Origin: Candidatus Zixiibacteriota bacterium
Lineage (GTDB): Bacteria; Zixibacteria; MSB-5A5; GN15; FEB-12
Assembly: GCA_028289585.1 (NCBI GenBank)
Contig: JANQPI010000010.1
Span: 1-64,000, forward strand
DNA: 64,000 nt
Reading direction: 5' to 3'
This document shows, one piece after another, positions 1 to 64,000 of the stretch. A model generated the notes under the pieces. The model was not told where the DNA came from. It worked only from the letters and a program-made list of their open reading frames with translations, and did not search any database. A program made the translations under genes and the position numbers. How positions within the stretch are numbered: position 1 is the stretch's first letter; each line of letters starts with the position of its first letter.

Positions 1-1
1 T

Positions 2-181
2 AGAAGCCCTCACTGGGTACGAGGTCCCGACTCTACGCTCTTCTATTTGATTCATCCAAGGTGGATTTTTGATCCGTTTGAGGAATCTAAATCTGACTCG
101 ACGGTCTATCCACCTTCCCAGGACTCCAGCCACGGTACGCCGATGCCGCGCCGTATGGGCAGGAGTTTAACGGACAAGTGA
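2..181 (+). CDS. C-terminal fragment of an unidentified protein (cut by window edge)
   Basis: A reading frame is open from base 2 to a TGA at 179-181, so only the last 59 residues of a plus-strand protein are visible. The text contains a stretch reading FYLIHPRWIFDPFEE followed by a Ser/Pro-rich and basic tail. An 'IHP..W' near the C-terminus occurs in some polysaccharide-deacetylase-like proteins, but this is too little to name a family. No start can be judged. The next gene begins about 50 bases later on the same strand. Confidence 0.45.
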   Translation, partial: RSPHWVRGPDSTLFYLIHPRWIFDPFEESKSDSTVYPPSQDSSHGTPMPRRMGRSLTDK

Positions 182-233
182 GGACTCTTGCCGGACGAAA
201 GATACTGAAGGCCTAACTGAGGTAGGCGTATCG

Positions 234-638
234 ATGCGTGGGTTTACTGTCACATCGGTATCGTTTCTGGTAGTCGCCTATCTCATCCTCCGACTTGTGA
301 TCCAACTCCTGTTGGTAAGCGATGACGCTCAGCTTCTGGCGTTTGTAACCGAGCAATTTGTGAGCATGCTTCTGCTTGCGATTATCGCGTTTGTTGCGGC
401 CCTGTTCGTTGAACTCACCGTCTTTCGTCAGCCACTCTACTGGCGTCTGGTTACGGGAATACAACAGATTGTCTGGTTGGGTCGAAGGAAACCGATCTTC
501 CGCCGCAAGAACGGTCGCTGGGTTTCCGACGACGGACCGCTGAAGCGACTGGAGTTCAGTCGTTCGTTGCTCATCTGGCATGTTGTTGCAGCAGTGGTGA
601 TTATCGTTCTGCTTGAGTCGTTTGAAGTCGTAAGCTAG
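234..638 (+). CDS. Small membrane protein with three predicted helices, unknown function
   Basis: A 134-residue protein with hydrophobic segments at about residues 7-29, 40-62 and 112-130, and a basic loop (RRKPIFRRKNGR) between the second and third, which by the positive-inside rule should face the cytoplasm. The ATG is preceded at suitable distance by GAGGT, supporting this start. I do not recognise the family. The antisense open frame over 213-581 has no ribosome-binding site and no family resemblance, so I take the plus strand as the gene. It converges with the minus-strand lipoprotein gene ending at 697. Confidence 0.6.
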   Translation: MRGFTVTSVSFLVVAYLILRLVIQLLLVSDDAQLLAFVTEQFVSMLLLAIIAFVAALFVELTVFRQPLYWRLVTGIQQIVWLGRRKPIFRRKNGRWVSDDGPLKRLEFSRSLLIWHVVAAVVIIVLLESFEVVS

Positions 639-696
639 TCACTGTTTAGTCAGTTTGTGACAAGTAGATCTGACACCTGCCGCGAACAGAACGCAC

Positions 697-1527
697 TCAT
701 TCGTCGAGTGTTCGCATCCTCTGGATATCGACCACCAGATCCTGTAATGGATCGTCCGGTTCAAGTTGGTGATACCCGTCCTCAGTATCGATCAAGTGAT
801 GATAGAGGATGCCGTCGCGGTGTTCGTTGAGCCACACCCGCGTGCGCGTGCTACAGATCAACTCGACCTCTACGCTCGTCGCGAGTGGGTCGTCAACCAG
901 ACGTATATCGATAAGTGCAACTTCCTCGCCGCCAGACCAGAATTGCCGCTGTGTGTGACGAAAGACGAGTGCATTTCCAATCGCCGAACGATTGGGCGCT
1001 CCACTCTCAACGTATAACCGGCAATACTTCCCCGCACTTTTAGAAAACAGCATGTCTCTTGGCGTCAGTGGCGGCCATCGTGATCGATCTTCGGCCACCA
1101 GGTAATCGGCATCCATGACGATTAGAATTGGAATAGGAAGACCCACTAGTTTCGATAGGTCGGTAAGGCGGACGCTCAGATACGCCATATCTTTACTGAG
1201 GTAGCGTGAGCTCAACGGTCCGATAGCGTCCGCAACGGTTATCGTATCCCGCGTCTCGACTACTACCTGAAGCCAGATATCTCCTTCACGATACTCAAAA
1301 ACCAGACGATGAATTTTCTCATTGTAGCTGTTTAGCCCGACCGAGTCACTGACGATCGTCGCGAGTTCCGTGACCAACGTACGGCTGTATGCGCACGCCT
1401 CGGCGATTTCCGGTGTAACCGTTCGTTCGGGGCTACAACCGAGGTGAAGGAGTGCAGCTGCTAAGATTGCTTTCATCAGTGATGACTTTGGCACGCCGAA
1501 CCAGCGAGTAAGAAACCATGCGGCCAT
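697..1527 (-). CDS. Putative secreted lipoprotein of unknown function
   Basis: A 276-residue reading frame with an N-terminal hydrophobic stretch ending in HLGCS, which could be a lipobox, although His at -3 is unusual. A shorter start at 1476 (MKAILAAALLHLGC) would give a compact signal peptide; neither start has a convincing Shine-Dalgarno sequence. The rest is a mixed acidic/hydrophobic protein with no motif I recognise. It lies 6 bases behind the SRPBCC gene and may be the last gene of the tetR-efflux operon. Function is unknown. Confidence 0.6.
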   Translation of the reverse strand: MAAWFLTRWFGVPKSSLMKAILAAALLHLGCSPERTVTPEIAEACAYSRTLVTELATIVSDSVGLNSYNEKIHRLVFEYREGDIWLQVVVETRDTITVADAIGPLSSRYLSKDMAYLSVRLTDLSKLVGLPIPILIVMDADYLVAEDRSRWPPLTPRDMLFSKSAGKYCRLYVESGAPNRSAIGNALVFRHTQRQFWSGGEEVALIDIRLVDDPLATSVEVELICSTRTRVWLNEHRDGILYHHLIDTEDGYHQLEPDDPLQDLVVDIQRMRTLDE

Positions 1528-1533
1528 TTTAGC

Positions 1534-1995
1534 TTACGCGATGGACTGTGCCACCTCGGCGAGTTGGTCGAGGCAGATTGCCCAACCCTTTTCGAAGCCC
1601 ATTTCGGCGTGCGTTTGACGATCTTTGTCGTTCTTATGTAGTGCTGTCGCGGTGTACAGAATGCCATTGGGATGGTTGGCCATCGTAATCACCGCCGTGA
1701 AGAGGCTCTCCTCGTTTGGTCGCCAGCCGCCACGGAGAGCATCGGTAAAGACAATGCGCTCGTGCTCAATGACCTCCAGGAAACATCCCTCGCCGGCATG
1801 CTCGGTTCCATCGGGGAGTTTCATCACCGTGTCGAATGCGCCGCCGGGGTAAAACTCATGTTTGCGCACAACCGTCTCGACTGGTTTAGGTGCCCACCAC
1901 CTGACGAGATGGCTCGGATCTTTCCAAGCGGTCCAGATCGCCGAGCGTGGCGCGGCGATGATTCTCGACACACTTAAGTCTCGTTCTTCAGTCAC
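1534..1995 (-). CDS. SRPBCC-family protein (AHSA1-like, START/Bet v1 fold)
   Basis: A 153-residue single-domain protein. It opens with the family's usual pattern, 'SRIIAAPRSAIWTAWKDPSHLVRWWAPK', and ends in a long helix with W and L spacing (GWAICLDQLAEVA), as expected of the Activator of Hsp90 ATPase homolog 1-like group. These proteins form a hydrophobic cavity and bind small ligands; the ligand here cannot be told. The start is GTG and is fixed by a strong AGGAGGAG Shine-Dalgarno sequence just upstream. It begins 12 bases after the RND pump stop, so it is probably co-transcribed with the efflux genes. Confidence 0.85.
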   Translation of the reverse strand: MTEERDLSVSRIIAAPRSAIWTAWKDPSHLVRWWAPKPVETVVRKHEFYPGGAFDTVMKLPDGTEHAGEGCFLEVIEHERIVFTDALRGGWRPNEESLFTAVITMANHPNGILYTATALHKNDKDRQTHAEMGFEKGWAICLDQLAEVAQSIA

Positions 1996-2007
1996 AAACC
2001 TCTCCTC

Positions 2008-5000
2008 CTAAGTGACAGCGGGCTTGGAATCGCGTTCAACCAGGCTATAGAGCACCGGGACGATCAAGAGCGTCAGGAACGTCGACATCAACAACCCGCC
2101 AATAATCGCCCAACCCATCGGCCCCCACAAAGTACCGCCACCAAGCGTCAGTGGCAAGAGGCCACCGACTGTTGTCAGAGTCGTCAGCACGATCGGGATA
2201 AATCGCGCCTGACCGGCCGTGCGAAGGGCATCGACAACCGACATCCCCTGCTCGCGTCGCAGGAGGTTAGTATAGTCGACGAGGATGATGGAGTTATTGA
2301 TCACAATGCCAACCAGTGAACTCACGCCGACCAGCGCCATGAACGAGAATGAGTAGCCGGTGATCAGCAGGGCAAGAATCGAACCAATAATCGCCAGCGG
2401 AATCGCGGCAAACACGACGAGCGGCTGTTTGAACGAACCGAACTGTAAGACAAGAATTGCGAAGATCGCCAGGATCGCGCCGATCGTCGCTTGACCAAGA
2501 TTGCCAGTCGACTCCTGCTGCGACTCGAGCTCACCGGCGATCTGATAGCTGTACCCTTTCGGCCACTCGTACTGATCGAGTTTGGCAACGATGTCCAGAG
2601 TTGCATCGGTAACCGAGCGGGCACCGGAAACGTCAGCGGTGATCATCGACGTCCGCTTGAGGTCAACGTGACTGATGCGCTGTGGTCCGGTCTCGAATTC
2701 AATCGATGCCAGCTGTCGCAGCGGCACCATGCCGCCGGTCATCGATGCGACTGAAATGCGGTCGAAATCGGTGAGCGTCGTTTTGTTCTCTATCGGCAGA
2801 CGGACGACGATGTCATACTCATCGCCATCGTCATCGCGGTAACTCGATACAGGCGACCCCGCGACCGCAGCGCGGACGGTACGGTCGATTTCAACAAGCG
2901 GCACGCCGAGGATGGCGGCTTTCTCACGGTGAATAGCGACATGCAAGTCACTCTTGGCGGTCGCAAGAGGGTTGTCGATGTTGATCACACCGGGAGTTTC
3001 AGAAAAGAATCGCTCGACATTGCGGGAGATATTGCGCAGCGAGTCAAGGTTGTCGCCAACGACCCGAATGGCGATTGGCGCCTCGACCGGCGGTCCCTGT
3101 TCGAATTCCTTAACGACAATGCGTGCACCGGGAATACCGTCCAGATCAGCCCTCAACGATGCAAGAGTTTCGTCGAAAACACGACCGTCGGTCGAATTGA
3201 GTTCGATGAAGATCTGCGCGTGGTTCGGTGTTTCGTTCTTGGGAAAGACGTTGTAGTAAATCCGCGGGTTTCCTTTACCCACGTTTACAGCGTACGTCTT
3301 GATGACCGGATAGGTAGCAAGCACCGATTCCACGTGCGTTGCGAGCGAGTCGGTTGCATCGAGCGACGTACCATCGGGTGCGTCGATATTCACAATCATC
3401 TGGGGCTTCTCAGCTTTCGGGAAGAAGCTGATTCCGACGACCGGGACGAGTGTCAGTGAACCGAGAAAGATCAGGCTCGCGATTCCGAGGACAACAAACG
3501 GTCGGCGCAGAGCGAAGTTGAGCGTTTTGGTATACGGTCCCGAAACTTGTCGTTCGAGAACAGCTCGCATCCGTCGCGGTTCGGTATCTTTCCCTGGACG
3601 AATGAGGCGAGACGACAGGAACGGTGTGAGAACGATCGATACGATCAGCGATGCCAATAGCGCGTAGACGACCATCATCGGCATCGAGCGAACAAAATCT
3701 CCTGTCAGATCGGGCATGAAGATAATAGGGAAAAAGGCAAAGACGGTTGTTATCGTTGCCGATGTAATCGCCCAGGCGACTTGCTTCGTTCCGGCAACGG
3801 CGGCCTCAATCGGTTTCATACCCTTTCGCATGAACGCCTGGATGTTTTCGGTCACGACAATCGCGTTATCGACCAGCAAGCCGAGTGCGATAACGAGCCC
3901 GGCGATTGAAATCTGTTGTAAACCAAAGCCGGAGAAATCGAGCCAGCCGATGCCGATCGCAAGCGAGATTGGGATGGCGAGCATAACGACGAGGGCGGCT
4001 CGAACCGTAGCCGCAAGAAAGACGACTAGGCCCACCAATAACAGACCCTGAAGCAGGTTGCCGAAGAAGCCATTCACCCGGCGGTTGACCGACTCCGATT
4101 GATCGAAGACCATGCGCATGTCAATCGAACTGGGAAGGGTCGGGGCAAACGCCTCGAGGCGATTGTGCAGTTCGTTGGAAATCGCCATGATGTTCGTGCG
4201 CTCTTTCTGCCGTACGACGACAAAGATCGCTCGCTCGCCATTCACGCGGGCATAGTGGGCTCGGTCGGCATAGTCGAAGTCGATGTCGGCGACATCGTCA
4301 AGGTACACGACCTCCGCCTCACCGGCACGAACGACGGTCTTCTTGAGGTCAGCAAGGTTGTCATACGTCCCGGATGTTTGAATCGTGAACCGTCGGGAAC
4401 CAATGTCGACATGCCCACCGGGGATATTGGTATTGGTGGCACGAATAGCGTTTTCAATCTGCGTCAACGAAATGCCGCGTTCAGCAGCGCGAGCGAGATC
4501 GATCGACACGCGAACTTCCTGTTCAGGGTAAGCGACGATGTCGACACGTTTGACACCCGGGACCGTCTCAAGTTCGTCTTTCAACAGGTCGGCTTCGTCT
4601 TCTAGCTGACGGTATGTTGCCGTTTCTGAAACGAACGCAATCTGCATGATGTGAACGTCGGTCACCGAGAACTGCTCGATTCGTAATTCGAGAACCTCGT
4701 TGGGAAGATCATCTCGAATGGCGTTCACTTCCTGAACGACGTCGGAGTACTTTTCGTCGGCATCGGAGCCAGCTTCGAACTCCACGGTGACGACCGCAAG
4801 GCCATCACGCATCGAGGCAGAGAGAATCTTGATATCATCGAGCTCGTTGATCGCCTCCTCAATTGGATCGACAACGAGTTGTTCCAAATCCTCCGGGTTC
4901 GCACCGGGGTAAACAACGATAACATTCGTCCCAGGCGGTGTGACCAGCGGATCTTCCGAGCGCGGCATTGTCATCAGTGAAAGAAATCCGAAGACGACCA

Positions 5001-5061
5001 ACAGGCCGATCATGATGACTGTGAAGCGGTAGTTTTCCAGAGCAAGGCGAGGGAGTTTCAT
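2008..5061 (-). CDS. RND-family efflux transporter, inner-membrane pump (AcrB-like)
   Basis: A 1,017-residue inner-membrane pump, normal length for the family, with a first helix after MKLPRLALENYRF and the usual twofold arrangement of helix 1, periplasmic loop and six-helix bundle. Helix 4 reads GLLVDNAIVVTEN and helix 10 reads GIVINNSIILVDY. The single Asp in the first and the Asn pair in the second mark the subgroup that lacks the AcrB-type TM10 lysine. I prefer the ATG at 5061 to the upstream frame opening at 5130, which would overlap the adaptor gene. It would export small hydrophobic molecules with the adjacent adaptor and TolC-like channel. The substrate is unknown, but TetR control suggests drug or bile/detergent-like compounds. 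Confidence 0.95.
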   Translation of the reverse strand: MKLPRLALENYRFTVIMIGLLVVFGFLSLMTMPRSEDPLVTPPGTNVIVVYPGANPEDLEQLVVDPIEEAINELDDIKILSASMRDGLAVVTVEFEAGSDADEKYSDVVQEVNAIRDDLPNEVLELRIEQFSVTDVHIMQIAFVSETATYRQLEDEADLLKDELETVPGVKRVDIVAYPEQEVRVSIDLARAAERGISLTQIENAIRATNTNIPGGHVDIGSRRFTIQTSGTYDNLADLKKTVVRAGEAEVVYLDDVADIDFDYADRAHYARVNGERAIFVVVRQKERTNIMAISNELHNRLEAFAPTLPSSIDMRMVFDQSESVNRRVNGFFGNLLQGLLLVGLVVFLAATVRAALVVMLAIPISLAIGIGWLDFSGFGLQQISIAGLVIALGLLVDNAIVVTENIQAFMRKGMKPIEAAVAGTKQVAWAITSATITTVFAFFPIIFMPDLTGDFVRSMPMMVVYALLASLIVSIVLTPFLSSRLIRPGKDTEPRRMRAVLERQVSGPYTKTLNFALRRPFVVLGIASLIFLGSLTLVPVVGISFFPKAEKPQMIVNIDAPDGTSLDATDSLATHVESVLATYPVIKTYAVNVGKGNPRIYYNVFPKNETPNHAQIFIELNSTDGRVFDETLASLRADLDGIPGARIVVKEFEQGPPVEAPIAIRVVGDNLDSLRNISRNVERFFSETPGVINIDNPLATAKSDLHVAIHREKAAILGVPLVEIDRTVRAAVAGSPVSSYRDDDGDEYDIVVRLPIENKTTLTDFDRISVASMTGGMVPLRQLASIEFETGPQRISHVDLKRTSMITADVSGARSVTDATLDIVAKLDQYEWPKGYSYQIAGELESQQESTGNLGQATIGAILAIFAILVLQFGSFKQPLVVFAAIPLAIIGSILALLITGYSFSFMALVGVSSLVGIVINNSIILVDYTNLLRREQGMSVVDALRTAGQARFIPIVLTTLTTVGGLLPLTLGGGTLWGPMGWAIIGGLLMSTFLTLLIVPVLYSLVERDSKPAVT

Positions 5062-5068
5062 GATTCTC

Positions 5069-6118
5069 TCACTTCTCTCCGGCCACTCGTACCGCGGTAC
5101 CCGCAACGAGATAGGGAGCGCCAACCGCAATGACTGTGTCGATATCCGTCAATCCATCGATGATACCAATACGATTACCAACGATTGGTCCCAGGGTCAC
5201 CTCATGGCGGACAGCGTAAACCCCGCCGGAGTCGATTGTGAAGACCCAGGCTGATCCGCCGTCAGCCTCCACGAGCGACTCAATCGGAATCATCGACAGC
5301 TGCATCCTGTCGGCTGGGAAGAACTTCACGTTGGCTACGAATCCCGACGCAAGCGGTAGGTCGGTTGCAGTGAGTTGGACTTCAACGCGATAGGCACCGG
5401 AGCGAGGCTCGGGGGCTTGAGCAATAGTGACGACGGTTCCCGACAATTCGGTGCTGGGAAGCGCATCGATCGTTACAGCGACCGAATCTCCAGTCGCGAT
5501 CCGGACAACATCTCGATCGGCCAGACCAGTAACAACGAGCCAATGACTGCCGGTTGCGCCAAATGAGATGATTGATTGACCGGCCTGAATCAGTTCATCC
5601 GTTTCGGCATGTGTGCGTAGTACGCGTCCATCCGCAGGCGCGGTGATCACCGCATGCCGTCGATTAAACGAGGCGATCCGGAGTTGGGCCTCAGCAACAT
5701 CGCGAGCGGTTTCGGTATCCTGTAGCGCCTCCAACGGGGCGGCTGAATCCACGTAAAGCGAGGCGATGCGTTCGTAATCGCGTTCTGCCTTTTCCAGGGC
5801 TCGTTCCGCCTGAATAACCTGAGCGTCGATCTCATCCAGTTGCAGGCGAGCGAGAATGTCACCACGCGATACCTGATCACCGGCTTCGACAGGCATTGCG
5901 TCGACCACGCCGGCAATCTTGAAGGCAAGGCGACTTTCGGTCATCGCGGCAACGCGTCCGGCGGTGGTTATCGGCACGGAGACTGTTTCATTTGCCACGG
6001 CTGCGAGCGTTACGGGTACGACACGATTGGTGCGGAGTGATGATTCGGCACCACCACAGCCGATGGTGAAGAGGGCACTCAGCCCAATCGTTGAGAGTAG
6101 AAGAGGAAGTCGTCGCAT
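5069..6118 (-). CDS. RND efflux periplasmic adaptor (membrane fusion protein), lipoprotein
   Basis: A 349-residue HlyD/AcrA-type adaptor. The N-terminus is a lipoprotein signal (LSALFTIGC, with Cys 21 as the likely acylated residue). It is followed by the lipoyl/barrel-sandwich half (RLAFKIAGVVDAMPVEAGDQVSRGDILARL), a coiled-coil hairpin rich in Ala/Glu/Arg at about 85-130, the second lipoyl half (ITAPADGRVLRTHAETDELIQAGQ) and beta-barrel domains. It would bridge the pump encoded at 2008-5061 and the TolC-like channel. Its ATG overlaps the stop of the channel gene (6116-6120), indicating translational coupling. Confidence 0.95.
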   Translation of the reverse strand: MRRLPLLLSTIGLSALFTIGCGGAESSLRTNRVVPVTLAAVANETVSVPITTAGRVAAMTESRLAFKIAGVVDAMPVEAGDQVSRGDILARLQLDEIDAQVIQAERALEKAERDYERIASLYVDSAAPLEALQDTETARDVAEAQLRIASFNRRHAVITAPADGRVLRTHAETDELIQAGQSIISFGATGSHWLVVTGLADRDVVRIATGDSVAVTIDALPSTELSGTVVTIAQAPEPRSGAYRVEVQLTATDLPLASGFVANVKFFPADRMQLSMIPIESLVEADGGSAWVFTIDSGGVYAVRHEVTLGPIVGNRIGIIDGLTDIDTVIAVGAPYLVAGTAVRVAGEK

Positions 6119-7548
6119 CAGTCAGCACCTCGTTCGGTGAAGAATTCCGGGAGTTCGGTTGCGGCGGTCGCGCGTTGCAATTCGGCGCCACGACTTGCGT
6201 ATTGATAGAGAGCCACGATGGCATTGATTTCAGAGTTGGTGAGGGTCGTCCGGGCGTCGAGCCAGACAATCTGAGCGACCTGACCGGCGCTGAACTGACG
6301 ATCGATCAAGCGGAACGATTCGCGCGCGGCGGCGACGCGTTCCTCAGCTGCGGCCAGCGTTTCCCGTGCGACATCACGTTGATACCAGGCATCACGGGCA
6401 GCTACGGCAAGTTGCCGTCGAACTTCTTCATACTGCGCTCGGATTTCGTTCTGAGCGAGTTGAGCCTGACGTACCCGCGCCTGATCCGATCCACCATTGA
6501 ACAGATTCCAGTTAAGCACGAGCGAGGCGGTCCAGAAGTCGGCATCGCTGTCAAACTCGTATGATTCTCCCTCAATGCCGTAATCAACGGCGACCGAGAC
6601 GCCGGGAAGGAAACTTGATCGGGCAATCGACGCCTGACTGCCGGCGGCATCGATCAGCGATGTCAGCTGCAGCAACTCCTCGCGAGAGGAGGAGGCAGCA
6701 ACCACGGTCGGGAGATCGCTGTTGCGCACCACGGTGTCCGGGGCGGCGATGATGATCGCAGCATCGAGGGGTCGATTAAGGAGGAAATTGAAAAATGATC
6801 GGGTGAGTTCGCGATCACGTATTGCGGCTGCCTGCTGCTGGCGAAGTTCAGCCAGTTCGGCCCGCGCTCGGAAGACAACGTCGGCCGTCGCTCGCCCGGT
6901 TTCGACCAGTAACTCCGAGACTCGTTCGTTCTCTTCGAGAAGGATGCGAGTCGAGTCGAAGAGTCGTACGAGTTCAGTGGCAGCGACGAAACTGTTGTAT
7001 GTCAGCTGGACCTCAAGTATGACATCGCGAGCGAGCGCCCGTCGTCCGAATGACTCTGCATCGGTGACTCGCCGCTGTGCCCGATAACCGTGCCAGATTG
7101 CCGGCTGGAAGATCGGCTGCACGAGAGAAAGTTTCGTCTCCTGCTCTTCCTCGCGCAGCAATGGGATGCTCTCGTTCGGTATCGAAGTGGGCAGGATGGG
7201 CGAACCGTTGAGGTCGTTAACTGCCGAATTGATCGGGTTCACCAGGTCACCGACCGGTATCTCGATAGAGCGGCCACCACCGGCTCGTGTGTAGCGAGCG
7301 ATGAGATCAAGCCGCGGGAGAAACCTTCCCCGAGCCTCGGCCAGTCCGGCTCGGGCGGCTTCCACCGAAAGGAGACTTTGTTGGAGGGCCAGGTTGTTGG
7401 TGAGTGCCGAGTCGACGTAGTCATCGAGCGGACTGCTACGAGCCGGTTCAAGAAAGCCGACCGCGAGGAGCATTGCGATCAACATACTCCGCATAAATGA
7501 CTGACCGTCAGTCAGTAATCGGTTGAGGATGGTAACGGAGTGCGGCAT
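6118..7548 (-). CDS. TolC-family outer-membrane efflux channel
   Basis: A 476-residue outer-membrane factor with two tandem OEP repeats. The long helices are marked by Ala/Glu/Arg-rich runs such as ESFRLIDRQFSAGQV near the end, a typical TolC-family signature. The ATG at 7548 has an AAGGAT ribosome-binding site, so it is my choice, though it gives a long 38-residue signal region. The more classical signal peptide MRSMLIAMLLAVGFLEPARS begins at 7494, with no visible ribosome-binding site. Between the two lies a copy of the TetR operator. It starts 12 bases after the tetR stop and overlaps the adaptor gene. Confidence 0.93.
   Translation of the reverse strand: MPHSVTILNRLLTDGQSFMRSMLIAMLLAVGFLEPARSSPLDDYVDSALTNNLALQQSLLSVEAARAGLAEARGRFLPRLDLIARYTRAGGGRSIEIPVGDLVNPINSAVNDLNGSPILPTSIPNESIPLLREEEQETKLSLVQPIFQPAIWHGYRAQRRVTDAESFGRRALARDVILEVQLTYNSFVAATELVRLFDSTRILLEENERVSELLVETGRATADVVFRARAELAELRQQQAAAIRDRELTRSFFNFLLNRPLDAAIIIAAPDTVVRNSDLPTVVAASSSREELLQLTSLIDAAGSQASIARSSFLPGVSVAVDYGIEGESYEFDSDADFWTASLVLNWNLFNGGSDQARVRQAQLAQNEIRAQYEEVRRQLAVAARDAWYQRDVARETLAAAEERVAAARESFRLIDRQFSAGQVAQIVWLDARTTLTNSEINAIVALYQYASRGAELQRATAATELPEFFTERGAD
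7496..7516. promoter_or_regulatory. Second TetR-type operator, inside the 5' end of the tolC-like gene
   Basis: The 17-bp core TGACTGAC-C-GTCAGTCA is identical to the core of the site in front of tetR at 8220-8240; only the two outermost left bases differ. Two copies of a long palindrome flanking a TetR gene are best explained as its operators. This one lies just upstream of the alternative tolC start at 7494, so it may control an internal promoter or act as a roadblock. Confidence 0.75.
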
Positions 7549-7560
7549 GAAGCTATCCTT

Positions 7561-8202
7561 CTAGTCGCCCGAAGCGAGCGATTTACGCGTGAAACTGAGG
7601 TATTGCTCGAAGAGAATCGACGGATCGAAACCGGCTTTGTGGCGCACCATTTCCCCTTTTTGCGCGACGATCATGGCGATTCCGGTGGCCGTTCCCCAGA
7701 GGATGTAGCCCGTTTTGACGGGGTCAAGGTCACCGCGAATGGAGCCATCGGCGATCCCCTCGGCGATTGCATCGATCACGACCTGATTGCAGCTACGGCC
7801 GATGTCACTCGTCTTTGCCGCCTGGGATTCCGGGTCGGAAATGTCACCATGGCGGCTGTTAAAGTGCATCATTGAATTGAAATAGCTGGGAAAGTCGTGC
7901 ATGAACTGGAAGTAAGCTCGACCGACCGACTCGACTTTGTCGATTCCAGGTGCGTCTCCGGTGGTCGCTTGGCGAAAGCGGTCGAGCATGATTTCCATTC
8001 CGCGAGCGCAGACACCGCCATATACCTCCTCTTTCGATTTGAAATAGAGGTATAGCGTACCTTTTGATACGTTGGCGGCTTCGGCGATCTGGTCCATCGT
8101 GGCTGGGTCGACGCCTTTCGAGAAGAAGATCGTCTCAGCGGCGTCGAGGATCTCGTTATAGCGTTGTCGTTTTTCTCGTTCTCGTTTTTCTGCAACACTC
8201 AT
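7561..8202 (-). CDS. TetR/AcrR-family transcriptional repressor of the efflux operon
   Basis: A 213-residue regulator. The N-terminal TetR helix-turn-helix is clear: RYNEILDAAETIFFSKGVDPATMDQIAEAANVSKGTLYLYFKSKEEVY in consecutive segments at residues 14-61, including the typical 'vSKGTLYlYFksKe' recognition region. The rest is an all-helical ligand-binding domain. It is the first gene of the minus-strand unit tetR-tolC-adaptor-pump, and a perfect palindrome lies immediately upstream, so autoregulation and control of the efflux genes are very likely. Ligands of such repressors are usually pump substrates. Confidence 0.93.
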   Translation of the reverse strand: MSVAEKREREKRQRYNEILDAAETIFFSKGVDPATMDQIAEAANVSKGTLYLYFKSKEEVYGGVCARGMEIMLDRFRQATTGDAPGIDKVESVGRAYFQFMHDFPSYFNSMMHFNSRHGDISDPESQAAKTSDIGRSCNQVVIDAIAEGIADGSIRGDLDPVKTGYILWGTATGIAMIVAQKGEMVRHKAGFDPSILFEQYLSFTRKSLASGD

Positions 8203-8219
8203 CCTGTCTACCCCTTCTA

Positions 8220-8240
8220 ACTGACTGACCGTCAGTCAGT
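8220..8240. promoter_or_regulatory. TetR-type operator in front of tetR
   Basis: A palindrome with two perfect 10-bp arms, ACTGACTGAC and GTCAGTCAGT, around one central C. On the minus strand it directly follows an A+T-rich TTTTAT that could be the -10 box and lies 17 bases before the tetR start, so a bound repressor would block the promoter. The core recurs at 7496-7516. Confidence 0.85.
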
Positions 8241-8304
8241 GATAAAACGAACAGCCAGCGGAAATGTTTCCTCTGTCCAGCTTTTTTTAGCGAGAAATCA
8301 GCGA

Positions 8305-8324
8305 CCCAGGCCTACTTGCCTGGG
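8305..8324 (-). terminator. Stem-loop after the translocase gene (possible terminator)
   Basis: A perfect 7-bp stem CCCAGGC/GCCTGGG with a 6-base loop lies 10 bases beyond the stop of the carrier gene at 8335. In the minus direction no uridine run follows, so if it terminates it may need Rho, or it may protect the 3' end. Confidence 0.4.
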
Positions 8325-8334
8325 CGATGAGAAG

Positions 8335-9705
8335 TTACGACGCCGACACTGGCCTGCTATCGGTCATTGAGCGGTAGCGACCACCAATCTGCCAGGCGAT
8401 CACCAGCCAGACGACGACAAGCGCGATATTGATGAGAGCGAAATGTGACGTGCCTAAGGTCAGCAGCTGGGTTCCGATAAAGACTACGCCGGCTGAGAGG
8501 ATGTCCCCGGCACGATGGAAGAACGAGTCGATAGCGACCTTGGCCTTGTACTTCTCCTCGGCCGACGTTGGCAAAAACAGCATCTGACGAACGGTATTGT
8601 TCAACGAATAGTCGGTCGCGTTTTCGGCCGTCTTCGCCCATCGAATCACTACCAGCAATGCTGGCGCGGCGGCGATGAGTGCATAGCCCCCCAGGGCGAT
8701 AAGAGGCAAGATCAGAATCGCCCAACGGACGCCAATCCATTTCACCAGCCGAGCAACGATGAACAGTTGGAGGAGCAGACCGACGATCCCAACGACCGAG
8801 AAGAAATCACCGTAGAACTGACCAATGAACTGTCCGGTCGCATCGGTGGCCGCCTCGCCTGAAAGATTCTGCTCGGCGACGACGGCTTCCGCGTTCGCAG
8901 TAACCACCCGCCCGAGAACATATTCTCCGTTCGTATTGACCCAATTGGTCAGCAGAACAAAGAGAGCGATGAGCAGCAGGTAGCGTTTTCGGAAGACGAG
9001 CTGGAAGGCGGCGGAGCGACTCGATGACGGTTTGTCATCCTCTTGTGCTGGCTGTTCCGACGCTCTTTGAGCGAGGGTGGCGCGTTCGCGGCGCAGAACC
9101 ACGTTTGAAACGACCAGCGAGAGCACGAGAATGCCGGCGGAAATTAAGAGCATCGTTTCGACTGCTACGTAATCAAGGAGGAACGAAGTGATCAGCGGCC
9201 CCATCACTCCCCCCAACGACTGCCCGAACGCGACAATTGCGAAAAGACGCTTACCTTCGGACTCGGTGTAGATGTCGTTGGCGAGTGACCAAAATTGGGA
9301 GATGACGACCAGTGAGAAGATTCCGACCCAGAGAAAGAAACTCACGCCAACAACCGCTCCCGGAAGGGCAGTGCCCCAGAGATAGAAGAGGACCAGATTG
9401 CTGACAAAGAACACAGTTACGTAATTGACCAATCGTTGTCGGGGAATCCGCGAATAGAGCCAGCCGTAGGCAGGGATCGCCAGGGACAACAGCAGCACCT
9501 GTCCGGCCGCCGAGTAACTCTTCCATTCCGCTCCGGCGGTTCCGAGAATGAGTGGTTCCCGTACGGTCTTCGCGATCAGATACGACGTCAGAATGAGAAA
9601 GATATTGAGCGTCAGAAAGAGCAATCGCGTTGCCTCGCCGGGCTGGACCTCGGCGAAGAGCGAGAGCAGTCGTTCGATCGGTGACTTTCGTGAAGGTGCC
9701 GACAT
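8335..9705 (-). CDS. ATP/ADP-translocase-like (Tlc/NTT family) major facilitator protein
   Basis: A 456-residue membrane protein of about 12 helices. The opening 'LFLTLNIFLILTSYLIAKTVREPLIL' and the later 'WAKTAENATDYSLNNTVRQMLFLPTSAEEKYKAKVAID' are hallmark stretches of the Tlc/NTT group. Intracellular bacteria use such proteins to exchange host ATP for ADP. In free-living bacteria the relatives are shorter, divergent and mostly uncharacterised, so nucleotide transport is only a family-level guess. Start chosen at ATG 9705 (MSAPSRKSP); a GTG at 9723 is in frame. No ribosome-binding site is visible, but TATACT just upstream raises the possibility of a leaderless or near-leaderless message. 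Confidence 0.85.
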   Translation of the reverse strand: MSAPSRKSPIERLLSLFAEVQPGEATRLLFLTLNIFLILTSYLIAKTVREPLILGTAGAEWKSYSAAGQVLLLSLAIPAYGWLYSRIPRQRLVNYVTVFFVSNLVLFYLWGTALPGAVVGVSFFLWVGIFSLVVISQFWSLANDIYTESEGKRLFAIVAFGQSLGGVMGPLITSFLLDYVAVETMLLISAGILVLSLVVSNVVLRRERATLAQRASEQPAQEDDKPSSSRSAAFQLVFRKRYLLLIALFVLLTNWVNTNGEYVLGRVVTANAEAVVAEQNLSGEAATDATGQFIGQFYGDFFSVVGIVGLLLQLFIVARLVKWIGVRWAILILPLIALGGYALIAAAPALLVVIRWAKTAENATDYSLNNTVRQMLFLPTSAEEKYKAKVAIDSFFHRAGDILSAGVVFIGTQLLTLGTSHFALINIALVVVWLVIAWQIGGRYRSMTDSRPVSAS

Positions 9706-9760
9706 GCGGGGCGAGTATACCACACCCCGCTCAGCCGTCCAGTTCGATTATCGTATATTC

Positions 9761-10501
9761 CTAGAGGAGATTCGCAGTCAAATCCTCAAGGTGAAAACGA
9801 TCGAACACGAACGAGGCCAGAATTGATTGAGCCTCACGCCGGAACGGCGCCTGTTGGGTCGAATCAAGTGTCGAGAAGACATCAATCTCCAGTCGAACGC
9901 GCGGCGTCAGGTTGAGCCAATACGTTTCGTAACGAAATGACCGCGAACCGTGCGACTGGGAATAGGTAAATCGAACGGCGTCGTGTTCGCCAAGCCGAAC
10001 ACGCTCCATCGCCACGGTAGAGTCGAATTGTCGCCAGATCTCGAGCTGGTAGTCGATCTCCGCTTGCGGATTGTTGACGTAACTCTCGGCTACGTTCGAT
10101 AACCGAAGTTCCATCCCTTGAGCGACCGACCGCGACACCGGATCAAGATCGCGGATGAGGTCAATGTCGCCACCGGAAACGGCCAGCGAAGCATCGTCGA
10201 CTTTCCAGTCGATCGGCACACAGAAACCCATGCCAGCCTGAGGATAGATCTGCTGGAGATAGCCCGGGCTTGTGTCGAGTTGCTGTTTGAGTCGCAGACC
10301 GGTCCAATCCCACAGAACAAGCGTAATGATGCCACCAATAAGGACCGCAAACGGCGCAACCTTCAAAAGACGGCGGAGTCGGCTCATACTGTTTACGGTC
10401 TTGCGCCCCTGGCGCGGAGCAAGGGAGCGATCTAAAAGAATGGCCAGCAATGAGCCAAAGGCACCGATAATCCCTGCGATAATTTCCGGGTCGAAACCCA
10501 T
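9761..10501 (-). CDS. Membrane-anchored protein of unknown function, two N-terminal helices
   Basis: A 246-residue protein when started at ATG 10501, which has GGAG at good distance; the reading frame extends upstream to 10768 but that part overlaps the divergent SET gene and looks non-coding. Hydrophobic segments lie at about residues 5-21 and 45-63, followed by a soluble C-terminal domain of about 170 residues (from GYLQQIYPQAGMGFCVPIDWKVDD) rich in Asp/Arg/Glu and probably outside the membrane. The C-terminal domain looks like those that deal with short polar ligands, but I recognise no family. Confidence 0.65.
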   Translation of the reverse strand: MGFDPEIIAGIIGAFGSLLAILLDRSLAPRQGRKTVNSMSRLRRLLKVAPFAVLIGGIITLVLWDWTGLRLKQQLDTSPGYLQQIYPQAGMGFCVPIDWKVDDASLAVSGGDIDLIRDLDPVSRSVAQGMELRLSNVAESYVNNPQAEIDYQLEIWRQFDSTVAMERVRLGEHDAVRFTYSQSHGSRSFRYETYWLNLTPRVRLEIDVFSTLDSTQQAPFRREAQSILASFVFDRFHLEDLTANLL

Positions 10502-10766
10502 GACAAACGCTCCTTCGTTCGACCAGCCGATGATCGGCCTATCGGCTCTATGGATCGGGTGGTGGCCCGAGTGACTTGAGGCGATCTGAACATCTGGAAG
10601 TATCTGTTCAAGTTCTGCGCGGTGGAACGGATGGGTGCGCGGTTGTCGAACAGCCAGCCCGCTTTTCGGTAGCGTTGTTAGTTGAGTGATCATACCTTCC
10701 TCGCCGTCAAATCGAGAGCCAACCGAACGGGCTGCTTCGTTCGATGACAGGGGACCCAACCACACC

Positions 10767-11342
10767 ATGACTGTGCTGAAATACGGTATTCGCCGTCCAC
10801 TTGCCCGCTACGTTCGGGAGAACCCACCTTATGAGGTGCGCAGCTCTCACATTCAGGGGCAGGGCGTTTTCGCCATTCGCCCAATTCGTAAGGGAACACG
10901 GGTGATCGAGTATGTCGGCGACATCATTGATTCCGATGAAGAGGATCGTCGCTATGACGATGCCTACATGGATCGTCATCATACCTTCCTCTTTCGACTC
11001 GATGAGGACCACACTATCGACGCCGCGGTCGGCGGCAACGACGCGATGTTCATCAATCACTCGTGCGAACCAAATTGTGAAGCACTCGATGATGACGGTC
11101 GGATCTTCATCTTTGCTAAACGGTCGATTCGTCCCGGCGAGGAACTGACGTACGACTATCAGTTCGACGTCGATCCGCCGATTACTCGCAGCGACGTTCT
11201 TCGCTATCCCTGCTTCTGCGGTACTGACACGTGCCGGGGAACGATTCTCAACGTTTCGCAGCGCAAGCTTGCATCTCTCAAGCTCTGGCCACGCGAACGA
11301 ATTTTCAAGGCAGTAGCGGCGAAGAAAAAACGACGCCGGTAG
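10767..11342 (+). CDS. SET-domain protein-lysine methyltransferase with post-SET zinc site
   Basis: A 191-residue protein, almost entirely a SET domain. Residues 21-50 carry the SET-N strand pattern (QGQGVFAIRPIRKGTRVIEYVG), 97-104 read NHSCEPNC, and 124-131 read GEELTYDY with the catalytic-site tyrosines. A post-SET triad CFC....C follows (C149, C151, C156), and together with C104 it should bind zinc. The C-terminal tail is strongly basic (KKKRRR). It would transfer methyl groups from S-adenosylmethionine to a protein lysine; the target is unknown. Start chosen at ATG 10767. The neighbour 13 bases downstream is rsmE. Confidence 0.9.
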   Translation: MTVLKYGIRRPLARYVRENPPYEVRSSHIQGQGVFAIRPIRKGTRVIEYVGDIIDSDEEDRRYDDAYMDRHHTFLFRLDEDHTIDAAVGGNDAMFINHSCEPNCEALDDDGRIFIFAKRSIRPGEELTYDYQFDVDPPITRSDVLRYPCFCGTDTCRGTILNVSQRKLASLKLWPRERIFKAVAAKKKRRR

Positions 11343-11355
11343 TCCGGGCAAGCGT

Positions 11356-12075
11356 GTGAATCTCATTCTCATCCAGGATCGCGACCTCGCCGCTGACGGA
11401 ACTATTCGGCTCGACGATTACCGAGCCGATCACGTTCGTTCAGTCCTGCGGTCGCAACCAGGCGATGCATTATCTGTCGGCAGGATAAACGGACCGGTCG
11501 GCACCGCGACAGTTACCGTTGTTGACGGGCAGCAGGTTGTGCTTTCGATTCCTGAGTGGACGGACAGTCAGCCACAGCCGACTGTCGATCTCTGCGTTGC
11601 GCTACCTCGACCAATCATTCTTCGTCGACTCATTCTGACCTGTGGTATGATGGCAGTGCGGTCACTGACACTTTTTGCTTCAGCGCGCGTCGAGAAATCG
11701 TACTGGCAGACCCGCGTCCTTCAACCTGATACGATTCAACGGCTCCTGCGCGAAGGGATGAGTCAGGGAGCATCGACCTGGGAGACGCGCATCACGCTGG
11801 CGCGCAACGGCTGGTTGCCGCCAGCTGACTCCTCATATCGACTTGTGGCCGATGCTGATTCCGGACTGCCTTGGTCTGACATCGGTACGATACCCCGCGG
11901 TCAGCGAGTGAGTCTTGCGATTGGCCCCGAGGGCGGATGGATTGATGCCGAGCGTGAGGCGTTTCAGAAGTCGGGATGGAGAGCCGTGTCGTTGGGGCCG
12001 TGGAACCTTCGCGTCGATACCGCTGTTCCGGTCGCTCTTGCGCAACTATCACTGCGACAAACCGACGCCGATTGA
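11356..12075 (+). CDS. rsmE: 16S rRNA (uracil-1498-N3)-methyltransferase RsmE
   Basis: A 239-residue SPOUT-class enzyme, normal length for RsmE. It has the N-terminal PUA-like part (RLDDYRADHVRSVLRSQPGDALSVG) and the C-terminal trefoil-knot signature SLAIGPEGGW, followed by AVSLGPWNLRVDTAVPVALAQL. The latter corresponds to the usual 'lG.riLRtETA' and is slightly divergent (VDTA for ETA). It methylates U1498 of 16S rRNA. GTG start at 11356, 13 bases after the SET gene, so the two are probably co-transcribed. Confidence 0.92.
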   Translation: MNLILIQDRDLAADGTIRLDDYRADHVRSVLRSQPGDALSVGRINGPVGTATVTVVDGQQVVLSIPEWTDSQPQPTVDLCVALPRPIILRRLILTCGMMAVRSLTLFASARVEKSYWQTRVLQPDTIQRLLREGMSQGASTWETRITLARNGWLPPADSSYRLVADADSGLPWSDIGTIPRGQRVSLAIGPEGGWIDAEREAFQKSGWRAVSLGPWNLRVDTAVPVALAQLSLRQTDAD

Positions 12076-12115
12076 GTTCTTGACAGAATCGTCTGCAGTC
12101 GTTGTCTTTCGTCCG

Positions 12116-12493
12116 ATGTCATCCCGTATAGAAGAGCCAGATGTCGAAATCATCCAACGTGGTGATTCGACCCGAACACGACCGCTGTCACGATCGTTCC
12201 TGCATCCGTATGCCGGTATCGCAATCCTTGTCCTGGACTGGCTGCTCTTTTCGGGGAATGTTCTGACGTTTGGTCTGACAACACCGATTCTGGCACTGAT
12301 CGGATTCCTGCTCGGCTTCGTAGCAACCTTCTTGATCCAACTTCAGCAGGCGCGAGACACATTGCTAGCAGCGATTACCAAGGGTCTGCTCGCCGGTATT
12401 CTGGTTGGTATTCCGACCCCGATTGCAGGGACGCTGGTGGGTGGACTGATCCTGGCGCTGGCCGGGCTCGACCCGAAGTCGAACCGCCGTTAG
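12116..12493 (+). CDS. Small membrane protein, three hydrophobic segments, unknown function
   Basis: A 125-residue protein beginning MSSRIEEPDVEI; longer readings back to 11915 run inside rsmE and are not credible. After a 35-residue polar N-terminus come segments at about 35-50, 54-72 and 87-117, the last with Gly/Pro breaks (GILVGIPTPIAGTLVGGLILALAG), followed by a short basic tail. I do not recognise the family. It starts 41 bases after rsmE on the same strand and its stop overlaps the convergent GNAT gene by four bases. Confidence 0.65.
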   Translation: MSSRIEEPDVEIIQRGDSTRTRPLSRSFLHPYAGIAILVLDWLLFSGNVLTFGLTTPILALIGFLLGFVATFLIQLQQARDTLLAAITKGLLAGILVGIPTPIAGTLVGGLILALAGLDPKSNRR

Positions 12494-12915
12494 CGACTAA
12501 GACCCAACCTCATTCGAAAATGCGGTCCGGCATGTGGAATTTCGAATTCTACGCCGCTGGGAACGAATCCTCGTCGACGGTAAAGCGACAGAGCTGGTGT
12601 TCGAGCGTTGCACCAGACTTCAATAGCGCCGGCCTCTCGGGCATGATCGATCAACCAGTCGAGGATCTGTCCCCCCAATCCGTGCCCGCGCCAGTCCGGG
12701 TGAACCGCCATACCGCGAATCTGCCGTGATCGTTGATCTCGATCTCCGTGTTCATTTCGAGCGAGCATCGTCCCGATCGCTACGATATGCGCGCCATCGT
12801 ATGCGGCAACGTGGATGGTATCGGGATCGCTATCCCCTGACCAAGCAACCGCTTTCCGATCCTGATGGGGGCGAAGCACGGCCTGACGCAGTTCGTAGAT
12901 GCGAGTGACGTCCAC
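12490..12915 (-). CDS. GNAT-family N-acetyltransferase
   Basis: A 141-residue acetyltransferase. Motif A, 'IRGMAVHPDWRGHGLGGQILDWLIDHA', contains the acetyl-CoA-binding RxxGxG/A pattern, and motif B follows as 'VWCNARTPALSLYRRRGFVPSG'. The N-terminus (MDVTRIYELRQAVLRP) resembles ElaA-like GNATs that start with 'LR..VLR.....'. The acceptor substrate cannot be inferred. The GTG start at 12915 is preceded by GGGAG. It is convergent with the upstream plus-strand gene, the stop codons overlapping. Confidence 0.9.
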   Translation of the reverse strand: MDVTRIYELRQAVLRPHQDRKAVAWSGDSDPDTIHVAAYDGAHIVAIGTMLARNEHGDRDQRSRQIRGMAVHPDWRGHGLGGQILDWLIDHAREAGAIEVWCNARTPALSLYRRRGFVPSGVEFEIPHAGPHFRMRLGLSR

Positions 12916-13076
12916 CGATCGTAGCTCCCAATGGCGGCGTTCTCTTTCGATCCTGATTTCCCTTCATGCCGTCCATCGGCGGCGCTTTTAGTCTAGTCGA
13001 TACGGTCTATCGCGTGTATTATCGGGCAATACAATGAATATGTCAGCGATCTGAAGTTCAGTCCAAAGGAAGGTTC

Positions 13077-13847
13077 ATGCGAATACTAAATCGAATCATG
13101 GTGTGCGTGGTAACCGCACTGGTTGTCTCAACTCCCGCCTGGGGAGGAGAGGCAGTGAAGATGACTATCGTTGAGGAGACCGCTGCGGTTGAGATGTTTG
13201 GTCAATCTCAACCGGCTCGCACCGATACATCGACGATGTGGCTTTCGGGGGATGCCGGGTACTTCATCAGTAGCCGCGACAACATGGCGGTGCTCATCGG
13301 ACTTGCCGATTCAATGATCCACCTGATGAACAAGTCGCGCAAGACGTATACGTCAGTCTCGCTTACCGAGGGTGTGGCCGGCTTGCTGGAAGAGGGTGAA
13401 GGTCAGGAGGAATTGAAGCAGTATCTGCAACACATGGGCGAAGGTGTCTCGGTGACGGTCGCGGACCTCGATTCATCAGCGACGATCAACGGATTTGACG
13501 ACGCGAAACTGTACGAGGCTACGATGAAGCTGCCGATGGGCATGACCTCGACAATGCGGATCTGGACCGCCGAAACCGGTCATGATACGCAGTTCGCTCG
13601 TCTGGCTCGCAGCCTTCAGACCGCTGCCCTCGCTTTGCTTGGCGACCTCGGCAACCTCAACGAGGAATTCGCCAAGATCTCTGGCATGCCGATCGCGACG
13701 CGCACCGCGACGGTTATGATGGGTAACACGATGGAGCAGCGAACCGATGTCGTGTCGATCGATGAGATGGAGGCCCCGGAAGGAATTTTCGGCATCCCGG
13801 AAGACTTCAGCTATCTTTCCCCCCAGGAATTCGCGATGCAGCGATAA
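13077..13847 (+). CDS. Secreted protein resembling DUF4412 proteins
   Basis: A 256-residue protein with a clean signal peptide (cleavage expected after TPAWG, about residue 23) and a strong AAGGAAGG ribosome-binding site. The mature part has the character of DUF4412-like envelope proteins: an N-terminal strand region (KMTIVEETAAVEMFGQ), a 'MWLSGDAGYFISSRDNM' segment and a 'GMPIATRTATVMMGNTMEQRTDVVSI' C-terminal strand pair. Function is unknown; such proteins look like lipid- or chaperone-type periplasmic proteins. It is single, with its own promoter space upstream and a strong terminator downstream. Confidence 0.75.
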   Translation: MRILNRIMVCVVTALVVSTPAWGGEAVKMTIVEETAAVEMFGQSQPARTDTSTMWLSGDAGYFISSRDNMAVLIGLADSMIHLMNKSRKTYTSVSLTEGVAGLLEEGEGQEELKQYLQHMGEGVSVTVADLDSSATINGFDDAKLYEATMKLPMGMTSTMRIWTAETGHDTQFARLARSLQTAALALLGDLGNLNEEFAKISGMPIATRTATVMMGNTMEQRTDVVSIDEMEAPEGIFGIPEDFSYLSPQEFAMQR

Positions 13848-13875
13848 AGCTGAGTGACAGACTACGAATTCGATG

Positions 13876-13908
13876 CGGCCGACTGTGTTGTTCAGTCGGC
13901 CGTTTTTT
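13876..13908 (+). terminator. Rho-independent terminator after the DUF4412-like gene
   Basis: A perfect 10-bp G+C-rich stem CGGCCGACTG/CAGTCGGCCG with a 7-base loop followed directly by TTTTTT. It lies 29 bases after the stop codon at 13847 and immediately before the end of the convergent gene at 13910. Confidence 0.95.
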
Positions 13909-13909
13909 G

Positions 13910-14788
13910 TTACCGACCGAATCGGAGCCCATCCGGACTTCCCGATCGATCTACGGTCGGGTCACCACGGCCATGGAGAACAATCATCGTATCGGGCGTG
14001 GTGATATCGATACGGCTATAGGCGAAGGGAAGCAGAAGCTCCTCGAATTCCACCAGTCCGTCGATAATCGTGCGAATCGTCTCCGAATCTCCGAGGTAGA
14101 ATCGAATCTCATTGATGTAGCGGGTGCCGTCACGTCGAACCGCGGCTCGGATACGTTCGTCGCGGGCTGGATTGTCATTAATCCCCCGAAACGGTTTGAC
14201 AGTGCGGACCTCGGCCAGAGCAAGAAACGAATCCCATAACAACGATACGGTTTCGGGGATACGTGCCCGCAATCGAAACCAACCCTCTTCGAGCAGCCAC
14301 GAGTGATTGCGGAAGGGAAGGGCAATGAACGACGTGTCACTGGCTGGATTCGGCAGCGATTCGTAAACGACAGCCGTGTCTGTGATGCTCAGTCGGTAAC
14401 GGCTGGGTTGTTCACTGTAGACGGAGTCGGTCAGCGTGACTACCAGAGTCGATGCGGTGATAAATAATGTGTCACTGACAAATCGTGCTGGCGCGTAGCG
14501 GGAGACGCACGGTTCGGCAAACAGGATGGAATCAACACTCAACGACAACGTACTGTCCGACTGATCGAAGCGGGCAGCAAGTGTATAGTTTGCACATTCG
14601 TAGTCGTCGCTCGTAATAACATGCAAGAGGCAGACCAGCGTATCACCGCGCCTCGGTACCGAGTCGATCGGTTCAAGTTGAAAGAAGTAAATCGGCGTTG
14701 CTCCGACGAGCGGAGCCAGCGTAAGACCAAGGAGAAACGCTGTCAGCGTCTGCTTAACAGGCCGAAGCGTCACCGTCGGCGTTGCCAT
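13910..14788 (-). CDS. Secreted protein of unknown function
   Basis: A 292-residue protein when started at ATG 14788, giving a signal peptide (KQTLTAFLLGLTLAPLVGATP) with cleavage near residue 30. The mature part is rich in Ser/Thr/Asp strands ('DTLVCLLHVITSDDYECANYTLAARFDQSDSTLSLSVDS'), suggesting an all-beta extracellular domain; three Cys are visible in this half. No family is recognised. It overlaps the 3' end of egtD by 35 bases, so it may be co-transcribed with the ergothioneine genes, but nothing in it suggests a role there. Confidence 0.65.
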   Translation of the reverse strand: MATPTVTLRPVKQTLTAFLLGLTLAPLVGATPIYFFQLEPIDSVPRRGDTLVCLLHVITSDDYECANYTLAARFDQSDSTLSLSVDSILFAEPCVSRYAPARFVSDTLFITASTLVVTLTDSVYSEQPSRYRLSITDTAVVYESLPNPASDTSFIALPFRNHSWLLEEGWFRLRARIPETVSLLWDSFLALAEVRTVKPFRGINDNPARDERIRAAVRRDGTRYINEIRFYLGDSETIRTIIDGLVEFEELLLPFAYSRIDITTPDTMIVLHGRGDPTVDRSGSPDGLRFGR

Positions 14789-15800
14789 CTTTGTGCACTG
14801 TCCAGATCGAGTCAACAAACCAGTCGTTTGAGTCGAAGAGATGTTCTTTGACAACAAATCCGGTATCGCGAGCTAGTTGTTCGATGTCAGAGATCAGATA
14901 TTTGTACGAATACTCGGTGTGAATTGGCTCCCACGCTTTGAATGAGAACGATCGTCCGATTCCGTCGATCGCCACCGTTTGATCTTCTTTGGAGACAAGA
15001 TAGCTTTCCATTCCCCCTGAAAAGACGTCGTAGGTGCCGAAGTGGCGAAACTTGGCGCAGTCAAAATGCCCACCGATTTCGCGGTTGATACGACGGAGCA
15101 GGTTCAGATTGAATTCTGCTGTGATACCACCCGGGTCATTGTAGGCCAGCAGCAGCATCTCGATGTCTTTCTTGAGATCAAAGCCGATGATCACGGTATC
15201 GTCGGGATTGAGCGACGACCACATGTTGCGAAGAAAGATGCGGGCTTCGGCATGCGAAAAGTTGCCAATGTTTGATCCGAGGAACAGTCCGATATTCTTC
15301 CGATTCGATTGTCCGGTCAACCACTTGAGTCCGGCGAAGTAATCCGAGACAAGCGCTTTGATTGACAGCGTTGGATATGACTCGCGAAAGGCGGTGACAA
15401 TTTCGTCGATATACTCGCGAGCAATATCGATTGGTACGTAATCGAATTCGAGTCCGGCTTCGAGTAGTGGCTCGATAAGAATGCGGGCCTTTCGCCCATT
15501 GCCAGGACCGAACTCCACGAGATTAAACGGTTCCGAACCGACGGTGGACACAATGCGATCGACATTCCGCCGAAGCGTTTCGATTTCGCACTCAGTAGGA
15601 TAATAGACATCCATTTCCGTGATGCGTGTGAACAGACGAGATCCCTCGTCATCGTACATGAAGCGCGACGGCAGGCGTTTTCGCGATTCCGACAATCCGA
15701 CCAGAACTTCCAGAGCAAAACGATCACGCTCCGAAAACGAAGCCTCGAATTCATTGGGATCGACAATGGTTATGCTGTTCGCGGTGTGAGTCTCAGTCAT
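14754..15800 (-). CDS. egtD: L-histidine N-alpha-methyltransferase EgtD
   Basis: A 348-residue SAM-dependent enzyme. It has the characteristic opening 'SRKRLPSRFMYDDEGSRLFTRITEMDVYYPTECE', the SAM-binding 'LVEFGPGNGRKARILIEPLL', the internal 'LFLGSNIGNF' motif and the 'LLAYNDPGGITAEFNLNLLRRINREIGG' region, all diagnostic of EgtD. It makes hercynine (histidine betaine), the first step of ergothioneine synthesis. The ATG at 15800 overlaps the egtB stop by 8 bases, showing translational coupling; longer readings run inside egtB. Acts in the cytoplasm with the upstream EgtB. Confidence 0.96.
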   Translation of the reverse strand: MTETHTANSITIVDPNEFEASFSERDRFALEVLVGLSESRKRLPSRFMYDDEGSRLFTRITEMDVYYPTECEIETLRRNVDRIVSTVGSEPFNLVEFGPGNGRKARILIEPLLEAGLEFDYVPIDIAREYIDEIVTAFRESYPTLSIKALVSDYFAGLKWLTGQSNRKNIGLFLGSNIGNFSHAEARIFLRNMWSSLNPDDTVIIGFDLKKDIEMLLLAYNDPGGITAEFNLNLLRRINREIGGHFDCAKFRHFGTYDVFSGGMESYLVSKEDQTVAIDGIGRSFSFKAWEPIHTEYSYKYLISDIEQLARDTGFVVKEHLFDSNDWFVDSIWTVHKDGNADGDASAC

Positions 15801-17067
15801 CGTCGGCCAACCGTAACCCGGTAAACTGCCAGCGCTTCTCGGGCTGGAAGAAGTTGCGGTATGTGGACCGGATATGGGCGCGGGGTGTCGCACACGAACC
15901 ACCACGGAGAACCATCTGACCACTCATAAACTTACCATTGTATTCGCCCAGGGCATCGGCCGCCTGGCGATATCCCGGATACGGGAGATACGCGGAATTC
16001 GTCCACTCCCAAACATCGCCAAACAACGAGTGGAGCGTGGATTCATCCGCGCTGTCGTGGGCTTTGGCTACTGGATGATAGATACGATCATCCATCATCG
16101 TGCCGCATTGGCAGCGGTCGCCCTGGGCTGCAGCCGCAGTCTCCCATTCGAATTCGGTCGGCAGGCGCTTCCCGGCCCAGCGAGCGTACGCCCACGCTTC
16201 GTAATAGCTGATGTGTGCTACCGGCTCGTTGAGATCGATCGGCATCCGCCCGGATAGCGTCATCGTCATCCATTGATCGTCTTCACGGTGCCAGTAGAGG
16301 GGGGCGATAATCTGGTTCTCCTGAACCCACGCCCAGCCATCAGACAACCAGTAGCGGTGGTCACTGTAGCCGCCGTCGTCGATGAAGGCGAGCCACTCAC
16401 GATTGGTTACCGGATGATTAGCCAGCTTGAAATCCGCGACCAGTTGGTCGTGACGAGGATGCTCATTGTCCCAGGAAAACCCGCCACCTTCATGACCGAC
16501 CGACTTAGTCCCGCCGGAGAATGAAATCATTTTGGTCGCGGGAGGTGAAGTCGCCGCTGTCGTAGAGTTGCGAATCACGAGCGCGGGATACAGCGGCGAT
16601 GCGGCGAAGACATGCTTGATATCGGTGAGGAACAATTCCTGATGCTGCTCCTCGTGATGGCAGCCGAGGATCGTTAGATTTCGAACGGTCTCCCACGATG
16701 CGTCATCGCACGATTCAAGTAGCTTAAGCATCCGCTCGGTAACAGCCGTGCGGTAGCTCATCACCTCGGGAATCGTCGGACGCGAGATGGTGCCCCGGTC
16801 CGAGCGCACAATGCGACCACCGAAAGACTCGTAGTACGAATTAAACAGCCAGAAATAGGTCTCATTTACCGGAGCAAAGTTTGATTCGTAAGTATGAAGA
16901 ATGACCTGTTCGAAGAACCAGCTGGTATGAGCGATGTGCCACTTCGCCGGGGAGACGTCTTCCATCGTCTGGATGACAAAATCCTCCGGTTGCAATGTCT
17001 CACACAACGTTTCGGAGCGTTGGCGGACGGTCGTGAACAGGCGTATAACCGCGGATCGATCAAGCAT
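15793..17067 (-). CDS. egtB: Hercynine oxygenase / iron(II) sulfoxide synthase EgtB
   Basis: A 424-residue two-domain enzyme. The N-terminal DinB-like domain supplies the iron triad: H47 in KWHIAHTSWFFE, and H138 and H142 in CHHEEQHQE. The C-terminal formylglycine-generating-enzyme-like domain is clear from 'LANHPVTNREWLAFIDDGGY', 'ISYYEAWAYARWAGKRLPTEFEWE' and 'GDVWEWTNSAYLPYPGY'. It joins hercynine to a thiol (cysteine or gamma-glutamylcysteine) in an oxygen-dependent sulfoxidation. No egtC is seen nearby, so I cannot tell which thiol is used. The ATG at 17067 has AAGGAA upstream. Confidence 0.96.
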   Translation of the reverse strand: MLDRSAVIRLFTTVRQRSETLCETLQPEDFVIQTMEDVSPAKWHIAHTSWFFEQVILHTYESNFAPVNETYFWLFNSYYESFGGRIVRSDRGTISRPTIPEVMSYRTAVTERMLKLLESCDDASWETVRNLTILGCHHEEQHQELFLTDIKHVFAASPLYPALVIRNSTTAATSPPATKMISFSGGTKSVGHEGGGFSWDNEHPRHDQLVADFKLANHPVTNREWLAFIDDGGYSDHRYWLSDGWAWVQENQIIAPLYWHREDDQWMTMTLSGRMPIDLNEPVAHISYYEAWAYARWAGKRLPTEFEWETAAAAQGDRCQCGTMMDDRIYHPVAKAHDSADESTLHSLFGDVWEWTNSAYLPYPGYRQAADALGEYNGKFMSGQMVLRGGSCATPRAHIRSTYRNFFQPEKRWQFTGLRLADDD

Positions 17068-17189
17068 GTTGGCTGTTCCTTCCCCCAGCGGGCCGGGATC
17101 TCCTGCACAAGACTACAACTGAACGGGGAGATTTCGGCCCGACTGGCTGATCGGCTCTGGTCACCACTATAGTCAATGAGAGGTGACCG

Positions 17190-18719
17190 TCAACCGCCTT
17201 TGCCTCTCAGTTGCTCGCTCAAGACGTGAGCAACGGAATCGATCGCAATCTGATCGATATCAACCGCTTTATTCGCTTCTCGCATGCGAGTCGCATTGAC
17301 CGCGTCGATCAGGTTCTTGAGTACCGCAATCAATCGATTATCGGCAGAAGCATCGGGAGACAGCAGCAAAACGGCGTCGTACGGTGGAAATGCCTGCCGC
17401 GTGTCCTCCAGAACAACGAGGTCAAAGGCGATGATTCGTCCGTCGGTCGAATATGCCGTAATAACGTCAACATCGCCGGTTGCTACCGCTTGATACATGA
17501 GAGTCGGATCGAACGTGCGGCGATCACCCATCTCAAGATTGTAGGTCGACTGTAGGCGCTGCCATTCCGGGCGATCATAGAACTCGTAATCCGATCCGAT
17601 CGTCAGTTCTCCGGCGACGGCGGTAAGGTCTTCAATCGTTTGCAGGTTGTACTGCTCAGCGGTCTCCCGGCGAACTGCCAGAGCGTAGGTGTTCTCAAAC
17701 CCAAGCGGGCCGAGAGTATGGATACCGTAGGCGGAATCGAGCCACGCCACCATCGTGTCATAGACGGCGCGTCGGGGTGCGATGCCACGACGTTGCATCG
17801 CATTCGCCCAAATCGTTCCGGTATAATCGACATAACAGTCGACATCGGAGTTTGCCAGCGCATCAAAGAGAATGATCGAACCCATGCCGCTGCGAACCGA
17901 TGTCGAGCGACCCGCAGCTTCGAGACGCTGAGCCAGCAACTCGGCAAGGATGTATTGCTCACTGAATGTCTTGGCTCCGATAACCACCGGGCGATCCGAT
18001 TCAGCATCGCTGTTGGCCACACTGGCCGTTAGCGGTTGCCACAGTGCGGCAAGTGCGAGCAGACCGATTCCCGCCAATCCGGAGATACTAAGGGCGACTC
18101 GTCGCCGGGTAAGGGCGACCTCAATTGCCCGAATCGACATATCGATCACAATGGCAAGAATCGCCGCCGCAAGGCAACCGACCAAAATCGCGGTGACGTT
18201 TTGGGTTTGAAGACCGGCAAAGATGAAGTTACCCAATGACACTGCACCGACAGGTGTGGCGAGTGTGGCGGTGCCCACAACCCAGACTGCGGCAGTCCGA
18301 ATCCCGGCAACAATCATTGGCAATGCCAGTGGCAGTTGCACTTTGGTCAGTACCTGCCAGTCGGTCATGCCGATACCTGTCGCGGCTTCGATCAGCGCAT
18401 CATCAACCTCGGTGATACCGGTCACACTGTTACGCAGAATCGGTAGGAAGGAATAGAGCGTGAGGGCAAGAAGCGCCGGTATGAAACCGATCATGCCGAG
18501 GAGCGGCACCATCAGGGCCAGAAGGGCAATGCCGGGAACGGTCTGGAGAATCCCGGCAATCGATAAGGTGAGCCACTGGACACGGGGCAGACGGGTAATG
18601 AATGCGCCGAGCGGAACGCAGATGACGATTCCAAGAGCGAGTGCCAGTAAGGACAGGACAATGTGTGCGCTGAGGTATTCGGGCAGCAGTTGCAGCTGGG
18701 CCGAAAGCTGACTATTCAT
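17190..18719 (-). CDS. Opu/EgtU-type ABC transporter permease fused to its substrate-binding domain
   Basis: A 509-residue fusion. Residues 1-205 form the permease (helices from VLSLLALALGIVICVPLGAF; the ATPase-contact EAA loop is 'EAATGIGMTDWQVLTKVQLPLALP' at 111-134). A linker helix lies at 211-230. Residues 244-505 are an OpuAC/ProX-like binding domain ('PVVIGAKTFSEQYILAELLAQRLEAAG', 'VDCYVDYTGT', 'GDVDVITAYSTDGRI'). This architecture belongs to osmoprotectant (betaine/choline) importers and to the related EgtU ergothioneine importers. Lying 122 bases upstream of egtB-egtD, a trimethylammonium substrate such as ergothioneine, hercynine or glycine betaine is likely; which one is not decidable from the text alone. 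Confidence 0.93.
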   Translation of the reverse strand: MNSQLSAQLQLLPEYLSAHIVLSLLALALGIVICVPLGAFITRLPRVQWLTLSIAGILQTVPGIALLALMVPLLGMIGFIPALLALTLYSFLPILRNSVTGITEVDDALIEAATGIGMTDWQVLTKVQLPLALPMIVAGIRTAAVWVVGTATLATPVGAVSLGNFIFAGLQTQNVTAILVGCLAAAILAIVIDMSIRAIEVALTRRRVALSISGLAGIGLLALAALWQPLTASVANSDAESDRPVVIGAKTFSEQYILAELLAQRLEAAGRSTSVRSGMGSIILFDALANSDVDCYVDYTGTIWANAMQRRGIAPRRAVYDTMVAWLDSAYGIHTLGPLGFENTYALAVRRETAEQYNLQTIEDLTAVAGELTIGSDYEFYDRPEWQRLQSTYNLEMGDRRTFDPTLMYQAVATGDVDVITAYSTDGRIIAFDLVVLEDTRQAFPPYDAVLLLSPDASADNRLIAVLKNLIDAVNATRMREANKAVDIDQIAIDSVAHVLSEQLRGKGG

Positions 18720-19494
18720 GACTGTCCGCCGGAGGGGTCAACAGATGTGACAGGCGATCGATCTGCTCGCGCGGTGCCGACAGCAAAGCCCGAGCATCCG
18801 GATGCAGGTCACCAGTCAAGAGTTCATGCGGTGTCCCTAACGCCACCAGTTTGCCGTTGGTCATTACGCCAATGCGGTCGGCGAGAAGCAGGGCTTCAAA
18901 GAGGTCGTGCGTGACCATGACAATTGTCAACTGAAGGTCGTGGTGGAGAGTCTTGATCTCGGTCTGCAGGCCAGCGCGCGTAATCGGATCAACGGCACCA
19001 AACGGCTCATCCATCAGTACGACCGATGGTGAGGCGGCAAGTGCACGAGCGACGCCGACACGCTGACGTTGCCCACCCGATAACTCCTGTGGACGGCGAT
19101 CCCCATACTCCTCGGGGTCGAGATCAACGCGGGCAAGAAGCTCATCGACTCGTTGGTCGGCTTCGGGTGGATGTGTCCCGACCAGCCGCAGGGGAAGGCC
19201 GGCGTTTTCCCGAACTGATAGATGCGGGAAGAGCCCAACCTCCTGGAAGACGTAGCCGATTGATCGACGCAGGGCGACCGGATCTCCGGTCGAGGTCGAT
19301 TGCCCGTTGATCCGTATCTCACCCGAGGTCGGCTCGATCAGACGGTTGATCATCTTGAGCGTTGTTGTCTTCCCCGACCCTGATGCGCCAAGCAGTACGA
19401 GAAACTCGCCCCGTTGCACCTTCAGGAAAACGGAGTCTACCGCGGGCCGTCCGGCTGCTGAAAACCGCTTGGTGAGATTGGAAAGCTCGATCAT
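18712..19494 (-). CDS. ABC transporter ATP-binding protein (Opu/EgtV type)
   Basis: A 260-residue ATPase with Walker A GASGSGKTT at 36-44, Q-loop 'YVFQEVGLFPHLSV', signature ELSGGQRQR, Walker B VVLMDEPFGAVDP and the switch His in VTHD. The sequence 'RSIGYVFQEVGLFPHLSVRENAGLPLRL' is typical of the OpuCA/ProV group. No C-terminal CBS pair is present, as in the shorter members of the family. Start at ATG 19494 (MIELSNLTKRF); upstream reading to 19782 is spurious. Its stop overlaps the permease start by 8 bases, so the two form a coupled unit. Confidence 0.95.
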   Translation of the reverse strand: MIELSNLTKRFSAAGRPAVDSVFLKVQRGEFLVLLGASGSGKTTTLKMINRLIEPTSGEIRINGQSTSTGDPVALRRSIGYVFQEVGLFPHLSVRENAGLPLRLVGTHPPEADQRVDELLARVDLDPEEYGDRRPQELSGGQRQRVGVARALAASPSVVLMDEPFGAVDPITRAGLQTEIKTLHHDLQLTIVMVTHDLFEALLLADRIGVMTNGKLVALGTPHELLTGDLHPDARALLSAPREQIDRLSHLLTPPADSHE

Positions 19495-19513
19495 GATCGG
19501 CGAGTACCGATCG

Positions 19514-19825
19514 CTACGATGACTCGCGGAGCGCGCGCTTGATGCGATTCTTGCAGTCGTTCGACATCGCGGGGGTGCCTTCACTGGGCTCGAGCAGCCG
19601 ATCACCATGATCGTGGACTGCGATGTGAATGAATCGCAATTGATCCGCATAGCGCTGACAAAGACTACACATCTTGAGATGCATCCAGACTTTGATGCGC
19701 GTACCCACCGGAAGCGACCGATCCATCGATTCCGACACGAGTTCCGCTGTCTTCTGGCAATTGGGGAGTCGATTGGCAACAACCATCATCATGCGCTGCA
19801 TCACAGTCATCTTCTCGCCGCTCAT
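19514..19825 (-). CDS. Zinc-finger anti-sigma factor
   Basis: A 103-residue small protein with the ZAS/zf-HC2 pattern: 'NCQKTAELVSESMDRSLPVGTRIKVWMHLKMCSLCQRY', in which the H-x3-C-x2-C group (HLKMCSLC) and the earlier Cys bind zinc. There is no transmembrane helix, so it should be a soluble anti-sigma factor responding to a cytoplasmic signal, often redox. Its ATG overlaps the stop of the ECF sigma gene (ATGA at 19822-19825), the usual arrangement for a cognate pair. Confidence 0.85.
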   Translation of the reverse strand: MSGEKMTVMQRMMMVVANRLPNCQKTAELVSESMDRSLPVGTRIKVWMHLKMCSLCQRYADQLRFIHIAVHDHGDRLLEPSEGTPAMSNDCKNRIKRALRESS

Positions 19826-20433
19826 GAGCTGATCCCGCCCTGGTAAAAGTTCTTTTCCAGGCACTGACGGAGCTGTGCGCGGGCGCGGTGCATCATCACC
19901 CAATAATTGGTCTGTGAGATGTTCATCGTCTGTGTGATTTCGGTATGGTCGGCATCGTCGAGTTCACGGAGAACGAAGACCTGAGCAAGTCGATCGGGCA
20001 GCGTCTTCAGGCAGCTCTGAAGAGCGTGCCAGAATTCCTGTTTCTCGATCGCTTCCGACGGTGATCCCCCCCACTCTTTCGGTCCCAGGCCGTCAACCCA
20101 GTGACCCGGCATCGGACCGTCGGTCGTGAACAGCTTTTCCGCTTCAACTGGTCCACCGTCATTGGTTTCGAGTGAGACTTCACGTGACGATTTGCGAAAG
20201 TGGTCCATTATCTTATGCTTCAATATGCCCACCAGCCACGTTCGCGGGGCCGACTGCCCGGCAAACGTCTCTTTGCCCTTTAGTGCAGCGAGAAACGTCT
20301 CCTGAACCAGATCATTGGCCAGCTCCTCGTTTTTGACACGGAGCATGGCAAACCGGAACAGGTAATCCCCGTACTCATCGACCCAAGCGGTTGGGTCGAC
20401 GAAAGCGTCGTGTTCGTTGGCGGCGTCAGACAT
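19822..20433 (-). CDS. ECF-type RNA polymerase sigma factor
   Basis: A 203-residue sigma factor. Region 2 is at about residues 18-85 ('YGDYLFRFAMLRVKNEELANDLVQETFLAALKG', 'PRTWLVGILKHKIMDHFRKSSRE') and region 4 at about 135-190 ('LQSCLKTLPDRLAQVFVLRELDDADHTEITQTMNISQTNYWVMMHRARAQLRQCLE'). The link between regions is longer than usual. It would direct transcription of a small regulon, probably including itself, and is paired with the zinc anti-sigma factor downstream. The divergent outer-membrane-type protein at 20605 is a candidate target. Confidence 0.93.
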   Translation of the reverse strand: MSDAANEHDAFVDPTAWVDEYGDYLFRFAMLRVKNEELANDLVQETFLAALKGKETFAGQSAPRTWLVGILKHKIMDHFRKSSREVSLETNDGGPVEAEKLFTTDGPMPGHWVDGLGPKEWGGSPSEAIEKQEFWHALQSCLKTLPDRLAQVFVLRELDDADHTEITQTMNISQTNYWVMMHRARAQLRQCLEKNFYQGGISS

Positions 20434-20604
20434 GGCACCGTTTTCCGATGCTGGCAGCTAACTGCATGTGCGCCAATCAACGAGCCGACGTCTACCGGGT
20501 CAAGCGACGTTTCCCATTCGATCGTAGCGGGTGGTCGGGCAAAGGAGAAAAGCCTTACAGGTGGGACTTGCGCAAGACGGGAATCACGGCCAGATTGCCG
20601 CTCT

Positions 20605-21144
20605 ATGAAACGAATACTATCTCTACCGTTCTCGCATCGCCGAATCATTAGTTTCGGAGTCTTCGCAATTCTGCTGGCTACGGCGGGCGCTCCGGTCGTT
20701 GCTCAGGATGACAACGGCTCTCCCCAACGTATTGCCTTCGGCGCCCGGGCCGGATTCGGACTCGACCCCGATCAATTCGTTATCGGCGCGCAGTCGGTTG
20801 TTGGCAAGCTCGGAGCGGTCGATGTCGCACCGTCGATCGACTTCGGCTTTGGTGACGATCTGAGCACAATCGTAATCAACGCGGATCTCCACTACCGGCT
20901 CACAACGCTGCCTAACTCTGCGACCAGAGTGTATGTCGGCGCGGGACCGGCCTTTGGCTTTTACAGCATCAACGATGTTCCTGATGGTGTCGACGGTTCG
21001 ACGACTGAGATCGGGTTAACGTTGATGGGCGGGCTGATGATCCCAATGGGGACGAGCAACGTCTATAATGCGGAGTTACGATTCGGGATTGGCGATACGC
21101 CGGAGATTCGAATTCTCCTGGGAATCCTGTTCGGCGGTCAGTAA
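20605..21144 (+). CDS. Putative small outer-membrane beta-barrel protein
   Basis: A 179-residue protein with a signal peptide (RIISFGVFAILLATAGAPVVAQ, cleavage near residue 32) and a mature part of alternating strands with Gly/aromatic pattern ('IAFGARAGFGLDPDQFVIGAQ', 'VDVAPSIDFGFGDDLSTIVINADLHYRL', 'TRVYVGAGPAFGFYSIND', 'EIGLTLMGGLMIPM'), as in eight-stranded OmpA/OmpX-like barrels. Start at ATG 20605; the frame back to 20410 overlaps the sigma gene. It is divergent from the ECF sigma operon, with which it shares a 171-base intergenic region. Confidence 0.7.
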   Translation: MKRILSLPFSHRRIISFGVFAILLATAGAPVVAQDDNGSPQRIAFGARAGFGLDPDQFVIGAQSVVGKLGAVDVAPSIDFGFGDDLSTIVINADLHYRLTTLPNSATRVYVGAGPAFGFYSINDVPDGVDGSTTEIGLTLMGGLMIPMGTSNVYNAELRFGIGDTPEIRILLGILFGGQ

Positions 21145-21147
21145 ACG

Positions 21148-21366
21148 CTAGGCCTCGACCTCGATCTCAAGATCATCCAAGTCGATCGTGTTGAGTTGCT
21201 CGCGAGTCCGGAGCAGCGTTTTGGTCGTCTCGGCGAGCATCTTGAATTCGGTGTCGTCGTTAAACTGAGGGCGCGCCAGATCAAACTCTCGATCGGCCTG
21301 GATGTAATCGCGACGATCCAGCGCTCGCAGAGCACGAATGTACGCTTTCTCGGTCGGTCGCAGCAT
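21148..21366 (-). CDS. Short tetratricopeptide-like protein
   Basis: A 72-residue protein, 'MLRPTEKAYIRALRALDRRDYIQADREFDLARPQF...', in which one TPR-type helix pair is seen (YIRALRALDRRDYIQADREF), followed by a third helix and an acidic tail. Its ATG overlaps the TAA of the upstream gene (21364-21368), so it is translationally coupled in the DUF4388 operon. Function unknown. It could act as a small adaptor to its operon partners. Confidence 0.65.
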   Translation of the reverse strand: MLRPTEKAYIRALRALDRRDYIQADREFDLARPQFNDDTEFKMLAETTKTLLRTREQLNTIDLDDLEIEVEA

Positions 21367-22271
21367 TAGCGTTCCCTCCGCGGAATCCCGACTGTCGTTT
21401 CCGCTGGCCGTTCGATATCCAACCGAAAGCGGTTCTCGGCCTCGGTTACGCCGTTACGAAATCGGGACTGCGTTACAGGATCGGCTGCGTTCAGGCGATT
21501 ACGACTCACCGTTCGCGGTTCTTCCGATGCCGGCTGACCGGTCAACGTCCAGTCCGCAGACGATGACGGTTTCGACGGGCGACCGAGCAACTCCTCGGCC
21601 CGCTTGAGGCGAGCGACATACGGCTCCACTTTGTAACCGCGCATCCGTAGCGAGTAGATGATTGTCGCCGCGAGCAAGATCGCGTCGTCATGTTTCTGCG
21701 TCATCGCCTTGGTCAGGGCATTGTCGAGAACGCTCAGGAGATGTGCACGACTCCCCTCAAGATCCCGATAGAGATCGGTGACCCGTTCGAGTGTTTCGGT
21801 AAAGCGCGGTGACAAATCAGTTTCTGGACGCGACGCTATCGGGTGCTCGGCGTTGCGCTTGAGCACAATCGTTCGGCGACCATCGGACGGCGTCGTCGGT
21901 TCCGTTTCGGTGTGTGGCTCGACAACGGGTCGCGCCCACTTAGCCACCTCGCTGATCAGCTTTCGTTTGGCCGGAGAATCATGTTCGCGTCGAATGAGAT
22001 GTGGCTGCAGCTCAGCCATCATCGTGCGAATACGACGGAGATCCGATTCGCGAAGGTCGTCGGTCGCACCGTTGATCGCTGGATAGTAGCGACCGAACCA
22101 GGCACCCAGTTCGTCGGCTGCCTGACCACCGGTTGCGAGCGTACGCGCGATATCATCCAGTTCGTCGAGGCAGGTGAGCGCTTTCAAGCGCGGTTGCTTG
22201 AGTTTGATCGCTCGCTCAAGGAGGCTTTCCAACTGTCCCTCGAGAGATTTCAGCGTCCGGAATTCGCTCAC
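21366..22271 (-). CDS. Hypothetical protein of the DUF4388 operon
   Basis: A 301-residue, highly charged protein without signal peptide or membrane segment. The first 120 residues and residues about 145-225 are predicted helical ('SEFRTLKSLEGQLESLLERAIKLKQ', 'FTETLERVTDLYRDLEGSRAHLLSVLDNALTKAM'); the linker and C-terminus are rich in Pro, Thr, Arg and Glu and probably disordered. No family recognised. Its ATG overlaps the stop of the DUF4388 gene (ATGA) and its own stop overlaps the next start, so the three are one unit. Confidence 0.65.
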   Translation of the reverse strand: MSEFRTLKSLEGQLESLLERAIKLKQPRLKALTCLDELDDIARTLATGGQAADELGAWFGRYYPAINGATDDLRESDLRRIRTMMAELQPHLIRREHDSPAKRKLISEVAKWARPVVEPHTETEPTTPSDGRRTIVLKRNAEHPIASRPETDLSPRFTETLERVTDLYRDLEGSRAHLLSVLDNALTKAMTQKHDDAILLAATIIYSLRMRGYKVEPYVARLKRAEELLGRPSKPSSSADWTLTGQPASEEPRTVSRNRLNAADPVTQSRFRNGVTEAENRFRLDIERPAETTVGIPRRER

Positions 22272-23218
22272 CGCGGTTCTCCGTTTTCAGACGCCTCCAA
22301 TGCGGCCGATGCGATCGCTTCCCGGACGGCAGGTCGTTCGACCACCTCATGACTGATACCGGGTTTGTCGTCGCTGGACGTGACCGGTCGCAATTCTTTG
22401 TCATCGAGGTAGGCTTCGAAAAGCGAGGCCAGATGCTTGGTCATTTGCTCCAGCTCGGTGGTTGCCGGACTCGGCGTCGACACGGCAGCAGTCGGTTCGC
22501 GATCGGTCAGCGTAATCAGACCGGCGAGTTTCAGTTTCGCGCAGATCTGCTTTCCGACGGTAGCATCGAGACGGGACAACTGAATGACTTCGCTGATCGG
22601 GCGGTGGCCGTCCACCAGCGCGAGCATGTTCCACTCCTCAGCCGAGAGACGAACGTCTCGTTCCCGGCCGGCCTGAGCCGCCGAAATAGAGTAGATGCGT
22701 GTGAGATCGGGGATTGTCTCATCGATCATCTGGGCCTCATCAAGACGCCGCAGACCTTCGAGGATGACATTCTCAACCGACAGACGCACCGTGATCTCTT
22801 CGTCGGTCGGGAACTGGTTCTCGTAGAATTTGAACGTACCGTCCTGCCAGGCGAGCAACGAATAGAGGAGTGTTTCGACCTGTTCGGTGATCATCGCAGT
22901 CAGGTCAGCCCGGTCGATGTAACCGAGTTCAATAAGGATTTCTCCTAAGCGACGACCGTTATCCGCTTTCGCCTGCACTGCTACCGCGCGGTCGAGTTGC
23001 TCCCGCGCTAGAATTCTCCGCTCCAACAGCATCCGGCCAAGGTGGAACGTCTGACGCGGACCGTAGCCGTACGTGATGTCTCCCCGATCGAAATAGATCA
23101 TGACGATCGAATCGTCATGCTGAATTGCGAGCGTACCGGACTTGCGACCAGCGGCGATCAGTTGGAGGATTTCGGGGAGTGTGAACTTGCCGATTGAGCC
23201 TTGCAGGTCGAGATCCAT
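22268..23218 (-). CDS. DUF4388 (PatA-like N-terminal) domain protein
   Basis: A 316-residue cytoplasmic protein. Residues 1-100 match DUF4388: 'LQGSIGKFTLPEILQLIAAGRKSGTLAI...IYFDRGDITYGYGP'. A following segment, 'LGEILIELGYIDRADLTAMITEQVETLLYSLLAWQDGTFKFYEN', is the extended form seen in many FCB and deltaproteobacterial proteins. A winged-helix-like part at about 190-240 (LSAEEWNMLALVDGHRPISEVIQLSRLDATVGKQICAKLKLAGLI) follows, then a charged tail. Such proteins accompany MglA-type GTPases, gliding or two-component systems elsewhere; no such partner is visible here. First gene of a three-gene operon. Confidence 0.85.
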   Translation of the reverse strand: MDLDLQGSIGKFTLPEILQLIAAGRKSGTLAIQHDDSIVMIYFDRGDITYGYGPRQTFHLGRMLLERRILAREQLDRAVAVQAKADNGRRLGEILIELGYIDRADLTAMITEQVETLLYSLLAWQDGTFKFYENQFPTDEEITVRLSVENVILEGLRRLDEAQMIDETIPDLTRIYSISAAQAGRERDVRLSAEEWNMLALVDGHRPISEVIQLSRLDATVGKQICAKLKLAGLITLTDREPTAAVSTPSPATTELEQMTKHLASLFEAYLDDKELRPVTSSDDKPGISHEVVERPAVREAIASAALEASENGEPR

Positions 23219-23342
23219 GACCGGCCACCATCCTTATCTCAGTCGTCTGCTAACTTTTGCACCCATAATACGTTACCACGAAAGCAATAATCTTCGGCGC
23301 TCAAGTCACTTGTGTGAAACCAGTTAGCAGTCAAGGTGCTGT

Positions 23343-23371
23343 TTGCTTTAGAGTAGTATCCTTGCTATATA
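23343..23371 (+). promoter_or_regulatory. Likely sigma-70 promoter for recX-alaS
   Basis: TTGCTT and TATATA separated by 17 bases, good matches to -35 and -10 boxes. Transcription from here would give a leader of about 130 bases before the recX GTG at 23511. The 292-base stretch 23219-23510 between the divergent genes holds nothing else I can support. Confidence 0.55.
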
Positions 23372-23510
23372 CTGTCAAGCGCGATGTAACCACTTAGACA
23401 GGTTGTGTCGACTAAAACTGTGTGCTTACGGCCGTGCGATGCTTCATCATCGGTTAACCGACATCGTTCGCAGCCATGCGCCGTATTCGACTGTTCGGAA
23501 AGTCTAAGCT

Positions 23511-24200
23511 GTGTCGAATAACTCGCCACTAACAGCTCCCAGTATCGGAGTTATCAAACCGCTCTCGGATTCCTTAGTGCGTGTTATTCTGAAGAGCGGT
23601 GAAGCGGCCGACGTACCCCTCAGCCTGGTCAGCAAGTGGAACCTTTCAGCGGGAATTGCGATCACTCCGAGGCAATGGGAGGAGCTGGTAGCGGCCGGTG
23701 AGCGAACGCGATGTCGCACCGCTGCTCAACAGATGCTCGCGATTCGAGAGCACGGCCAACGTGAGCTCGCTGCTAAACTTCGCCGCAAGCAGTTTACCGC
23801 CGAACTTGTGGAAGACGTGGTGAATGAACTCGCCAGCGCTGGGCTGGTCGATGACGCTCGCTTTGCCTATGCGCTCGCGCAACGGCAGGTGGCTCGTCGG
23901 CCAAGCTCACCGCGACAGATCGAGGCCGCCATTGTGGCGAAAGGTGTGACCAGTTTTGTCGCAGCCGATGCTGTTGATGCGCTCTTGTCGGATGACAACG
24001 TCTCCGAAGGCGAACTCGCCTGGCGAGCCCTGCAGAAACGTCGGCGTCGTCTGGCCGGATTAACGGTTGAGGCGGCTCGCAAGGCGGCCTATAGTTATTT
24101 GGCCCAACGCGGTTTTACGGCCACCGTCGCTGCCGAAACATTCGAGCGACTGCTCGTGGAACCTGACTTCGCACCCCAGACCGAGGCTTCCAACGATTAA
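23511..24200 (+). CDS. recX: Regulatory protein RecX
   Basis: A 229-residue member of the RecX family: three-helix repeats with 'AAQQMLAIREHGQRELAAKLRRKQFTAELVEDVVNELASAGLVDDARFAYALAQRQV' in consecutive helices, the centre of the family signature (R.hs..eL...L.....), then 'PSSPRQIEAAIVAKGV'. About 60 N-terminal residues precede the first repeat, somewhat longer than in E. coli RecX. It modulates RecA filaments; recA itself is not in this window. GTG start. Its TAA overlaps the proposed ATT start of alaS, suggesting coupling. Confidence 0.88.
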   Translation: MSNNSPLTAPSIGVIKPLSDSLVRVILKSGEAADVPLSLVSKWNLSAGIAITPRQWEELVAAGERTRCRTAAQQMLAIREHGQRELAAKLRRKQFTAELVEDVVNELASAGLVDDARFAYALAQRQVARRPSSPRQIEAAIVAKGVTSFVAADAVDALLSDDNVSEGELAWRALQKRRRRLAGLTVEAARKAAYSYLAQRGFTATVAAETFERLLVEPDFAPQTEASND

Positions 24201-26832
24201 GACTGCCGAGATTCGCCAATCATTTCTCGACTTCTTCGCCGCGCGTGAGCATCGCGTTGTCGAATCGGCACCGGTAATCCCTCAGGACGATCCGACCTTG
24301 CTGTTTGTCAACGCCGGCATGAATCAGTTCAAGGACGTTTTTACCGGACGACGTGCTGTCGATTATGCCCGGGCAACGTCGGTTCAGAAGTGTATTCGTG
24401 CGGGTGGAAAACACAACGATCTCGACAATGTCGGTTTCACCGCCCGACATCATACATTCTTCGAGATGCTCGGTAACTTCTCATTCGGTGACTACTTCAA
24501 GGAACGGGCTATCGCCTATGCCTGGGAGTGGGTAACGAACGAGTTGTCTCTTCCGATCGACCGACTGTGGGCAACGGTCTACACTGACGATGATGAAGCG
24601 TTCGAGTTATGGGCGGCAATCGCTCCGGAGTTGAAGCGCGGCGGTCGCATCCTTCGTTTTGGGAAAGCCGACAACTATTGGTCGATGGGTGATATCGGCC
24701 CCTGCGGTCCGTGTTCGGAACTGCATATCGACCGCGGTGAACAGTACGGCGTCGGGCCGGAGCATGTGGTTAATGGTGAGACCGATCGGTTCATGGAGAT
24801 CTGGAACCTGGTCTTTATGCAGGATGATCAGTCCGGTGATGGAGCCACTGCCCCCCTTCCAAAGCCATCCGTGGACACCGGAGCCGGCCTCGAACGTCTG
24901 GCTGCGGTCCTGCAGCAGGTCGACACGAACTACGAAATCGACCTTTTTACGGACCTTGTAGAGGCCCTCTGCGATATAGCTCACTCCAGCTATGACAAGC
25001 ATAGAGCGTCGCATCATGTCATCGTTGATCACATCCGTGCTCTTTCATTTTCACTTGCCGATGGTGCCGGTATCAGCAACGAGGGGCGTGGCTACGTTCT
25101 CCGACGAATCCTCCGGCGCGCGGCCCGTCACGGTCGCCTGCTTGGACAGCACGAGCCGTTCATCTATCGACTTGTCCCGGCGTTGGTTGCGACGATGGGT
25201 GAGGCCTATCCGGAACTGCGCGATAAGCAGCCGCATGTTGAGGCGGTGATTCGTACGGAGGAGGAATCGTTTCATCGAACGTTGGAGACTGGTCTCGAAC
25301 TCTTCGACCGGGTCGCGAGCAAACTTGCCGCGACCGGGGCGACTACTGTGCCGGGCGACGAGGTGTTTCGCCTCTACGATACATACGGATTCCCGTACGA
25401 CCTGACCGAAATCATCGCACGCGAACGGGGTCTGGATTTGGATCGGCCCGGCTTCGAAGCGGCGATGTCCGCCCAGCAGGAGCGTTCACGAGCGGGTGCG
25501 TCGTTTGGTGTGGCGTCATCAAGCGCAACCGCGATCGTCGACAACGATCCTCCTGCATTTGCTCCAACTGAGTTCGTGCGCGACGTAATGTCGGTCGATG
25601 CCACAATCCAGCGAGTTGCGCCGATCGACGGTACCGACACGATCGCCGTCGTGCTCGATCGCACACCATTCTATGTCGAATCGGGCGGCCAGATCTCCGA
25701 TACGGGAACGCTGGAAATTGAAAGCGCTACGATGACCGTATCATCGATGGCAAAGAGCAATGACTACGTCGTCCACATAGGAACCGTGACCTCCGGCAGT
25801 TCCAACACGCTAACAGCGGGAGTAACCGTGCGGGCGAGCATCGATGTGGTGCGGCGGTGGGATGTTATGCGCAACCACACCGCGACGCATCTGCTGCATA
25901 AGGCGCTGCGTTCGGTACTCGGTGATCATGTTCGCCAGTCCGGTTCATATGTCGGCCCCGATCGTCTGCGGTTTGACTTCTCGCATCACGGGCCGATCAG
26001 CGCCGACGATCTCGTCCGGATTGAGGAGATCGTGAATGGTGAAATCATCAAGGGCACGGCCGTAGCGACCGAGATCATGTCGCTCGATGCTGCCAAAGCA
26101 TCGGGAGCGATGGCACTCTTTGGCGAGAAATACGATGACAACGTACGTGTCGTTATGATCGATGGTTTTTCTCGCGAACTGTGTGGTGGTACGCACGTCG
26201 CGACGATTGGTCAGATTGGACCATTTGTCATTACGCTCGAAACGGGGGTTGCGTCGGGCGTTCGTCGCATTGAAGCGATCACCGGACGGGCGGCACAGGA
26301 CTATGTTGTTGAGGTACGTCGGTTCCGCCGTGATGTAGCGGCTACGGTCAATCGACCCGAAGCCGATGCCATCGGCGGCGTCAAGGCACTGGCCGAGGCC
26401 AACAAGTCACTGCAGCGTGACCTGAAAAAGGCACGGGAAGAGCTCGTGAGCGGCGGTGGTTCGGCTCCTTTGGGTAGCGCCAGTGACCTCGGTCCACTGA
26501 CACTCATGACACACGACTTTGGTGAATCAGATCGTGATACGCTGGCGGCATGGATCGACGCTCAGAAGTCACGGCCCGAATCCGTGGTTGCTATTGCGCT
26601 GGGGACTGTTGCTGGCAAGGTGACGTATATGGCGGCCGCGACGTCCGCCGCAACCGACCACGCGGTCCATATTGGAAGTATGACCAAGGAACTGCTCCCG
26701 CAGTTTGGAGGGCGGGGCGGTGGAAAACCAAATTTCGCCCAGGGAACGGTGGCTGCTGACACAGTTGCCAGCGATCTCTTTGCGACGGCTGAGGCGATCT
26801 TACGTTCGACTACCGAGGGTGTTCATGGATGA
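24196..26832 (+). CDS. alaS: Alanyl-tRNA synthetase, probable ATT start
   Basis: An 878-residue class II synthetase of normal length. It has catalytic-domain motifs ('ALFVNAGMNQFKDVF'-type motif 1 at 'PTLLFVNAGMNQFKDVFTG', 'NDLDNVGFTARHHTFFEMLGNFSFGDYFK'), the editing domain with HTATHLL and CGGTHV zinc residues, and a C-terminal GGGRGG(K)PNFAQG C-Ala motif. Family proteins start M-K-T-A-E-I-R-Q-S-F; here the codon at the Met position is ATT (24196-24198), overlapping the recX stop as ATTAA. No ATG, GTG or TTG is in frame nearby: the nearest ATG upstream is at 24067, inside recX. It charges tRNA-Ala and edits mischarged Ser/Gly. Confidence 0.95.
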   Translation: MKTAEIRQSFLDFFAAREHRVVESAPVIPQDDPTLLFVNAGMNQFKDVFTGRRAVDYARATSVQKCIRAGGKHNDLDNVGFTARHHTFFEMLGNFSFGDYFKERAIAYAWEWVTNELSLPIDRLWATVYTDDDEAFELWAAIAPELKRGGRILRFGKADNYWSMGDIGPCGPCSELHIDRGEQYGVGPEHVVNGETDRFMEIWNLVFMQDDQSGDGATAPLPKPSVDTGAGLERLAAVLQQVDTNYEIDLFTDLVEALCDIAHSSYDKHRASHHVIVDHIRALSFSLADGAGISNEGRGYVLRRILRRAARHGRLLGQHEPFIYRLVPALVATMGEAYPELRDKQPHVEAVIRTEEESFHRTLETGLELFDRVASKLAATGATTVPGDEVFRLYDTYGFPYDLTEIIARERGLDLDRPGFEAAMSAQQERSRAGASFGVASSSATAIVDNDPPAFAPTEFVRDVMSVDATIQRVAPIDGTDTIAVVLDRTPFYVESGGQISDTGTLEIESATMTVSSMAKSNDYVVHIGTVTSGSSNTLTAGVTVRASIDVVRRWDVMRNHTATHLLHKALRSVLGDHVRQSGSYVGPDRLRFDFSHHGPISADDLVRIEEIVNGEIIKGTAVATEIMSLDAAKASGAMALFGEKYDDNVRVVMIDGFSRELCGGTHVATIGQIGPFVITLETGVASGVRRIEAITGRAAQDYVVEVRRFRRDVAATVNRPEADAIGGVKALAEANKSLQRDLKKAREELVSGGGSAPLGSASDLGPLTLMTHDFGESDRDTLAAWIDAQKSRPESVVAIALGTVAGKVTYMAAATSAATDHAVHIGSMTKELLPQFGGRGGGKPNFAQGTVAADTVASDLFATAEAILRSTTEGVHG

Positions 26833-27586
26833 TACCTATCGTTACCTCCTGAATCAGCGGGCCGAACGAGGGGGCGGGTTTCTACTGCTTCTCGACCCGG
26901 ACCGTGTGCCGGTTGATCACTGCTGCCGACTCGCCGAGGCCGCCCGCGACTGCGGCGTAGACGCCCTGCTGGTGGGTACGTCGGTCATGATCAATGTCAA
27001 TTTTACGGATGCCGTTAAGGCGATCAAAGAGCGGACGTCGCTGCCGGTTATTCTCTTTCCGAGTTCGTACGGTCAGATCAATCCGTACGTCGACGCAATG
27101 CTGTTCACATCGCTGTTGTCGTCGCGCAATCCTACGTACCTGATCGACGAACAGGTTAAAGGCGCTCCGCTGGTGAAACGATGCGGTATCGAGCCGATCC
27201 CGACCGCGTACCTGTTGATAGAGTCGGGACCACTAACATCGGTGCAGTACATTTCCTCGTCGTTACCGATTCCGCGAAGCAAACCGGACATTGCGTGTGC
27301 GCATGCGCTCGCCGCACAATACATGGGGATGAAGCTCGTTTACCTGGAAGCTGGCTCCGGTGCCCAGCAATCGGTACCGCTCGAAATGATTACAGCCGTT
27401 TCACATTACACCGACATCCCCACGCTTGTCGGCGGCGGACTCCAATCACCGGATGATTGTGCCGCCGCAATTCAGGCCGGTGCCGACTTCGTGGTTGTCG
27501 GCACCCAGTTCGAGGAATCCTCGGACTTAAGCTATCTCACCGAGACTGCTTCGGCGTGCCACGCCAAACATTCGCTGACGCTGTGA
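26825..27586 (+). CDS. Geranylgeranylglyceryl/heptaprenylglyceryl phosphate synthase (GGGPS family)
   Basis: A 253-residue TIM-barrel prenyltransferase. Its beta-strand sequence is typical: 'GFLLLLDPDRVP', 'GVDALLVGTSVMIN', 'LPVILFPSSYGQINPYVDAMLFTSLLSSRNPTYLIDEQ', 'YLLIESGPLTSVQYIS', 'LVYLEAGSGA', 'PTLVGGGLQSPDD', 'GADFVVVGTQFEE'. The family joins glycerol-1-phosphate to a polyprenyl diphosphate, giving an sn-1 ether as in archaeal lipids; in bacteria of the FCB group the product and use are mostly unsettled. The ATG at 26825 overlaps the alaS stop by 8 bases, and its own stop overlaps gmhA. Confidence 0.92.
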   Translation: MDDTYRYLLNQRAERGGGFLLLLDPDRVPVDHCCRLAEAARDCGVDALLVGTSVMINVNFTDAVKAIKERTSLPVILFPSSYGQINPYVDAMLFTSLLSSRNPTYLIDEQVKGAPLVKRCGIEPIPTAYLLIESGPLTSVQYISSSLPIPRSKPDIACAHALAAQYMGMKLVYLEAGSGAQQSVPLEMITAVSHYTDIPTLVGGGLQSPDDCAAAIQAGADFVVVGTQFEESSDLSYLTETASACHAKHSLTL

Positions 27587-28173
27587 ATCGAGACGTCCAA
27601 CGCCAACGATTAGGCGCAGCCGCCGAAGCTACGGCATCGTTTCGCCGTGCACTTGTCGAGCAGAACGCTGATGGAATTCTCGACTTCGCAGCGCAGATTA
27701 CCGGAGTCATCGGTAGTGGCGGCAAGGTACTGCTATTGGGAAATGGGCCGCTCGCAGCGGTCGCCTCGCTTATGGCCGGGGCGATGGTCGTTCGCTTTTC
27801 TCGCGAGCAACAACGGGCGCCATTACCGGCGATTGCGCTATGTGCCGACCCGGCAGTGATGACCTTGGCGGCCGACGAGTCCGGCTATGAATATCTCTTC
27901 AATCGTCAGGTGGAGGCGTTGGGTCATAAGGGCGATCTGATCATCTGTTTTTCCGTTTCGGGTAACACGCCTAATCTCATTCGGGCTGCTGCAACCGCGC
28001 GCGAACTCGGATTGATTTCTTCTGCCTTTGTGGGTAACGCAACCGGGAAGCTGACATCTTCGGTTGATCGAGCTCTCGTTGTTCCTGCGAGCGACCCGCA
28101 ACGTGTGGTTGAGGAACAGTTGTTCCTGGCTCATCTCATTCTGGAGCAGATCGAACACGACCTCTTTGCATGA
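27583..28173 (+). CDS. gmhA: Phosphoheptose isomerase (GmhA-like SIS-domain protein)
   Basis: A 196-residue single SIS domain, the length of GmhA. Close to the GmhA pattern are 'GSGGKVLLLGNGPLAAVASLMAGAMVVRF', 'APLPAIALCADPAVMTLAADESGYEYLFNRQVEALGHKGDLIICFSVSGNTPNLIRAA' and 'VVEEQLFLAHLILEQIEHDLF'. The family converts sedoheptulose 7-phosphate to D-glycero-manno-heptose 7-phosphate for lipopolysaccharide core. DiaA (DnaA-binding) has the same fold, but the O-antigen ligase next door favours a surface-sugar role. GTG start at 27583 overlapping the stop of the GGGPS gene (GTGA). Confidence 0.85.
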   Translation: MNRDVQRQRLGAAAEATASFRRALVEQNADGILDFAAQITGVIGSGGKVLLLGNGPLAAVASLMAGAMVVRFSREQQRAPLPAIALCADPAVMTLAADESGYEYLFNRQVEALGHKGDLIICFSVSGNTPNLIRAAATARELGLISSAFVGNATGKLTSSVDRALVVPASDPQRVVEEQLFLAHLILEQIEHDLFA

Positions 28174-29423
28174 GTGACACGAGTCGACACGCTCTGGTCA
28201 GTGGCAGCATGATTCTGCTTGGCGGCGGCTGGGCGCTCTTTCTGCTTGGCTGCTCAATGTCGATTGCGGCCGCCCAGATCGGACTCGCGATTTCACTCAT
28301 CGGAACTCTCTCCCTGACCCTTACGAGATCCCTGAAGGGACCGCCTCGATCACTACGTTGGCTGGGCATCGCGGCGCTGCTGTTTATTGGCTGGCAGGTC
28401 ATTGCCGCGCTCGTCAATCCTAACAGTGCATCATCGCTGGTCGGTATTCGCGAGGAATGGTTGTTTCTCGCTGTGCCGATTGGAGCGGTTGTCTGGGCGC
28501 AGATTGCTAGCCAACGTTGGATGCTCATATTCTCTGCATCGCTTGCCGTCGGTACGGTCGTGTGCAGCGCCGTTGGCCTGACCCAGGTCTTCGGTATCGA
28601 ACTGCTCGAACCGATTCCCGAGGCGTTTGGCCAACGCGCCTTCGGTACGTTTACGCATCCTCTGACCCTTGGCAATGTCATGGCGCAGCTTGCGGTACTT
28701 AGCCTCGGCTTCGCCTTTGTTGCACCTCGACTGAATCTCGGACGCAACCATCGTATGCTGCTGCTCGTGGTCGGGGCACTGGCCGCTATGATGACCGTCC
28801 TCTCCGGATCACGCACGCCGATGGTCGCGATGGTCCTCGGTATCATTATTGTGATGGTCCTCTTCGTCCCCCGAAAGCGCCTGCTGGTTGGACTCGCTAT
28901 TCTGGTGGCGATCGCCACGCCACCGCTCTGGATGCACCTCTCCGAACGGACCGGTCTCCTGGAGGGGGACGACGGCGGCGTCGGGACGCGCTGGCATATC
29001 TGGACTCAGTCGGTTGACATTGCCGCTGACAACATCTGGACCGGGGTCGGGGGGGCGAACTTTCCCACTGAGTATCAGTCTCGATTGTCGGCGGGAACCG
29101 ACGAAAAGTACCACCAACCCCACGCCCACAACGACTGGCTCGACATCGCCGCAACGACCGGACTCCCCGGCGTGCTTCTCTATAGTGTGGTCTGGCTGGC
29201 GGTGATGATCCCACTTGTGGTGCACTGGCGACGCTCGCGCGATCCACGAATCGCGATCGCTCTGACGGCGTCGCTGGTCTATCTGCTCCTGGCGATGACC
29301 GAGACCGCGTTCACCGATGAAGAGGTGCGGATGGTGCTGATGCTCTCCTGGTCGCTCGGTTTTGGCGCGATTTCGGCCCCCAACGGGCTAAAACAAGTTG
29401 ACTCGGCCGCGGCGGACGTATAA
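28170..29423 (+). CDS. O-antigen ligase / polymerase family membrane protein (Wzy_C)
   Basis: A 417-residue protein with about 10-12 hydrophobic segments and the family's central periplasmic loop: 'LSGSRTPMVAMVLGIIIVM' before it, then 'GTRWHIWTQSVDIAADNIWTGVGGANFP', and 'HQPHAHNDWLDIAATTGLPGVLLYSVVWLAV', the signature H.H(N) region of WaaL/Wzy_C. It would join or polymerise sugars on undecaprenyl or lipid A carriers in the inner membrane. Its ATG overlaps the gmhA stop (ATGA at 28170). Together with gmhA this indicates lipopolysaccharide-type glycan synthesis. Confidence 0.9.
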   Translation: MSDTSRHALVSGSMILLGGGWALFLLGCSMSIAAAQIGLAISLIGTLSLTLTRSLKGPPRSLRWLGIAALLFIGWQVIAALVNPNSASSLVGIREEWLFLAVPIGAVVWAQIASQRWMLIFSASLAVGTVVCSAVGLTQVFGIELLEPIPEAFGQRAFGTFTHPLTLGNVMAQLAVLSLGFAFVAPRLNLGRNHRMLLLVVGALAAMMTVLSGSRTPMVAMVLGIIIVMVLFVPRKRLLVGLAILVAIATPPLWMHLSERTGLLEGDDGGVGTRWHIWTQSVDIAADNIWTGVGGANFPTEYQSRLSAGTDEKYHQPHAHNDWLDIAATTGLPGVLLYSVVWLAVMIPLVVHWRRSRDPRIAIALTASLVYLLLAMTETAFTDEEVRMVLMLSWSLGFGAISAPNGLKQVDSAAADV

Positions 29424-29433
29424 TCACCAAGGC

Positions 29434-29703
29434 ATGACACCGACCAAGAAAACAGCTCCGACCGCGGACGACGGCGCCCTGACCTGGCCGTTTGGCACCC
29501 GTAACTATATCGCCTTCGCGGTCGCCCTTGCGGTGATCGCACTCGGCTTCATTCTCCTCGCTCAGGGTTCGATTACCTGGGCGCCGATCCTGCTGGTGCT
29601 CGGCTACTGCATCCTGATCCCGCTCGCGATTCTGATTCGGGATAAGAAAGCCGACCCCCAGACCACGCCGGCCCCGGCCGAGACGACCGAACCGGTCGGC
29701 TAA
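29434..29703 (+). CDS. DUF3098-like small two-helix membrane protein
   Basis: An 89-residue protein, 'MTPTKKTAPTADDGALTWPFGTRNYIAF...', with hydrophobic segments at about 27-45 and 50-68, charged N- and C-termini and the 'NYIAFAVALAVIALGFILLAQG' stretch typical of DUF3098 proteins in Bacteroidetes and relatives. No function is known. Start at ATG 29434; it is 10 bases after the O-antigen ligase stop, with a terminator just downstream, so it is the last gene of the recX-alaS unit. Confidence 0.75.
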   Translation: MTPTKKTAPTADDGALTWPFGTRNYIAFAVALAVIALGFILLAQGSITWAPILLVLGYCILIPLAILIRDKKADPQTTPAPAETTEPVG

Positions 29704-29734
29704 GCCGCTCCCCGGGACTAACTTGGACTTACTG

Positions 29735-29761
29735 ACGGGCACGACGATTCGTGCCCGTTTT
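29735..29761 (+). terminator. Rho-independent terminator of the recX-to-DUF3098 unit
   Basis: Perfect 10-bp stem ACGGGCACGA/TCGTGCCCGT with a 4-base loop, followed by TTT, 31 bases after the DUF3098 stop. Confidence 0.88.
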
Positions 29762-29774
29762 GCTATCTGAGCGC

Positions 29775-29802
29775 TTGCCAACGCGCGATTCCCGGCTATA
29801 TT
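29775..29802 (+). promoter_or_regulatory. Likely promoter of the tRNA genes
   Basis: TTGCCA and TATATT with a 16-base spacer, about 70 bases before tRNA-Val. The transcript leader would include the strong hairpin at 29821-29842. Confidence 0.6.
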
Positions 29803-29820
29803 CGACCTCTCCGACGCGCG

Positions 29821-29842
29821 GTCGGGGCATCCGTGCCCCGAC
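29821..29842 (+). other. Strong hairpin in the tRNA leader
   Basis: A perfect 9-bp stem GTCGGGGCA/TGCCCCGAC closed by TCCG lies between the promoter and tRNA-Val. No T-run follows, so it is not a classical terminator; it may be a processing signal for the tRNA precursor. Confidence 0.5.
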
Positions 29843-29871
29843 GGGGTAGTCCCTGGGGACGCCCTGCGACT

Positions 29872-29945
29872 GGGCGGTTAGCTCAGCTGGTTAGAGCACC
29901 TGCCTTACACGCAGGGGGTCAAAGGTTCGAATCCTTTACCGCCCA
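29872..29945 (+). tRNA. tRNA-Val (anticodon TAC)
   Basis: A 74-base gene with complete cloverleaf: acceptor stem GGGCGGT/ACCGCCC, D arm GCTC-AGCTGGTTA-GAGC, anticodon arm CCTGC-CTTACAC-GCAGG with anticodon TAC, 5-base variable loop and T arm AAAGG-TTCGAAT-CCTTT; discriminator A. CCA is not encoded. It reads GUA and, by wobble, other Val codons. Confidence 0.97.
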
Positions 29946-30152
29946 CACGCTTTGCGTGTTTGTGTGCACAGCGTGTCTGCACGCGTAGCGTGTTCCGTGT
30001 GGTGACGGCGCCGGAGTGAGGTAGCGACGTTGCTACAGATGGGAGAGGCCGGGGCGGTGGTCCCGGGGGAGAGGTGGCAGTGCCGCCGGACGTATCGAGT
30101 TGTTGCAATGACAGTTTGATGCGTTAGCTGGGGAGAAATTCCGATCTTGATC

Positions 30153-30226
30153 GGGGTCGTAGTTCAGTTGGTTAGAACGCCTGCCTGTCACGCAGGAGGC
30201 CGCGAGTTCGAGTCTCGTCGACCCCG
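30153..30226 (+). tRNA. tRNA-Asp (anticodon GTC)
   Basis: A 74-base gene: acceptor stem GGGGTCG/CGACCCC, D arm GTTC-AGTTGGTTA-GAAC, anticodon arm CCTGC-CTGTCAC-GCAGG with anticodon GTC, T arm GCGAG-TTCGAGT-CTCGT, discriminator G, no encoded CCA. Its 3' half (30188-30226) is overlapped in antisense by the end of the serine recombinase gene, which marks it as the likely integration site of the neighbouring island. The tRNA is structurally intact. Confidence 0.97.
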
Positions 30227-31660
30227 CTTTGATTTGAATGAAGCCCCTTCGGCCAGTATGTCGAAGGGCTTTTTGTATGTGGGATAAAGAGTTCCGCGTG
30301 TGAATGTCGAGTTCGATAGTATCTTTCGCAGCAATTGAGCCTTATCAGTGGCATCTCGACCCAAGTAACTGTCATAGGCGGAGTTTGCGAGTTCTAGAAT
30401 CCGCACTCCCGTCTCGAAGTAACTCAGTGACGCGTGCTCCAAGGCCGCTAGCTCCTGGCGGACAGTGATGAGTTCATCCTGCCATTCCGTTGACTTTCGC
30501 GTCCACAGATCGGTCGTTATCGAGCCGTCGAGTTTGTCCTCGTAGGCATTGTCGATCAACTTCTGCAGACGCGTCTGGCGGCCCCGTAACGCCTTCGTGC
30601 TCTGCTCTCGATGGGCGAGTTGGTCCTTCTTGCTGCTCTTAAGCGCGCTCTTGATATCCTCGACCACATCGGTGCCTATTCTGATCTGAGCGAGAGCATC
30701 CGCAAACAGTTCGTCGAGCGCTTCCTGTCGAACATACGTGTTGCCGCACTTCCCACGGTAACCGGTGCAGTGGTAATACACGTACTTGCCCTTCTTTATC
30801 TCGGCGGTCATGGCGCAGCCACAGAGTCCACATTTCACTAAACCGGAGAAGGCGAAGCTATTCGATGACGGTGTCGGCGTTCGTCCACCCGAGAGCACCG
30901 CTTGAACGTCATTAAAGAGCCGCTTGCCGATTATGGCCTCATGCGAGCCAGAGTACCGTTTTCCTTTCCAGATGAACTCGCCATAGTAGATGGGATTCTT
31001 AAGGACGCGATGGATGCCAGCTTTGTTAATCACTTGAGAGTTGCGGGAGAATAGGCCCGACGTCTTGGCCAACGCGGCAAGTTGTTCCAGCGACCAGTTG
31101 CCTGTAGCGTACTTTGAGAATAGCTCCTTGATGAGATTGGCTTTCTTGGGATCTGGCACAATCGTATGATTGACTTTGTCGTTTACATAGCCCACGGGTG
31201 CTCGGTGAGGCCACTTGCCCTGCGCCGCCTTCTCGCTTAGTCCCTTTTTTACCTCTTCGGACAGATTGTCGCAGTAGTTCTTGGCCATTAGGACGCGAAT
31301 GCCGTGCATGAATTTGTCAGTTGACCTTGAGTCCTTGGTCAGTACCTGACCTTCTTTCACGAAGTGAAGTTCGAGATCCAGCTCGTCGAGCGCTACCCAG
31401 TCCTTGATGTTTCGGTACAGGCGATCGGTCTTTTCTACCAGGATAGCGCCACAGTCAGGCTGCTTCTTGAGGAACGCGAGCATCTTGCCAAACTGTGCTC
31501 GGCCTGCCTGCTTGGCTGTCTCCACATCTTGGAACTCTTCCAAAATTCGAATCCGATTGTCGGAGGCGTATCGCTTCAGCAGTTTGATCTGGGCAGGGAT
31601 TGAGAATCCCTCCCGCTCCTGCTCTTTTGAGGAGACCCTAGCGTAAATGACACACTTCAT
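30188..31660 (-). CDS. Large serine recombinase (site-specific integrase of a genomic island)
   Basis: A 490-residue recombinase. Residues 1-140 are a resolvase domain starting 'MKCVIYARVSSKEQEREGFSI' with catalytic Ser10; a Recombinase domain follows ('PVGYVNDKVNHTIVPDPKKA', 'IHRVLKNPIYYGEFIWKGKRY'). A zinc ribbon (CGLCGC...HCTGYRGKCG) and a coiled coil come next. The last residues (about 13, ending in RRDSNSRPPA) are encoded by the antisense of tRNA-Asp, and the codons before them span the tRNA terminator. That is the typical result of an element inserting into a tRNA gene. It catalyses integration or excision through a 5' phosphoseryl bond. Start at ATG 31660, overlapping the XRE stop (ATGA); the frame extends upstream to 31741 but is not needed. 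Confidence 0.93.
   Translation of the reverse strand: MKCVIYARVSSKEQEREGFSIPAQIKLLKRYASDNRIRILEEFQDVETAKQAGRAQFGKMLAFLKKQPDCGAILVEKTDRLYRNIKDWVALDELDLELHFVKEGQVLTKDSRSTDKFMHGIRVLMAKNYCDNLSEEVKKGLSEKAAQGKWPHRAPVGYVNDKVNHTIVPDPKKANLIKELFSKYATGNWSLEQLAALAKTSGLFSRNSQVINKAGIHRVLKNPIYYGEFIWKGKRYSGSHEAIIGKRLFNDVQAVLSGGRTPTPSSNSFAFSGLVKCGLCGCAMTAEIKKGKYVYYHCTGYRGKCGNTYVRQEALDELFADALAQIRIGTDVVEDIKSALKSSKKDQLAHREQSTKALRGRQTRLQKLIDNAYEDKLDGSITTDLWTRKSTEWQDELITVRQELAALEHASLSYFETGVRILELANSAYDSYLGRDATDKAQLLRKILSNSTFTRGTLYPTYKKPFDILAEGASFKSKRGRRDSNSRPPA
30241..30274 (+). terminator. Terminator of tRNA-Asp, lying inside the recombinase coding region
   Basis: Stem CCCTTCG/CGAAGGG, extended by AAG/CTT past a bulge, followed by TTTTT, starts 15 bases after tRNA-Asp. 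On the other strand these bases are read as codons of the recombinase. Confidence 0.75.
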
Positions 31661-31845
31661 CGCTTGGCCTTCTTCTCGCCGAGGAGCTTGCGAATATGGA
31701 ACTCCTGGATTTTGTTTGGCCTTGTGTGACCATTGAGCCATCGATTGACTGTCACAAACGCCACACCTAACATCTCAGCAAGTTGTTCTTGAGTAATGCG
31801 TCGTTCCAGCCGGTGCTCTTCGAGTTTCGATATCAAGTCTTTCAT
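31657..31845 (-). CDS. Small XRE-family HTH repressor
   Basis: A 62-residue protein, almost only a Cro/C1-type helix-turn-helix: 'LISKLEEHRLERRITQEQLAEMLGVAFVTVNRWLNGHTRPN'. It is coupled to the serine recombinase (ATGA overlap) and therefore probably regulates it. A near-consensus promoter upstream places the transcription start at or next to the ATG at 31845, so the message should be leaderless. A GTG at 31872 is in frame and overlaps the integrase stop, but it would start inside the promoter. Confidence 0.85.
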   Translation of the reverse strand: MKDLISKLEEHRLERRITQEQLAEMLGVAFVTVNRWLNGHTRPNKIQEFHIRKLLGEKKAKR

Positions 31846-31850
31846 GTAGC

Positions 31851-31879
31851 ATAATATATCATCGCATATCACTTGTCAA
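31851..31879 (-). promoter_or_regulatory. Near-consensus sigma-70 promoter of the XRE-recombinase pair, leaderless
   Basis: On the minus strand TTGACA and TATTAT are separated by exactly 17 bases. The -10 box ends only 5 bases before the ATG at 31845. The spacer carries TGATAT twice, 10 bases apart, a possible operator for the XRE protein. The -35 box lies in the last codons of the integrase gene. Confidence 0.8.
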
Positions 31880-32972
31880 CCGCCATTTGCAGGGTCTTTA
31901 GAGCCGACTGGATATCCTCGCGGGCGATGCCGTTCGTTTCACTCTCTTTGTTTTCAGAGAATCTCATCCGGGATATAACATCCGCGACCCTAGAAGAATC
32001 GAGATTCCCGTAGCTCCTTAGTGTTGTCAGTACGTGTTCGTGTCCGAAGTTTTGGCTGAGTGCCTTGAATTCTTCAGGTGTTCGTGCCCATTTCAACGCA
32101 ACCTGACAGGCAGCATGACGAAAGGAGTGCGGGGGAAAGTAAGGGAGACCGGCAGCCTCGAATCGGGCTTGAAGGATCTCTCGAATGCTGTTGCCGCCCT
32201 TCCAAAACACCGGTTCGACTCCGTGTGCTCTAAACCCAAAGTTATCCCCACCTTGGGCCACTCTGGTTCGAGGAAACAATGGGTCGGTAGGGCCAAATCG
32301 CTTACCGGATTTGAGGTAATGCACCCATTCCCTGACAATTCCTACAAACGACTTGTCCAAGGGCAGAAGCCATGTCGTGATCGCCTTTCCACCCTTGGTG
32401 TGGACGCCGAGCCTCGATTCTTGCTGCACCACCAACTGCTCTTCGTCAAAACAGGCTAGGCTCAATGTACATAGTGCTTGGTATCGTATTCCCGTGAGCA
32501 TCATGAAGGCGATCAGTGCCTGATCCCGCTTGTCCAGCTCGTTTCTGACATCAATGGATTGAACCAGTTGTCTGATTTGGTCCAGCGATGGAAATCTTCT
32601 TGGGCGCGATGAGAGCACGTCTCGCACCGAGCGTCGATCCAGAGACAGATAGGACACGGCATCAAGACTGACCTTGGATTTGTAGCCGGATTGAGAAGCC
32701 AGCCAGGAAAAAAACCCGCTGACGTGTCGTAGAGTGTGATACATGGTTGTCTTCGAGACTGGTTTTCCGTTAGTCGACCCGTCCTCCATCCATGATTTGA
32801 AACTCTTTGCCTGTCTCGCTGAGAACGTCTTGTAGCACTTATGTCCGGTCGACTCGTCGAACATGTGAATTGCTCTTTCGATTGCATCAATCGTCGGTTC
32901 GGCATACCCCTTGGCTCCTCGAAGCCAGCCCAAATAGCGCCTCTTAACTTTCTCGTTCTTATGTCTAGGCAT
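31869..32972 (-). CDS. Tyrosine recombinase / phage-type integrase
   Basis: A 367-residue recombinase. N-terminal SAM-like core-binding domain at about 1-125 ('GYAEPTIDAIERAIHMFDESTG', 'TTMYHTLRHVSGFFSWL'), catalytic domain from about 130. The active-site set is complete: R163 (TGIRYQAL), K196 region, H282 and R285 (HSFRHAA), H311 (NFGHEHV), nucleophile Y321 (LRSYG). It therefore looks active. It begins 3 bases after the HTH/zinc-ribbon gene. Together with the serine recombinase it makes two unrelated integrases side by side, suggesting nested or composite elements. Confidence 0.92.
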   Translation of the reverse strand: MPRHKNEKVKRRYLGWLRGAKGYAEPTIDAIERAIHMFDESTGHKCYKTFSARQAKSFKSWMEDGSTNGKPVSKTTMYHTLRHVSGFFSWLASQSGYKSKVSLDAVSYLSLDRRSVRDVLSSRPRRFPSLDQIRQLVQSIDVRNELDKRDQALIAFMMLTGIRYQALCTLSLACFDEEQLVVQQESRLGVHTKGGKAITTWLLPLDKSFVGIVREWVHYLKSGKRFGPTDPLFPRTRVAQGGDNFGFRAHGVEPVFWKGGNSIREILQARFEAAGLPYFPPHSFRHAACQVALKWARTPEEFKALSQNFGHEHVLTTLRSYGNLDSSRVADVISRMRFSENKESETNGIAREDIQSALKTLQMAVDK

Positions 32973-32975
32973 CGA

Positions 32976-33476
32976 TTAGTTGCCTGTCCTTTCATCAGTG
33001 TTTAGGTGAGTAGAATGAGAACCCGACAATCTCTGAGTACCTTGTTGTAGCTTGGGCCAGAATGAAGTCAAGAAGATCGCCTTCATCGAACTCAGCCTGA
33101 TAACGTTCGCGCCACATCCGGGGCACAGTCCTCGTACTCTGACCGCCTGGACTCCATTTCCGAGCCACCTCCCGACTACTTCGACCGTGATGGTCTGAGG
33201 ATCTGGGACGACCCCGGAGTGGCACCTGAGACAGTACACTTGGTTCGCTTGAAGCTTTGACTTTCGGCGAGCGATTCGACTCCTCAGGAACCCTCGAACA
33301 ACTGAGCCCAGGAAAAGTAGGGGTCTTTCTGATTCGTCGATAGGCTGCAAGCCTTGCTTTCGCCAGTTGTGGACAGTCTGCGCATGAACTTTGAGCGTCT
33401 GACTGAGCTCTGCGGACGTATAGGATCGATGGGATCTTAGCCGACAGATGTTGAGTCTACAACTAACTCGGCTCAT
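32976..33476 (-). CDS. Helix-turn-helix protein with a CxxC...CxxC zinc ribbon
   Basis: A 166-residue protein. Residues 18-45 make a MerR/helix-turn-helix-like motif ('SYTSAELSQTLKVHAQTVHNWRKQGLQPID'), followed by a basic helix and a zinc ribbon formed by C82/C85 (YCLRCHSG) and C118/C121 (GLCPGCGA). It overlaps the small gene upstream and is only 3 bases ahead of the integrase, so it is probably a directionality or DNA-binding factor for that integrase. Family not recognised. Confidence 0.7.
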   Translation of the reverse strand: MSRVSCRLNICRLRSHRSYTSAELSQTLKVHAQTVHNWRKQGLQPIDESERPLLFLGSVVRGFLRSRIARRKSKLQANQVYCLRCHSGVVPDPQTITVEVVGRWLGNGVQAVRVRGLCPGCGANVIRLSSMKAIFLTSFWPKLQQGTQRLSGSHSTHLNTDERTGN

Positions 33477-33651
33477 CAGATTCCTCCAGTTGCCAGGATT
33501 CTAGCAGATCGAAGAATTCGCGGAGATTTCGACAGCAGACGTCATATTCAGCCGGAGTCATAAATCTGCCGAGGAACACGACGATCTCTTGGGACTCCGA
33601 AGAGTTCGCAACTCTGTCAGTGTCGCGATCCCGTGTTGAGTTCTTTCGCAT
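33463..33651 (-). CDS. Small acidic protein of the integrase operon, unknown
   Basis: A 62-residue protein, starting MRKNSTRDRDTDRVANSSES and ending in an acidic helix (CCRNLREFFDLLESWQLEESDEPS). It has no recognisable motif. It overlaps the HTH/zinc-ribbon gene by 14 bases and is first in a tightly packed three-gene set with the tyrosine recombinase. A frame extension to 33720 passes through a terminator hairpin, so I take ATG 33651. Its reality rests on context and overlap. Confidence 0.5.
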   Translation of the reverse strand: MRKNSTRDRDTDRVANSSESQEIVVFLGRFMTPAEYDVCCRNLREFFDLLESWQLEESDEPS

Positions 33652-33665
33652 TGCACCTGGCAATG

Positions 33666-33710
33666 AAAAGGCCCGGAAGGCTGAACTGACATGAAGGTAC
33701 CTACCGGGCC
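33666..33710 (-). terminator. Probable terminator of the QueC-like gene pair
   Basis: On the minus strand GGCCCGGTAGG pairs with CCTTCCGGGCC (11 bp with one T-T mismatch) across a 19-base loop, followed by TTTT. It lies about 200 bases beyond the QueC-like stop and just before the small integrase-operon gene. Confidence 0.6.
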
Positions 33711-33720
33711 TCGGCCTCAT

Positions 33721-33908
33721 GGGCCTGTTCGTCTAACTCGATGTCAGATCATTTCGCCTTCACACTCCTTTGACGAAATTTCGTTCTGCGCCTGAAGAAA
33801 TTTGGCCGAACACAAAACGCGGAATTGTAACCGATTTGACACCAGCAGGTTAGGGATGGGAGTGTTCGGTGGATGGATTTCAATAGAATTGCGAGTTTTC
33901 GCAGGCTG
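33721..33908. other. 188-base gap between the QueC-like gene and the integrase operon
   Basis: No credible gene. It contains a perfect 12-base palindrome ACGAAATTTCGT at 33773-33784, which could be a protein-binding or recombination core site; nothing else decides its role. Confidence 0.4.
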
Positions 33909-35762
33909 CTACTTGCCGAAAGACTTGTCCACGATACGGAATCTTGCGGCCCATCCAACTTGCTTGCGATAGCGTGAGATGGGGTTATCGCTCAGGCCAA
34001 AGAATTCTCGCAGTATCCTATTCAGCGATTCGATCTGCTTCCCGACGGTATGACTCGCACTGCTGCTGGACCAATTGATAACTCCACCAGACTCAGCCAT
34101 TTGACACAGCAGTTCCCATTGCTTGTTTGGCAGATCAACCTTTCGCTTGTCGCGGAAGCCAATATCAAGTGCGACGTATTTCTGACTGACCCTTCCAACA
34201 CTCACGCGCAAGGAGTCTCTGGATAGTATCTCGATGATTACCTGATCCCACTTCGTGTTTTCCGGTGTCGGGAAACGGTAAGTGGCACGCTTTAGCGTTG
34301 GGCCAGTGATTGATTCGCCGACGATTATTCCAAGCAGTGACTTGGGATGAATTTTCCGCTTCCTGATCATCTCCGCGTTTGACTCAATCTGTGCCCGGAC
34401 TACAGACCCGACCTGAGTGCCGTGACGTTTGTGAAGGTCATATATCATCTGACCCGCCTCGTTAGGCTTGCCGTCAAGTGATCCGATGATTGTGTAGAAA
34501 TCTGGAAAGTGTTGTACGAAGTCGAAGTCGCTCATGGTTTCCAAGAGGCCTGCGTGTTGAATGTAGCTCTCAACCATCGTTAGATCCTCTCGTCGATCCA
34601 GCGCATTGAGGAACAGGCTCGACTGGTAACGATCCTCTGGATCACACGACTCCAAGTCGTTAGCCATTACTGCTATTCTCCGTTCGATGCACTGGGAACA
34701 CACTCCGCAATGATTCTGATATCCCGTTGTACTGCGGGTTCGAGTGCAACTGTGCGAGTCGATTATCAAATCTGCGGTGTCCCTGTGCTTAAGGAGCTCC
34801 AGCACATCGGTCTTGGTCTTAGCCAGAAAGGGATTCCTGACCGAGAAACTGCGATCAAGCAGTGCGGAGAAGAAATCTGACATCAACTTGAGCGACTTGG
34901 GATGTGTAGATCGACTGGCACGGGCACCTACGACTTGTCGAGAGATTGGTAGATTACAGCTCACAATACCGTTCTCGTAGAACTTAATAGCATTCGACTC
35001 AGTCATCATTGCCAGAACTGTGGCTATCGATGCATAGAGGAAGGAGCGAGTCCTCTGATTTGCGTCCTTTGTAATTCCTTTATCCTTGTTGACCCAAACC
35101 GGCACATGAAGAATCCGTCGAGACGCGTCAAAACGCCGAGCAAGTGCTGCCATTAGGTCTCGTTGCGACTTGTCTATTGTCGATACGGGCCTGTGGCTCA
35201 CCAGCATCACTTTGCGGTTTGGGTCCTGAAGTTCTTCCACAGCTCCTGTTAGTGAGTCAAGTCCACCTGAGAATAGAAGAATTGAGTCCGGCTTGAACCA
35301 TGGCTTCCCTTCGTCGAGCGCGAAGTACGCGTCTCGGGAGACGTCTCGTACTGTCCCTCGGAAGTTGAAAGTGAATGTGTCCTCCGAGAGGAATCCGAGC
35401 AAAGTCGTCAACTTGTGCTTAACTTCGGTTGATCTCCAGCGTTCTGGAAGCCGTACTGGAATAGAAAGTTCAAACTGCCGGTACCAATCGGCGCCGTTTC
35501 GTGGAAAAGTGGCTCCGCCTCGCGTTTTGCTCTGGTCAGCGCAGTACACGTAGGCAGCTATCTCCAGTAGATCGAGCGCTAGAGGAGGTAAGTGCTGATA
35601 CATCCGGGAACTGATGTTTTCGGCTCTCAGGTAGACATTGTTCTGAGATGGTATTGAATTGAGGAAGCTCGAATATTGGGACTTACTCCCTTTTGGTGGA
35701 TCGTCGGGACCACACCAGATTCGAGTCACTCTGTCTGATGCGTTACTGTCCACCCCGTTCAA
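33909..35762 (-). CDS. QueC-like PP-loop ATPase, probable defence protein
   Basis: A 617-residue protein built around a QueC (7-cyano-7-deazaguanine synthase) fold. PP-loop 'LLFSGGLDSLTG' has S165; the QueC zinc site is present as NHCGVCSQCIERR (C352, C355, C358, with a further Cys upstream in HSCTRTRS). Unlike true QueC (about 230 residues) it has a 150-residue N-terminal and a 230-residue C-terminal extension. These QueC paralogues occur in Qat and type IV CBASS defence systems, where modification of a protein N-terminus is reported. No other queuosine gene is nearby. It overlaps the 262-residue gene upstream; start TTG at 35762 or GTG at 35753. Confidence 0.85.
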   Translation of the reverse strand: MNGVDSNASDRVTRIWCGPDDPPKGSKSQYSSFLNSIPSQNNVYLRAENISSRMYQHLPPLALDLLEIAAYVYCADQSKTRGGATFPRNGADWYRQFELSIPVRLPERWRSTEVKHKLTTLLGFLSEDTFTFNFRGTVRDVSRDAYFALDEGKPWFKPDSILLFSGGLDSLTGAVEELQDPNRKVMLVSHRPVSTIDKSQRDLMAALARRFDASRRILHVPVWVNKDKGITKDANQRTRSFLYASIATVLAMMTESNAIKFYENGIVSCNLPISRQVVGARASRSTHPKSLKLMSDFFSALLDRSFSVRNPFLAKTKTDVLELLKHRDTADLIIDSHSCTRTRSTTGYQNHCGVCSQCIERRIAVMANDLESCDPEDRYQSSLFLNALDRREDLTMVESYIQHAGLLETMSDFDFVQHFPDFYTIIGSLDGKPNEAGQMIYDLHKRHGTQVGSVVRAQIESNAEMIRKRKIHPKSLLGIIVGESITGPTLKRATYRFPTPENTKWDQVIIEILSRDSLRVSVGRVSQKYVALDIGFRDKRKVDLPNKQWELLCQMAESGGVINWSSSSASHTVGKQIESLNRILREFFGLSDNPISRYRKQVGWAARFRIVDKSFGK

Positions 35763-36510
35763 ACTCGCTTGCTATCTTTTTAAACGCTATGTGTGCATAT
35801 TTCTTGACCTCCTCAGGTCCCGTTCTCTTCTCGAAAATAGCCTTGCCCATCCAGCCGGGGCTGAACTCATCCGAGATACGGACGGTCTGTCTGCACAACA
35901 GATCAAACGCCTTATTGAATTCGGAGTGACTCGCCATGTTGGCAAGGCGTTGCCCTGGGCCAACATGATTGGGTAGTTCTCTGCTCAGGTAATACGATAG
36001 GTATCGGCTCGTGAAGCCTGAGTAGAACTCGTGCATGAGAGACTTAAGCTGCTTACCTCGAAAAGCCGAAGTCAGCTGCTTGGGATCGGCAGGCTCCTCT
36101 TGAAACAGAGACCCACTGCCGCTATTGATGTGGTTGCTCAGACTTTCGAGGAAGGCATCTTGTGCGATCTTCCCAACATCACTTCTCGGGAGAACTTCAC
36201 TAAGCTCGCGGGAGAGTGTCTGTGAAATGGCAGCTACAAAGCCGAGTGAGGAGGTCTGACTAGATTGATCTATGCCAACTGACTCTAGGGCAGCGGTGAC
36301 ATCATGTTCCCGCGAAGCTGCAGCGAGCTGGACTATTGCGTTGATGGTTGCAAGAAAGCCGGGATCGTCTGGGACCCGTCGCAGCCCGGTCTTGGCGGCA
36401 AAGAAACTGGCATCTGTGAGAGTCTGGAGATCGACATCCGCCTCAAGGAGGCGAATGACCTCTTTCCAACGATAGTTCCTCGGTAATGTGCCGAGTCGAT
36501 TGTGTCCCAT
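35743..36510 (-). CDS. Partner of the QueC-like protein, N-terminus Met-Gly, family unknown
   Basis: A 255-residue, mostly helical protein beginning MGHNRLGTLPRNYRWKEVIRLLE. The ATG at 36510 is backed by GAAGG at the right distance, so the mature chain should start with Gly after Met removal. Upstream reading to 36531 lacks support. Helical stretches cover most of the length ('FLATINAIVQLAAASREHDVTAALESVG', 'SSLGFVAAISQTLSRELSEV', 'KSLMHEFYSGFTSRYLSYYLSREL'). In Qat systems the QueC-like QatC is encoded next to QatB, also a Met-Gly-starting helical protein, so this may be the modified substrate. Its end overlaps the QueC-like start by 20 bases. Confidence 0.8.
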   Translation of the reverse strand: MGHNRLGTLPRNYRWKEVIRLLEADVDLQTLTDASFFAAKTGLRRVPDDPGFLATINAIVQLAAASREHDVTAALESVGIDQSSQTSSLGFVAAISQTLSRELSEVLPRSDVGKIAQDAFLESLSNHINSGSGSLFQEEPADPKQLTSAFRGKQLKSLMHEFYSGFTSRYLSYYLSRELPNHVGPGQRLANMASHSEFNKAFDLLCRQTVRISDEFSPGWMGKAIFEKRTGPEEVKKYAHIAFKKIASEFERGGQ

Positions 36511-36579
36511 GTCTAACCTTCGAGCATGCAATTCTCCGCATGCGTCTGGAGGTAATTCCCCAAAACTAGCTTTGCTCTA

Positions 36580-36619
36580 CTGCAACATTTTGCAGAGACC
36601 TGCATACATCCGATGTCAA
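36580..36619 (-). promoter_or_regulatory. Possible promoter with overlapping inverted repeat before the QueC-like pair
   Basis: On the minus strand TTGACA (36614-36619) is followed at the -10 position by the perfect inverted repeat CTGCAA-aatg-TTGCAG (36580-36595). The -10 box itself is poor (no TATAAT-like hexamer), so expression may need an activator, or the pair may be read from the methylase gene. Confidence 0.4.
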
Positions 36620-36635
36620 GACAACAACGATGGCC

Positions 36636-39600
36636 TCAGTCTTTCCAGCGTTTCTTTGAGTAGTTGAGGACCTCTTTCGCATTTAGGGCAACGGTAGAAT
36701 TGCCGCGCCTGATGTAGAGTTGCTCAACTTTGTTGTCATCGAGTAGATAGATTGGTTCCGATGAAGGGGATACTGATACTCGCCAAATGTCCTTGCCGTC
36801 TATGGTGTGGCATGTCAGCTTTACGTTTGGCGATAGGTCGGCTCCCAGGCTGTTAAAGATCAGGTCGTTGAGGAAGAGTTCATAGCCGTCACGGTTCTTC
36901 TTGTGAACGCACTGGTAGTCCTCAGTGAGACCCAAGACTTTACCGTCATCATCCACGCCTATGATCAGCTCACCACCCTCAGTGTTCAGGAAAGCAGCGA
37001 CCGTCTTGAGTACGCTGAACTCAATGCGCTTATCTTTTCTCTTCAGCTCGTAGTCGTATCTGGCAGAAGACTTGAACTCGAGCTCATTGCTTTCATCCTT
37101 TGAAATCAAGCGATTCACCAAATCGTCGCTCTCCTTTGGAGAGAAATGACGAAATGCCTCAAGCGCCTTCGCCTTGAGTACCTGGTCTACGGCTGGAAAT
37201 GCATCTAATACACTGCAGAATTCTAGTTCCGAAAGCTCATATAAGATCGCAACCAAGCCATCGATCTCGGCCTGCATCCGAATACGCTCGTTAGCGTCAA
37301 CGACTCCATTCTTGTGTGACTCAATGCCACTTGCCTTGGCCAAGCCGTCAAACTCCGGCGTAGTGGCCATCAACCTAGCTGCGCGAGATGTTATCTCTTC
37401 TGAAATGTACTCATCGTGATCGATTCGAGGACAAGCCAGCTGATACAAATAGAAGAAGTTAAGCGTAGTAGTCACTTTCATACGGATGATGAAATCGACT
37501 ACTAGACTGTTTAGCACTCCAGCGTAGTAAACCTGTTCGCGAATGCTGGTCAGTCTGTTGCCCTCTTCATCGAAGATGCGAATAGTTGGCAGCTTATTGC
37601 CATGCATGGCAGGGGGTATTACTGTTGTCACGAGCGTTCGCTCATTGGTATTCGAGGCAATGTCTCTAAAGCCCAAGCGAAACTCCTGATAGTCCATCAA
37701 TTGACCCTTATCCTCAGTTCTTCCAAGCAATACCGCTCTACCCTTGTTCTTATTTATCCAGTATCGAATGGGCGCAAACTGATGATTATAATGCCAAATC
37801 TGCTTGCCTTCATAGAGTGGCAATGATTCAGGTTGAGGCCTAGTCTCAAAGAGATGTGCATCGGATGTCATATTGAATTCTTGAGTAAATCGAATGCCCC
37901 AACCTGATTCCTGGTCGCCGATAAGAGGATGTCTATAGGCTTTTTCACAGACTTCGGCATCCTCCCGTGACTTGAACTCCATCAGGGATATCGAATCAGG
38001 AGATAGTTTCCGAATCAAGTCTAGGGAAATCTCCACCGCGCCCTGCTGCGGAAACCGCGTCAACTCTTCTACGTCGTGCCGCATGAAGGCCGCTGGGAAA
38101 CTTTCCGTCGTGCCGCCCTTTTCAAAGCTTAAGACCACGAACTTGAAGCTCCTATGGACGCCCTCAAAGATTTCTCTACGATTTTCGAAGCAAAAGAGTC
38201 CTGTTAGCTGGGTCCGGGTAAACAGCATTTCCCGAAGTTGTTTTGCTCCCAGATCGGTATAGATTCCGCTAGGTATCACAATACCACACTGACCGCCCTT
38301 ACGAAGCAGATTAACGCACTGCTCGGTGAAGAGCTTGTACAGATTGATCTTTGACGCAATTTTGTTACCTTCGGCATCGTAGGCCTGCTGGTTCTTGTAC
38401 TGCTCCGCATTCTTGAAGTAGGCTGACATATGTGGGAAGGAACTGGCATAAGCTAACCAGGCATCTCTTAGTTCAGTGTCCTTCATCAGCTTCGCGTGCT
38501 GTTTCTTCCAATCCTCAATGCGGAGCTTCTTTTTCTTGATCGCCGATTCGAAGTTTTGGAAAAACTCCTTCTCATCGGTCTGGAACACTTCCCAAGGTGG
38601 ATTGGTGATGATAATGTCAAATCCACCTTCCTCGTTAATCACTTTATCAAATTCGTAGCCCCAGTGGAACGGCCGCTGCTTAGCTATATCTTTGTCGTTG
38701 ACCGCTCGCCTTTTCTTGCCCTGTTTGTTTTTCTTCGCATCCCACGTAGCTTCCTCGAACTTGATCTTGTAGTGACGGAACTCATCGACCACAATTCGAT
38801 TAAGTGCCTGACTTGCGTCCGCGCGCAATTTGTCGATCTGATCCCGAAGAACTGTCAGATCAGCAGCTTCTCCATAGGTGTCTGACGCCCTGCGAAAATG
38901 ATCGATAAGTCGGTTCTTCTTCGCCAGAACCTCGTGATATCTGGTGAAAAAGAGATCACCTTGCTGGACCCATTCGGCCACCTGGTGATCCTCAATTCCC
39001 AGCAAGCCGATCAGTGAATTACCGGTCAGGATATTGAAGTCGATGTTGGGGAGTGGCTCTAACTGTGATTCGCTCTCGGCGGAGGATACGAGGGCGAGGA
39101 AGAGTCGCAGTTTGGCTATCTCTGTGGCCTCTTCCATCAGGTCAACGCCAAACAGATTGTCCGTGATGATTCGCTTCTTGATGTAATAGTCAACGTTATT
39201 GTGGTCCTTCTGAATTTGCTTGAGCAAGTCATTCAGGTGGCGGTCGTGCAAGAATGAGATCTTACCGAATATTGCTGAGTAGACATCAATCAGTGTCCTC
39301 ATAGCCGCGACCAGGAAGGCCCCGGAACCACAGGCTGGATCGAGAATTCTCAGGTTGGGCAGTACATCAGTCAACAGCTGACGGCACATTGGCGCGTCGA
39401 GTTTGAGCAGCAACTCGGCGAATGACTCGTAGGATTTGCCTGCGAAATGTCCGGGAATCTCCGGCTCACTCATCTTGTCCAGTATGAGCCTATGGATGGT
39501 GCGCTCACAAAGATACTCGGTAATCTCGGAGCAGGTATAGTATGCTCCGAAAGCCTTTTGATTATTCGATGCTTTTTGATTGATGTATTTCTCAAAAATG

Positions 39601-40589
39601 TATCCGAGCACAGCGGGATTGATTCGGTCGTCACTGCCGCCGGGTGTATCGTCCAGGCTCCATGAGTATGAGTTGAACAGACTCAGCAAGTTCTCAAAGG
39701 CCTTATCCGGAATCTTGATATTCTTGTACTTCTGTTCAAGTGAGTGCTCCAGGAATAGCCCGCCATTTAGGTAGCGGATCTTGCCGAGCCGCTTATTGAC
39801 GTCATTGGAGCGTTTGTCTTCCGGGACGGCGAATCCCTGAAAGAATAGATCGCTTAGAAAGACTTTGAAGTACTTGTCTCTGCCAAGCCTCTTTGATTCC
39901 TTAAGTTTATTCTCCAGGTAGTGTCTGTCGCCGCCATCTAGGAAGTACTTCAACTGCAAGAAGTAGATGAACATGAGGCGGTTCATGAGAACTGAAGCGT
40001 ACCAGCGCCTATCTCTTTCGTCATCAATGCCTTCTATCAACTCAGTAAAGGCAATGTGGTGGTCTTGGTAGTCGGTGTAAAATTTCTTGGTCACTCGCTG
40101 GATGTCGAGCGCATCCTTGAGCTTCTTGGAGATTTCGACAAGATCAATATTGCCATCATCATCAAACTCAGCGAGATCAACAAACATGGGGCCAAGCTTG
40201 GCCATGAACAGATCGCCCGGCTGTCCCTTCACGAATATGTGTTCTCGAGGAGTTACCTTTCTGCCGTCTCTCTTTCCCCAATACCAGAGACTCTGCGTTC
40301 GATTCTTGTCTACAAAGATCAAAAGGTTTTCGAGGTGGTGCTCGGAGATCCTCTTGTGAATCGCCCGCCTGGAGGTGGAGTCAGGTATGCTACCATCAAC
40401 TGCTGTGACTTCGATGACTGCCACACCAGCGAGTTGGGACAGGTGACGAGTCGTATGGACGGTACCGTCGATATCAACGTTGATGGATTCCGTTATGGTT
40501 GATCGAGACCAACCGAGCTCTTCGATAAACAACTTATCGAACTCAAACGCTTGTAGTCGCTTTCTCGCAGTCTCCAGGTTCAGTGACAT
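36636..40589 (-). CDS. Eco57I-type adenine DNA methylase fused to a C-terminal AlbA_2 (Schlafen) domain
   Basis: A 1,317-residue protein. An N-terminal region of about 400 residues resembles type IIG/ISP proteins ('FIEELGWSR', 'VLMNRLMFIYFLQLKYFL', 'FGAYYTCSEITEYL'). The N6-adenine methylase core has motif I DPACGSG at D417 and catalytic NPPW at 663-666 (FDIIITNPPWEVF). A target-recognition-like region follows. The last 150 residues form an AlbA_2/Schlafen domain ('NELEFKSSARYDYEL', 'EFSVLKTVAAFLNTEGGELIIGVDDDGKVLGL'). No PD-(D/E)XK nuclease motif is obvious. It starts 1 base after the helicase stop and should act with it on DNA. Confidence 0.9.
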   Translation of the reverse strand: MSLNLETARKRLQAFEFDKLFIEELGWSRSTITESINVDIDGTVHTTRHLSQLAGVAVIEVTAVDGSIPDSTSRRAIHKRISEHHLENLLIFVDKNRTQSLWYWGKRDGRKVTPREHIFVKGQPGDLFMAKLGPMFVDLAEFDDDGNIDLVEISKKLKDALDIQRVTKKFYTDYQDHHIAFTELIEGIDDERDRRWYASVLMNRLMFIYFLQLKYFLDGGDRHYLENKLKESKRLGRDKYFKVFLSDLFFQGFAVPEDKRSNDVNKRLGKIRYLNGGLFLEHSLEQKYKNIKIPDKAFENLLSLFNSYSWSLDDTPGGSDDRINPAVLGYIFEKYINQKASNNQKAFGAYYTCSEITEYLCERTIHRLILDKMSEPEIPGHFAGKSYESFAELLLKLDAPMCRQLLTDVLPNLRILDPACGSGAFLVAAMRTLIDVYSAIFGKISFLHDRHLNDLLKQIQKDHNNVDYYIKKRIITDNLFGVDLMEEATEIAKLRLFLALVSSAESESQLEPLPNIDFNILTGNSLIGLLGIEDHQVAEWVQQGDLFFTRYHEVLAKKNRLIDHFRRASDTYGEAADLTVLRDQIDKLRADASQALNRIVVDEFRHYKIKFEEATWDAKKNKQGKKRRAVNDKDIAKQRPFHWGYEFDKVINEEGGFDIIITNPPWEVFQTDEKEFFQNFESAIKKKKLRIEDWKKQHAKLMKDTELRDAWLAYASSFPHMSAYFKNAEQYKNQQAYDAEGNKIASKINLYKLFTEQCVNLLRKGGQCGIVIPSGIYTDLGAKQLREMLFTRTQLTGLFCFENRREIFEGVHRSFKFVVLSFEKGGTTESFPAAFMRHDVEELTRFPQQGAVEISLDLIRKLSPDSISLMEFKSREDAEVCEKAYRHPLIGDQESGWGIRFTQEFNMTSDAHLFETRPQPESLPLYEGKQIWHYNHQFAPIRYWINKNKGRAVLLGRTEDKGQLMDYQEFRLGFRDIASNTNERTLVTTVIPPAMHGNKLPTIRIFDEEGNRLTSIREQVYYAGVLNSLVVDFIIRMKVTTTLNFFYLYQLACPRIDHDEYISEEITSRAARLMATTPEFDGLAKASGIESHKNGVVDANERIRMQAEIDGLVAILYELSELEFCSVLDAFPAVDQVLKAKALEAFRHFSPKESDDLVNRLISKDESNELEFKSSARYDYELKRKDKRIEFSVLKTVAAFLNTEGGELIIGVDDDGKVLGLTEDYQCVHKKNRDGYELFLNDLIFNSLGADLSPNVKLTCHTIDGKDIWRVSVSPSSEPIYLLDDNKVEQLYIRRGNSTVALNAKEVLNYSKKRWKD

Positions 40590-40590
40590 C

Positions 40591-43500
40591 TCAGTCCCTG
40601 CTTCTTAACCCAAGTGAACATATGATTTTTGGTTCTTGAGAGGCGCCTATATCTGCTATCTGACACAGACGACCCTCGCTACGTAGCGTGATACAGAGTT
40701 CTGCCAATGCCTCGTCCGTTGCTTCGGCCCGCAATTGACGGTTCAATGCATCTGTGGCTGTCTGTCGTAGCGGGTATGTATAAATCTCTTCGATCACCTT
40801 TCGGAGGTCTGGCGTATCCCAGACCTGTCCCTGAATTCGCTCGACGAACTTCCGCAGGCGTTCATAAGTGCGAAATCGCGCACCCGAAGGTCGACCCAAT
40901 TGCCCGCCAATCTTCGACGTCTCTTTAAGGGCCATGGCTACGGCACTCTGGACAAGCTGATGATGTCCCTGAAATCTTGAGAGTGCAGAGGTATCGGGCT
41001 CACATTCGGCTGCGCGAAGAACTGCTAGCTGGGATTCCGTGATGCTGTTGCCTTGCTTATCGAGCCAGGCGAGCATGTCATTTCCCTGACTGGTTCGCAT
41101 GTAGGCTAGGACTCCTTCGGGCTGTGAGTCGGTCGGTTCGTGCGGCTTTGTGGAGTAGACTACATCCGGCATCTTTTCGATTGTCTTCTTCAATCCAGGA
41201 TCGGCTTCGATTGCATTCTGCCAAATCTGATATGCGTATGATGCCAAGTCTACCTCTGAGTCATCGTCACCATCCAGTATGCCGGATTTTTCGTTGTAGA
41301 GATCAACGATAGCCTGGTCATCGCCGTCGTCTTCAAAGAACGATTCATCGGCTCCGACAACCTCGGCATTTTCCTTTAGTCTCTGGCGTACTCGGCCGCG
41401 CAAGTTGATCACACGCTCTACGCCTTCGGCTGGCAGGAAAGAATAGCAGAGGACTTCGTCGTGCTTTTGACCTATGCGGTCGACGCGACCTGCTCTTTGT
41501 ATAAGGCGAATGATCGCCCAGGGAAGATCGTAGTTTACTACTATGTTACAGTCCTGAAGGTTCTGACCTTCGCTCAGGATGTCGGTAGTAATGAGGATGC
41601 GGAGTTCGTCGTCCGAGGCAATGTACCTCTCATTAGCGGATGGGGCGAAGCGCCATGCCTTCATAGTCGGATTGGCCGAATCGCCCGTTACCTCATCGAT
41701 CTTCTGTACTCCTCGGTTCTGCAACTCGCGATTGATAAATCTTACGGTATCAGCAAATTGGCTGAAGACCAAGACCTTGTCCTTTGGGTGCTGGTTCTCC
41801 AAGAGCTTATGAAGCGCATTGAGTTTGGTATCCTTGGCCGGTACCCAAGCGCCCAGTCTGTTCAAGAAACTGAGCAGTGCACTAGAGTCCGCGAGAAGAT
41901 GCTCGCCCAGGGTTACGTCGAACAGTGAAGACCGCAGCCACTTAAACCTCCCCTGATACTCCTTGGAATACAGCTCATACGCTGACCTAGCCATAGCGCG
42001 AAAGTCATCGTCTGAGGTTAGGCCATTTACTGCAGCATCATTCTGTTCAAGGTCGTCGCCATTATCGCTTGTGATGTTGACCGAATCCCTATCTTCGTCG
42101 CTGAAGCGAGTGTCGAGCAGGTCCGTGTCCTGTGTACCGATGGGTAACGGCAAGCCGTTCTCGATGGCATGCAAGAAAATGTAGTTACGGAGAATGTGCC
42201 GCTCCACCGACATGAGGAAAGACATTCCGCTGCTCTCGAGCCTTTTGAATAGGTTTGTTCTACAAAACCCTATGAGCCGGTTGCCAGCTCGTCCAAGGTC
42301 TGCAAGAAACTCCTCTTCGGCTCTCGATGGGAGTGGCTGCGGACTTGGCTGTTGATAGTTTCCCAATCCGTACCTGGGCAGCTTGAGTGTGTTAATAACT
42401 TGGACAACGTCTTTGTGGTACATCCTTGCGTACTGGTCGGCCGGGTCTTTGTCATTGATTGTGAACTTCACAGTATCAGGTACGCGATTGGGGAAGTAGG
42501 TGCGCGTACCGTCAGCAAATCGCAAAAAAGTCCTACCGCTGGACGAGTCGTGCTCAGCATAGTTGTCTTTGATGAAGCTACGTGTTCTGCGAACCATATA
42601 CAGACGCATGAGGTCGCGCCAGTCATCGGCGAATGGACTCTTTTCGAAGGCAGCAAGGGTTCTTGGTTGAGCCTGATACTGCTTCAGAAACTCAGTTTCA
42701 CCGAACTGCTTCAGAAGTTGTTCCGGCCGTACTCCGATATCTTGGTCGGGGGACACAAAGAGCCTTAGCTGGCTGGATAGATCGAGATAGGTCTTATTGT
42801 AAGGGGTAGCAGAAAGCAAAATTACTTTGCAGTCGTTCTTTTCTATAAACGCCTGTATGGTTTTGTACCGCTTTCCTTCCCTGTTTCGCAGGTTGTGGCT
42901 TTCGTCTAGTATCAGGAGTCGATGTCTGGTTTCATTCAGTAACTTGGTCTGAACTTCTGTTATCGACATGATGGTTGCCCGCATGCGATAGAGCTTTCTG
43001 TACGAATCCCACATAGGAGTCAGGTTTTTTGGGCAGATTATGAGTGTCTCAAGCCCTTGATCATCTTCAAAGATGCGAGCTAGGGCGGTAGCCATAAGTG
43101 TTTTGCCCAATCCGACAACGTCGCCGATCAAAACACCGTTGCGTTTGTTCAGGTGGTGGGCCGCAATCTTGACCGCTGCAATTTGAAACTCGAACAACCG
43201 ATTACCGAAGTCTTTCGGAATACGAAATTCCGCAAGGCCGGACCTTGCTTCTTGGGACAAGTGGTAGGCCATTTTGACATAGATGTGATACGGGGGCCGT
43301 TCGGTAACCCAGCTTTCCTCAATGACTTCTACCAGATCATCTGAGATGTCCACGCACCACCGATCTTCCCAACGATCACCGAACCACTTTCTCAGCTTTT
43401 CACAGGCGTCGATATCGGTGACATCGACGTTGAGCTCTCCCTGCTGAGATAGGCCCCGAAGGGTCAGATTGCTGCTTCCTACATAGCCAACAATTGGATT

Positions 43501-43956
43501 CGTGGCATCAGTAGGGCGGTATAGAAGGTAAAGTTTTGCGTGCAGAGAGTGGCGGAGATAGAGCTTTACGACGACTTTCTTCTGGCGAATCTGATCAGCC
43601 AGTTTGCGCAGCCCGATTTCGTCTGAGTCGGTTGGTACTCCAATTGTCAGTTGATCTCTGAATTCTTGGGCCAGCTTCCTCTTATAGCGAACCACAGTCT
43701 GTTGATCAAGACCGTCTGCATCTGGGTTGGCACTGAAGGTTTTTACAAGTTCTTCTCGCGGCGTTTGCATCATACCAACGAGTAACCTGCAGCAGCCTCC
43801 TTCTCCACCTGGCCATTGATCGATATAGCTGTGGAGTCTCTTCCATCCCCTGAGGTTAAAGTATCCAACACAGAAGTCAGCATGATCAGACTGATCGATT
43901 GTCTTCTGGAGCGCTTCAAGAAAGTGAAGGTCGATGTTGTCAAGTATGCGCGGCAT
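40591..43956 (-). CDS. PLD-nuclease/SNF2-type helicase fusion
   Basis: A 1,121-residue protein. Residues 1-190 are a phospholipase-D-like domain with one HxK motif (SLHAKLYLLYRP) and following GSSN (YVGSSNLTLRGL). A superfamily 2 helicase follows: 'GVLIGDVVGLGKTLMA' (motif I), LLILDESHNLRN (DESH), ILLSATPYN (III), and 'VLVFSQFADTVRF' with 'ILSEGQNLQDCNIVVNYDLPWAIIRLIQRAGRVDRIGQ' (motifs IV-VI). The same layout is common in DrmD/Res-type and related defence helicases. With the methylase it forms a two-gene restriction-like unit. It begins 17 bases after the RHH gene. Confidence 0.93.
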   Translation of the reverse strand: MPRILDNIDLHFLEALQKTIDQSDHADFCVGYFNLRGWKRLHSYIDQWPGGEGGCCRLLVGMMQTPREELVKTFSANPDADGLDQQTVVRYKRKLAQEFRDQLTIGVPTDSDEIGLRKLADQIRQKKVVVKLYLRHSLHAKLYLLYRPTDATNPIVGYVGSSNLTLRGLSQQGELNVDVTDIDACEKLRKWFGDRWEDRWCVDISDDLVEVIEESWVTERPPYHIYVKMAYHLSQEARSGLAEFRIPKDFGNRLFEFQIAAVKIAAHHLNKRNGVLIGDVVGLGKTLMATALARIFEDDQGLETLIICPKNLTPMWDSYRKLYRMRATIMSITEVQTKLLNETRHRLLILDESHNLRNREGKRYKTIQAFIEKNDCKVILLSATPYNKTYLDLSSQLRLFVSPDQDIGVRPEQLLKQFGETEFLKQYQAQPRTLAAFEKSPFADDWRDLMRLYMVRRTRSFIKDNYAEHDSSSGRTFLRFADGTRTYFPNRVPDTVKFTINDKDPADQYARMYHKDVVQVINTLKLPRYGLGNYQQPSPQPLPSRAEEEFLADLGRAGNRLIGFCRTNLFKRLESSGMSFLMSVERHILRNYIFLHAIENGLPLPIGTQDTDLLDTRFSDEDRDSVNITSDNGDDLEQNDAAVNGLTSDDDFRAMARSAYELYSKEYQGRFKWLRSSLFDVTLGEHLLADSSALLSFLNRLGAWVPAKDTKLNALHKLLENQHPKDKVLVFSQFADTVRFINRELQNRGVQKIDEVTGDSANPTMKAWRFAPSANERYIASDDELRILITTDILSEGQNLQDCNIVVNYDLPWAIIRLIQRAGRVDRIGQKHDEVLCYSFLPAEGVERVINLRGRVRQRLKENAEVVGADESFFEDDGDDQAIVDLYNEKSGILDGDDDSEVDLASYAYQIWQNAIEADPGLKKTIEKMPDVVYSTKPHEPTDSQPEGVLAYMRTSQGNDMLAWLDKQGNSITESQLAVLRAAECEPDTSALSRFQGHHQLVQSAVAMALKETSKIGGQLGRPSGARFRTYERLRKFVERIQGQVWDTPDLRKVIEEIYTYPLRQTATDALNRQLRAEATDEALAELCITLRSEGRLCQIADIGASQEPKIICSLGLRSRD

Positions 43957-43973
43957 TACCCACCGTGTTTCCC

Positions 43974-44132
43974 CTATTTCTCGTCGAGATGCTCGTCAAT
44001 GAGGCTCGTAACTACTTCCTGGATAGTTGATCCTGTCACTGCTGCCAGTGTTTTCAAACGCATCTGAGAGTCACTTGACAGCCGGATGTGGATTGACAGA
44101 CTTCGGTCAGGTACGGTCTCTTTGCGAGACAT
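43974..44132 (-). CDS. 52-residue ribbon-helix-helix regulator at the head of the methylase-helicase operon
   Basis: Below the usual length cut-off, but clear: MSRKETVPDRSLSIHIRLSS followed by DSQMRLKTLAAVTGSTIQEVVTSLIDEHLDEK, i.e. a beta strand with alternating residues (SLSIHIRL) and two helices with a turn at TGST. This is the CopG/Arc-type antitoxin or regulator fold. ATG at 44132. The upstream promoter carries a palindrome overlapping its -10 box, so it should repress its own operon. It could equally be an antitoxin to the helicase or methylase, but autoregulation is the simpler reading. Confidence 0.85.
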   Translation of the reverse strand: MSRKETVPDRSLSIHIRLSSDSQMRLKTLAAVTGSTIQEVVTSLIDEHLDEK

Positions 44133-44159
44133 GTCTGCCCCCATCGGACTCTCAAACTT

Positions 44160-44193
44160 GATACAAATGTATCCGTTAATGCTGTTCGAGCAA
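44160..44193 (-). promoter_or_regulatory. Promoter and overlapping operator of the RHH-helicase-methylase operon
   Basis: On the minus strand TTGCTC (44188-44193) and TACATT (44166-44171) are separated by 16 bases, and the -10 box sits in the palindrome GATACA-TT-TGTATC (44160-44173). The position is right for autorepression by the RHH protein, whose ATG is 28 bases further on. Confidence 0.7.
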
Positions 44194-44267
44194 GTCGAAT
44201 TCCCGGCGCAAGACCATTGCAGCCTACCGGTTGCTGGGCGGTGACTTCAAGGGTCAGTGCTCGGGCT

Positions 44268-45014
44268 TCACTTTGAAGCATTGGTGGAGAGAAGTGGATT
44301 CGTTGACACGTAATCCCTAACACCTCCCTGAGGCCTCAACCCGTTAACAAAGTCACCGGGTGTATTCTGCCACAGCAAGCAGCAAGTCAGGACTGCCGAT
44401 GACTGACCTCCGTTGAGACTGGTAATGACTGATTCTCCCACGTCAGCATCATTATTGACGAAGAGACAGTTTCGGAAGTCCACAGCGCCACCGTCCGGAA
44501 CGTAAACCGTCGATGAATTCGAATCGCAGTTGAGAAATGAGCAATTCTGAAACTCAACCACACCGTTGTCAGGTGCGCATGGGCCGGTAAAGGCAATAGG
44601 CGCACCGAGATTCAGCGTGGTCAAGCCATCAAAGAGGTAGTACCTGACGCTCGAGCCCTCTCGAATCCGAATAGCTGGAAACGCATAGCCAGTGAACCTC
44701 ATTCCCTCCAGCTCGATTGCATTCGTGGCTGAGGGCTGTTGGTACACGAAACTGAAACTGCCCGTGATTTCAATAGTTACTGAGCCGGGCCCATTGAGTG
44801 CCCCGATGTAGATTGACTTGCCATTAAGAACGAGATCCTTGAACCCATCCCCGGTATAGCGACCTGGAGCGACGAGTATGGAGTCCCCACTTGAGGAGCT
44901 ATCTACTGCCTCTTGAATGGTTGTGTAGTCGGTTGGAACAAGCGACTGATCAGCCCAGCTATCGGTTGAGGAGGATAAGAGCAACAGAGCAAGGAGAAGG
45001 TGCAGATTGCGCAT
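44268..45014 (-). CDS. Secreted right-handed beta-helix protein, apparently truncated
   Basis: A 248-residue protein with a signal peptide (MRNLHLLLALLLLSSSTDSWA) and the repeat seen in NosD/parallel beta-helix proteins: 'DYTTIQEAVDSSSSGDSILVAPGRYTG' then 'GMRFTGYAFPAIRIREGSSV', 'VVEFQNCSFLNCDSN', 'AVDFRNCLFVNND'. Family members usually go on to 'DPLF....gdf.L..gSp.id'; here the text stops at STNPLLSTNASK, so the C-terminal repeats and any anchor are missing. Start at ATG 45014. It lies upstream of the RHH gene on the same strand but is unlikely to be part of that operon. Confidence 0.75.
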   Translation of the reverse strand: MRNLHLLLALLLLSSSTDSWADQSLVPTDYTTIQEAVDSSSSGDSILVAPGRYTGDGFKDLVLNGKSIYIGALNGPGSVTIEITGSFSFVYQQPSATNAIELEGMRFTGYAFPAIRIREGSSVRYYLFDGLTTLNLGAPIAFTGPCAPDNGVVEFQNCSFLNCDSNSSTVYVPDGGAVDFRNCLFVNNDADVGESVITSLNGGQSSAVLTCCLLWQNTPGDFVNGLRPQGGVRDYVSTNPLLSTNASK

Positions 45015-45268
45015 GGCGGAACTCCCATCTACAGCCATCTCGGTCAGTTACCTGTATTGTAAGTCATGTCCTACTTGGAAATCAACATAGACAACTGCTA
45101 GACTCTGTTAAGCAGGGGCCAAGCTGACATTTACCGTCCCGTTTTCTCAATTCAGATCCTAGTAGCCACGTTTGGAGTCTGAGCACTAAAGCGGCGAAGA
45201 AAGTGACATGGTAACTACCGGTGACAAGAACCTATGCGGCCGGTCATGACCAAGAACTGTCGGAGATT
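45015..45268. other. 254-base gap, no gene seen
   Basis: Between the beta-helix gene and the end of the dockerin-lipase gene, both on the minus strand. I find no open frame with a start site, no hairpin with T-run, and no repeat of note. Confidence 0.5.
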
Positions 45269-48200
45269 CTAGGGACACGTGCCTAGCGGCGGAAAGCTGA
45301 TAAGTAGGTGATCAACAAGTATCGAGAGATCGGGAAGACCAACATCCAAGTCTCCATTCAAGTCAGCTTCCTCAAAGCAGCAGAGTGTTGGAAAGTTGAT
45401 AAAGAGATGATCAATCATCACTGAGATATCCGGCAGCCCAACATCGCCATTGCAATCGATATCTCCTTTGATTCCGACACAGCAGATAGGCATCTGATAG
45501 TATGCAAAGAGAGTGTGTAATCGGCGGAATTCGGCTACGCCCGTAGCTGTCTCACCATCGATCTGCAGGTGAATCTCAACTACCCCAGTGTCCGGTGGCG
45601 TTGGCAGCAACGCGACAAACTTGCCGTCGCTCGCAATGTCGCCAGCCACAGAACCGTCGTCGACGAATGTCAACGTACCGTACTGAGAATCGTCACTAAT
45701 CGCCGCCCCGGCAAACACTAGCCCGGTCATCCTAGGAGCTCCATCGACTTCCACCTGAGCCGAAACGACTAGGGCTGAATCGGGCAGGAACTCCGATGCA
45801 CTCAAGCCAACCGTTGCTACAATGGCGTTCCTCAGTCGGGCATGAAGGCAATAAAGCTGGCTATCGCTACTTGGTAACGTGAGCTCGGCTACCCAATTGC
45901 CTGCCACCAGATTGTCAAATGAAATGTAGACCTGTGGTGCGCGAGCTTCCCACAAGCCACCCAGATTGTCCGTCACATAGACTGAATCTACGAGATTGTC
46001 ATTCGGATCTCGCAGAATCAATGCGGCATTGGTGTCCGTCGTAAGAGCGGTCAGTTCGAATGTGCCGGCCTCCGCCCAGAAGCTCGATACAACTTCGGAC
46101 GCACCCGCAACGTCACCACACTCTTCTAGCGTCATCTGTGGTGGCGCCTGCGGTGGCCCACTCAAGTATAGCTGCGGCCTTTCTTGCGGTTCATCAGGTA
46201 TTCGCCCCGATTGAGCAATACCCAGGTAATCACGTACTACTGTAGCGTCCTCTTGGAACGTTAGAGTGCTAGAGAAGAATCCGCTAGCAGCCGGACTGTG
46301 ACACCAGAAATCGGTGCGTGAATCTTCTGAAAAAACGAACTGGCCATGCGCGCTCTCAACCGAAACGATCCCATCATTTGGACATGGCACATCAAGAGAC
46401 CGTGGGAAGAGTATGGCGCCAATCTCGTCGAAGTAATCACTTAGGCATGCGCCCAGCTGTTGACCATCAGAGTCGCAACCGGCGTCACCAGCAAACGTGA
46501 AGTATTCAGTCTCGTTTGCAGCCTCCAGGCGCCAGAATCGGACGTTGAACCCGAGCATGTCAGGCGTTGAGAGTGCCTTCCAAGCAGTGCCGAAGGTAGA
46601 ATTACACCGCACATTCTGAGCATTTTGAAACACTCGTGCTGGATAACCGCCGAACTCCGAACCGTCATGCGGCGATCCAAGCGTAACTAAATTGCGAATC
46701 CTCGGTTGCAGGCCAAACTCTCCTGGCGTCGCCGCCAATCGGCGAGAGATAAGCCCTCCCAAACTGTGCCCAATGATATCAATGTACTTTGGACTGATAT
46801 CGTACTGCTGAATCTTGTCTGCAATGAAGTCGGCGAGCAGCTGTGCGTTCTCTTCGAAATGTACTTCGTCAATCCCGCCGCACGGAAGAAGATTATCGGC
46901 AACCCACACGCGAGACTCAAGATAGCCACGGGCGACTAGATCATCGCGGAAGTAGTCCCAACTCTCCGGATCCGACAACCACCCGTGGACCAAGACGATT
47001 GGGGCCTGAGTGGATTCACCAAGATCGTATCGCGCTACAGACGAGAGCCGAATCTCATCTAGTGCAACTCTCGAGTTACCGCCATTTGATTGAAGCGAAA
47101 CGAAACTCCGTGATGCTTCACTTCCGTCGTAGCCCAGATTTAGAGGTCCGTCAACCTCCATGTACTCGAACAAGACTTCCCCGTCGATCGCGAAAACAAC
47201 TGAGCCATTCTCAACATTTAACTCGCGATTCTGGAGAACCACATGATGCCACTTTCCATCCAAATATGGAGCCGGGTCGATATTGTATTCGCCGCCGGAG
47301 AATCCGCCGTAGATGGTCAATCCAGGGCTATAATGTCCACCGTATGAGCCATTAAGTCCAATGTAGATTCCACCGCCGTCGGAGTCGAGCGTGCTGATGA
47401 CGAAGCCTGGCTCTTCTGATCCCGAGGCTCTGAAGTAAAACTCAAGTGTGTATTCACCATACTCTGGTTGTTCCCATGCGCCGGAACCGTGCAGCAATGT
47501 TGCAGAGGCACCATCAGTCGCCTCAATGCAACTGCCGGAACGTCCTCCGCCTACTATCTCTGGATTACTGCCAGCCAAGTTTTGGATCGTAAGATCGAAG
47601 CCATTTCCGGACTCATCCGGGATAGCCTGATATGGCCATGACGGGAAGCTTCCACAAAAGGTGTAGAGCAGTATCGTTCGTTCATCTGGCTCAAACTGCC
47701 CACCCCCGCCGCAAGGTGTGGGAGGCTCGAACAGGCGATAGCCGGCTGGCCGACACTCCGGATCAAACCAGTACCCATCCTTGGATGCGCACACTTCAAG
47801 CGAATGAGCTCCCAAGCCATATAGTGACTTCAGCTCCTGGCCCGAGACGATGAAGGACCCACTTGGTCCTTCGAAGTAACCGCTCAAGCCGAGTACAGGA
47901 ATGCTCACGTCGCAACCTGGCAGTGCCTTCTGCCCAGACTGGCTGATCCAATAGCTGGTGATAAAAGAGAAGCTGATTTCCTGATCCACAAACACTGCAC
48001 TTCGAAAACTGGTCGATAGGTTGGCTCGCGTCAGGTTGGAATAACTCACTAGAAGCTCGGGTCGGAATGCTGGGTTGATCGAATACTCGCTGGAAGCGAA
48101 ATGGACCTGAGTCCCTGCTGCTGTGTAGAGAAGGAAGCCTGAATTGGGGTAACCATTCGCCACCCATTCATTCACATGGTCGGTCACTTGAAACTCATAC

Positions 48201-48595
48201 CACTTGCCATCACCATTCATTGGCTCGGTGCTGTAAGCAAACTGACCTGGTTGATTGGCCCACGTTGGACAATTGCTCTCGGACTCACTCCAATCGAATT
48301 CGTTCGCAACGGCAATGGTCAGCGTAGTAACTTCTTCAAACTGAAGCAGGCAATAGAGCCGCAGTGTTGCCGACGTTACTTCGATGTTGTCCGGCAGCGT
48401 GGATAGGTCGAACTTGAGTAGACCGCGGGCGGCGTCGTAGTCGTCGGCCACGATGATTGTTGAATTGCACTGGCAGTCGCTGATCCCCTCAATGGTTGTG
48501 CAATCATCAGTTGGTGAGAGATTCAGATCCGTTTGAGCGGTCGCAGAAGCGGCAACGAGCAAGATGCTCATCAGTAGGCGGGAGGAACTAGGCAT
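45269..48595 (-). CDS. Large secreted lipase/esterase with DNRLRE, LamG and dockerin-like domains
   Basis: A 1,108-residue secreted protein with a signal peptide (SRLLMSILLVAASATAQ). Domain order: DNRLRE-type beta domain at about 22-190 ('ARGLLKFDLSTLPDNIEVTSATLRLYCLL'); a linker with Cys-rich Ig-like part; a LamG/concanavalin-like part at about 350-500 ('WHHVVLQN'); and an alpha/beta hydrolase ('APIVLVHGWLSDPESWDYF', nucleophile GHSLGG with S611), like PGAP1/lipase class. A Ca-binding dockerin-type C-terminus is seen in 'GDIDCNGDVGLPDISVMIDHLFI' and 'ADLNGDLDVGLPDLSILVDHLLI'. The ATG has AGGAGAT upstream. It probably acts at the cell surface on esters; the target is unknown. Confidence 0.85.
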   Translation of the reverse strand: MPSSSRLLMSILLVAASATAQTDLNLSPTDDCTTIEGISDCQCNSTIIVADDYDAARGLLKFDLSTLPDNIEVTSATLRLYCLLQFEEVTTLTIAVANEFDWSESESNCPTWANQPGQFAYSTEPMNGDGKWYEFQVTDHVNEWVANGYPNSGFLLYTAAGTQVHFASSEYSINPAFRPELLVSYSNLTRANLSTSFRSAVFVDQEISFSFITSYWISQSGQKALPGCDVSIPVLGLSGYFEGPSGSFIVSGQELKSLYGLGAHSLEVCASKDGYWFDPECRPAGYRLFEPPTPCGGGGQFEPDERTILLYTFCGSFPSWPYQAIPDESGNGFDLTIQNLAGSNPEIVGGGRSGSCIEATDGASATLLHGSGAWEQPEYGEYTLEFYFRASGSEEPGFVISTLDSDGGGIYIGLNGSYGGHYSPGLTIYGGFSGGEYNIDPAPYLDGKWHHVVLQNRELNVENGSVVFAIDGEVLFEYMEVDGPLNLGYDGSEASRSFVSLQSNGGNSRVALDEIRLSSVARYDLGESTQAPIVLVHGWLSDPESWDYFRDDLVARGYLESRVWVADNLLPCGGIDEVHFEENAQLLADFIADKIQQYDISPKYIDIIGHSLGGLISRRLAATPGEFGLQPRIRNLVTLGSPHDGSEFGGYPARVFQNAQNVRCNSTFGTAWKALSTPDMLGFNVRFWRLEAANETEYFTFAGDAGCDSDGQQLGACLSDYFDEIGAILFPRSLDVPCPNDGIVSVESAHGQFVFSEDSRTDFWCHSPAASGFFSSTLTFQEDATVVRDYLGIAQSGRIPDEPQERPQLYLSGPPQAPPQMTLEECGDVAGASEVVSSFWAEAGTFELTALTTDTNAALILRDPNDNLVDSVYVTDNLGGLWEARAPQVYISFDNLVAGNWVAELTLPSSDSQLYCLHARLRNAIVATVGLSASEFLPDSALVVSAQVEVDGAPRMTGLVFAGAAISDDSQYGTLTFVDDGSVAGDIASDGKFVALLPTPPDTGVVEIHLQIDGETATGVAEFRRLHTLFAYYQMPICCVGIKGDIDCNGDVGLPDISVMIDHLFINFPTLCCFEEADLNGDLDVGLPDLSILVDHLLISFPPLGTCP

Positions 48596-48740
48596 TCGGA
48601 TCTCCTATGCAATAGCCGCAGCCCTAGAATGGGCACCCTGAACTATACCAAAGAGAACGAGGGCAGTTTATCAACTGTCAAGGACTATCTATCAAGTCGG
48701 CGCCGTCATGGTGCCCAGCCCCCATTGTTTGTACCAGAAG

Positions 48741-49080
48741 TTAAGTTAGTCTCATGATCGATTCTGTCAAGGTGGTTACTGGTTGGATCGCCTCTGGAGC
48801 AGGCGGGCGGTAGCCCAATGCACTGTGCGGACGATTCATGCTGTAGTGGATCCGCCCGCGCTTGAGAAGAATTCGGGCCTCAGTCAACGTGCAGAAGGTT
48901 CCCCGGTTCAATTGCTCATCACGCAGCTTGGCATTGAATGATTCAACATATCCGTTCTCCCAGGGACAGCCCGGCCCGATGAACAGGGACTGAACAGCCA
49001 ACCGAACCAGCCAGCCAGTCTCGGACCGCTCTGGCTGTAAACTCTGTCTCGATGGGGAAGCTGCGAGCTGTGGGCTCGCC
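48741..49080 (-). pseudogene. Decayed IS3-family transposase (orfB, integrase-core C-terminus)
   Basis: The reading frame ending at 48741 carries 'FIGPGCPWENGYVESFNAKLRDEQLN' and 'RIHYSMNRPHSALGYRPPAPEAI', the classic C-terminus of IS3 orfB. Just upstream the same domain continues in another frame as 'FTARAVRDWL' (about 49010-49080), so a frameshift near 49005-49020 separates the parts and no start or N-terminal half is seen. Terminal repeats were not found. This marks past insertion in the accessory region. Confidence 0.8.
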
Positions 49081-49276
49081 GTGAACCGCGCTGTTCCGAG
49101 ACTGCTATCGTGTCGGAGCCGCGGCGTGGGAGGAGGGTAGCTCGAGAGAAATCCCATCTGCAATCACATTGGGGCAACTGAATCTCAGGTTCCATCCTTC
49201 TGCTTGGTCCGCGCCGGAGAAGTCGAAGATAACGGGCAGAACTTGTCAGCTTTGCTGTCGAACCAGTTCATCCATA

Positions 49277-49305
49277 TTGACATCTATCTCCGCTTAAGGT
49301 ATCTA
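49277..49305 (+). promoter_or_regulatory. Likely promoter of the 1,990-residue dockerin protein
   Basis: TTGACA and TATCTA with a 17-base spacer, about 150 bases before the ATG at 49459. The rest of 49081-49458 shows no further gene or hairpin. Confidence 0.5.
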
Positions 49306-49458
49306 TATGCTTGGGGAGTGTTTGCGACTAATGATCTGAGAGCACTACCATTCGTGTTTAGTTACTTCGCCACCCATTTGTCATGGCATCAAGACGTCCT
49401 AAGCAACGGCGTCATGCGAGTAACCAGTTGTTCTCTGAACCGCGGGAGGATAAGACTA

Positions 49459-52400
49459 ATGGTTGCAATCAAGTGGACAAGACTACGGCAGTTTATCACG
49501 GTGGGTTGCTTGGCGCTGGTGGCTGTTTCGTCGACCTCTGGAAAAGCAGCAGACTCACTCTGCTTCCAGACGGCTGTCTCGTATGCGGCCGGAGATGGTC
49601 CGCTCTCGGTCTTTGCGGCCGATTTCGACGGTGACTCCGATCTTGATCTGGCCATAGCGAACGCGAACTCAGGCGATGTCAGCGTTCTCCTGAATTGTGC
49701 ACTGCCGCCGTGTGGAGCATTCTTGGAGATATCTCCCATCCAGAACCTGGATTCTATCGTAGTCGGCTCCCAGATTGCGCTTGACGTAATCGTTGGCAGT
49801 AGTGAGTCCATCGATTCCGTTTTTGTCGCCCTCGACCTTGCCCATGAGAACCCGGGAGGGACTGGCGAATTCCTGACTTTCGATTCAGTCTCACTTGCTG
49901 GGTCGAATTGGTCGATGGTCCCTGCTGAGTTAAGCAGCTGCAACATCTTGGCTTTCTTGGATACAGTCTACATCGCAGTGGAGCCATTTGCAGCACTCCC
50001 GGCAGATTCAGGAGTTCTGTTTACTGTTTGGCTGACAGCCGACAGTTTAGCATCAAGCAGCGTCGCTCTGGTTGAAACGGCATTTTTGGGATGCGGTAAT
50101 CTGGGAGGCGGCGAGGGGTCTGCTGTCTATACGAGCGGCGGTGGTCAATGCCAAGCGGATACATTGGCGATTAGCTATCAGGTCATTAACCAGGCGGACG
50201 TATGTAGCGGTGTTCTTCTTAGTGCTGAGTTTTCTTCAGTCCCAGACACAATCGTTGCCCTCGAGACCATGAAATTCGACGTAACCCTGGAAACCGGGTC
50301 TACAATCGATAGTCTCTTTTTTGCTTCTTTCGTTTGGGGCCGAGCGCGAGTGGATTCAGTGAGTTTCGGGAACAGCGCCTGGCCTCAGTTGGCCAGTGAT
50401 GAAGGGATCGACTGTCACATCTATCCAGTTGACTCCGCTTCCCTTAATGGTTGGTATGGTAGCCCCAATCACACTGCGGATACAGCGGTTGTCCATGTTG
50501 TCCCGCCCGTTGCACTTGAGCCCGATTCAGGACTACTCTGCGAAGTGTGGATCACGCCTCTTGCTGAGGGGGAGCTTTTCCGCCTTGGTATAGCAAGGTC
50601 CGTGAGCTCATTCTACTATCCTGCTTGCGTGCCAAGTCTTCGTGAAAGCGGTGTATATAGCTCCGGCGCCTTCTGTCTGGTCGACACGACTGTCGGTGTC
50701 GAAGCTCCTATTCTTGGACCGAACACTGGTCCTGTAGTTGTGACGCAGCGAATGGCGAAGAGGCTGCGGGTACCGAGTCAGTTCGAGCGAATCTCATTTG
50801 CGACAAACATAGCGATCACAGGTGATACAGTCTCCTTGTCTCCGGGCACATATACAGAAGCGGTTCAAATTGATGACGCGCCACAAGAGCCTCTGTTTGC
50901 GCTCTTGGCAGCTGACGATTGGATCGATGGTAACTTCACTGGTGAACCATCCGTAGTGTGGACACCGCTTCCTGACACGAATGCGCTCTTGGTGCTTCGT
51001 GACCCGACGGGTACAGAAGGCCTTGCAGTAGCTGGTATCAAGTTTGAAGACGCCGAAAGGTCCGCCCTCTATTCAATCTTTGGCCTTACGGTTGAAGATT
51101 GTTGGTTCATCAACAACATCGACACGACAAGTTATCAACTTCGTTCTGGAGCTGCCATTTCTATCGAAGGAGGATTCGGATACCAGTTCGCTACACGGAT
51201 TACTCGTAGCCGATTCGAAGGCAATGTAGCTGACTCTGGTGGAGCGGTCTTCATTTACGACGGTTCATCTTCACCTGCATCCATCGAGGACTGCCTGTTT
51301 ACAACCAACTTCGCTCGCGGCACTGAATACGGCCCTGCTGCTGGAGGCGCTATTATGGTAGCAAACTCCAGTGGCGAACTCACGATTCGCAACAACACGT
51401 TCTACATGAATGAGACTGTCGCTTGGGCAGGTAGTGCTTTGGCGCTGGACGTCTCTGGTCAGAAAACGATAGAGAATAGCGTCTTCGTGGGTAATAGAGC
51501 CTTCGACACCTCAAGTCTTGGTCCATGTGGTATCGACACTAGTCTCACGGTTAGAAACAACCTGATTTTTGACAACACTCGATGGCTGATGTATCAAGGG
51601 CAATACTGTCCGGAGTTGATTGGAACCGATTTTGTCAATGCCGACCCTCTCTTCGTGGATGCTGCGACGGGCGACTTCCGCCTGCAACCGGGCAGTCCGG
51701 CAATCGACGCTGGGGACCCGAGTAGTCCACTCGATCCGGATGGTACACGAGCCGATATTGGCGCCTTCTTCTTCGATCAACGTGATTGTGGTTCCATATC
51801 AGCGACTCTGTTGTCACCAGAATCGAACGCGGTTGTAACGCCTTCACCGCTGTTTGAGTGGTTCGCAGTCTGCCTAGGTAGTGAGTATGAGGTTGTCGTC
51901 GCTCTAGATCCTCTTCTTGATTCTAGCATTTGGCAAACCAGCACTCCTTATCAGGAGCTAGCGTATGGGGGCCCGCCATTGCAGCCAGGACGGGATTACT
52001 ACTGGTCGGTTCGTGGACTCGGTGCCGCCGGTTGGGGGCCGTGGACGAGTCCGTGGGAATTCTCTCTAGCCAGTCAGGTCGATACGCTGCCTGCACCGTC
52101 GTTGCAGTTTCCAACCAGTGGAGACTCGGTCGCTCTTCCGGAGGTTTTCCTCTGGACTGGTGTGACTGGCGCGGAGTCGTACCGAATTGACGTGAGAGAA
52201 TCTGATACCGCTTCGACATCGCTCTTCACTGCTGACTATCCAATCTTGAATGGAACAGTCCCTCAGACGACGAGTCTCATCAATCTCGATTCGGCGGTTT
52301 GGCGAGTTCAGGCGATTGATACGCTGGGATACCCAGGTTACTGGAGCAGCTTCGAGCAGTTTCACTTGATCCCACCGCATGGGCCTCCGGGAATCCCAGT

Positions 52401-55400
52401 ACCTAATGACCCGGATACGTCGTTATCTGACACGCTGATCTTCTCGTGGTCCTCGGTTAGTGGTGCAAATTGTTATCAGATTGAGATTTCTACAGATTCG
52501 ACCTTTAGCAGCCCTCAAAGTGTCTACGAGGTCTGTGGAGGAGATGTCACGTTTGCCTTTCCACTTCCGGGCGGCGAGGCTGCGCTGTTCTGGCAGGTGA
52601 GAGCCTGCAATGCATCTGGTTGTAGTGAATGGGCGCAGGGTCCGGGTGATGGCTCGGGAGCAGGTGGCGGAGTAGGCCTCGACCCGGGCAGTGGAAGCGG
52701 AGGAGGAAACGGCGGCGAAGGCGGAGGCGGTGATGACGGGGATGGTGACTCCGGAGATGGTCAGGGCGGGAGCGGTGGCGGAACCGGTGGCAGCTCGCCG
52801 CCTGTGGCTTCGTGCGTAACTTACCTCACACTGTTAACTCCTCAGGATACTGTTTTCCTGACACTAAACTCCGATACGACGTTTGTTACGGGCGTCAAAG
52901 CTGATTGCGAAGATACGATAACCCTCGCGTGGCTATTCGATAGCGCTCTGGTTAGCCAGGAATCAGTCTTTGGTGGTCTGGGTTCAGGTCAGGTGCCGTT
53001 TACATCACCGGCTATCCCGACAGCCAGCCTGGATACGTTTCCCATTCAGTGCCGACTTGTTGAGGGTGTGGACACATTCACTACAAACGAAGTAATCATT
53101 GCAGTTGTCGATCAAATGGCTGGTCCAGATCCACGCATTAAGCTTTCGCCTGTGTCGATCGACTTGCCTGCGGACGGATCCAGCCAGCAATTGGTGGAGG
53201 TTCGCATACTCGACCAACCTGGTTCTGTGTGGGTGATGTTCAATCTAACGACCGCAGGCTCTTTGTCTGCGGACTCTCTCTTGGTCAATGGAATAGGATC
53301 GTTTACCTACACTTCAGCCGGCGTCGCGGACTCGGGGTACTTAATCGCTTCTGCATCTGGACTGTCTGCAGACTCTATTCGGATCGAGCTTTCGACAACT
53401 GAAGGTGACATTCTTGCAGCTGAGTTCCAGGCGGTGAAAGAGAAGCTCGAAAACCTCACGCTTGGATACCAGGGTGACTCAGCGGTACTGTCTGCAGTCT
53501 ATGACCTGTCACTACCTCAGGCGTTTGTGGACACGGCACTGCTTGGCCTTACAGTGCCCGATTCTACTGATCTCCGTCGACAGCGGCTAGTCAATGCCTG
53601 GCTGAGACTTGTGCTGCTTCACTGGGATCATCCCAATCAATCATGGTTTGACGGCGACCCCTGGGATGAGAAAGTGTTTTCGACCGAGGAAGCATGGCTG
53701 GGTGCAACTCGTGGGGCTCAGGCACTCGTAGGGTCTTTCTCATATGCCATGGCTAAGTGCTATGAGATCGTGAATGCGATGCCGGACAACCGACTTAAGC
53801 GTCGTCGACTCAAAACTCTAAACGAGATCTCGACCGACTTCACATCTAGCTTGAAAGCTATTTCCAAGAGTCATGCCGAGTACGTGCGGGTCAGCTCTCG
53901 AAAGATGGGGAAGGTGCTGATTCGATCGCTGCTCGCCGCCGTTGCCGACAGTGCTGTGTCCAAGGACTCCCTACGATCTACCGAGTTGTGGCTGACTGCG
54001 AGCGATACGGGAGCCGTTGGATGGATCGATGCGTCTGACTCAGTGAGTTTTGCAGTTGTGAATGTTCTTCTGAATGCCACCCCGGGAGAGATAGACTCAC
54101 TGTTCATTGATGAGCCATTCTGGAGTACCAGCGTTAGTAACGTTGGCGCCTTGTTGGCACCTCGACATATACCACAGGATGCGGATGCATTCTTGGATAG
54201 TGTCATTACAAAGGTCGATGGCATCGGTGGGTCTGGGTTTTTAAAGTTCAGAAAGGTCCGAAATGTCGCTGAGGCGCTGACGACTGCAACTTCGATTTCA
54301 AAGGATGTATCTGCGGCATTGAACATCGCGGACAATATGGTACCACATCTTGAACTGACTGGCAGTTGGGGAATAGATACTAGTTCTCAATCATTTTCAT
54401 CTGCAGGTGTGAAGATCACGAGCAACATGCTCTCAGATGCTATGAGTGGTAACGATATGGTTTCAGAGTTGATGGAATCATCAGTCATTGGCAGTACCAG
54501 CTTGGAAGCTCAACTCTTGGCATTCCAGAATGTCTTGAGTGCTAGTGGCCTTTCGGCAAGCGATACTACTCAGGTATCAGAGCTTTTTGATGCGATTGAT
54601 GCGACAGTCGGTGCGTGGCGCCAAGCAATGTCTTTCGTTGGCGCACAAGCGGCAGAAGCCGATCTTATAGTTCCTCGATTCGAGCTGGAGTTCTTGAACG
54701 CTTTAGCGGAGTTTGCCGAAGTACGCTCCGACTTATCCTCGGCTTCGGAGTATCTCTGGATTGCGGCTGAAGATAGCGACTCCACGGAGCTTAGCCTTTT
54801 GGCAGCTTCGTCCGTCGCAGAGGCGCTGGGGTCGCTCTACGAAGCAGAGGATGCGATTGACGACTTGTTGGAGAAGCTCCTTCAGATCGAGGTGACGCCG
54901 ACTGTATTCATCTCACTAAACTCCGGTCAGGATGTGGTCGTTTCAGCATCTGATACGGTGACGACAACAGCCTTCGTGAAAAACTTGTCACCGATTCCAC
55001 TTCTGAACGGATCAGTAGCACTCTCAAGCACCACTGCGGACGTGTGGTCCAGTGACACTGTGTTCTCAAGCTTGGCTCCCGGTGACAGTGTGCCGGTGAC
55101 CGTTGACCTGAGCCTCAACCCCGGAGCGTCTGGTCAGGGAGTTGTTCTGACCATTGAGGTGCAGTCAGATCTCGCGGAGACCGACTTGACTGCAACCTTT
55201 GCGACCAAGCTGAGCTGCTGTTTGAGTCTAACTGGCGACGTAAACTGTGACGGTGGTGTTGGACTTCCGGATCTATCGACCTTGATCGACAATCTGTTCA
55301 TCACGTTTGCTGAACTCTGCTGCGACGGTGAGGCGGATGTGAATGCCGACGGTTCTGTCGGATTGCCCGACTTATCCACGTTGATCGACCACCTGTTTAT

Positions 55401-55431
55401 CACGTTCACACCGCTCCCGTTCTGTCTTTAA
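49459..55431 (+). CDS. Giant secreted multidomain protein with beta-helix, linker and dockerin-like end
   Basis: A 1,990-residue secreted protein; start at ATG 49459 fixed by GGGAGG and a signal peptide (RLRQFITVGCLALVAVSSTSGKA). Order: one FG-GAP-like repeat (FAADFDGDSDLDLAIANANS); two cohesin/Ig-like beta domains, each ending in a 'YTSGGGQC'/'YSSGAFC' turn; a right-handed beta-helix at about 425-770 ('ERISFATNIAITGDTVSLSPGTYTEAV', ending DPLFVDAATGDFRLQPGSPAIDAG); FN3-like modules; a Gly/Asp/Ser-rich linker near 1070-1115; a long helical region; and paired dockerin repeats ('GDVNCDGGVGLPDLSTLIDNLFI', 'ADVNADGSVGLPDLSTLIDHLFI'). Probably an adhesin or exported structural protein. Shares its dockerin type with the lipase at 45269. 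Confidence 0.85.
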   Translation: MVAIKWTRLRQFITVGCLALVAVSSTSGKAADSLCFQTAVSYAAGDGPLSVFAADFDGDSDLDLAIANANSGDVSVLLNCALPPCGAFLEISPIQNLDSIVVGSQIALDVIVGSSESIDSVFVALDLAHENPGGTGEFLTFDSVSLAGSNWSMVPAELSSCNILAFLDTVYIAVEPFAALPADSGVLFTVWLTADSLASSSVALVETAFLGCGNLGGGEGSAVYTSGGGQCQADTLAISYQVINQADVCSGVLLSAEFSSVPDTIVALETMKFDVTLETGSTIDSLFFASFVWGRARVDSVSFGNSAWPQLASDEGIDCHIYPVDSASLNGWYGSPNHTADTAVVHVVPPVALEPDSGLLCEVWITPLAEGELFRLGIARSVSSFYYPACVPSLRESGVYSSGAFCLVDTTVGVEAPILGPNTGPVVVTQRMAKRLRVPSQFERISFATNIAITGDTVSLSPGTYTEAVQIDDAPQEPLFALLAADDWIDGNFTGEPSVVWTPLPDTNALLVLRDPTGTEGLAVAGIKFEDAERSALYSIFGLTVEDCWFINNIDTTSYQLRSGAAISIEGGFGYQFATRITRSRFEGNVADSGGAVFIYDGSSSPASIEDCLFTTNFARGTEYGPAAGGAIMVANSSGELTIRNNTFYMNETVAWAGSALALDVSGQKTIENSVFVGNRAFDTSSLGPCGIDTSLTVRNNLIFDNTRWLMYQGQYCPELIGTDFVNADPLFVDAATGDFRLQPGSPAIDAGDPSSPLDPDGTRADIGAFFFDQRDCGSISATLLSPESNAVVTPSPLFEWFAVCLGSEYEVVVALDPLLDSSIWQTSTPYQELAYGGPPLQPGRDYYWSVRGLGAAGWGPWTSPWEFSLASQVDTLPAPSLQFPTSGDSVALPEVFLWTGVTGAESYRIDVRESDTASTSLFTADYPILNGTVPQTTSLINLDSAVWRVQAIDTLGYPGYWSSFEQFHLIPPHGPPGIPVPNDPDTSLSDTLIFSWSSVSGANCYQIEISTDSTFSSPQSVYEVCGGDVTFAFPLPGGEAALFWQVRACNASGCSEWAQGPGDGSGAGGGVGLDPGSGSGGGNGGEGGGGDDGDGDSGDGQGGSGGGTGGSSPPVASCVTYLTLLTPQDTVFLTLNSDTTFVTGVKADCEDTITLAWLFDSALVSQESVFGGLGSGQVPFTSPAIPTASLDTFPIQCRLVEGVDTFTTNEVIIAVVDQMAGPDPRIKLSPVSIDLPADGSSQQLVEVRILDQPGSVWVMFNLTTAGSLSADSLLVNGIGSFTYTSAGVADSGYLIASASGLSADSIRIELSTTEGDILAAEFQAVKEKLENLTLGYQGDSAVLSAVYDLSLPQAFVDTALLGLTVPDSTDLRRQRLVNAWLRLVLLHWDHPNQSWFDGDPWDEKVFSTEEAWLGATRGAQALVGSFSYAMAKCYEIVNAMPDNRLKRRRLKTLNEISTDFTSSLKAISKSHAEYVRVSSRKMGKVLIRSLLAAVADSAVSKDSLRSTELWLTASDTGAVGWIDASDSVSFAVVNVLLNATPGEIDSLFIDEPFWSTSVSNVGALLAPRHIPQDADAFLDSVITKVDGIGGSGFLKFRKVRNVAEALTTATSISKDVSAALNIADNMVPHLELTGSWGIDTSSQSFSSAGVKITSNMLSDAMSGNDMVSELMESSVIGSTSLEAQLLAFQNVLSASGLSASDTTQVSELFDAIDATVGAWRQAMSFVGAQAAEADLIVPRFELEFLNALAEFAEVRSDLSSASEYLWIAAEDSDSTELSLLAASSVAEALGSLYEAEDAIDDLLEKLLQIEVTPTVFISLNSGQDVVVSASDTVTTTAFVKNLSPIPLLNGSVALSSTTADVWSSDTVFSSLAPGDSVPVTVDLSLNPGASGQGVVLTIEVQSDLAETDLTATFATKLSCCLSLTGDVNCDGGVGLPDLSTLIDNLFITFAELCCDGEADVNADGSVGLPDLSTLIDHLFITFTPLPFCL

Positions 55432-55463
55432 GTCAACAGCTCAACAACATTCGATGGTGATAG

Positions 55464-55494
55464 CGAGGCGCTTTGTGAGCGCCTCGTTTCTTTC
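55464..55494 (+). terminator. Rho-independent terminator after the giant dockerin protein
   Basis: Perfect 9-bp stem CGAGGCGCT/AGCGCCTCG with loop TTGTG followed by TTTCTTTC, 32 bases after the stop at 55431. Confidence 0.9.
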
Positions 55495-56186
55495 TGTGTG
55501 AGAACATGTTCGCAGAAGATCTGCCGTCTATTCTACATCGCGATGTGTCCCCTCTCGATCGCGCTCTGGCGATTTGAGTTTGGTCATTCGCCGGATTAGC
55601 CATTCCTCCAGTACCGAGGTCAGTGGCTGATGCTACTGGGTCGAACTAGGATGAGACAAGACCAGACAAATTCGGCGTTCTGAGACAACCAATTGACGGC
55701 GGACCCGGTCGGCAGCCTGACGTCGCTTCGCCGGGCTCCTCAGTTTCCCCCGGCGGCCTACTTGAGGATCGCGATATCCCACGTTTGATCGGCCACCAGT
55801 TTCTTAGCGCCTGTTTGACCTGTTCCGGAGCTGGAGAGATCGACTTCGGCTTCCCGAAGCCATCCTCACGATGGCTTTTGCGCAGTGGCGGATCCCCGGC
55901 TCGCCGTCTCCTTCTCTCCGCCATTCCAAGAGCACCACTCTCTGATTTAGCATGTGAACCAGTTCTGGGGGGTAAGTCTGAACCAAACCGGTCTAAAACC
56001 AATGCCTCTACACGTATGGCGGTGAATCGGAGCGTCGGTTGCACTTTCCGAATTGGCGGCCGGTTTCCCCCGATACGTTATCTGGCCCCGGTACTGATTC
56101 ATTTCATGCGGCGTTTCCCACCACCCAGTTCCGAAACGCGTCTCGTAGGGCCCGCCATTATCAATGCATACAAAGTTGAGGTGATG
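55495..56186. other. 692-base stretch without a supported gene
   Basis: More G+C-rich than its neighbours. Overlapping open frames on both strands (for instance 55646-56044 minus) are rich in Arg, Pro and Ser and show neither ribosome-binding site nor family signal. The long plus frame that joins the NACHT gene is also open here but looks non-coding before about 56178. It may be the remnant of an insertion element, which I cannot name. Confidence 0.4.
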
Positions 56187-59100
56187 ATGGCGTTGCCACC
56201 TGAGCTTGCCGCGATTGCCTGTGGTATTGCTGCCAATACTTGCACAGGTCTGTTCGGTAGCGTAATCGATCTAGCTAGAAACAAGCAGTTGACGTTTGAT
56301 GAGATTTTGAAGTCGGAGGTCGAAGACTTCTGCTCTTCGTTTGAGTGGCATGGCGAGATTCCCGAAGAAGAGATCGCACTCTTCTTCCAATCTCCTGAAT
56401 TTGAGTTCGTTCTGTCACAATGGGTCAGTGCGCACTTGTTAGCCGAAGATCAATCGACATCTTTCTCAAGTCTGTTGGAAAGTTACAGGAAATGTGCGAT
56501 TCGCTTTTTTGGAAACGCGGACCTCAACTTCGATGAGCTCACCAAGCTAATCAAGGCCTACTGGCAAGCTATTTGGAAGGGGCTGAACAGAGCAGTCGAA
56601 AGCGGACACCTTGTAGCCCTTGCGAGGATCGTTGATGTTCGCATGGCGACATTGCAAGCCATGCTAGAGTCCATCGAAGCCTCCTTGGTAAGGCGTGAAG
56701 AAGAACAACTGCCATCCAAGGAGAAAATGGAAGAGCTGATCGGCGAGTATCGCAGGCTAGTACCTCAGCGTCTAGGCAAGATTACACCGCCGCATCCTGA
56801 GCGGACAACCAAGGTTGAACTCAAGGCACTATACGTGACTCCCAGCTTCTCGGCGGATAATAGAGATGCCTCGGGAGTTATAGAGGGTGACGTTGTTGAG
56901 GAGAAACAGGCATATCGTCAGTTAGTCGGCGACGCAATGCGATTGGTCGTCCTGGGAGATCCAGGAGGTGGAAAGTCGACATTTGCTAAGAAAGTTTGTG
57001 CCGATGCAGCAGCCTCTGCTACAGCGAGGCTGGTCGGTGGTCGACGACTGGTGCCCTTTCTTGTGGTTCTTCGTGACTATGGTTTAGATCGATACGATGA
57101 CAAGCTGTCACTCTGCGAACATATAGTTAGAAGAGTAAAATTGGACTACGATCTCAACATCACAGAGACGATTATAGACCACATCTTGAGAAGTGGATTG
57201 GGATTAGTCGTGTTCGATGGTCTAGATGAGTTAGTTGATGCACACAAGCGACGCGAGATTACAGATGACATTGAGAATTTCTGTGAGAGGTATCCAGGGT
57301 GTCCTATCATCGTAACATCTCGAAAGATAGGTTACGCGCAGGCACCATTGGACGACAAGCGATTTCAGACTTGCATTCTTAGCGAGTTTGATGAAAGCCA
57401 GGTACGCGAGTACGTAACCAACTGGTTCAACCTTGCATCCGATCTGACGGAAGCGCAAGCACAGGAAAAGGTCGAAGGTTTTCTTGACGAGAGTGAAAGT
57501 GTTGACGACTTGCGACGCAATCCTCTTGTGCTGAGTCTCATGTGTCAGCTTTATCGCGGACGAAACTACATACCGCAGAATCGCACTGACGTATATGATT
57601 CTTGCTCGAACATGTTGATCGAGCAATGGGACAAGGGGCGGCTAATTCCACTCCCGCCCGAGATCGAAGAAATCTCTAGTCACGTTCGACCAACGCTGTA
57701 TCACATTGCTCATTGGATATATTCAGACCCCAACCTACAGTCCGGCGTTGTGGAAGAGCAACTGGTTAAGAAGACTGCTGAGTATCTGAATGGTCGTCGC
57801 TGGGATTCTAGTGAAGATTCTCTCAGATCTGCAAAAGCATTTGTTGCTTACTGTAAGGGAAGGGCTTGGGTGATTACGGAAGCTGGGACGACAGCTAGAG
57901 GGGTAAGTCTGTTCCAGTTTACGCATCGCACCTTCTTGGAATACTATACTGCCTGCTTTTTGGTCCGAAACTATTCGACTACGGACTCACTCATTTCGGT
58001 GTTGCTTCCTTGGATTCACACTGCCAAGTCGGACATCGTCTCGCAGCTGAGTGTTCACCTCTTTGATCGTCAAGTTCAAGACGGAGCGGACGCATTGCTG
58101 GAGAAGCTACTTGAGGAAGCTAGTGCTGTATCCGGCTCCGAGTGCCTCAACGTTATGTCGTTTCTATCTCGCAGTTTGCATGAGCTTGTACCGTCCCCTA
58201 GGACGGTTAGGCACATCTGCAATCTTGTTGTTGATGCCTTTGTAGTCAAAGCGCCGGATTCTGGCAATGGATCAGCTGATAACTGGCATATTCTTCATGA
58301 TCTAGTGATTCTACTCAGCACGAATGCACCGAACGTAGTTCGATCTTGCTACGAGAGACTTGAGGAGATTATTGGCGATCCGTTGCACGAACCAACAACT
58401 AAAAGTCGTGCGGTTGACATAGCATGTTACGCTTTCAAAATAGCCACTAATCCGCTTCGTCGGTCGAAGGATTCGGCAATACCTTGGTTGAAAGCGTTAA
58501 AGGACACGATCGCTTGTCTCGATGGGGGTAGTAATTCACTGAAACTGGAATCCCCATTCATCAGTATTACGCTGTTTCACGCGGAAGAGCTAAGCTTTGA
58601 AGAGCTTCTAGATGCGCACGGAAGCAAGTGGCTCCTAGGAAGCGTGCGTATCACGAGAACCGACGGCCCGATGTCGTTTTATGGATCCCTAATAGACTGG
58701 CTAGCCTGGACAATTCTGCCTCTCCGGAGCAATCTGCGGGTTGAACTTCACGCGACGGAGCTTTCGGAAACCAAGCTGTCAGCAGAGTCAAACTTCGAGT
58801 ATCTTTTGAAGTTTGGACAGTGGGCTGCTCGAAATCTTACGCCTCTTAGCAAGCTACCGGAAAATTTTCATTTCAGTCCTGGCTTCGCGTTTTACTTAGA
58901 GGATATTCTTGAGTCTCAAGGCCGAATGTCGGCCCTTCGGGTCAATTGGTTGGACGAGTGGGGCAATCGCATGAGAGTTTCGAACGTCATCCGATTCGCA
59001 TTGCTAGTCATGATGCTTGCGACTAAACGGAGTAGCATTGAGATTACCGAGCAACTGATCTCCTGTCGTGAGATAGCGATGAAGAATGGCGGAGCCCTGC

Positions 59101-59231
59101 GACCTCTTATCGAGGTTATTGACATTGCCTTGGCTGTAATCGGTTCTCCCACTGGGGCAAAGAGACTCCAATATCTAGAGGAGGTCGGCTTCTCTGCTCA
59201 GCAATCGAGCGTAATCCAGTCTTTGACGTAG
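56187..59231 (+). CDS. NACHT-domain NTPase (STAND family), possible anti-phage protein
   Basis: A 1,014-residue protein. The N-terminal region of about 230 residues is helical and has no known catalytic motif ('AAIACGIAANTCTGLFGSVIDLARNKQLTFDEIL'). The NACHT module holds Walker A 'LVVLGDPGGGKSTFAKKV' (G257), Walker B 'LVVFDGLDELVD' (D344) and sensor 'CPIIVTSRKIGYA'; winged-helix part follows with 'RRNPLVLSLMCQLY' and 'FQFTHRTFLEYYTACFLV'. The remaining 450 residues are helical and not recognisable as LRR or TPR. The start at ATG 56187 follows GAGGTG closely; a doublet ATG at 56184 is possible. Related bacterial bNACHT/Avs-like proteins sense phage, but the effector here is unclear. Confidence 0.88.
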   Translation: MALPPELAAIACGIAANTCTGLFGSVIDLARNKQLTFDEILKSEVEDFCSSFEWHGEIPEEEIALFFQSPEFEFVLSQWVSAHLLAEDQSTSFSSLLESYRKCAIRFFGNADLNFDELTKLIKAYWQAIWKGLNRAVESGHLVALARIVDVRMATLQAMLESIEASLVRREEEQLPSKEKMEELIGEYRRLVPQRLGKITPPHPERTTKVELKALYVTPSFSADNRDASGVIEGDVVEEKQAYRQLVGDAMRLVVLGDPGGGKSTFAKKVCADAAASATARLVGGRRLVPFLVVLRDYGLDRYDDKLSLCEHIVRRVKLDYDLNITETIIDHILRSGLGLVVFDGLDELVDAHKRREITDDIENFCERYPGCPIIVTSRKIGYAQAPLDDKRFQTCILSEFDESQVREYVTNWFNLASDLTEAQAQEKVEGFLDESESVDDLRRNPLVLSLMCQLYRGRNYIPQNRTDVYDSCSNMLIEQWDKGRLIPLPPEIEEISSHVRPTLYHIAHWIYSDPNLQSGVVEEQLVKKTAEYLNGRRWDSSEDSLRSAKAFVAYCKGRAWVITEAGTTARGVSLFQFTHRTFLEYYTACFLVRNYSTTDSLISVLLPWIHTAKSDIVSQLSVHLFDRQVQDGADALLEKLLEEASAVSGSECLNVMSFLSRSLHELVPSPRTVRHICNLVVDAFVVKAPDSGNGSADNWHILHDLVILLSTNAPNVVRSCYERLEEIIGDPLHEPTTKSRAVDIACYAFKIATNPLRRSKDSAIPWLKALKDTIACLDGGSNSLKLESPFISITLFHAEELSFEELLDAHGSKWLLGSVRITRTDGPMSFYGSLIDWLAWTILPLRSNLRVELHATELSETKLSAESNFEYLLKFGQWAARNLTPLSKLPENFHFSPGFAFYLEDILESQGRMSALRVNWLDEWGNRMRVSNVIRFALLVMMLATKRSSIEITEQLISCREIAMKNGGALRPLIEVIDIALAVIGSPTGAKRLQYLEEVGFSAQQSSVIQSLT

Positions 59232-59331
59232 CCCAGCATGGGTGATCCAATCGTATCGACGCACTTAGAACAAGTCCAGGTGGGTTTTCGCTCTTACGTA
59301 CATTCTGGTCAGTGACAGTGAACAATCAAAA

Positions 59332-59357
59332 TGGATCCCCGCCTGCGCGGGGATGAC
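59332..59357. repeat. Dispersed palindromic repeat, copy 1
   Basis: A 26-bp unit with an 8-bp stem ATCCCCGC/GCGGGGAT around CTGC, identical in all 26 bases to copy 2 at 62739-62764. Similar intergenic palindromes occur in many Gram-negative genomes (REP or dRS3-like). It lies in the gap between the NACHT and VOC genes. Confidence 0.85.
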
Positions 59358-59415
59358 GACAGATTCTCGTATACGTCGCTCGTCACTTAGAGGCTGCTCG
59401 GCCAAGTGAGACTGT

Positions 59416-59835
59416 CTACTTGCCCCCGAGGACCTCGACGATATTGCCCGATGGATCCTCGAAGACTAACCAAAAAACGCCGGGCTGCATTTCGACGAGT
59501 TCGTCCTGATGAATCGTCACGCTGTCTTTCTTTAGCTCATCGAAAAGTTTCTGTACGGAATCGACACCGAACATAACTCCGCTGCGGCTGCTGGTTTCAG
59601 TCAGTGAGGATTGCGTGAAGCCGCCACCAATCCACATTCGGACATCCCCGATTGTGCCAAACGCCTGTGGACCCAGGTTGGAGTCGGGCATGTCGAACTC
59701 TTCGGTGAAGCCAAAGTATTTCTCGTAAAAGGCTTTGGTCTCGTCGAACTTACTCGCATACACGAGGCTGAACTTGAATTCTTTCACGTTCACGATTGGT
59801 TTGTTCTCTGGAGTCGCTGTTTCTGAAGCAGTCAC
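59416..59835 (-). CDS. VOC-family (glyoxalase/bleomycin-resistance-like) protein
   Basis: A 139-residue protein with one pair of beta-alpha-beta-beta-beta modules: 'FKFSLVYASKFDETKAFYEKYFGFTEEFDMPDSNLG', 'SGVMFGVDSVQKLFDELKKDSVT', 'GVFWLVFEDPSGNIVEVLGGK'. The Glu near the end (IVEVLGG) is a usual metal ligand, but the first-half ligand pattern is unclear. Substrate unknown. GTG start at 59835, with AGGAGGAAAAGGC directly upstream, a strong site; the frame extends further but is not needed. Convergent with the NACHT gene. Confidence 0.85.
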   Translation of the reverse strand: MTASETATPENKPIVNVKEFKFSLVYASKFDETKAFYEKYFGFTEEFDMPDSNLGPQAFGTIGDVRMWIGGGFTQSSLTETSSRSGVMFGVDSVQKLFDELKKDSVTIHQDELVEMQPGVFWLVFEDPSGNIVEVLGGK

Positions 59836-60123
59836 GCCTTTTCCTCCTGGGGTTCTTATTGAGCGAGCAAATGATAAGGCAGTAGTGGCCCGCCTCCTAG
59901 GAGCACATGCCATTTGTTGAGTGTGAGGTGATCAAACTTCGCCACCTTGCACAACCAAAGCTCTCAACTAGCGTAGAATAGACCATCGTGGGCATCGGAC
60001 TGACACTATCTTGAGTCGATGTTTCTGCTTGTAGCGGTCTCTCCACGAGTTTACGGTCTTATGCTATCTGCCTGGTGAGAGGCTCTCGGGAAGGTCAAAA
60101 GTTTGGGTGTGAGGAGATAATGA
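59836..60123. other. 288-base gap between VOC and TolB/FG-GAP genes
   Basis: A divergent promoter region. I see no clear -35/-10 pair and no hairpin with T-run; the last bases hold the GAGGAG ribosome-binding site of the next gene. Confidence 0.4.
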
Positions 60124-62547
60124 ATGTTTAGAACCGCCATTGTTCTGACTTCGCTGATGTTGGTAGGTCTACCACTTGGCAACGTTTCGAAGGCCACCGC
60201 TTCGGATGTTGGCTGCCAGAACAAGTACCCTGCCTTGTCCCCCGATGGGCAGTGGATCGTCTTCCAGTCGAACTGCGAGGACTCCTTATCCTGGGACATC
60301 TTCACTAGACGTGTCGCTGACCCCGGTGCGATCAGAAGACTGACTCACTCAAGCGGCGACAACCTAACACCTGTCATTTCGCCGGATGGGAGTCAGATCG
60401 CCTTTCAGTCATCGCGAGATGGGAATCTGGAAATCTACGTCATGAACATCGATGGTAGTGGTCAACGGAATCTTACCAATTCGATTGATGATGAGTCTCA
60501 TCCAAAATGGTCAGCTGACGGACGAAAGATCATCTTTGACAGGAGCCGCAGCACTGATAGCGGTAGCGCGTACGCGGATTTATATGAAATGAATGCGGAT
60601 GGAACGGGCTTGAGGAGATTGACCAGCTACCATGAGCGGGATACGTATCCATCGTATTCGCCCGACGAATTGAGAGTCCTCTGGCGACGAATAGTAGTAG
60701 ACTCCGTCAACGGCGAATCGCGGTTGAACTCGGAGATATTCGTGATGAATCGGGATGGGTCGAACCAGGTCAATCTCACGAATCACGCGGCATACGATGG
60801 CTATCCCGCATGGTCGCCTGACGGAACAGCGATCGTTTTCGCCTCCAATCGTGACACGGATAACAGAAGAAACTTTCACCTGTACGTGATGAACAGCGAT
60901 GGTACCAATCTACGGCGGCTGTTGGAGAATGACGGAAACGTTGAAGATGCCAGGCCAATGTGGTCTTGGGATGGCAGATATATCATTTTCAATCGACGGT
61001 ACATCGAGAACTCGCCCGGTGGCATGGCAGTCGGAGCGATGACGATCCACGTCCTGGACCTTGATACCGTACCCACGTGTGATCCGCTTCCCCCCGGTGA
61101 TCCGTTAGGTGCTCGCCACTTCGAGGCCATTTTCCATAACGCAATCTCCGCTGAACTTGCCAAGTCCCGCGGGGTTGCGTGGGGCGACTTTGATGGCGAC
61201 GGATATGACGACATCGCAGTCGCCAACAGTGATTACACTCCCCCAAGCATCTACCGGAACCTCGGTAACTCGACTTTCAGACGACTAGAACTGCCTGACA
61301 CAATCTTCTCGGGAGTGTGGTCTGAGGGCGTTACGTGGATCGATGTGGATAACGACCGAGACCTTGATCTATTCGTAGCTACTTCTTGGGGAGGTCGTAA
61401 TCTCGTACTTCAGAACAAGGCAAATGGTGAGTTCGTGCGGATGGACGCGGGTTCGCTGACGGCAGACACTTCGTCCGCACAGGCTTCCTGCTGGTGTGAC
61501 TACGACCGTGACGGAGATCTGGATGCGTTCGTCGTCATGCGTGACAATAACGATGACGAGCTACATGTAAATGACGGGAACGGCCGTTTTCATAAGTCGG
61601 AATCCGGTCCGTGGGTCGGACGACAGAATGATGCACGCGCGTGTTCGTGGATCGATGCCGATGACGACGGTCGAGCAGACTTGTTTGTCGGAAACTTCGT
61701 AACTCGCAGCGAGGGCGATATCAGGAAGGCGCCCAATCTAGTGTATTGGAATAGCGGTGATGGATCTTTCGAGTTTGATTCGCTCAGCCCGATCGCTTCC
61801 AATGCCGGTGCTACTTATGGATTATCGTGGAGCGACTACGACAATGATGGCGATCCGGACTTGTACGTTACCAACATCGCCAGCTCCGACTACAACTTCC
61901 TGTACCGTAACGTCGGATATCGGCAGTTTCAAAAAGCTAGTGTATCGGAAGCTACAACCTTGTCGCAAGGACCGTCAAAAGGTCAGACGTGGGGGGATTT
62001 TGATAACGATGGTGACGAGGATCTGTTCGTTGCTAGCGGCACTGAGAACTATGCCGATGTCAGAAATCTCTACTTCCGCAACGATGGCAACGGCATTTTG
62101 ACGAGAATGTATGCCGGTGCACTCGTCTCGCATGAGAACATCTCTGCGGGAGCAGCATCCTCGGACTTCGACAGCGACGGCGATCTTGACATTATGGTCG
62201 CCAACTGGGGAGGGCTGGGCGAACAGAACATATTGTATGAGAACAGAAGTGAAAATATGCGGGGCAACTGGTTGGCTGTGAGGCTCAGAGGTGTGGAGTC
62301 CAACTCTCACGGTATCGGAGCAAGAGTGAGAATCATTACTCCCGACGGTAAGTCCCAGTCCCGCTGGGTCAACGCATCAACTGGCTATGGCAGTCAAAAC
62401 TCGTATGCGGTTCACTTTGGTATCGGTGCAAATGATGTCGTCGATTCGTTGGTCATCTATTGGCCTTCCACTTTAGTGAATAGACACATCAATATGGAAC
62501 CGAACAAGTATTACACTGTCACTGAGGGCGCAGGAGTCGATTCTTAA
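60124..62547 (+). CDS. Secreted TolB-propeller and FG-GAP/VCBS protein with ASPIC/UnbV end
   Basis: An 807-residue secreted protein with signal peptide (TAIVLTSLMLVGLPLGNVSKATA). Residues about 30-315 hold PD40/TolB-type propeller repeats ('YPALSPDGQWIVFQS', 'TPVISPDGSQIAFQS', 'HPKWSADGRKIIFDR', 'YPAWSPDGTAIVFAS'). Residues 340-700 hold FG-GAP/VCBS repeats with Ca-binding DxDxDG loops ('GDFDGDGYDDIAVAN', 'CDYDRDGDLDAFVV', 'DFDSDGDLDIMVAN'). The C-terminus is an ASPIC/UnbV domain ('GNWLAVRLRGVESNSHGIGARVRI', 'GYGSQNSYAVHFGIG', 'DSLVIYWPS'). Such CRTAC proteins are common secreted proteins of FCB bacteria; function unknown. GAGGAG lies before the ATG. Confidence 0.88.
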   Translation: MFRTAIVLTSLMLVGLPLGNVSKATASDVGCQNKYPALSPDGQWIVFQSNCEDSLSWDIFTRRVADPGAIRRLTHSSGDNLTPVISPDGSQIAFQSSRDGNLEIYVMNIDGSGQRNLTNSIDDESHPKWSADGRKIIFDRSRSTDSGSAYADLYEMNADGTGLRRLTSYHERDTYPSYSPDELRVLWRRIVVDSVNGESRLNSEIFVMNRDGSNQVNLTNHAAYDGYPAWSPDGTAIVFASNRDTDNRRNFHLYVMNSDGTNLRRLLENDGNVEDARPMWSWDGRYIIFNRRYIENSPGGMAVGAMTIHVLDLDTVPTCDPLPPGDPLGARHFEAIFHNAISAELAKSRGVAWGDFDGDGYDDIAVANSDYTPPSIYRNLGNSTFRRLELPDTIFSGVWSEGVTWIDVDNDRDLDLFVATSWGGRNLVLQNKANGEFVRMDAGSLTADTSSAQASCWCDYDRDGDLDAFVVMRDNNDDELHVNDGNGRFHKSESGPWVGRQNDARACSWIDADDDGRADLFVGNFVTRSEGDIRKAPNLVYWNSGDGSFEFDSLSPIASNAGATYGLSWSDYDNDGDPDLYVTNIASSDYNFLYRNVGYRQFQKASVSEATTLSQGPSKGQTWGDFDNDGDEDLFVASGTENYADVRNLYFRNDGNGILTRMYAGALVSHENISAGAASSDFDSDGDLDIMVANWGGLGEQNILYENRSENMRGNWLAVRLRGVESNSHGIGARVRIITPDGKSQSRWVNASTGYGSQNSYAVHFGIGANDVVDSLVIYWPSTLVNRHINMEPNKYYTVTEGAGVDS

Positions 62548-62932
62548 GCAATGGGTAAACAGCAATCGTCGCCTGGCCGGTCTTCCGGTTGGATTCCACT
62601 ATCTGTCGCTCATTGTCGTACGCTCTCAATCGGTGAGGGAGTCGGGAGGTTTGCGTGACCCACCTCCAAGTGGGCTCCCCACTCTTCTTCAAGCGACTTG
62701 CTGCTCTTTCGGGAAGCGCTTCTGATTGGTACGTCAGATGGATCCCCGCCTGCGCGGGGATGACAGCCAGTGTGGCCAGAGTGACTACCGCTCCTTCGAC
62801 AACGACGAATATCCTGTTCGTAAACTAGATTCGTCATCTTTCTCCGGCCGATCGGCCAAATTTGTTGTATAGAGACATATGTCCCAGCCAAAACGGTTGG
62901 GGATCCCACCACTGCAGCAAGGAGCGTTACGC
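62548..62932. other. 385-base gap with hairpins and a repeat, no gene
   Basis: Contains a CCCAC/GTGGG hairpin near 62655-62672 and the second copy of the 26-bp palindromic repeat. The antisense frame over 62610-62912 reads through the repeat as CHPRAGGDP, a known artefact of such palindromes, so it is not a gene. An AAGGAG site at the end serves the SDR gene. Confidence 0.6.
62739..62764. repeat. Dispersed palindromic repeat, copy 2
   Basis: All 26 bases match copy 1 at 59332-59357, with the same 8-bp stem ATCCCCGC/GCGGGGAT. Both copies are in intergenic space and flank the VOC and TolB/FG-GAP genes. The outer sequences differ, so only the unit itself is repeated. Confidence 0.85.
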
Positions 62933-63670
62933 GTGAGCACGAATCTCAATCAGGTCGTCGTCATTACAGGAGCCAGCAGCGGTATCGGCGAGGCAACCGC
63001 CCGCCTGCTTGCCAACGATGGCGCCCAAATCGTTGCCGTCGCCCGCAGGAAGTCGCGGCTCGACCAGCTCGTTAAGGATATCGAAGGCGCCGGGGGGAAG
63101 GCGATCGCAATAGAGGCCGACGTAACCTCGCACGAGGATATGAAGCGTGCCGCCGAGACGGCGAAAGAGACGTTTGGCAGTCTCGACGTCTGGGTCAATA
63201 ATGCCGGCGTGATGCCGCTCTCCCCCGTGGAGATGAACCGGATCGACGAGTGGAACTGGATGGTCGACGTTAACATCAAAGGCGTACTCAACGGTGTCGC
63301 CGCGGCCCAGCCGATCATGCGCGCCCAGGGGTCCGGTCAGTTTGTCAATGTCAGTTCGGTCGCCGGCCATCTTGTCTTCAAAGGAGCTGCGGTCTACTGC
63401 GCGACCAAGTTTGCCGTCCGGGCCTTAAGCGAGGGAATCCGCATGGAATCGGACGGGAGTATCCGGGTAACGAACATCAGCCCGGGGGCGATCAGGACCG
63501 AGTTGGCTGACCATATTGCAGTTCCCGAGATTCGAGAAGGGGTTAAGCAGTTCACCGATATCGCCATCGATGCCGACGCGATTGCCCGGGCGATTCACTT
63601 TGCGGTGGCCCAGCCGGCCGACGTTGATGTCAATGAGATGATCGTCCGTCCGTCAAAGCAGGACCTCTAA
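62933..63670 (+). CDS. Short-chain dehydrogenase/reductase (SDR), NAD(P)-dependent
   Basis: A 245-residue classical SDR: cofactor motif TGASSGIG near residue 12, NNAG near 88, active-site Ser in 'VNVSSVAGH', and YCATK (Y..xK) near 155. The Arg pair in 'AVARRKSRLDQLV' after the second strand suggests preference for NADPH. It matches the widespread 'oxidoreductase' group of SDRs of unknown substrate. GTG start at 62933, supported by AAGGAG; the frame upstream to 62879 is not needed. The downstream NTF2-like gene may be a partner. Confidence 0.92.
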   Translation: MSTNLNQVVVITGASSGIGEATARLLANDGAQIVAVARRKSRLDQLVKDIEGAGGKAIAIEADVTSHEDMKRAAETAKETFGSLDVWVNNAGVMPLSPVEMNRIDEWNWMVDVNIKGVLNGVAAAQPIMRAQGSGQFVNVSSVAGHLVFKGAAVYCATKFAVRALSEGIRMESDGSIRVTNISPGAIRTELADHIAVPEIREGVKQFTDIAIDADAIARAIHFAVAQPADVDVNEMIVRPSKQDL

Positions 63671-63724
63671 ACAGGCAGTTAGCTTCCTGTTCTACAGACA
63701 GGTGGGGAGTAGAGGAGAGTACAA

Positions 63725-64000
63725 ATGACCAGTCTCACAGCCGCCGACGAGCAATCGTTTGCTGAACACGAAGCAATTGCCACGGCGATCCAGCCGTACA
63801 TCGACGCCGCTAAGTCGGGTGACGGTAAGTCGATGAGGAAGGCATTCTTCGATCACGCGAACATCTTCGGCTCACTCGATGGCAATCTCGGTGTGGTTGA
63901 CGCCGATAGTTTGGCTGAGATTGTCAACGGGCTCGGTCAGTCACCCGAGGTGCGACACCGCATCGCAAGTATAGACGTTTCAGGACCGGCGGCCGCAGTC
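63725..64000 (+). CDS. NTF2-like / lumazine-binding-type protein (cut by window edge)
   Basis: The first 92 residues of a plus-strand protein, MTSLTAADEQSFAEHEAIAT... The run 'IQPYIDAAKSGDGKSMRKAFFDHANIFGSLDG' is typical of the nuclear-transport-factor-2-like group that includes putative lumazine-binding proteins: a helix, then a 'F...A.....' segment at the mouth of the cone-shaped fold. An AGAGGAGAG ribosome-binding site precedes the ATG. The end is outside the window, so length and function are open. Confidence 0.75.
   Translation, partial: MTSLTAADEQSFAEHEAIATAIQPYIDAAKSGDGKSMRKAFFDHANIFGSLDGNLGVVDADSLAEIVNGLGQSPEVRHRIASIDVSGPAAAV

What the first reader, a model, noticed from the sequence alone, without database searches (positions are those of the whole stretch)
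35743..40589. QueC-like protein paired with a Met-Gly protein, next to a methylase-helicase unit
Seen: a 617-residue QueC-like PP-loop protein (SGGLDS, C352/C355/C358) overlaps a 255-residue helical protein whose ribosome-binding-site-supported start reads MGHNRLG. Established: QueC paralogues occur in Qat and type IV CBASS defence, and I recall reports that they attach a deazaguanine to the N-terminal glycine of a partner protein. Inference: this pair is a minimal QueC-based protein-modification defence module without the QatA ATPase or TatD nuclease or a CD-NTase, perhaps using the neighbouring helicase/methylase as effector.
Basis: partly seen in the sequence, partly recalled or inferred. 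Interest (0 to 1): 0.82.

Follow-up and report, generated by a model that had tools for sequence, protein, structure and literature searches.

The report
Mobile QatB–QatC pair with added tail domain
Two overlapping genes encode a queuosine-synthase-like enzyme and a partner protein whose second residue is almost always glycine; they form a widespread, mobile, stripped-down relative of the Qat anti-phage system that current search models recognise only by its enzyme.

Summary
The 617-aa protein (33909–35762, −) is a QatC-family QueC paralogue: its best PDB match is QatC (E 3e-27), and the QatC active-site motifs are intact. The 255-aa partner (35743–36510, −) matches no family in Pfam, NCBIfam, PADLOC or PHROGs. 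Its predicted fold, however, matches crystallised QatB (Foldseek probability 0.98, TM 0.47/0.54), with no comparable second hit. The start reads MGHxRLGxLP in relatives down to ~20% identity. Gly2 is kept in 74 of 75 distinct N-termini, through all four Gly codons; the one exception, on a phage-like contig, has also lost the QueC core of its QatC. No QatA or QatD lies near any member. The enzyme ends in an extra, swappable domain: winged-helix-like here, Trans_reg_C or a DpnII/MboI-type nuclease in relatives. The pair usually sits within ~4 kb of a site-specific recombinase. The methylase–helicase is a loose neighbour, not a component. The host has its own queC, queE and queD elsewhere, so this is not queuosine synthesis. 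Best reading: a mobile, QatA/D-less, C-terminally extended QatBC module that probably acylates Gly2 of its partner for defence. The attached group is unknown.

The parts
33909..35762 (-). QatC-like QueC paralogue, 617 aa (TTG start; GTG at 35753 is an alternative)
   Evidence: PADLOC QatC 3.7e-52, NCBIfam NF041925 4.1e-56 (190.6 bits, below the curated 280), Pfam QueC 2e-6; PDB QatC 9vlk 3.4e-27 and 9zee 1.2e-26
34668..35285 (-). QueC core domain, residues 160-365
   Evidence: Pfam PF06508 match
35253..35270 (-). SGGLDS pyrophosphate loop, residues 165-170
   Evidence: the SGG, D and S are invariant in 42 of 42 relatives
34899..34916 (-). S283-R-S-T-H-P288, equivalent of QatC T278/T280 substrate-site threonines
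   Evidence: S/T in 42/42 at 283; T/S in 41/42 at 285; position inferred from the alignment
34689..34748 (-). zinc site C339...C352-G-x-C355-x-x-C358-x-x-RR
   Evidence: cysteines invariant in 42 of 42
33912..34313 (-). extra C-terminal domain, residues 484-617, winged-helix-like, beyond the length of canonical (~425-457-aa) QatC
   Evidence: AlphaFold pLDDT 85, pTM 0.79; weak CadC DNA-binding-domain match; swapped for other domains in relatives
35743..36510 (-). QatB-like partner, 255 aa, MGHNRLG start
   Evidence: predicted fold matches QatB 9y01_A, prob 0.98, TM 0.47/0.54
36466..36510 (-). N-terminal motif MGHxRLGxLPxTxxW, residues 1-15
   Evidence: M and G invariant, H3 40/42, L6 41/42, L9 39/42, P10 39/42, W15 35/42; Gly2 in 74 of 75 distinct N-termini
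36517..36521 (-). GAAGG ribosome-binding site, 6 nt from the ATG
   Evidence: sequence read
32976..33476 (-). neighbour: HTH protein of the integrative element
   Evidence: weak HTH_17/MerR; same gene in related elements
31869..32972 (-). neighbour: tyrosine recombinase of the element
   Evidence: Phage_integrase 2.3e-10; homologues with varied cargo
30188..31741 (-). neighbour: large serine recombinase whose 3' end runs into tRNA-Asp
   Evidence: Resolvase/Recombinase; tRNA-Asp 30153-30227
36636..43956 (-). neighbours, not part of the system: type IIG-like methylase (36636-40589, C-terminal Schlafen/AlbA_2) and PLD/SNF2 helicase (40591-43956)
   Evidence: not conserved beside the pair

Best explanation
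This is a mobile, QatA- and QatD-less relative of the QatB-QatC core. Met1 of the 255-aa partner is removed, exposing Gly2. The partner docks on the QueC-like enzyme, which uses ATP (SGGxDS loop) to activate a small carboxylate and join it by an amide bond to the Gly2 amine. The modified partner-enzyme complex then blocks incoming phage or rival mobile DNA. The extra C-terminal domain of the enzyme (winged-helix-like here, a DpnII/MboI-type nuclease in distant relatives) brings the complex to DNA or supplies the effector. Shown here: family membership of the enzyme, QatB-like predicted fold of the partner, Gly2 conservation, absence of QatA/QatD, domain swapping, recombinase neighbourhood. Inferred: Met removal, docking, the modification, defence, and the DNA role. 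The attached group is unknown; carboxy-deazaguanine is one candidate.
For: QatC homology and intact active site. QatB fold match with no rival. Gly2 in 74 of 75 distinct N-termini, read from a search that left the N-terminus out, with all four Gly codons used, so selection acts on the residue. First ten positions are far less variable than the protein mean (0.94 vs 2.01 bits). Paired evolution. The one Gly2 loss coincides with loss of the QueC core. Published: QatBC alone suffices against phage lambda, and QatB G2D and QatC active-site mutants lose defence (PMC13279940); Cap9 conjugates a 7-deazaguanine to an N-terminal glycine (PMC13279940, PMC11996544). No QatA/QatD near any member, with a working positive control. 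C-terminal nuclease or DNA-binding domains in relatives. Host encodes queD, queE and queC apart from the pair.
Against: Nothing was tested in a cell. Sequence-profile similarity of the partner to canonical QatB is weak (hhalign probability 21%), and its tail before helix 1 is about 12 residues against 30-90 in QatB (PMC13279940), so whether Gly2 reaches the active site is unknown. The deazaguanine-recognising Tyr/Asp are absent. The Foldseek E-value for 9y01_A is 0.48, so the call rests on probability and TM-score. The window C-terminal domain has no Pfam match and only a weak structural one.
Confidence: 0.7

Rival explanations
1. The pair is a regulator of its mobile element: the DNA-binding tail and the modified partner control excision or expression of the adjacent recombinase, and phage defence is not its job.
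For: Recombinase homologues within about 4 kb in 70 of 101 loci; winged-helix-type tails; the same tail domain on an unrelated 603-aa protein at the same place in a related element.
Against: Two distant relatives carry a DpnII/MboI-type nuclease tail instead; close homology to a tested defence core; the viral contigs searched are enriched for recombinases in the first place.
Confidence: 0.15
2. Same fold and docking, but Gly2 is a recognition element and is not covalently modified; the QatC-like enzyme adenylates something else, such as a nucleotide or a phage product.
For: QatC activity has not been reconstituted in vitro (PMC13279940); the substrate pocket is remodelled.
Against: Cap9 precedent for conjugation to an N-terminal glycine; the strict requirement for a glycine that would be N-terminal after Met removal.
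Confidence: 0.12
3. Queuosine-pathway QueC paralogue with an accessory protein.
For: Pfam QueC match.
Against: The host has a separate queC with queE and queD around C20:513.8-515.5 kb; QueC Tyr/Asp absent; QatC score far above QueC; published QatC does not restore queuosine (PMC13329287).
Confidence: 0.02

Closest known systems
QatB-QatC core of qatABCD (PMC13279940; PDB 9y01, 9vlk, 9zee)
   Same: QueC core with SGGxDS, zinc site, RxRxxxF/Y, ExG, THP and TK motifs; Thr/Ser in place of Tyr/Asp; upstream partner with Gly2; predicted QatB-like fold; overlapping genes
   Different: No QatA or QatD; motif MGHxRLGxLP...W instead of MGTS...PxW; tail about 12 aa instead of 30-90; enzyme mostly about 610-720 aa with a swappable C-terminal domain; partner missed by the QatB model; often beside recombinases
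Cap9-CD-NTase of type IV CBASS (PMC11996544)
   Same: QueC paralogue acting on a partner with N-terminal glycine
   Different: No CD-NTase here; different partner fold; QueC-like Tyr/Asp pocket kept in Cap9 but lost here
[quoted passage not shown]
   Same: Fold, ATP loop, zinc site
   Different: Not beside Q genes; substrate residues replaced; long extensions

Membership tests
QatC | QueC core with QatC signature motifs and zinc site | tested here: met
QatC | Thr278/Thr280 in place of QueC Tyr/Asp | tested here: met
   S/T in 42/42 and T/S in 41/42 relatives; Ser/Ser in the window, one Ala (L025)
QatC | Score above the curated NF041925 cut-off (280 bits) | tested here: not met
   window protein 190.6 bits; all 42 relatives match the model at E<=1e-3, cut-off seen for the window protein only
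QatB | Recognised by the QatB model NF041924 | tested here: not met
   no hit for the window partner; 1 of 42 relatives at E 0.0034
QatB | QatB helical fold | tested here: met
   predicted model vs 9y01_A, prob 0.98, TMt 0.54; rests on a prediction
QatB | N-terminal Gly motif and conserved Pro/Trp in the tail | tested here: met
   Gly2, P10, W15, but with a different spacing and motif
QatB | Long disordered N-terminal tail (30-90 aa) | tested here: not met
   first helix at residue 13 in the model
qatABCD system | QatA ATPase and QatD TatD nuclease in the operon | tested here: not met
   none in any long-clade locus; control finds them in the qatABCD plasmid loci
qatABCD system | Anti-phage activity | not testable with these tools
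   needs plaque assays
type IV CBASS Cap9 | CD-NTase partner | tested here: not met
   partner is a QatB-like helical fold with no family match

The most novel reading that the evidence does not exclude
A large family of mobile defence modules in which a protein-modifying QueC enzyme carries its own interchangeable DNA-acting domain (winged helix or DpnII/MboI-type nuclease), so that modification of the partner's Gly2 directly licenses DNA targeting; and at least one phage carries a Gly2-less partner without a QueC core that could act as a decoy against it.
Probability: 0.3. Interest if true: 0.85.

Novelty: new variant of a known kind. Interest (0 to 1): 0.66.

Why it matters
How QatBC stops phage and what QatC attaches to QatB are open questions (PMC13279940). 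This clade is a natural QatA/D-less version with a short tail, a different and very strict glycine motif, and in some members a fused nuclease whose activity could be assayed directly. It also suggests that annotation pipelines would find the enzyme but miss the partner, so such modules are undercounted.

Tried and rejected
Methylase-helicase as effector: rejected, weak homologues of both near only two other pairs. Queuosine role: rejected. Partner as a known family: no hit in Pfam, PADLOC, PHROGs or NCBIfam for the window protein. Sequence-profile link to QatB: weak. A direct repeat marking the far end of the element: no exact match of 14 bases or more to the tRNA end in the window. One origin for all C-terminal domains: no similarity between the three larger types by hhalign. 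Viral structure library: no useful match for the partner. Plasmid and phage searches with relatives' partners: no match.

Full report
What is there. The closest named relative of the window's locus is a Candidatus Zixiibacteriota genome. On the minus strand, a 255-aa gene (35743–36510, GAAGG six bases before its ATG) overlaps a 617-aa gene (33909–35762). The finding's range leaves out the latter. Upstream on the same strand lie a type IIG-like methylase with a C-terminal Schlafen/AlbA_2 domain and a PLD/SNF2 helicase; downstream lie an HTH protein, a tyrosine recombinase and a large serine recombinase whose gene runs into tRNA-Asp.

The enzyme. It scores far better as QatC than as QueC, its best solved relatives are QatC chains, and all 42 aligned relatives keep the SGGxDS residues, RxR, ExG, THP and the four cysteines. 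The QueC/Cap9 Tyr/Asp substrate residues are Thr or Ser with one Ala, as in QatC (PMC13279940; PMC13329287). In a quick tree the long forms group together apart from the qatABCD enzymes, with moderate support and some long branches. The genome has its own queC with queE and queD about 480 kb away, so the pair is not part of that pathway, and the precursor carboxy-deazaguanine should be available; that last step is inference.

The partner. No family library recognises the window protein. Searching with its body only, without the first 16 residues, and then reading the N-terminus gave 75 distinct N-termini; 74 have Gly2. All four Gly codons are used, so this is selection on the residue and not on the DNA. 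The motif MGHxRLGxLP survives in relatives at 20–24% identity. AlphaFold gives a helical model (pLDDT 85, pTM 0.84) whose only good PDB match is QatB of the QatB–QatC complex (9y01_A, probability 0.98, TM 0.47/0.54; Foldseek E 0.48; other listed hits reach a TM of at most about 0.3). I take it as a divergent QatB. It differs in motif and in a much shorter tail.

The exception. In L056, on a phage-like contig, the partner reads MRHERLG, and the next frame is a 110-aa QatC remnant without the QueC core. Loss of the glycine together with loss of the enzyme is what a modification model predicts. It may be decay or a decoy.

The family. One IMG/VR scan found 173 relatives of the enzyme, 80 of them kept. 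Partner and enzyme distances correlate (Mantel r 0.85). No QatA or QatD was found near any member, while the same search finds them in the qatABCD plasmid loci. Recombinase homologues lie within about 4 kb in 70 of 101 loci, against none in ten plasmid loci of about 9-11 kb, most of them canonical qatABCD; some contigs are counted twice, one locus (L036) matched only by its tail domain, and viral contigs are biased towards recombinases, so this is suggestive. In the window, L025, L029, L031 and L036 the serine recombinase gene overlaps a tRNA, and the same recombinase cassette carries other cargo in other genomes.

The added tail. Beyond the canonical QatC length these enzymes carry about 100–240 further residues. 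Three larger types are unrelated to each other by profile comparison. L086 carries a Trans_reg_C domain, and L034 and the Leptospira noguchii plasmid copy (L037) a DpnII/MboI-type nuclease domain, all over Pfam cut-offs. The window's own domain looks winged-helix-like, on weak evidence. An unrelated 603-aa protein at the same position of a related element carries the same domain.

How it most likely works. By analogy to QatBC and Cap9: ATP-dependent activation of a carboxylate and transfer to Gly2, then defence, with the tail linking the complex to DNA. The homology, predicted fold, glycine conservation and gene content are shown; modification, defence and DNA targeting are inferred. That QatBC alone can protect is published for engineered qatABCD truncations (PMC13279940), and only about a third of QatC genes in one survey neighbour qatA or qatD (PMC13329287), so a minimal pair is not itself new. 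The divergent partner family, strict new motif, tail fusions and recombinase habitat were not found described in the papers searched; that library is partial.

Noticed in passing
L056:6001-7106: Phage-like contig with an intact QatB-like partner that lacks Gly2 (MRHERLG) followed by a QatC remnant without its catalytic core; decay or a possible decoy.
   Followed up: partly
L036:9376-11187: A 603-aa protein unrelated to QatC and without a Pfam match carries the same C-terminal domain as the window enzyme, next to the same HTH and recombinase cassette.
   Followed up: partly
L028:1222-2515: Lone intact partner with a QatC cut off after 182 aa; suggests the partner alone is tolerated.
   Followed up: no
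window 30153-33476: Integrative element cassette (HTH, tyrosine and serine recombinases) abutting tRNA-Asp, with relatives at tRNA-Asp and tRNA-Arg that carry varied cargo in related genomes.
   Followed up: partly
L034:10851-12707 and L037:8780-10645: Long QatC fused to a DpnII/MboI-type nuclease domain, one of them on a Leptospira noguchii plasmid.
   Followed up: partly
L045:4318-6251: Plasmid QueC-like gene preceded by a 187-aa protein starting MSDGPHRSLPMLQRW, which shares the LPxxxRW part but not Gly2; a possible further variant.
   Followed up: no
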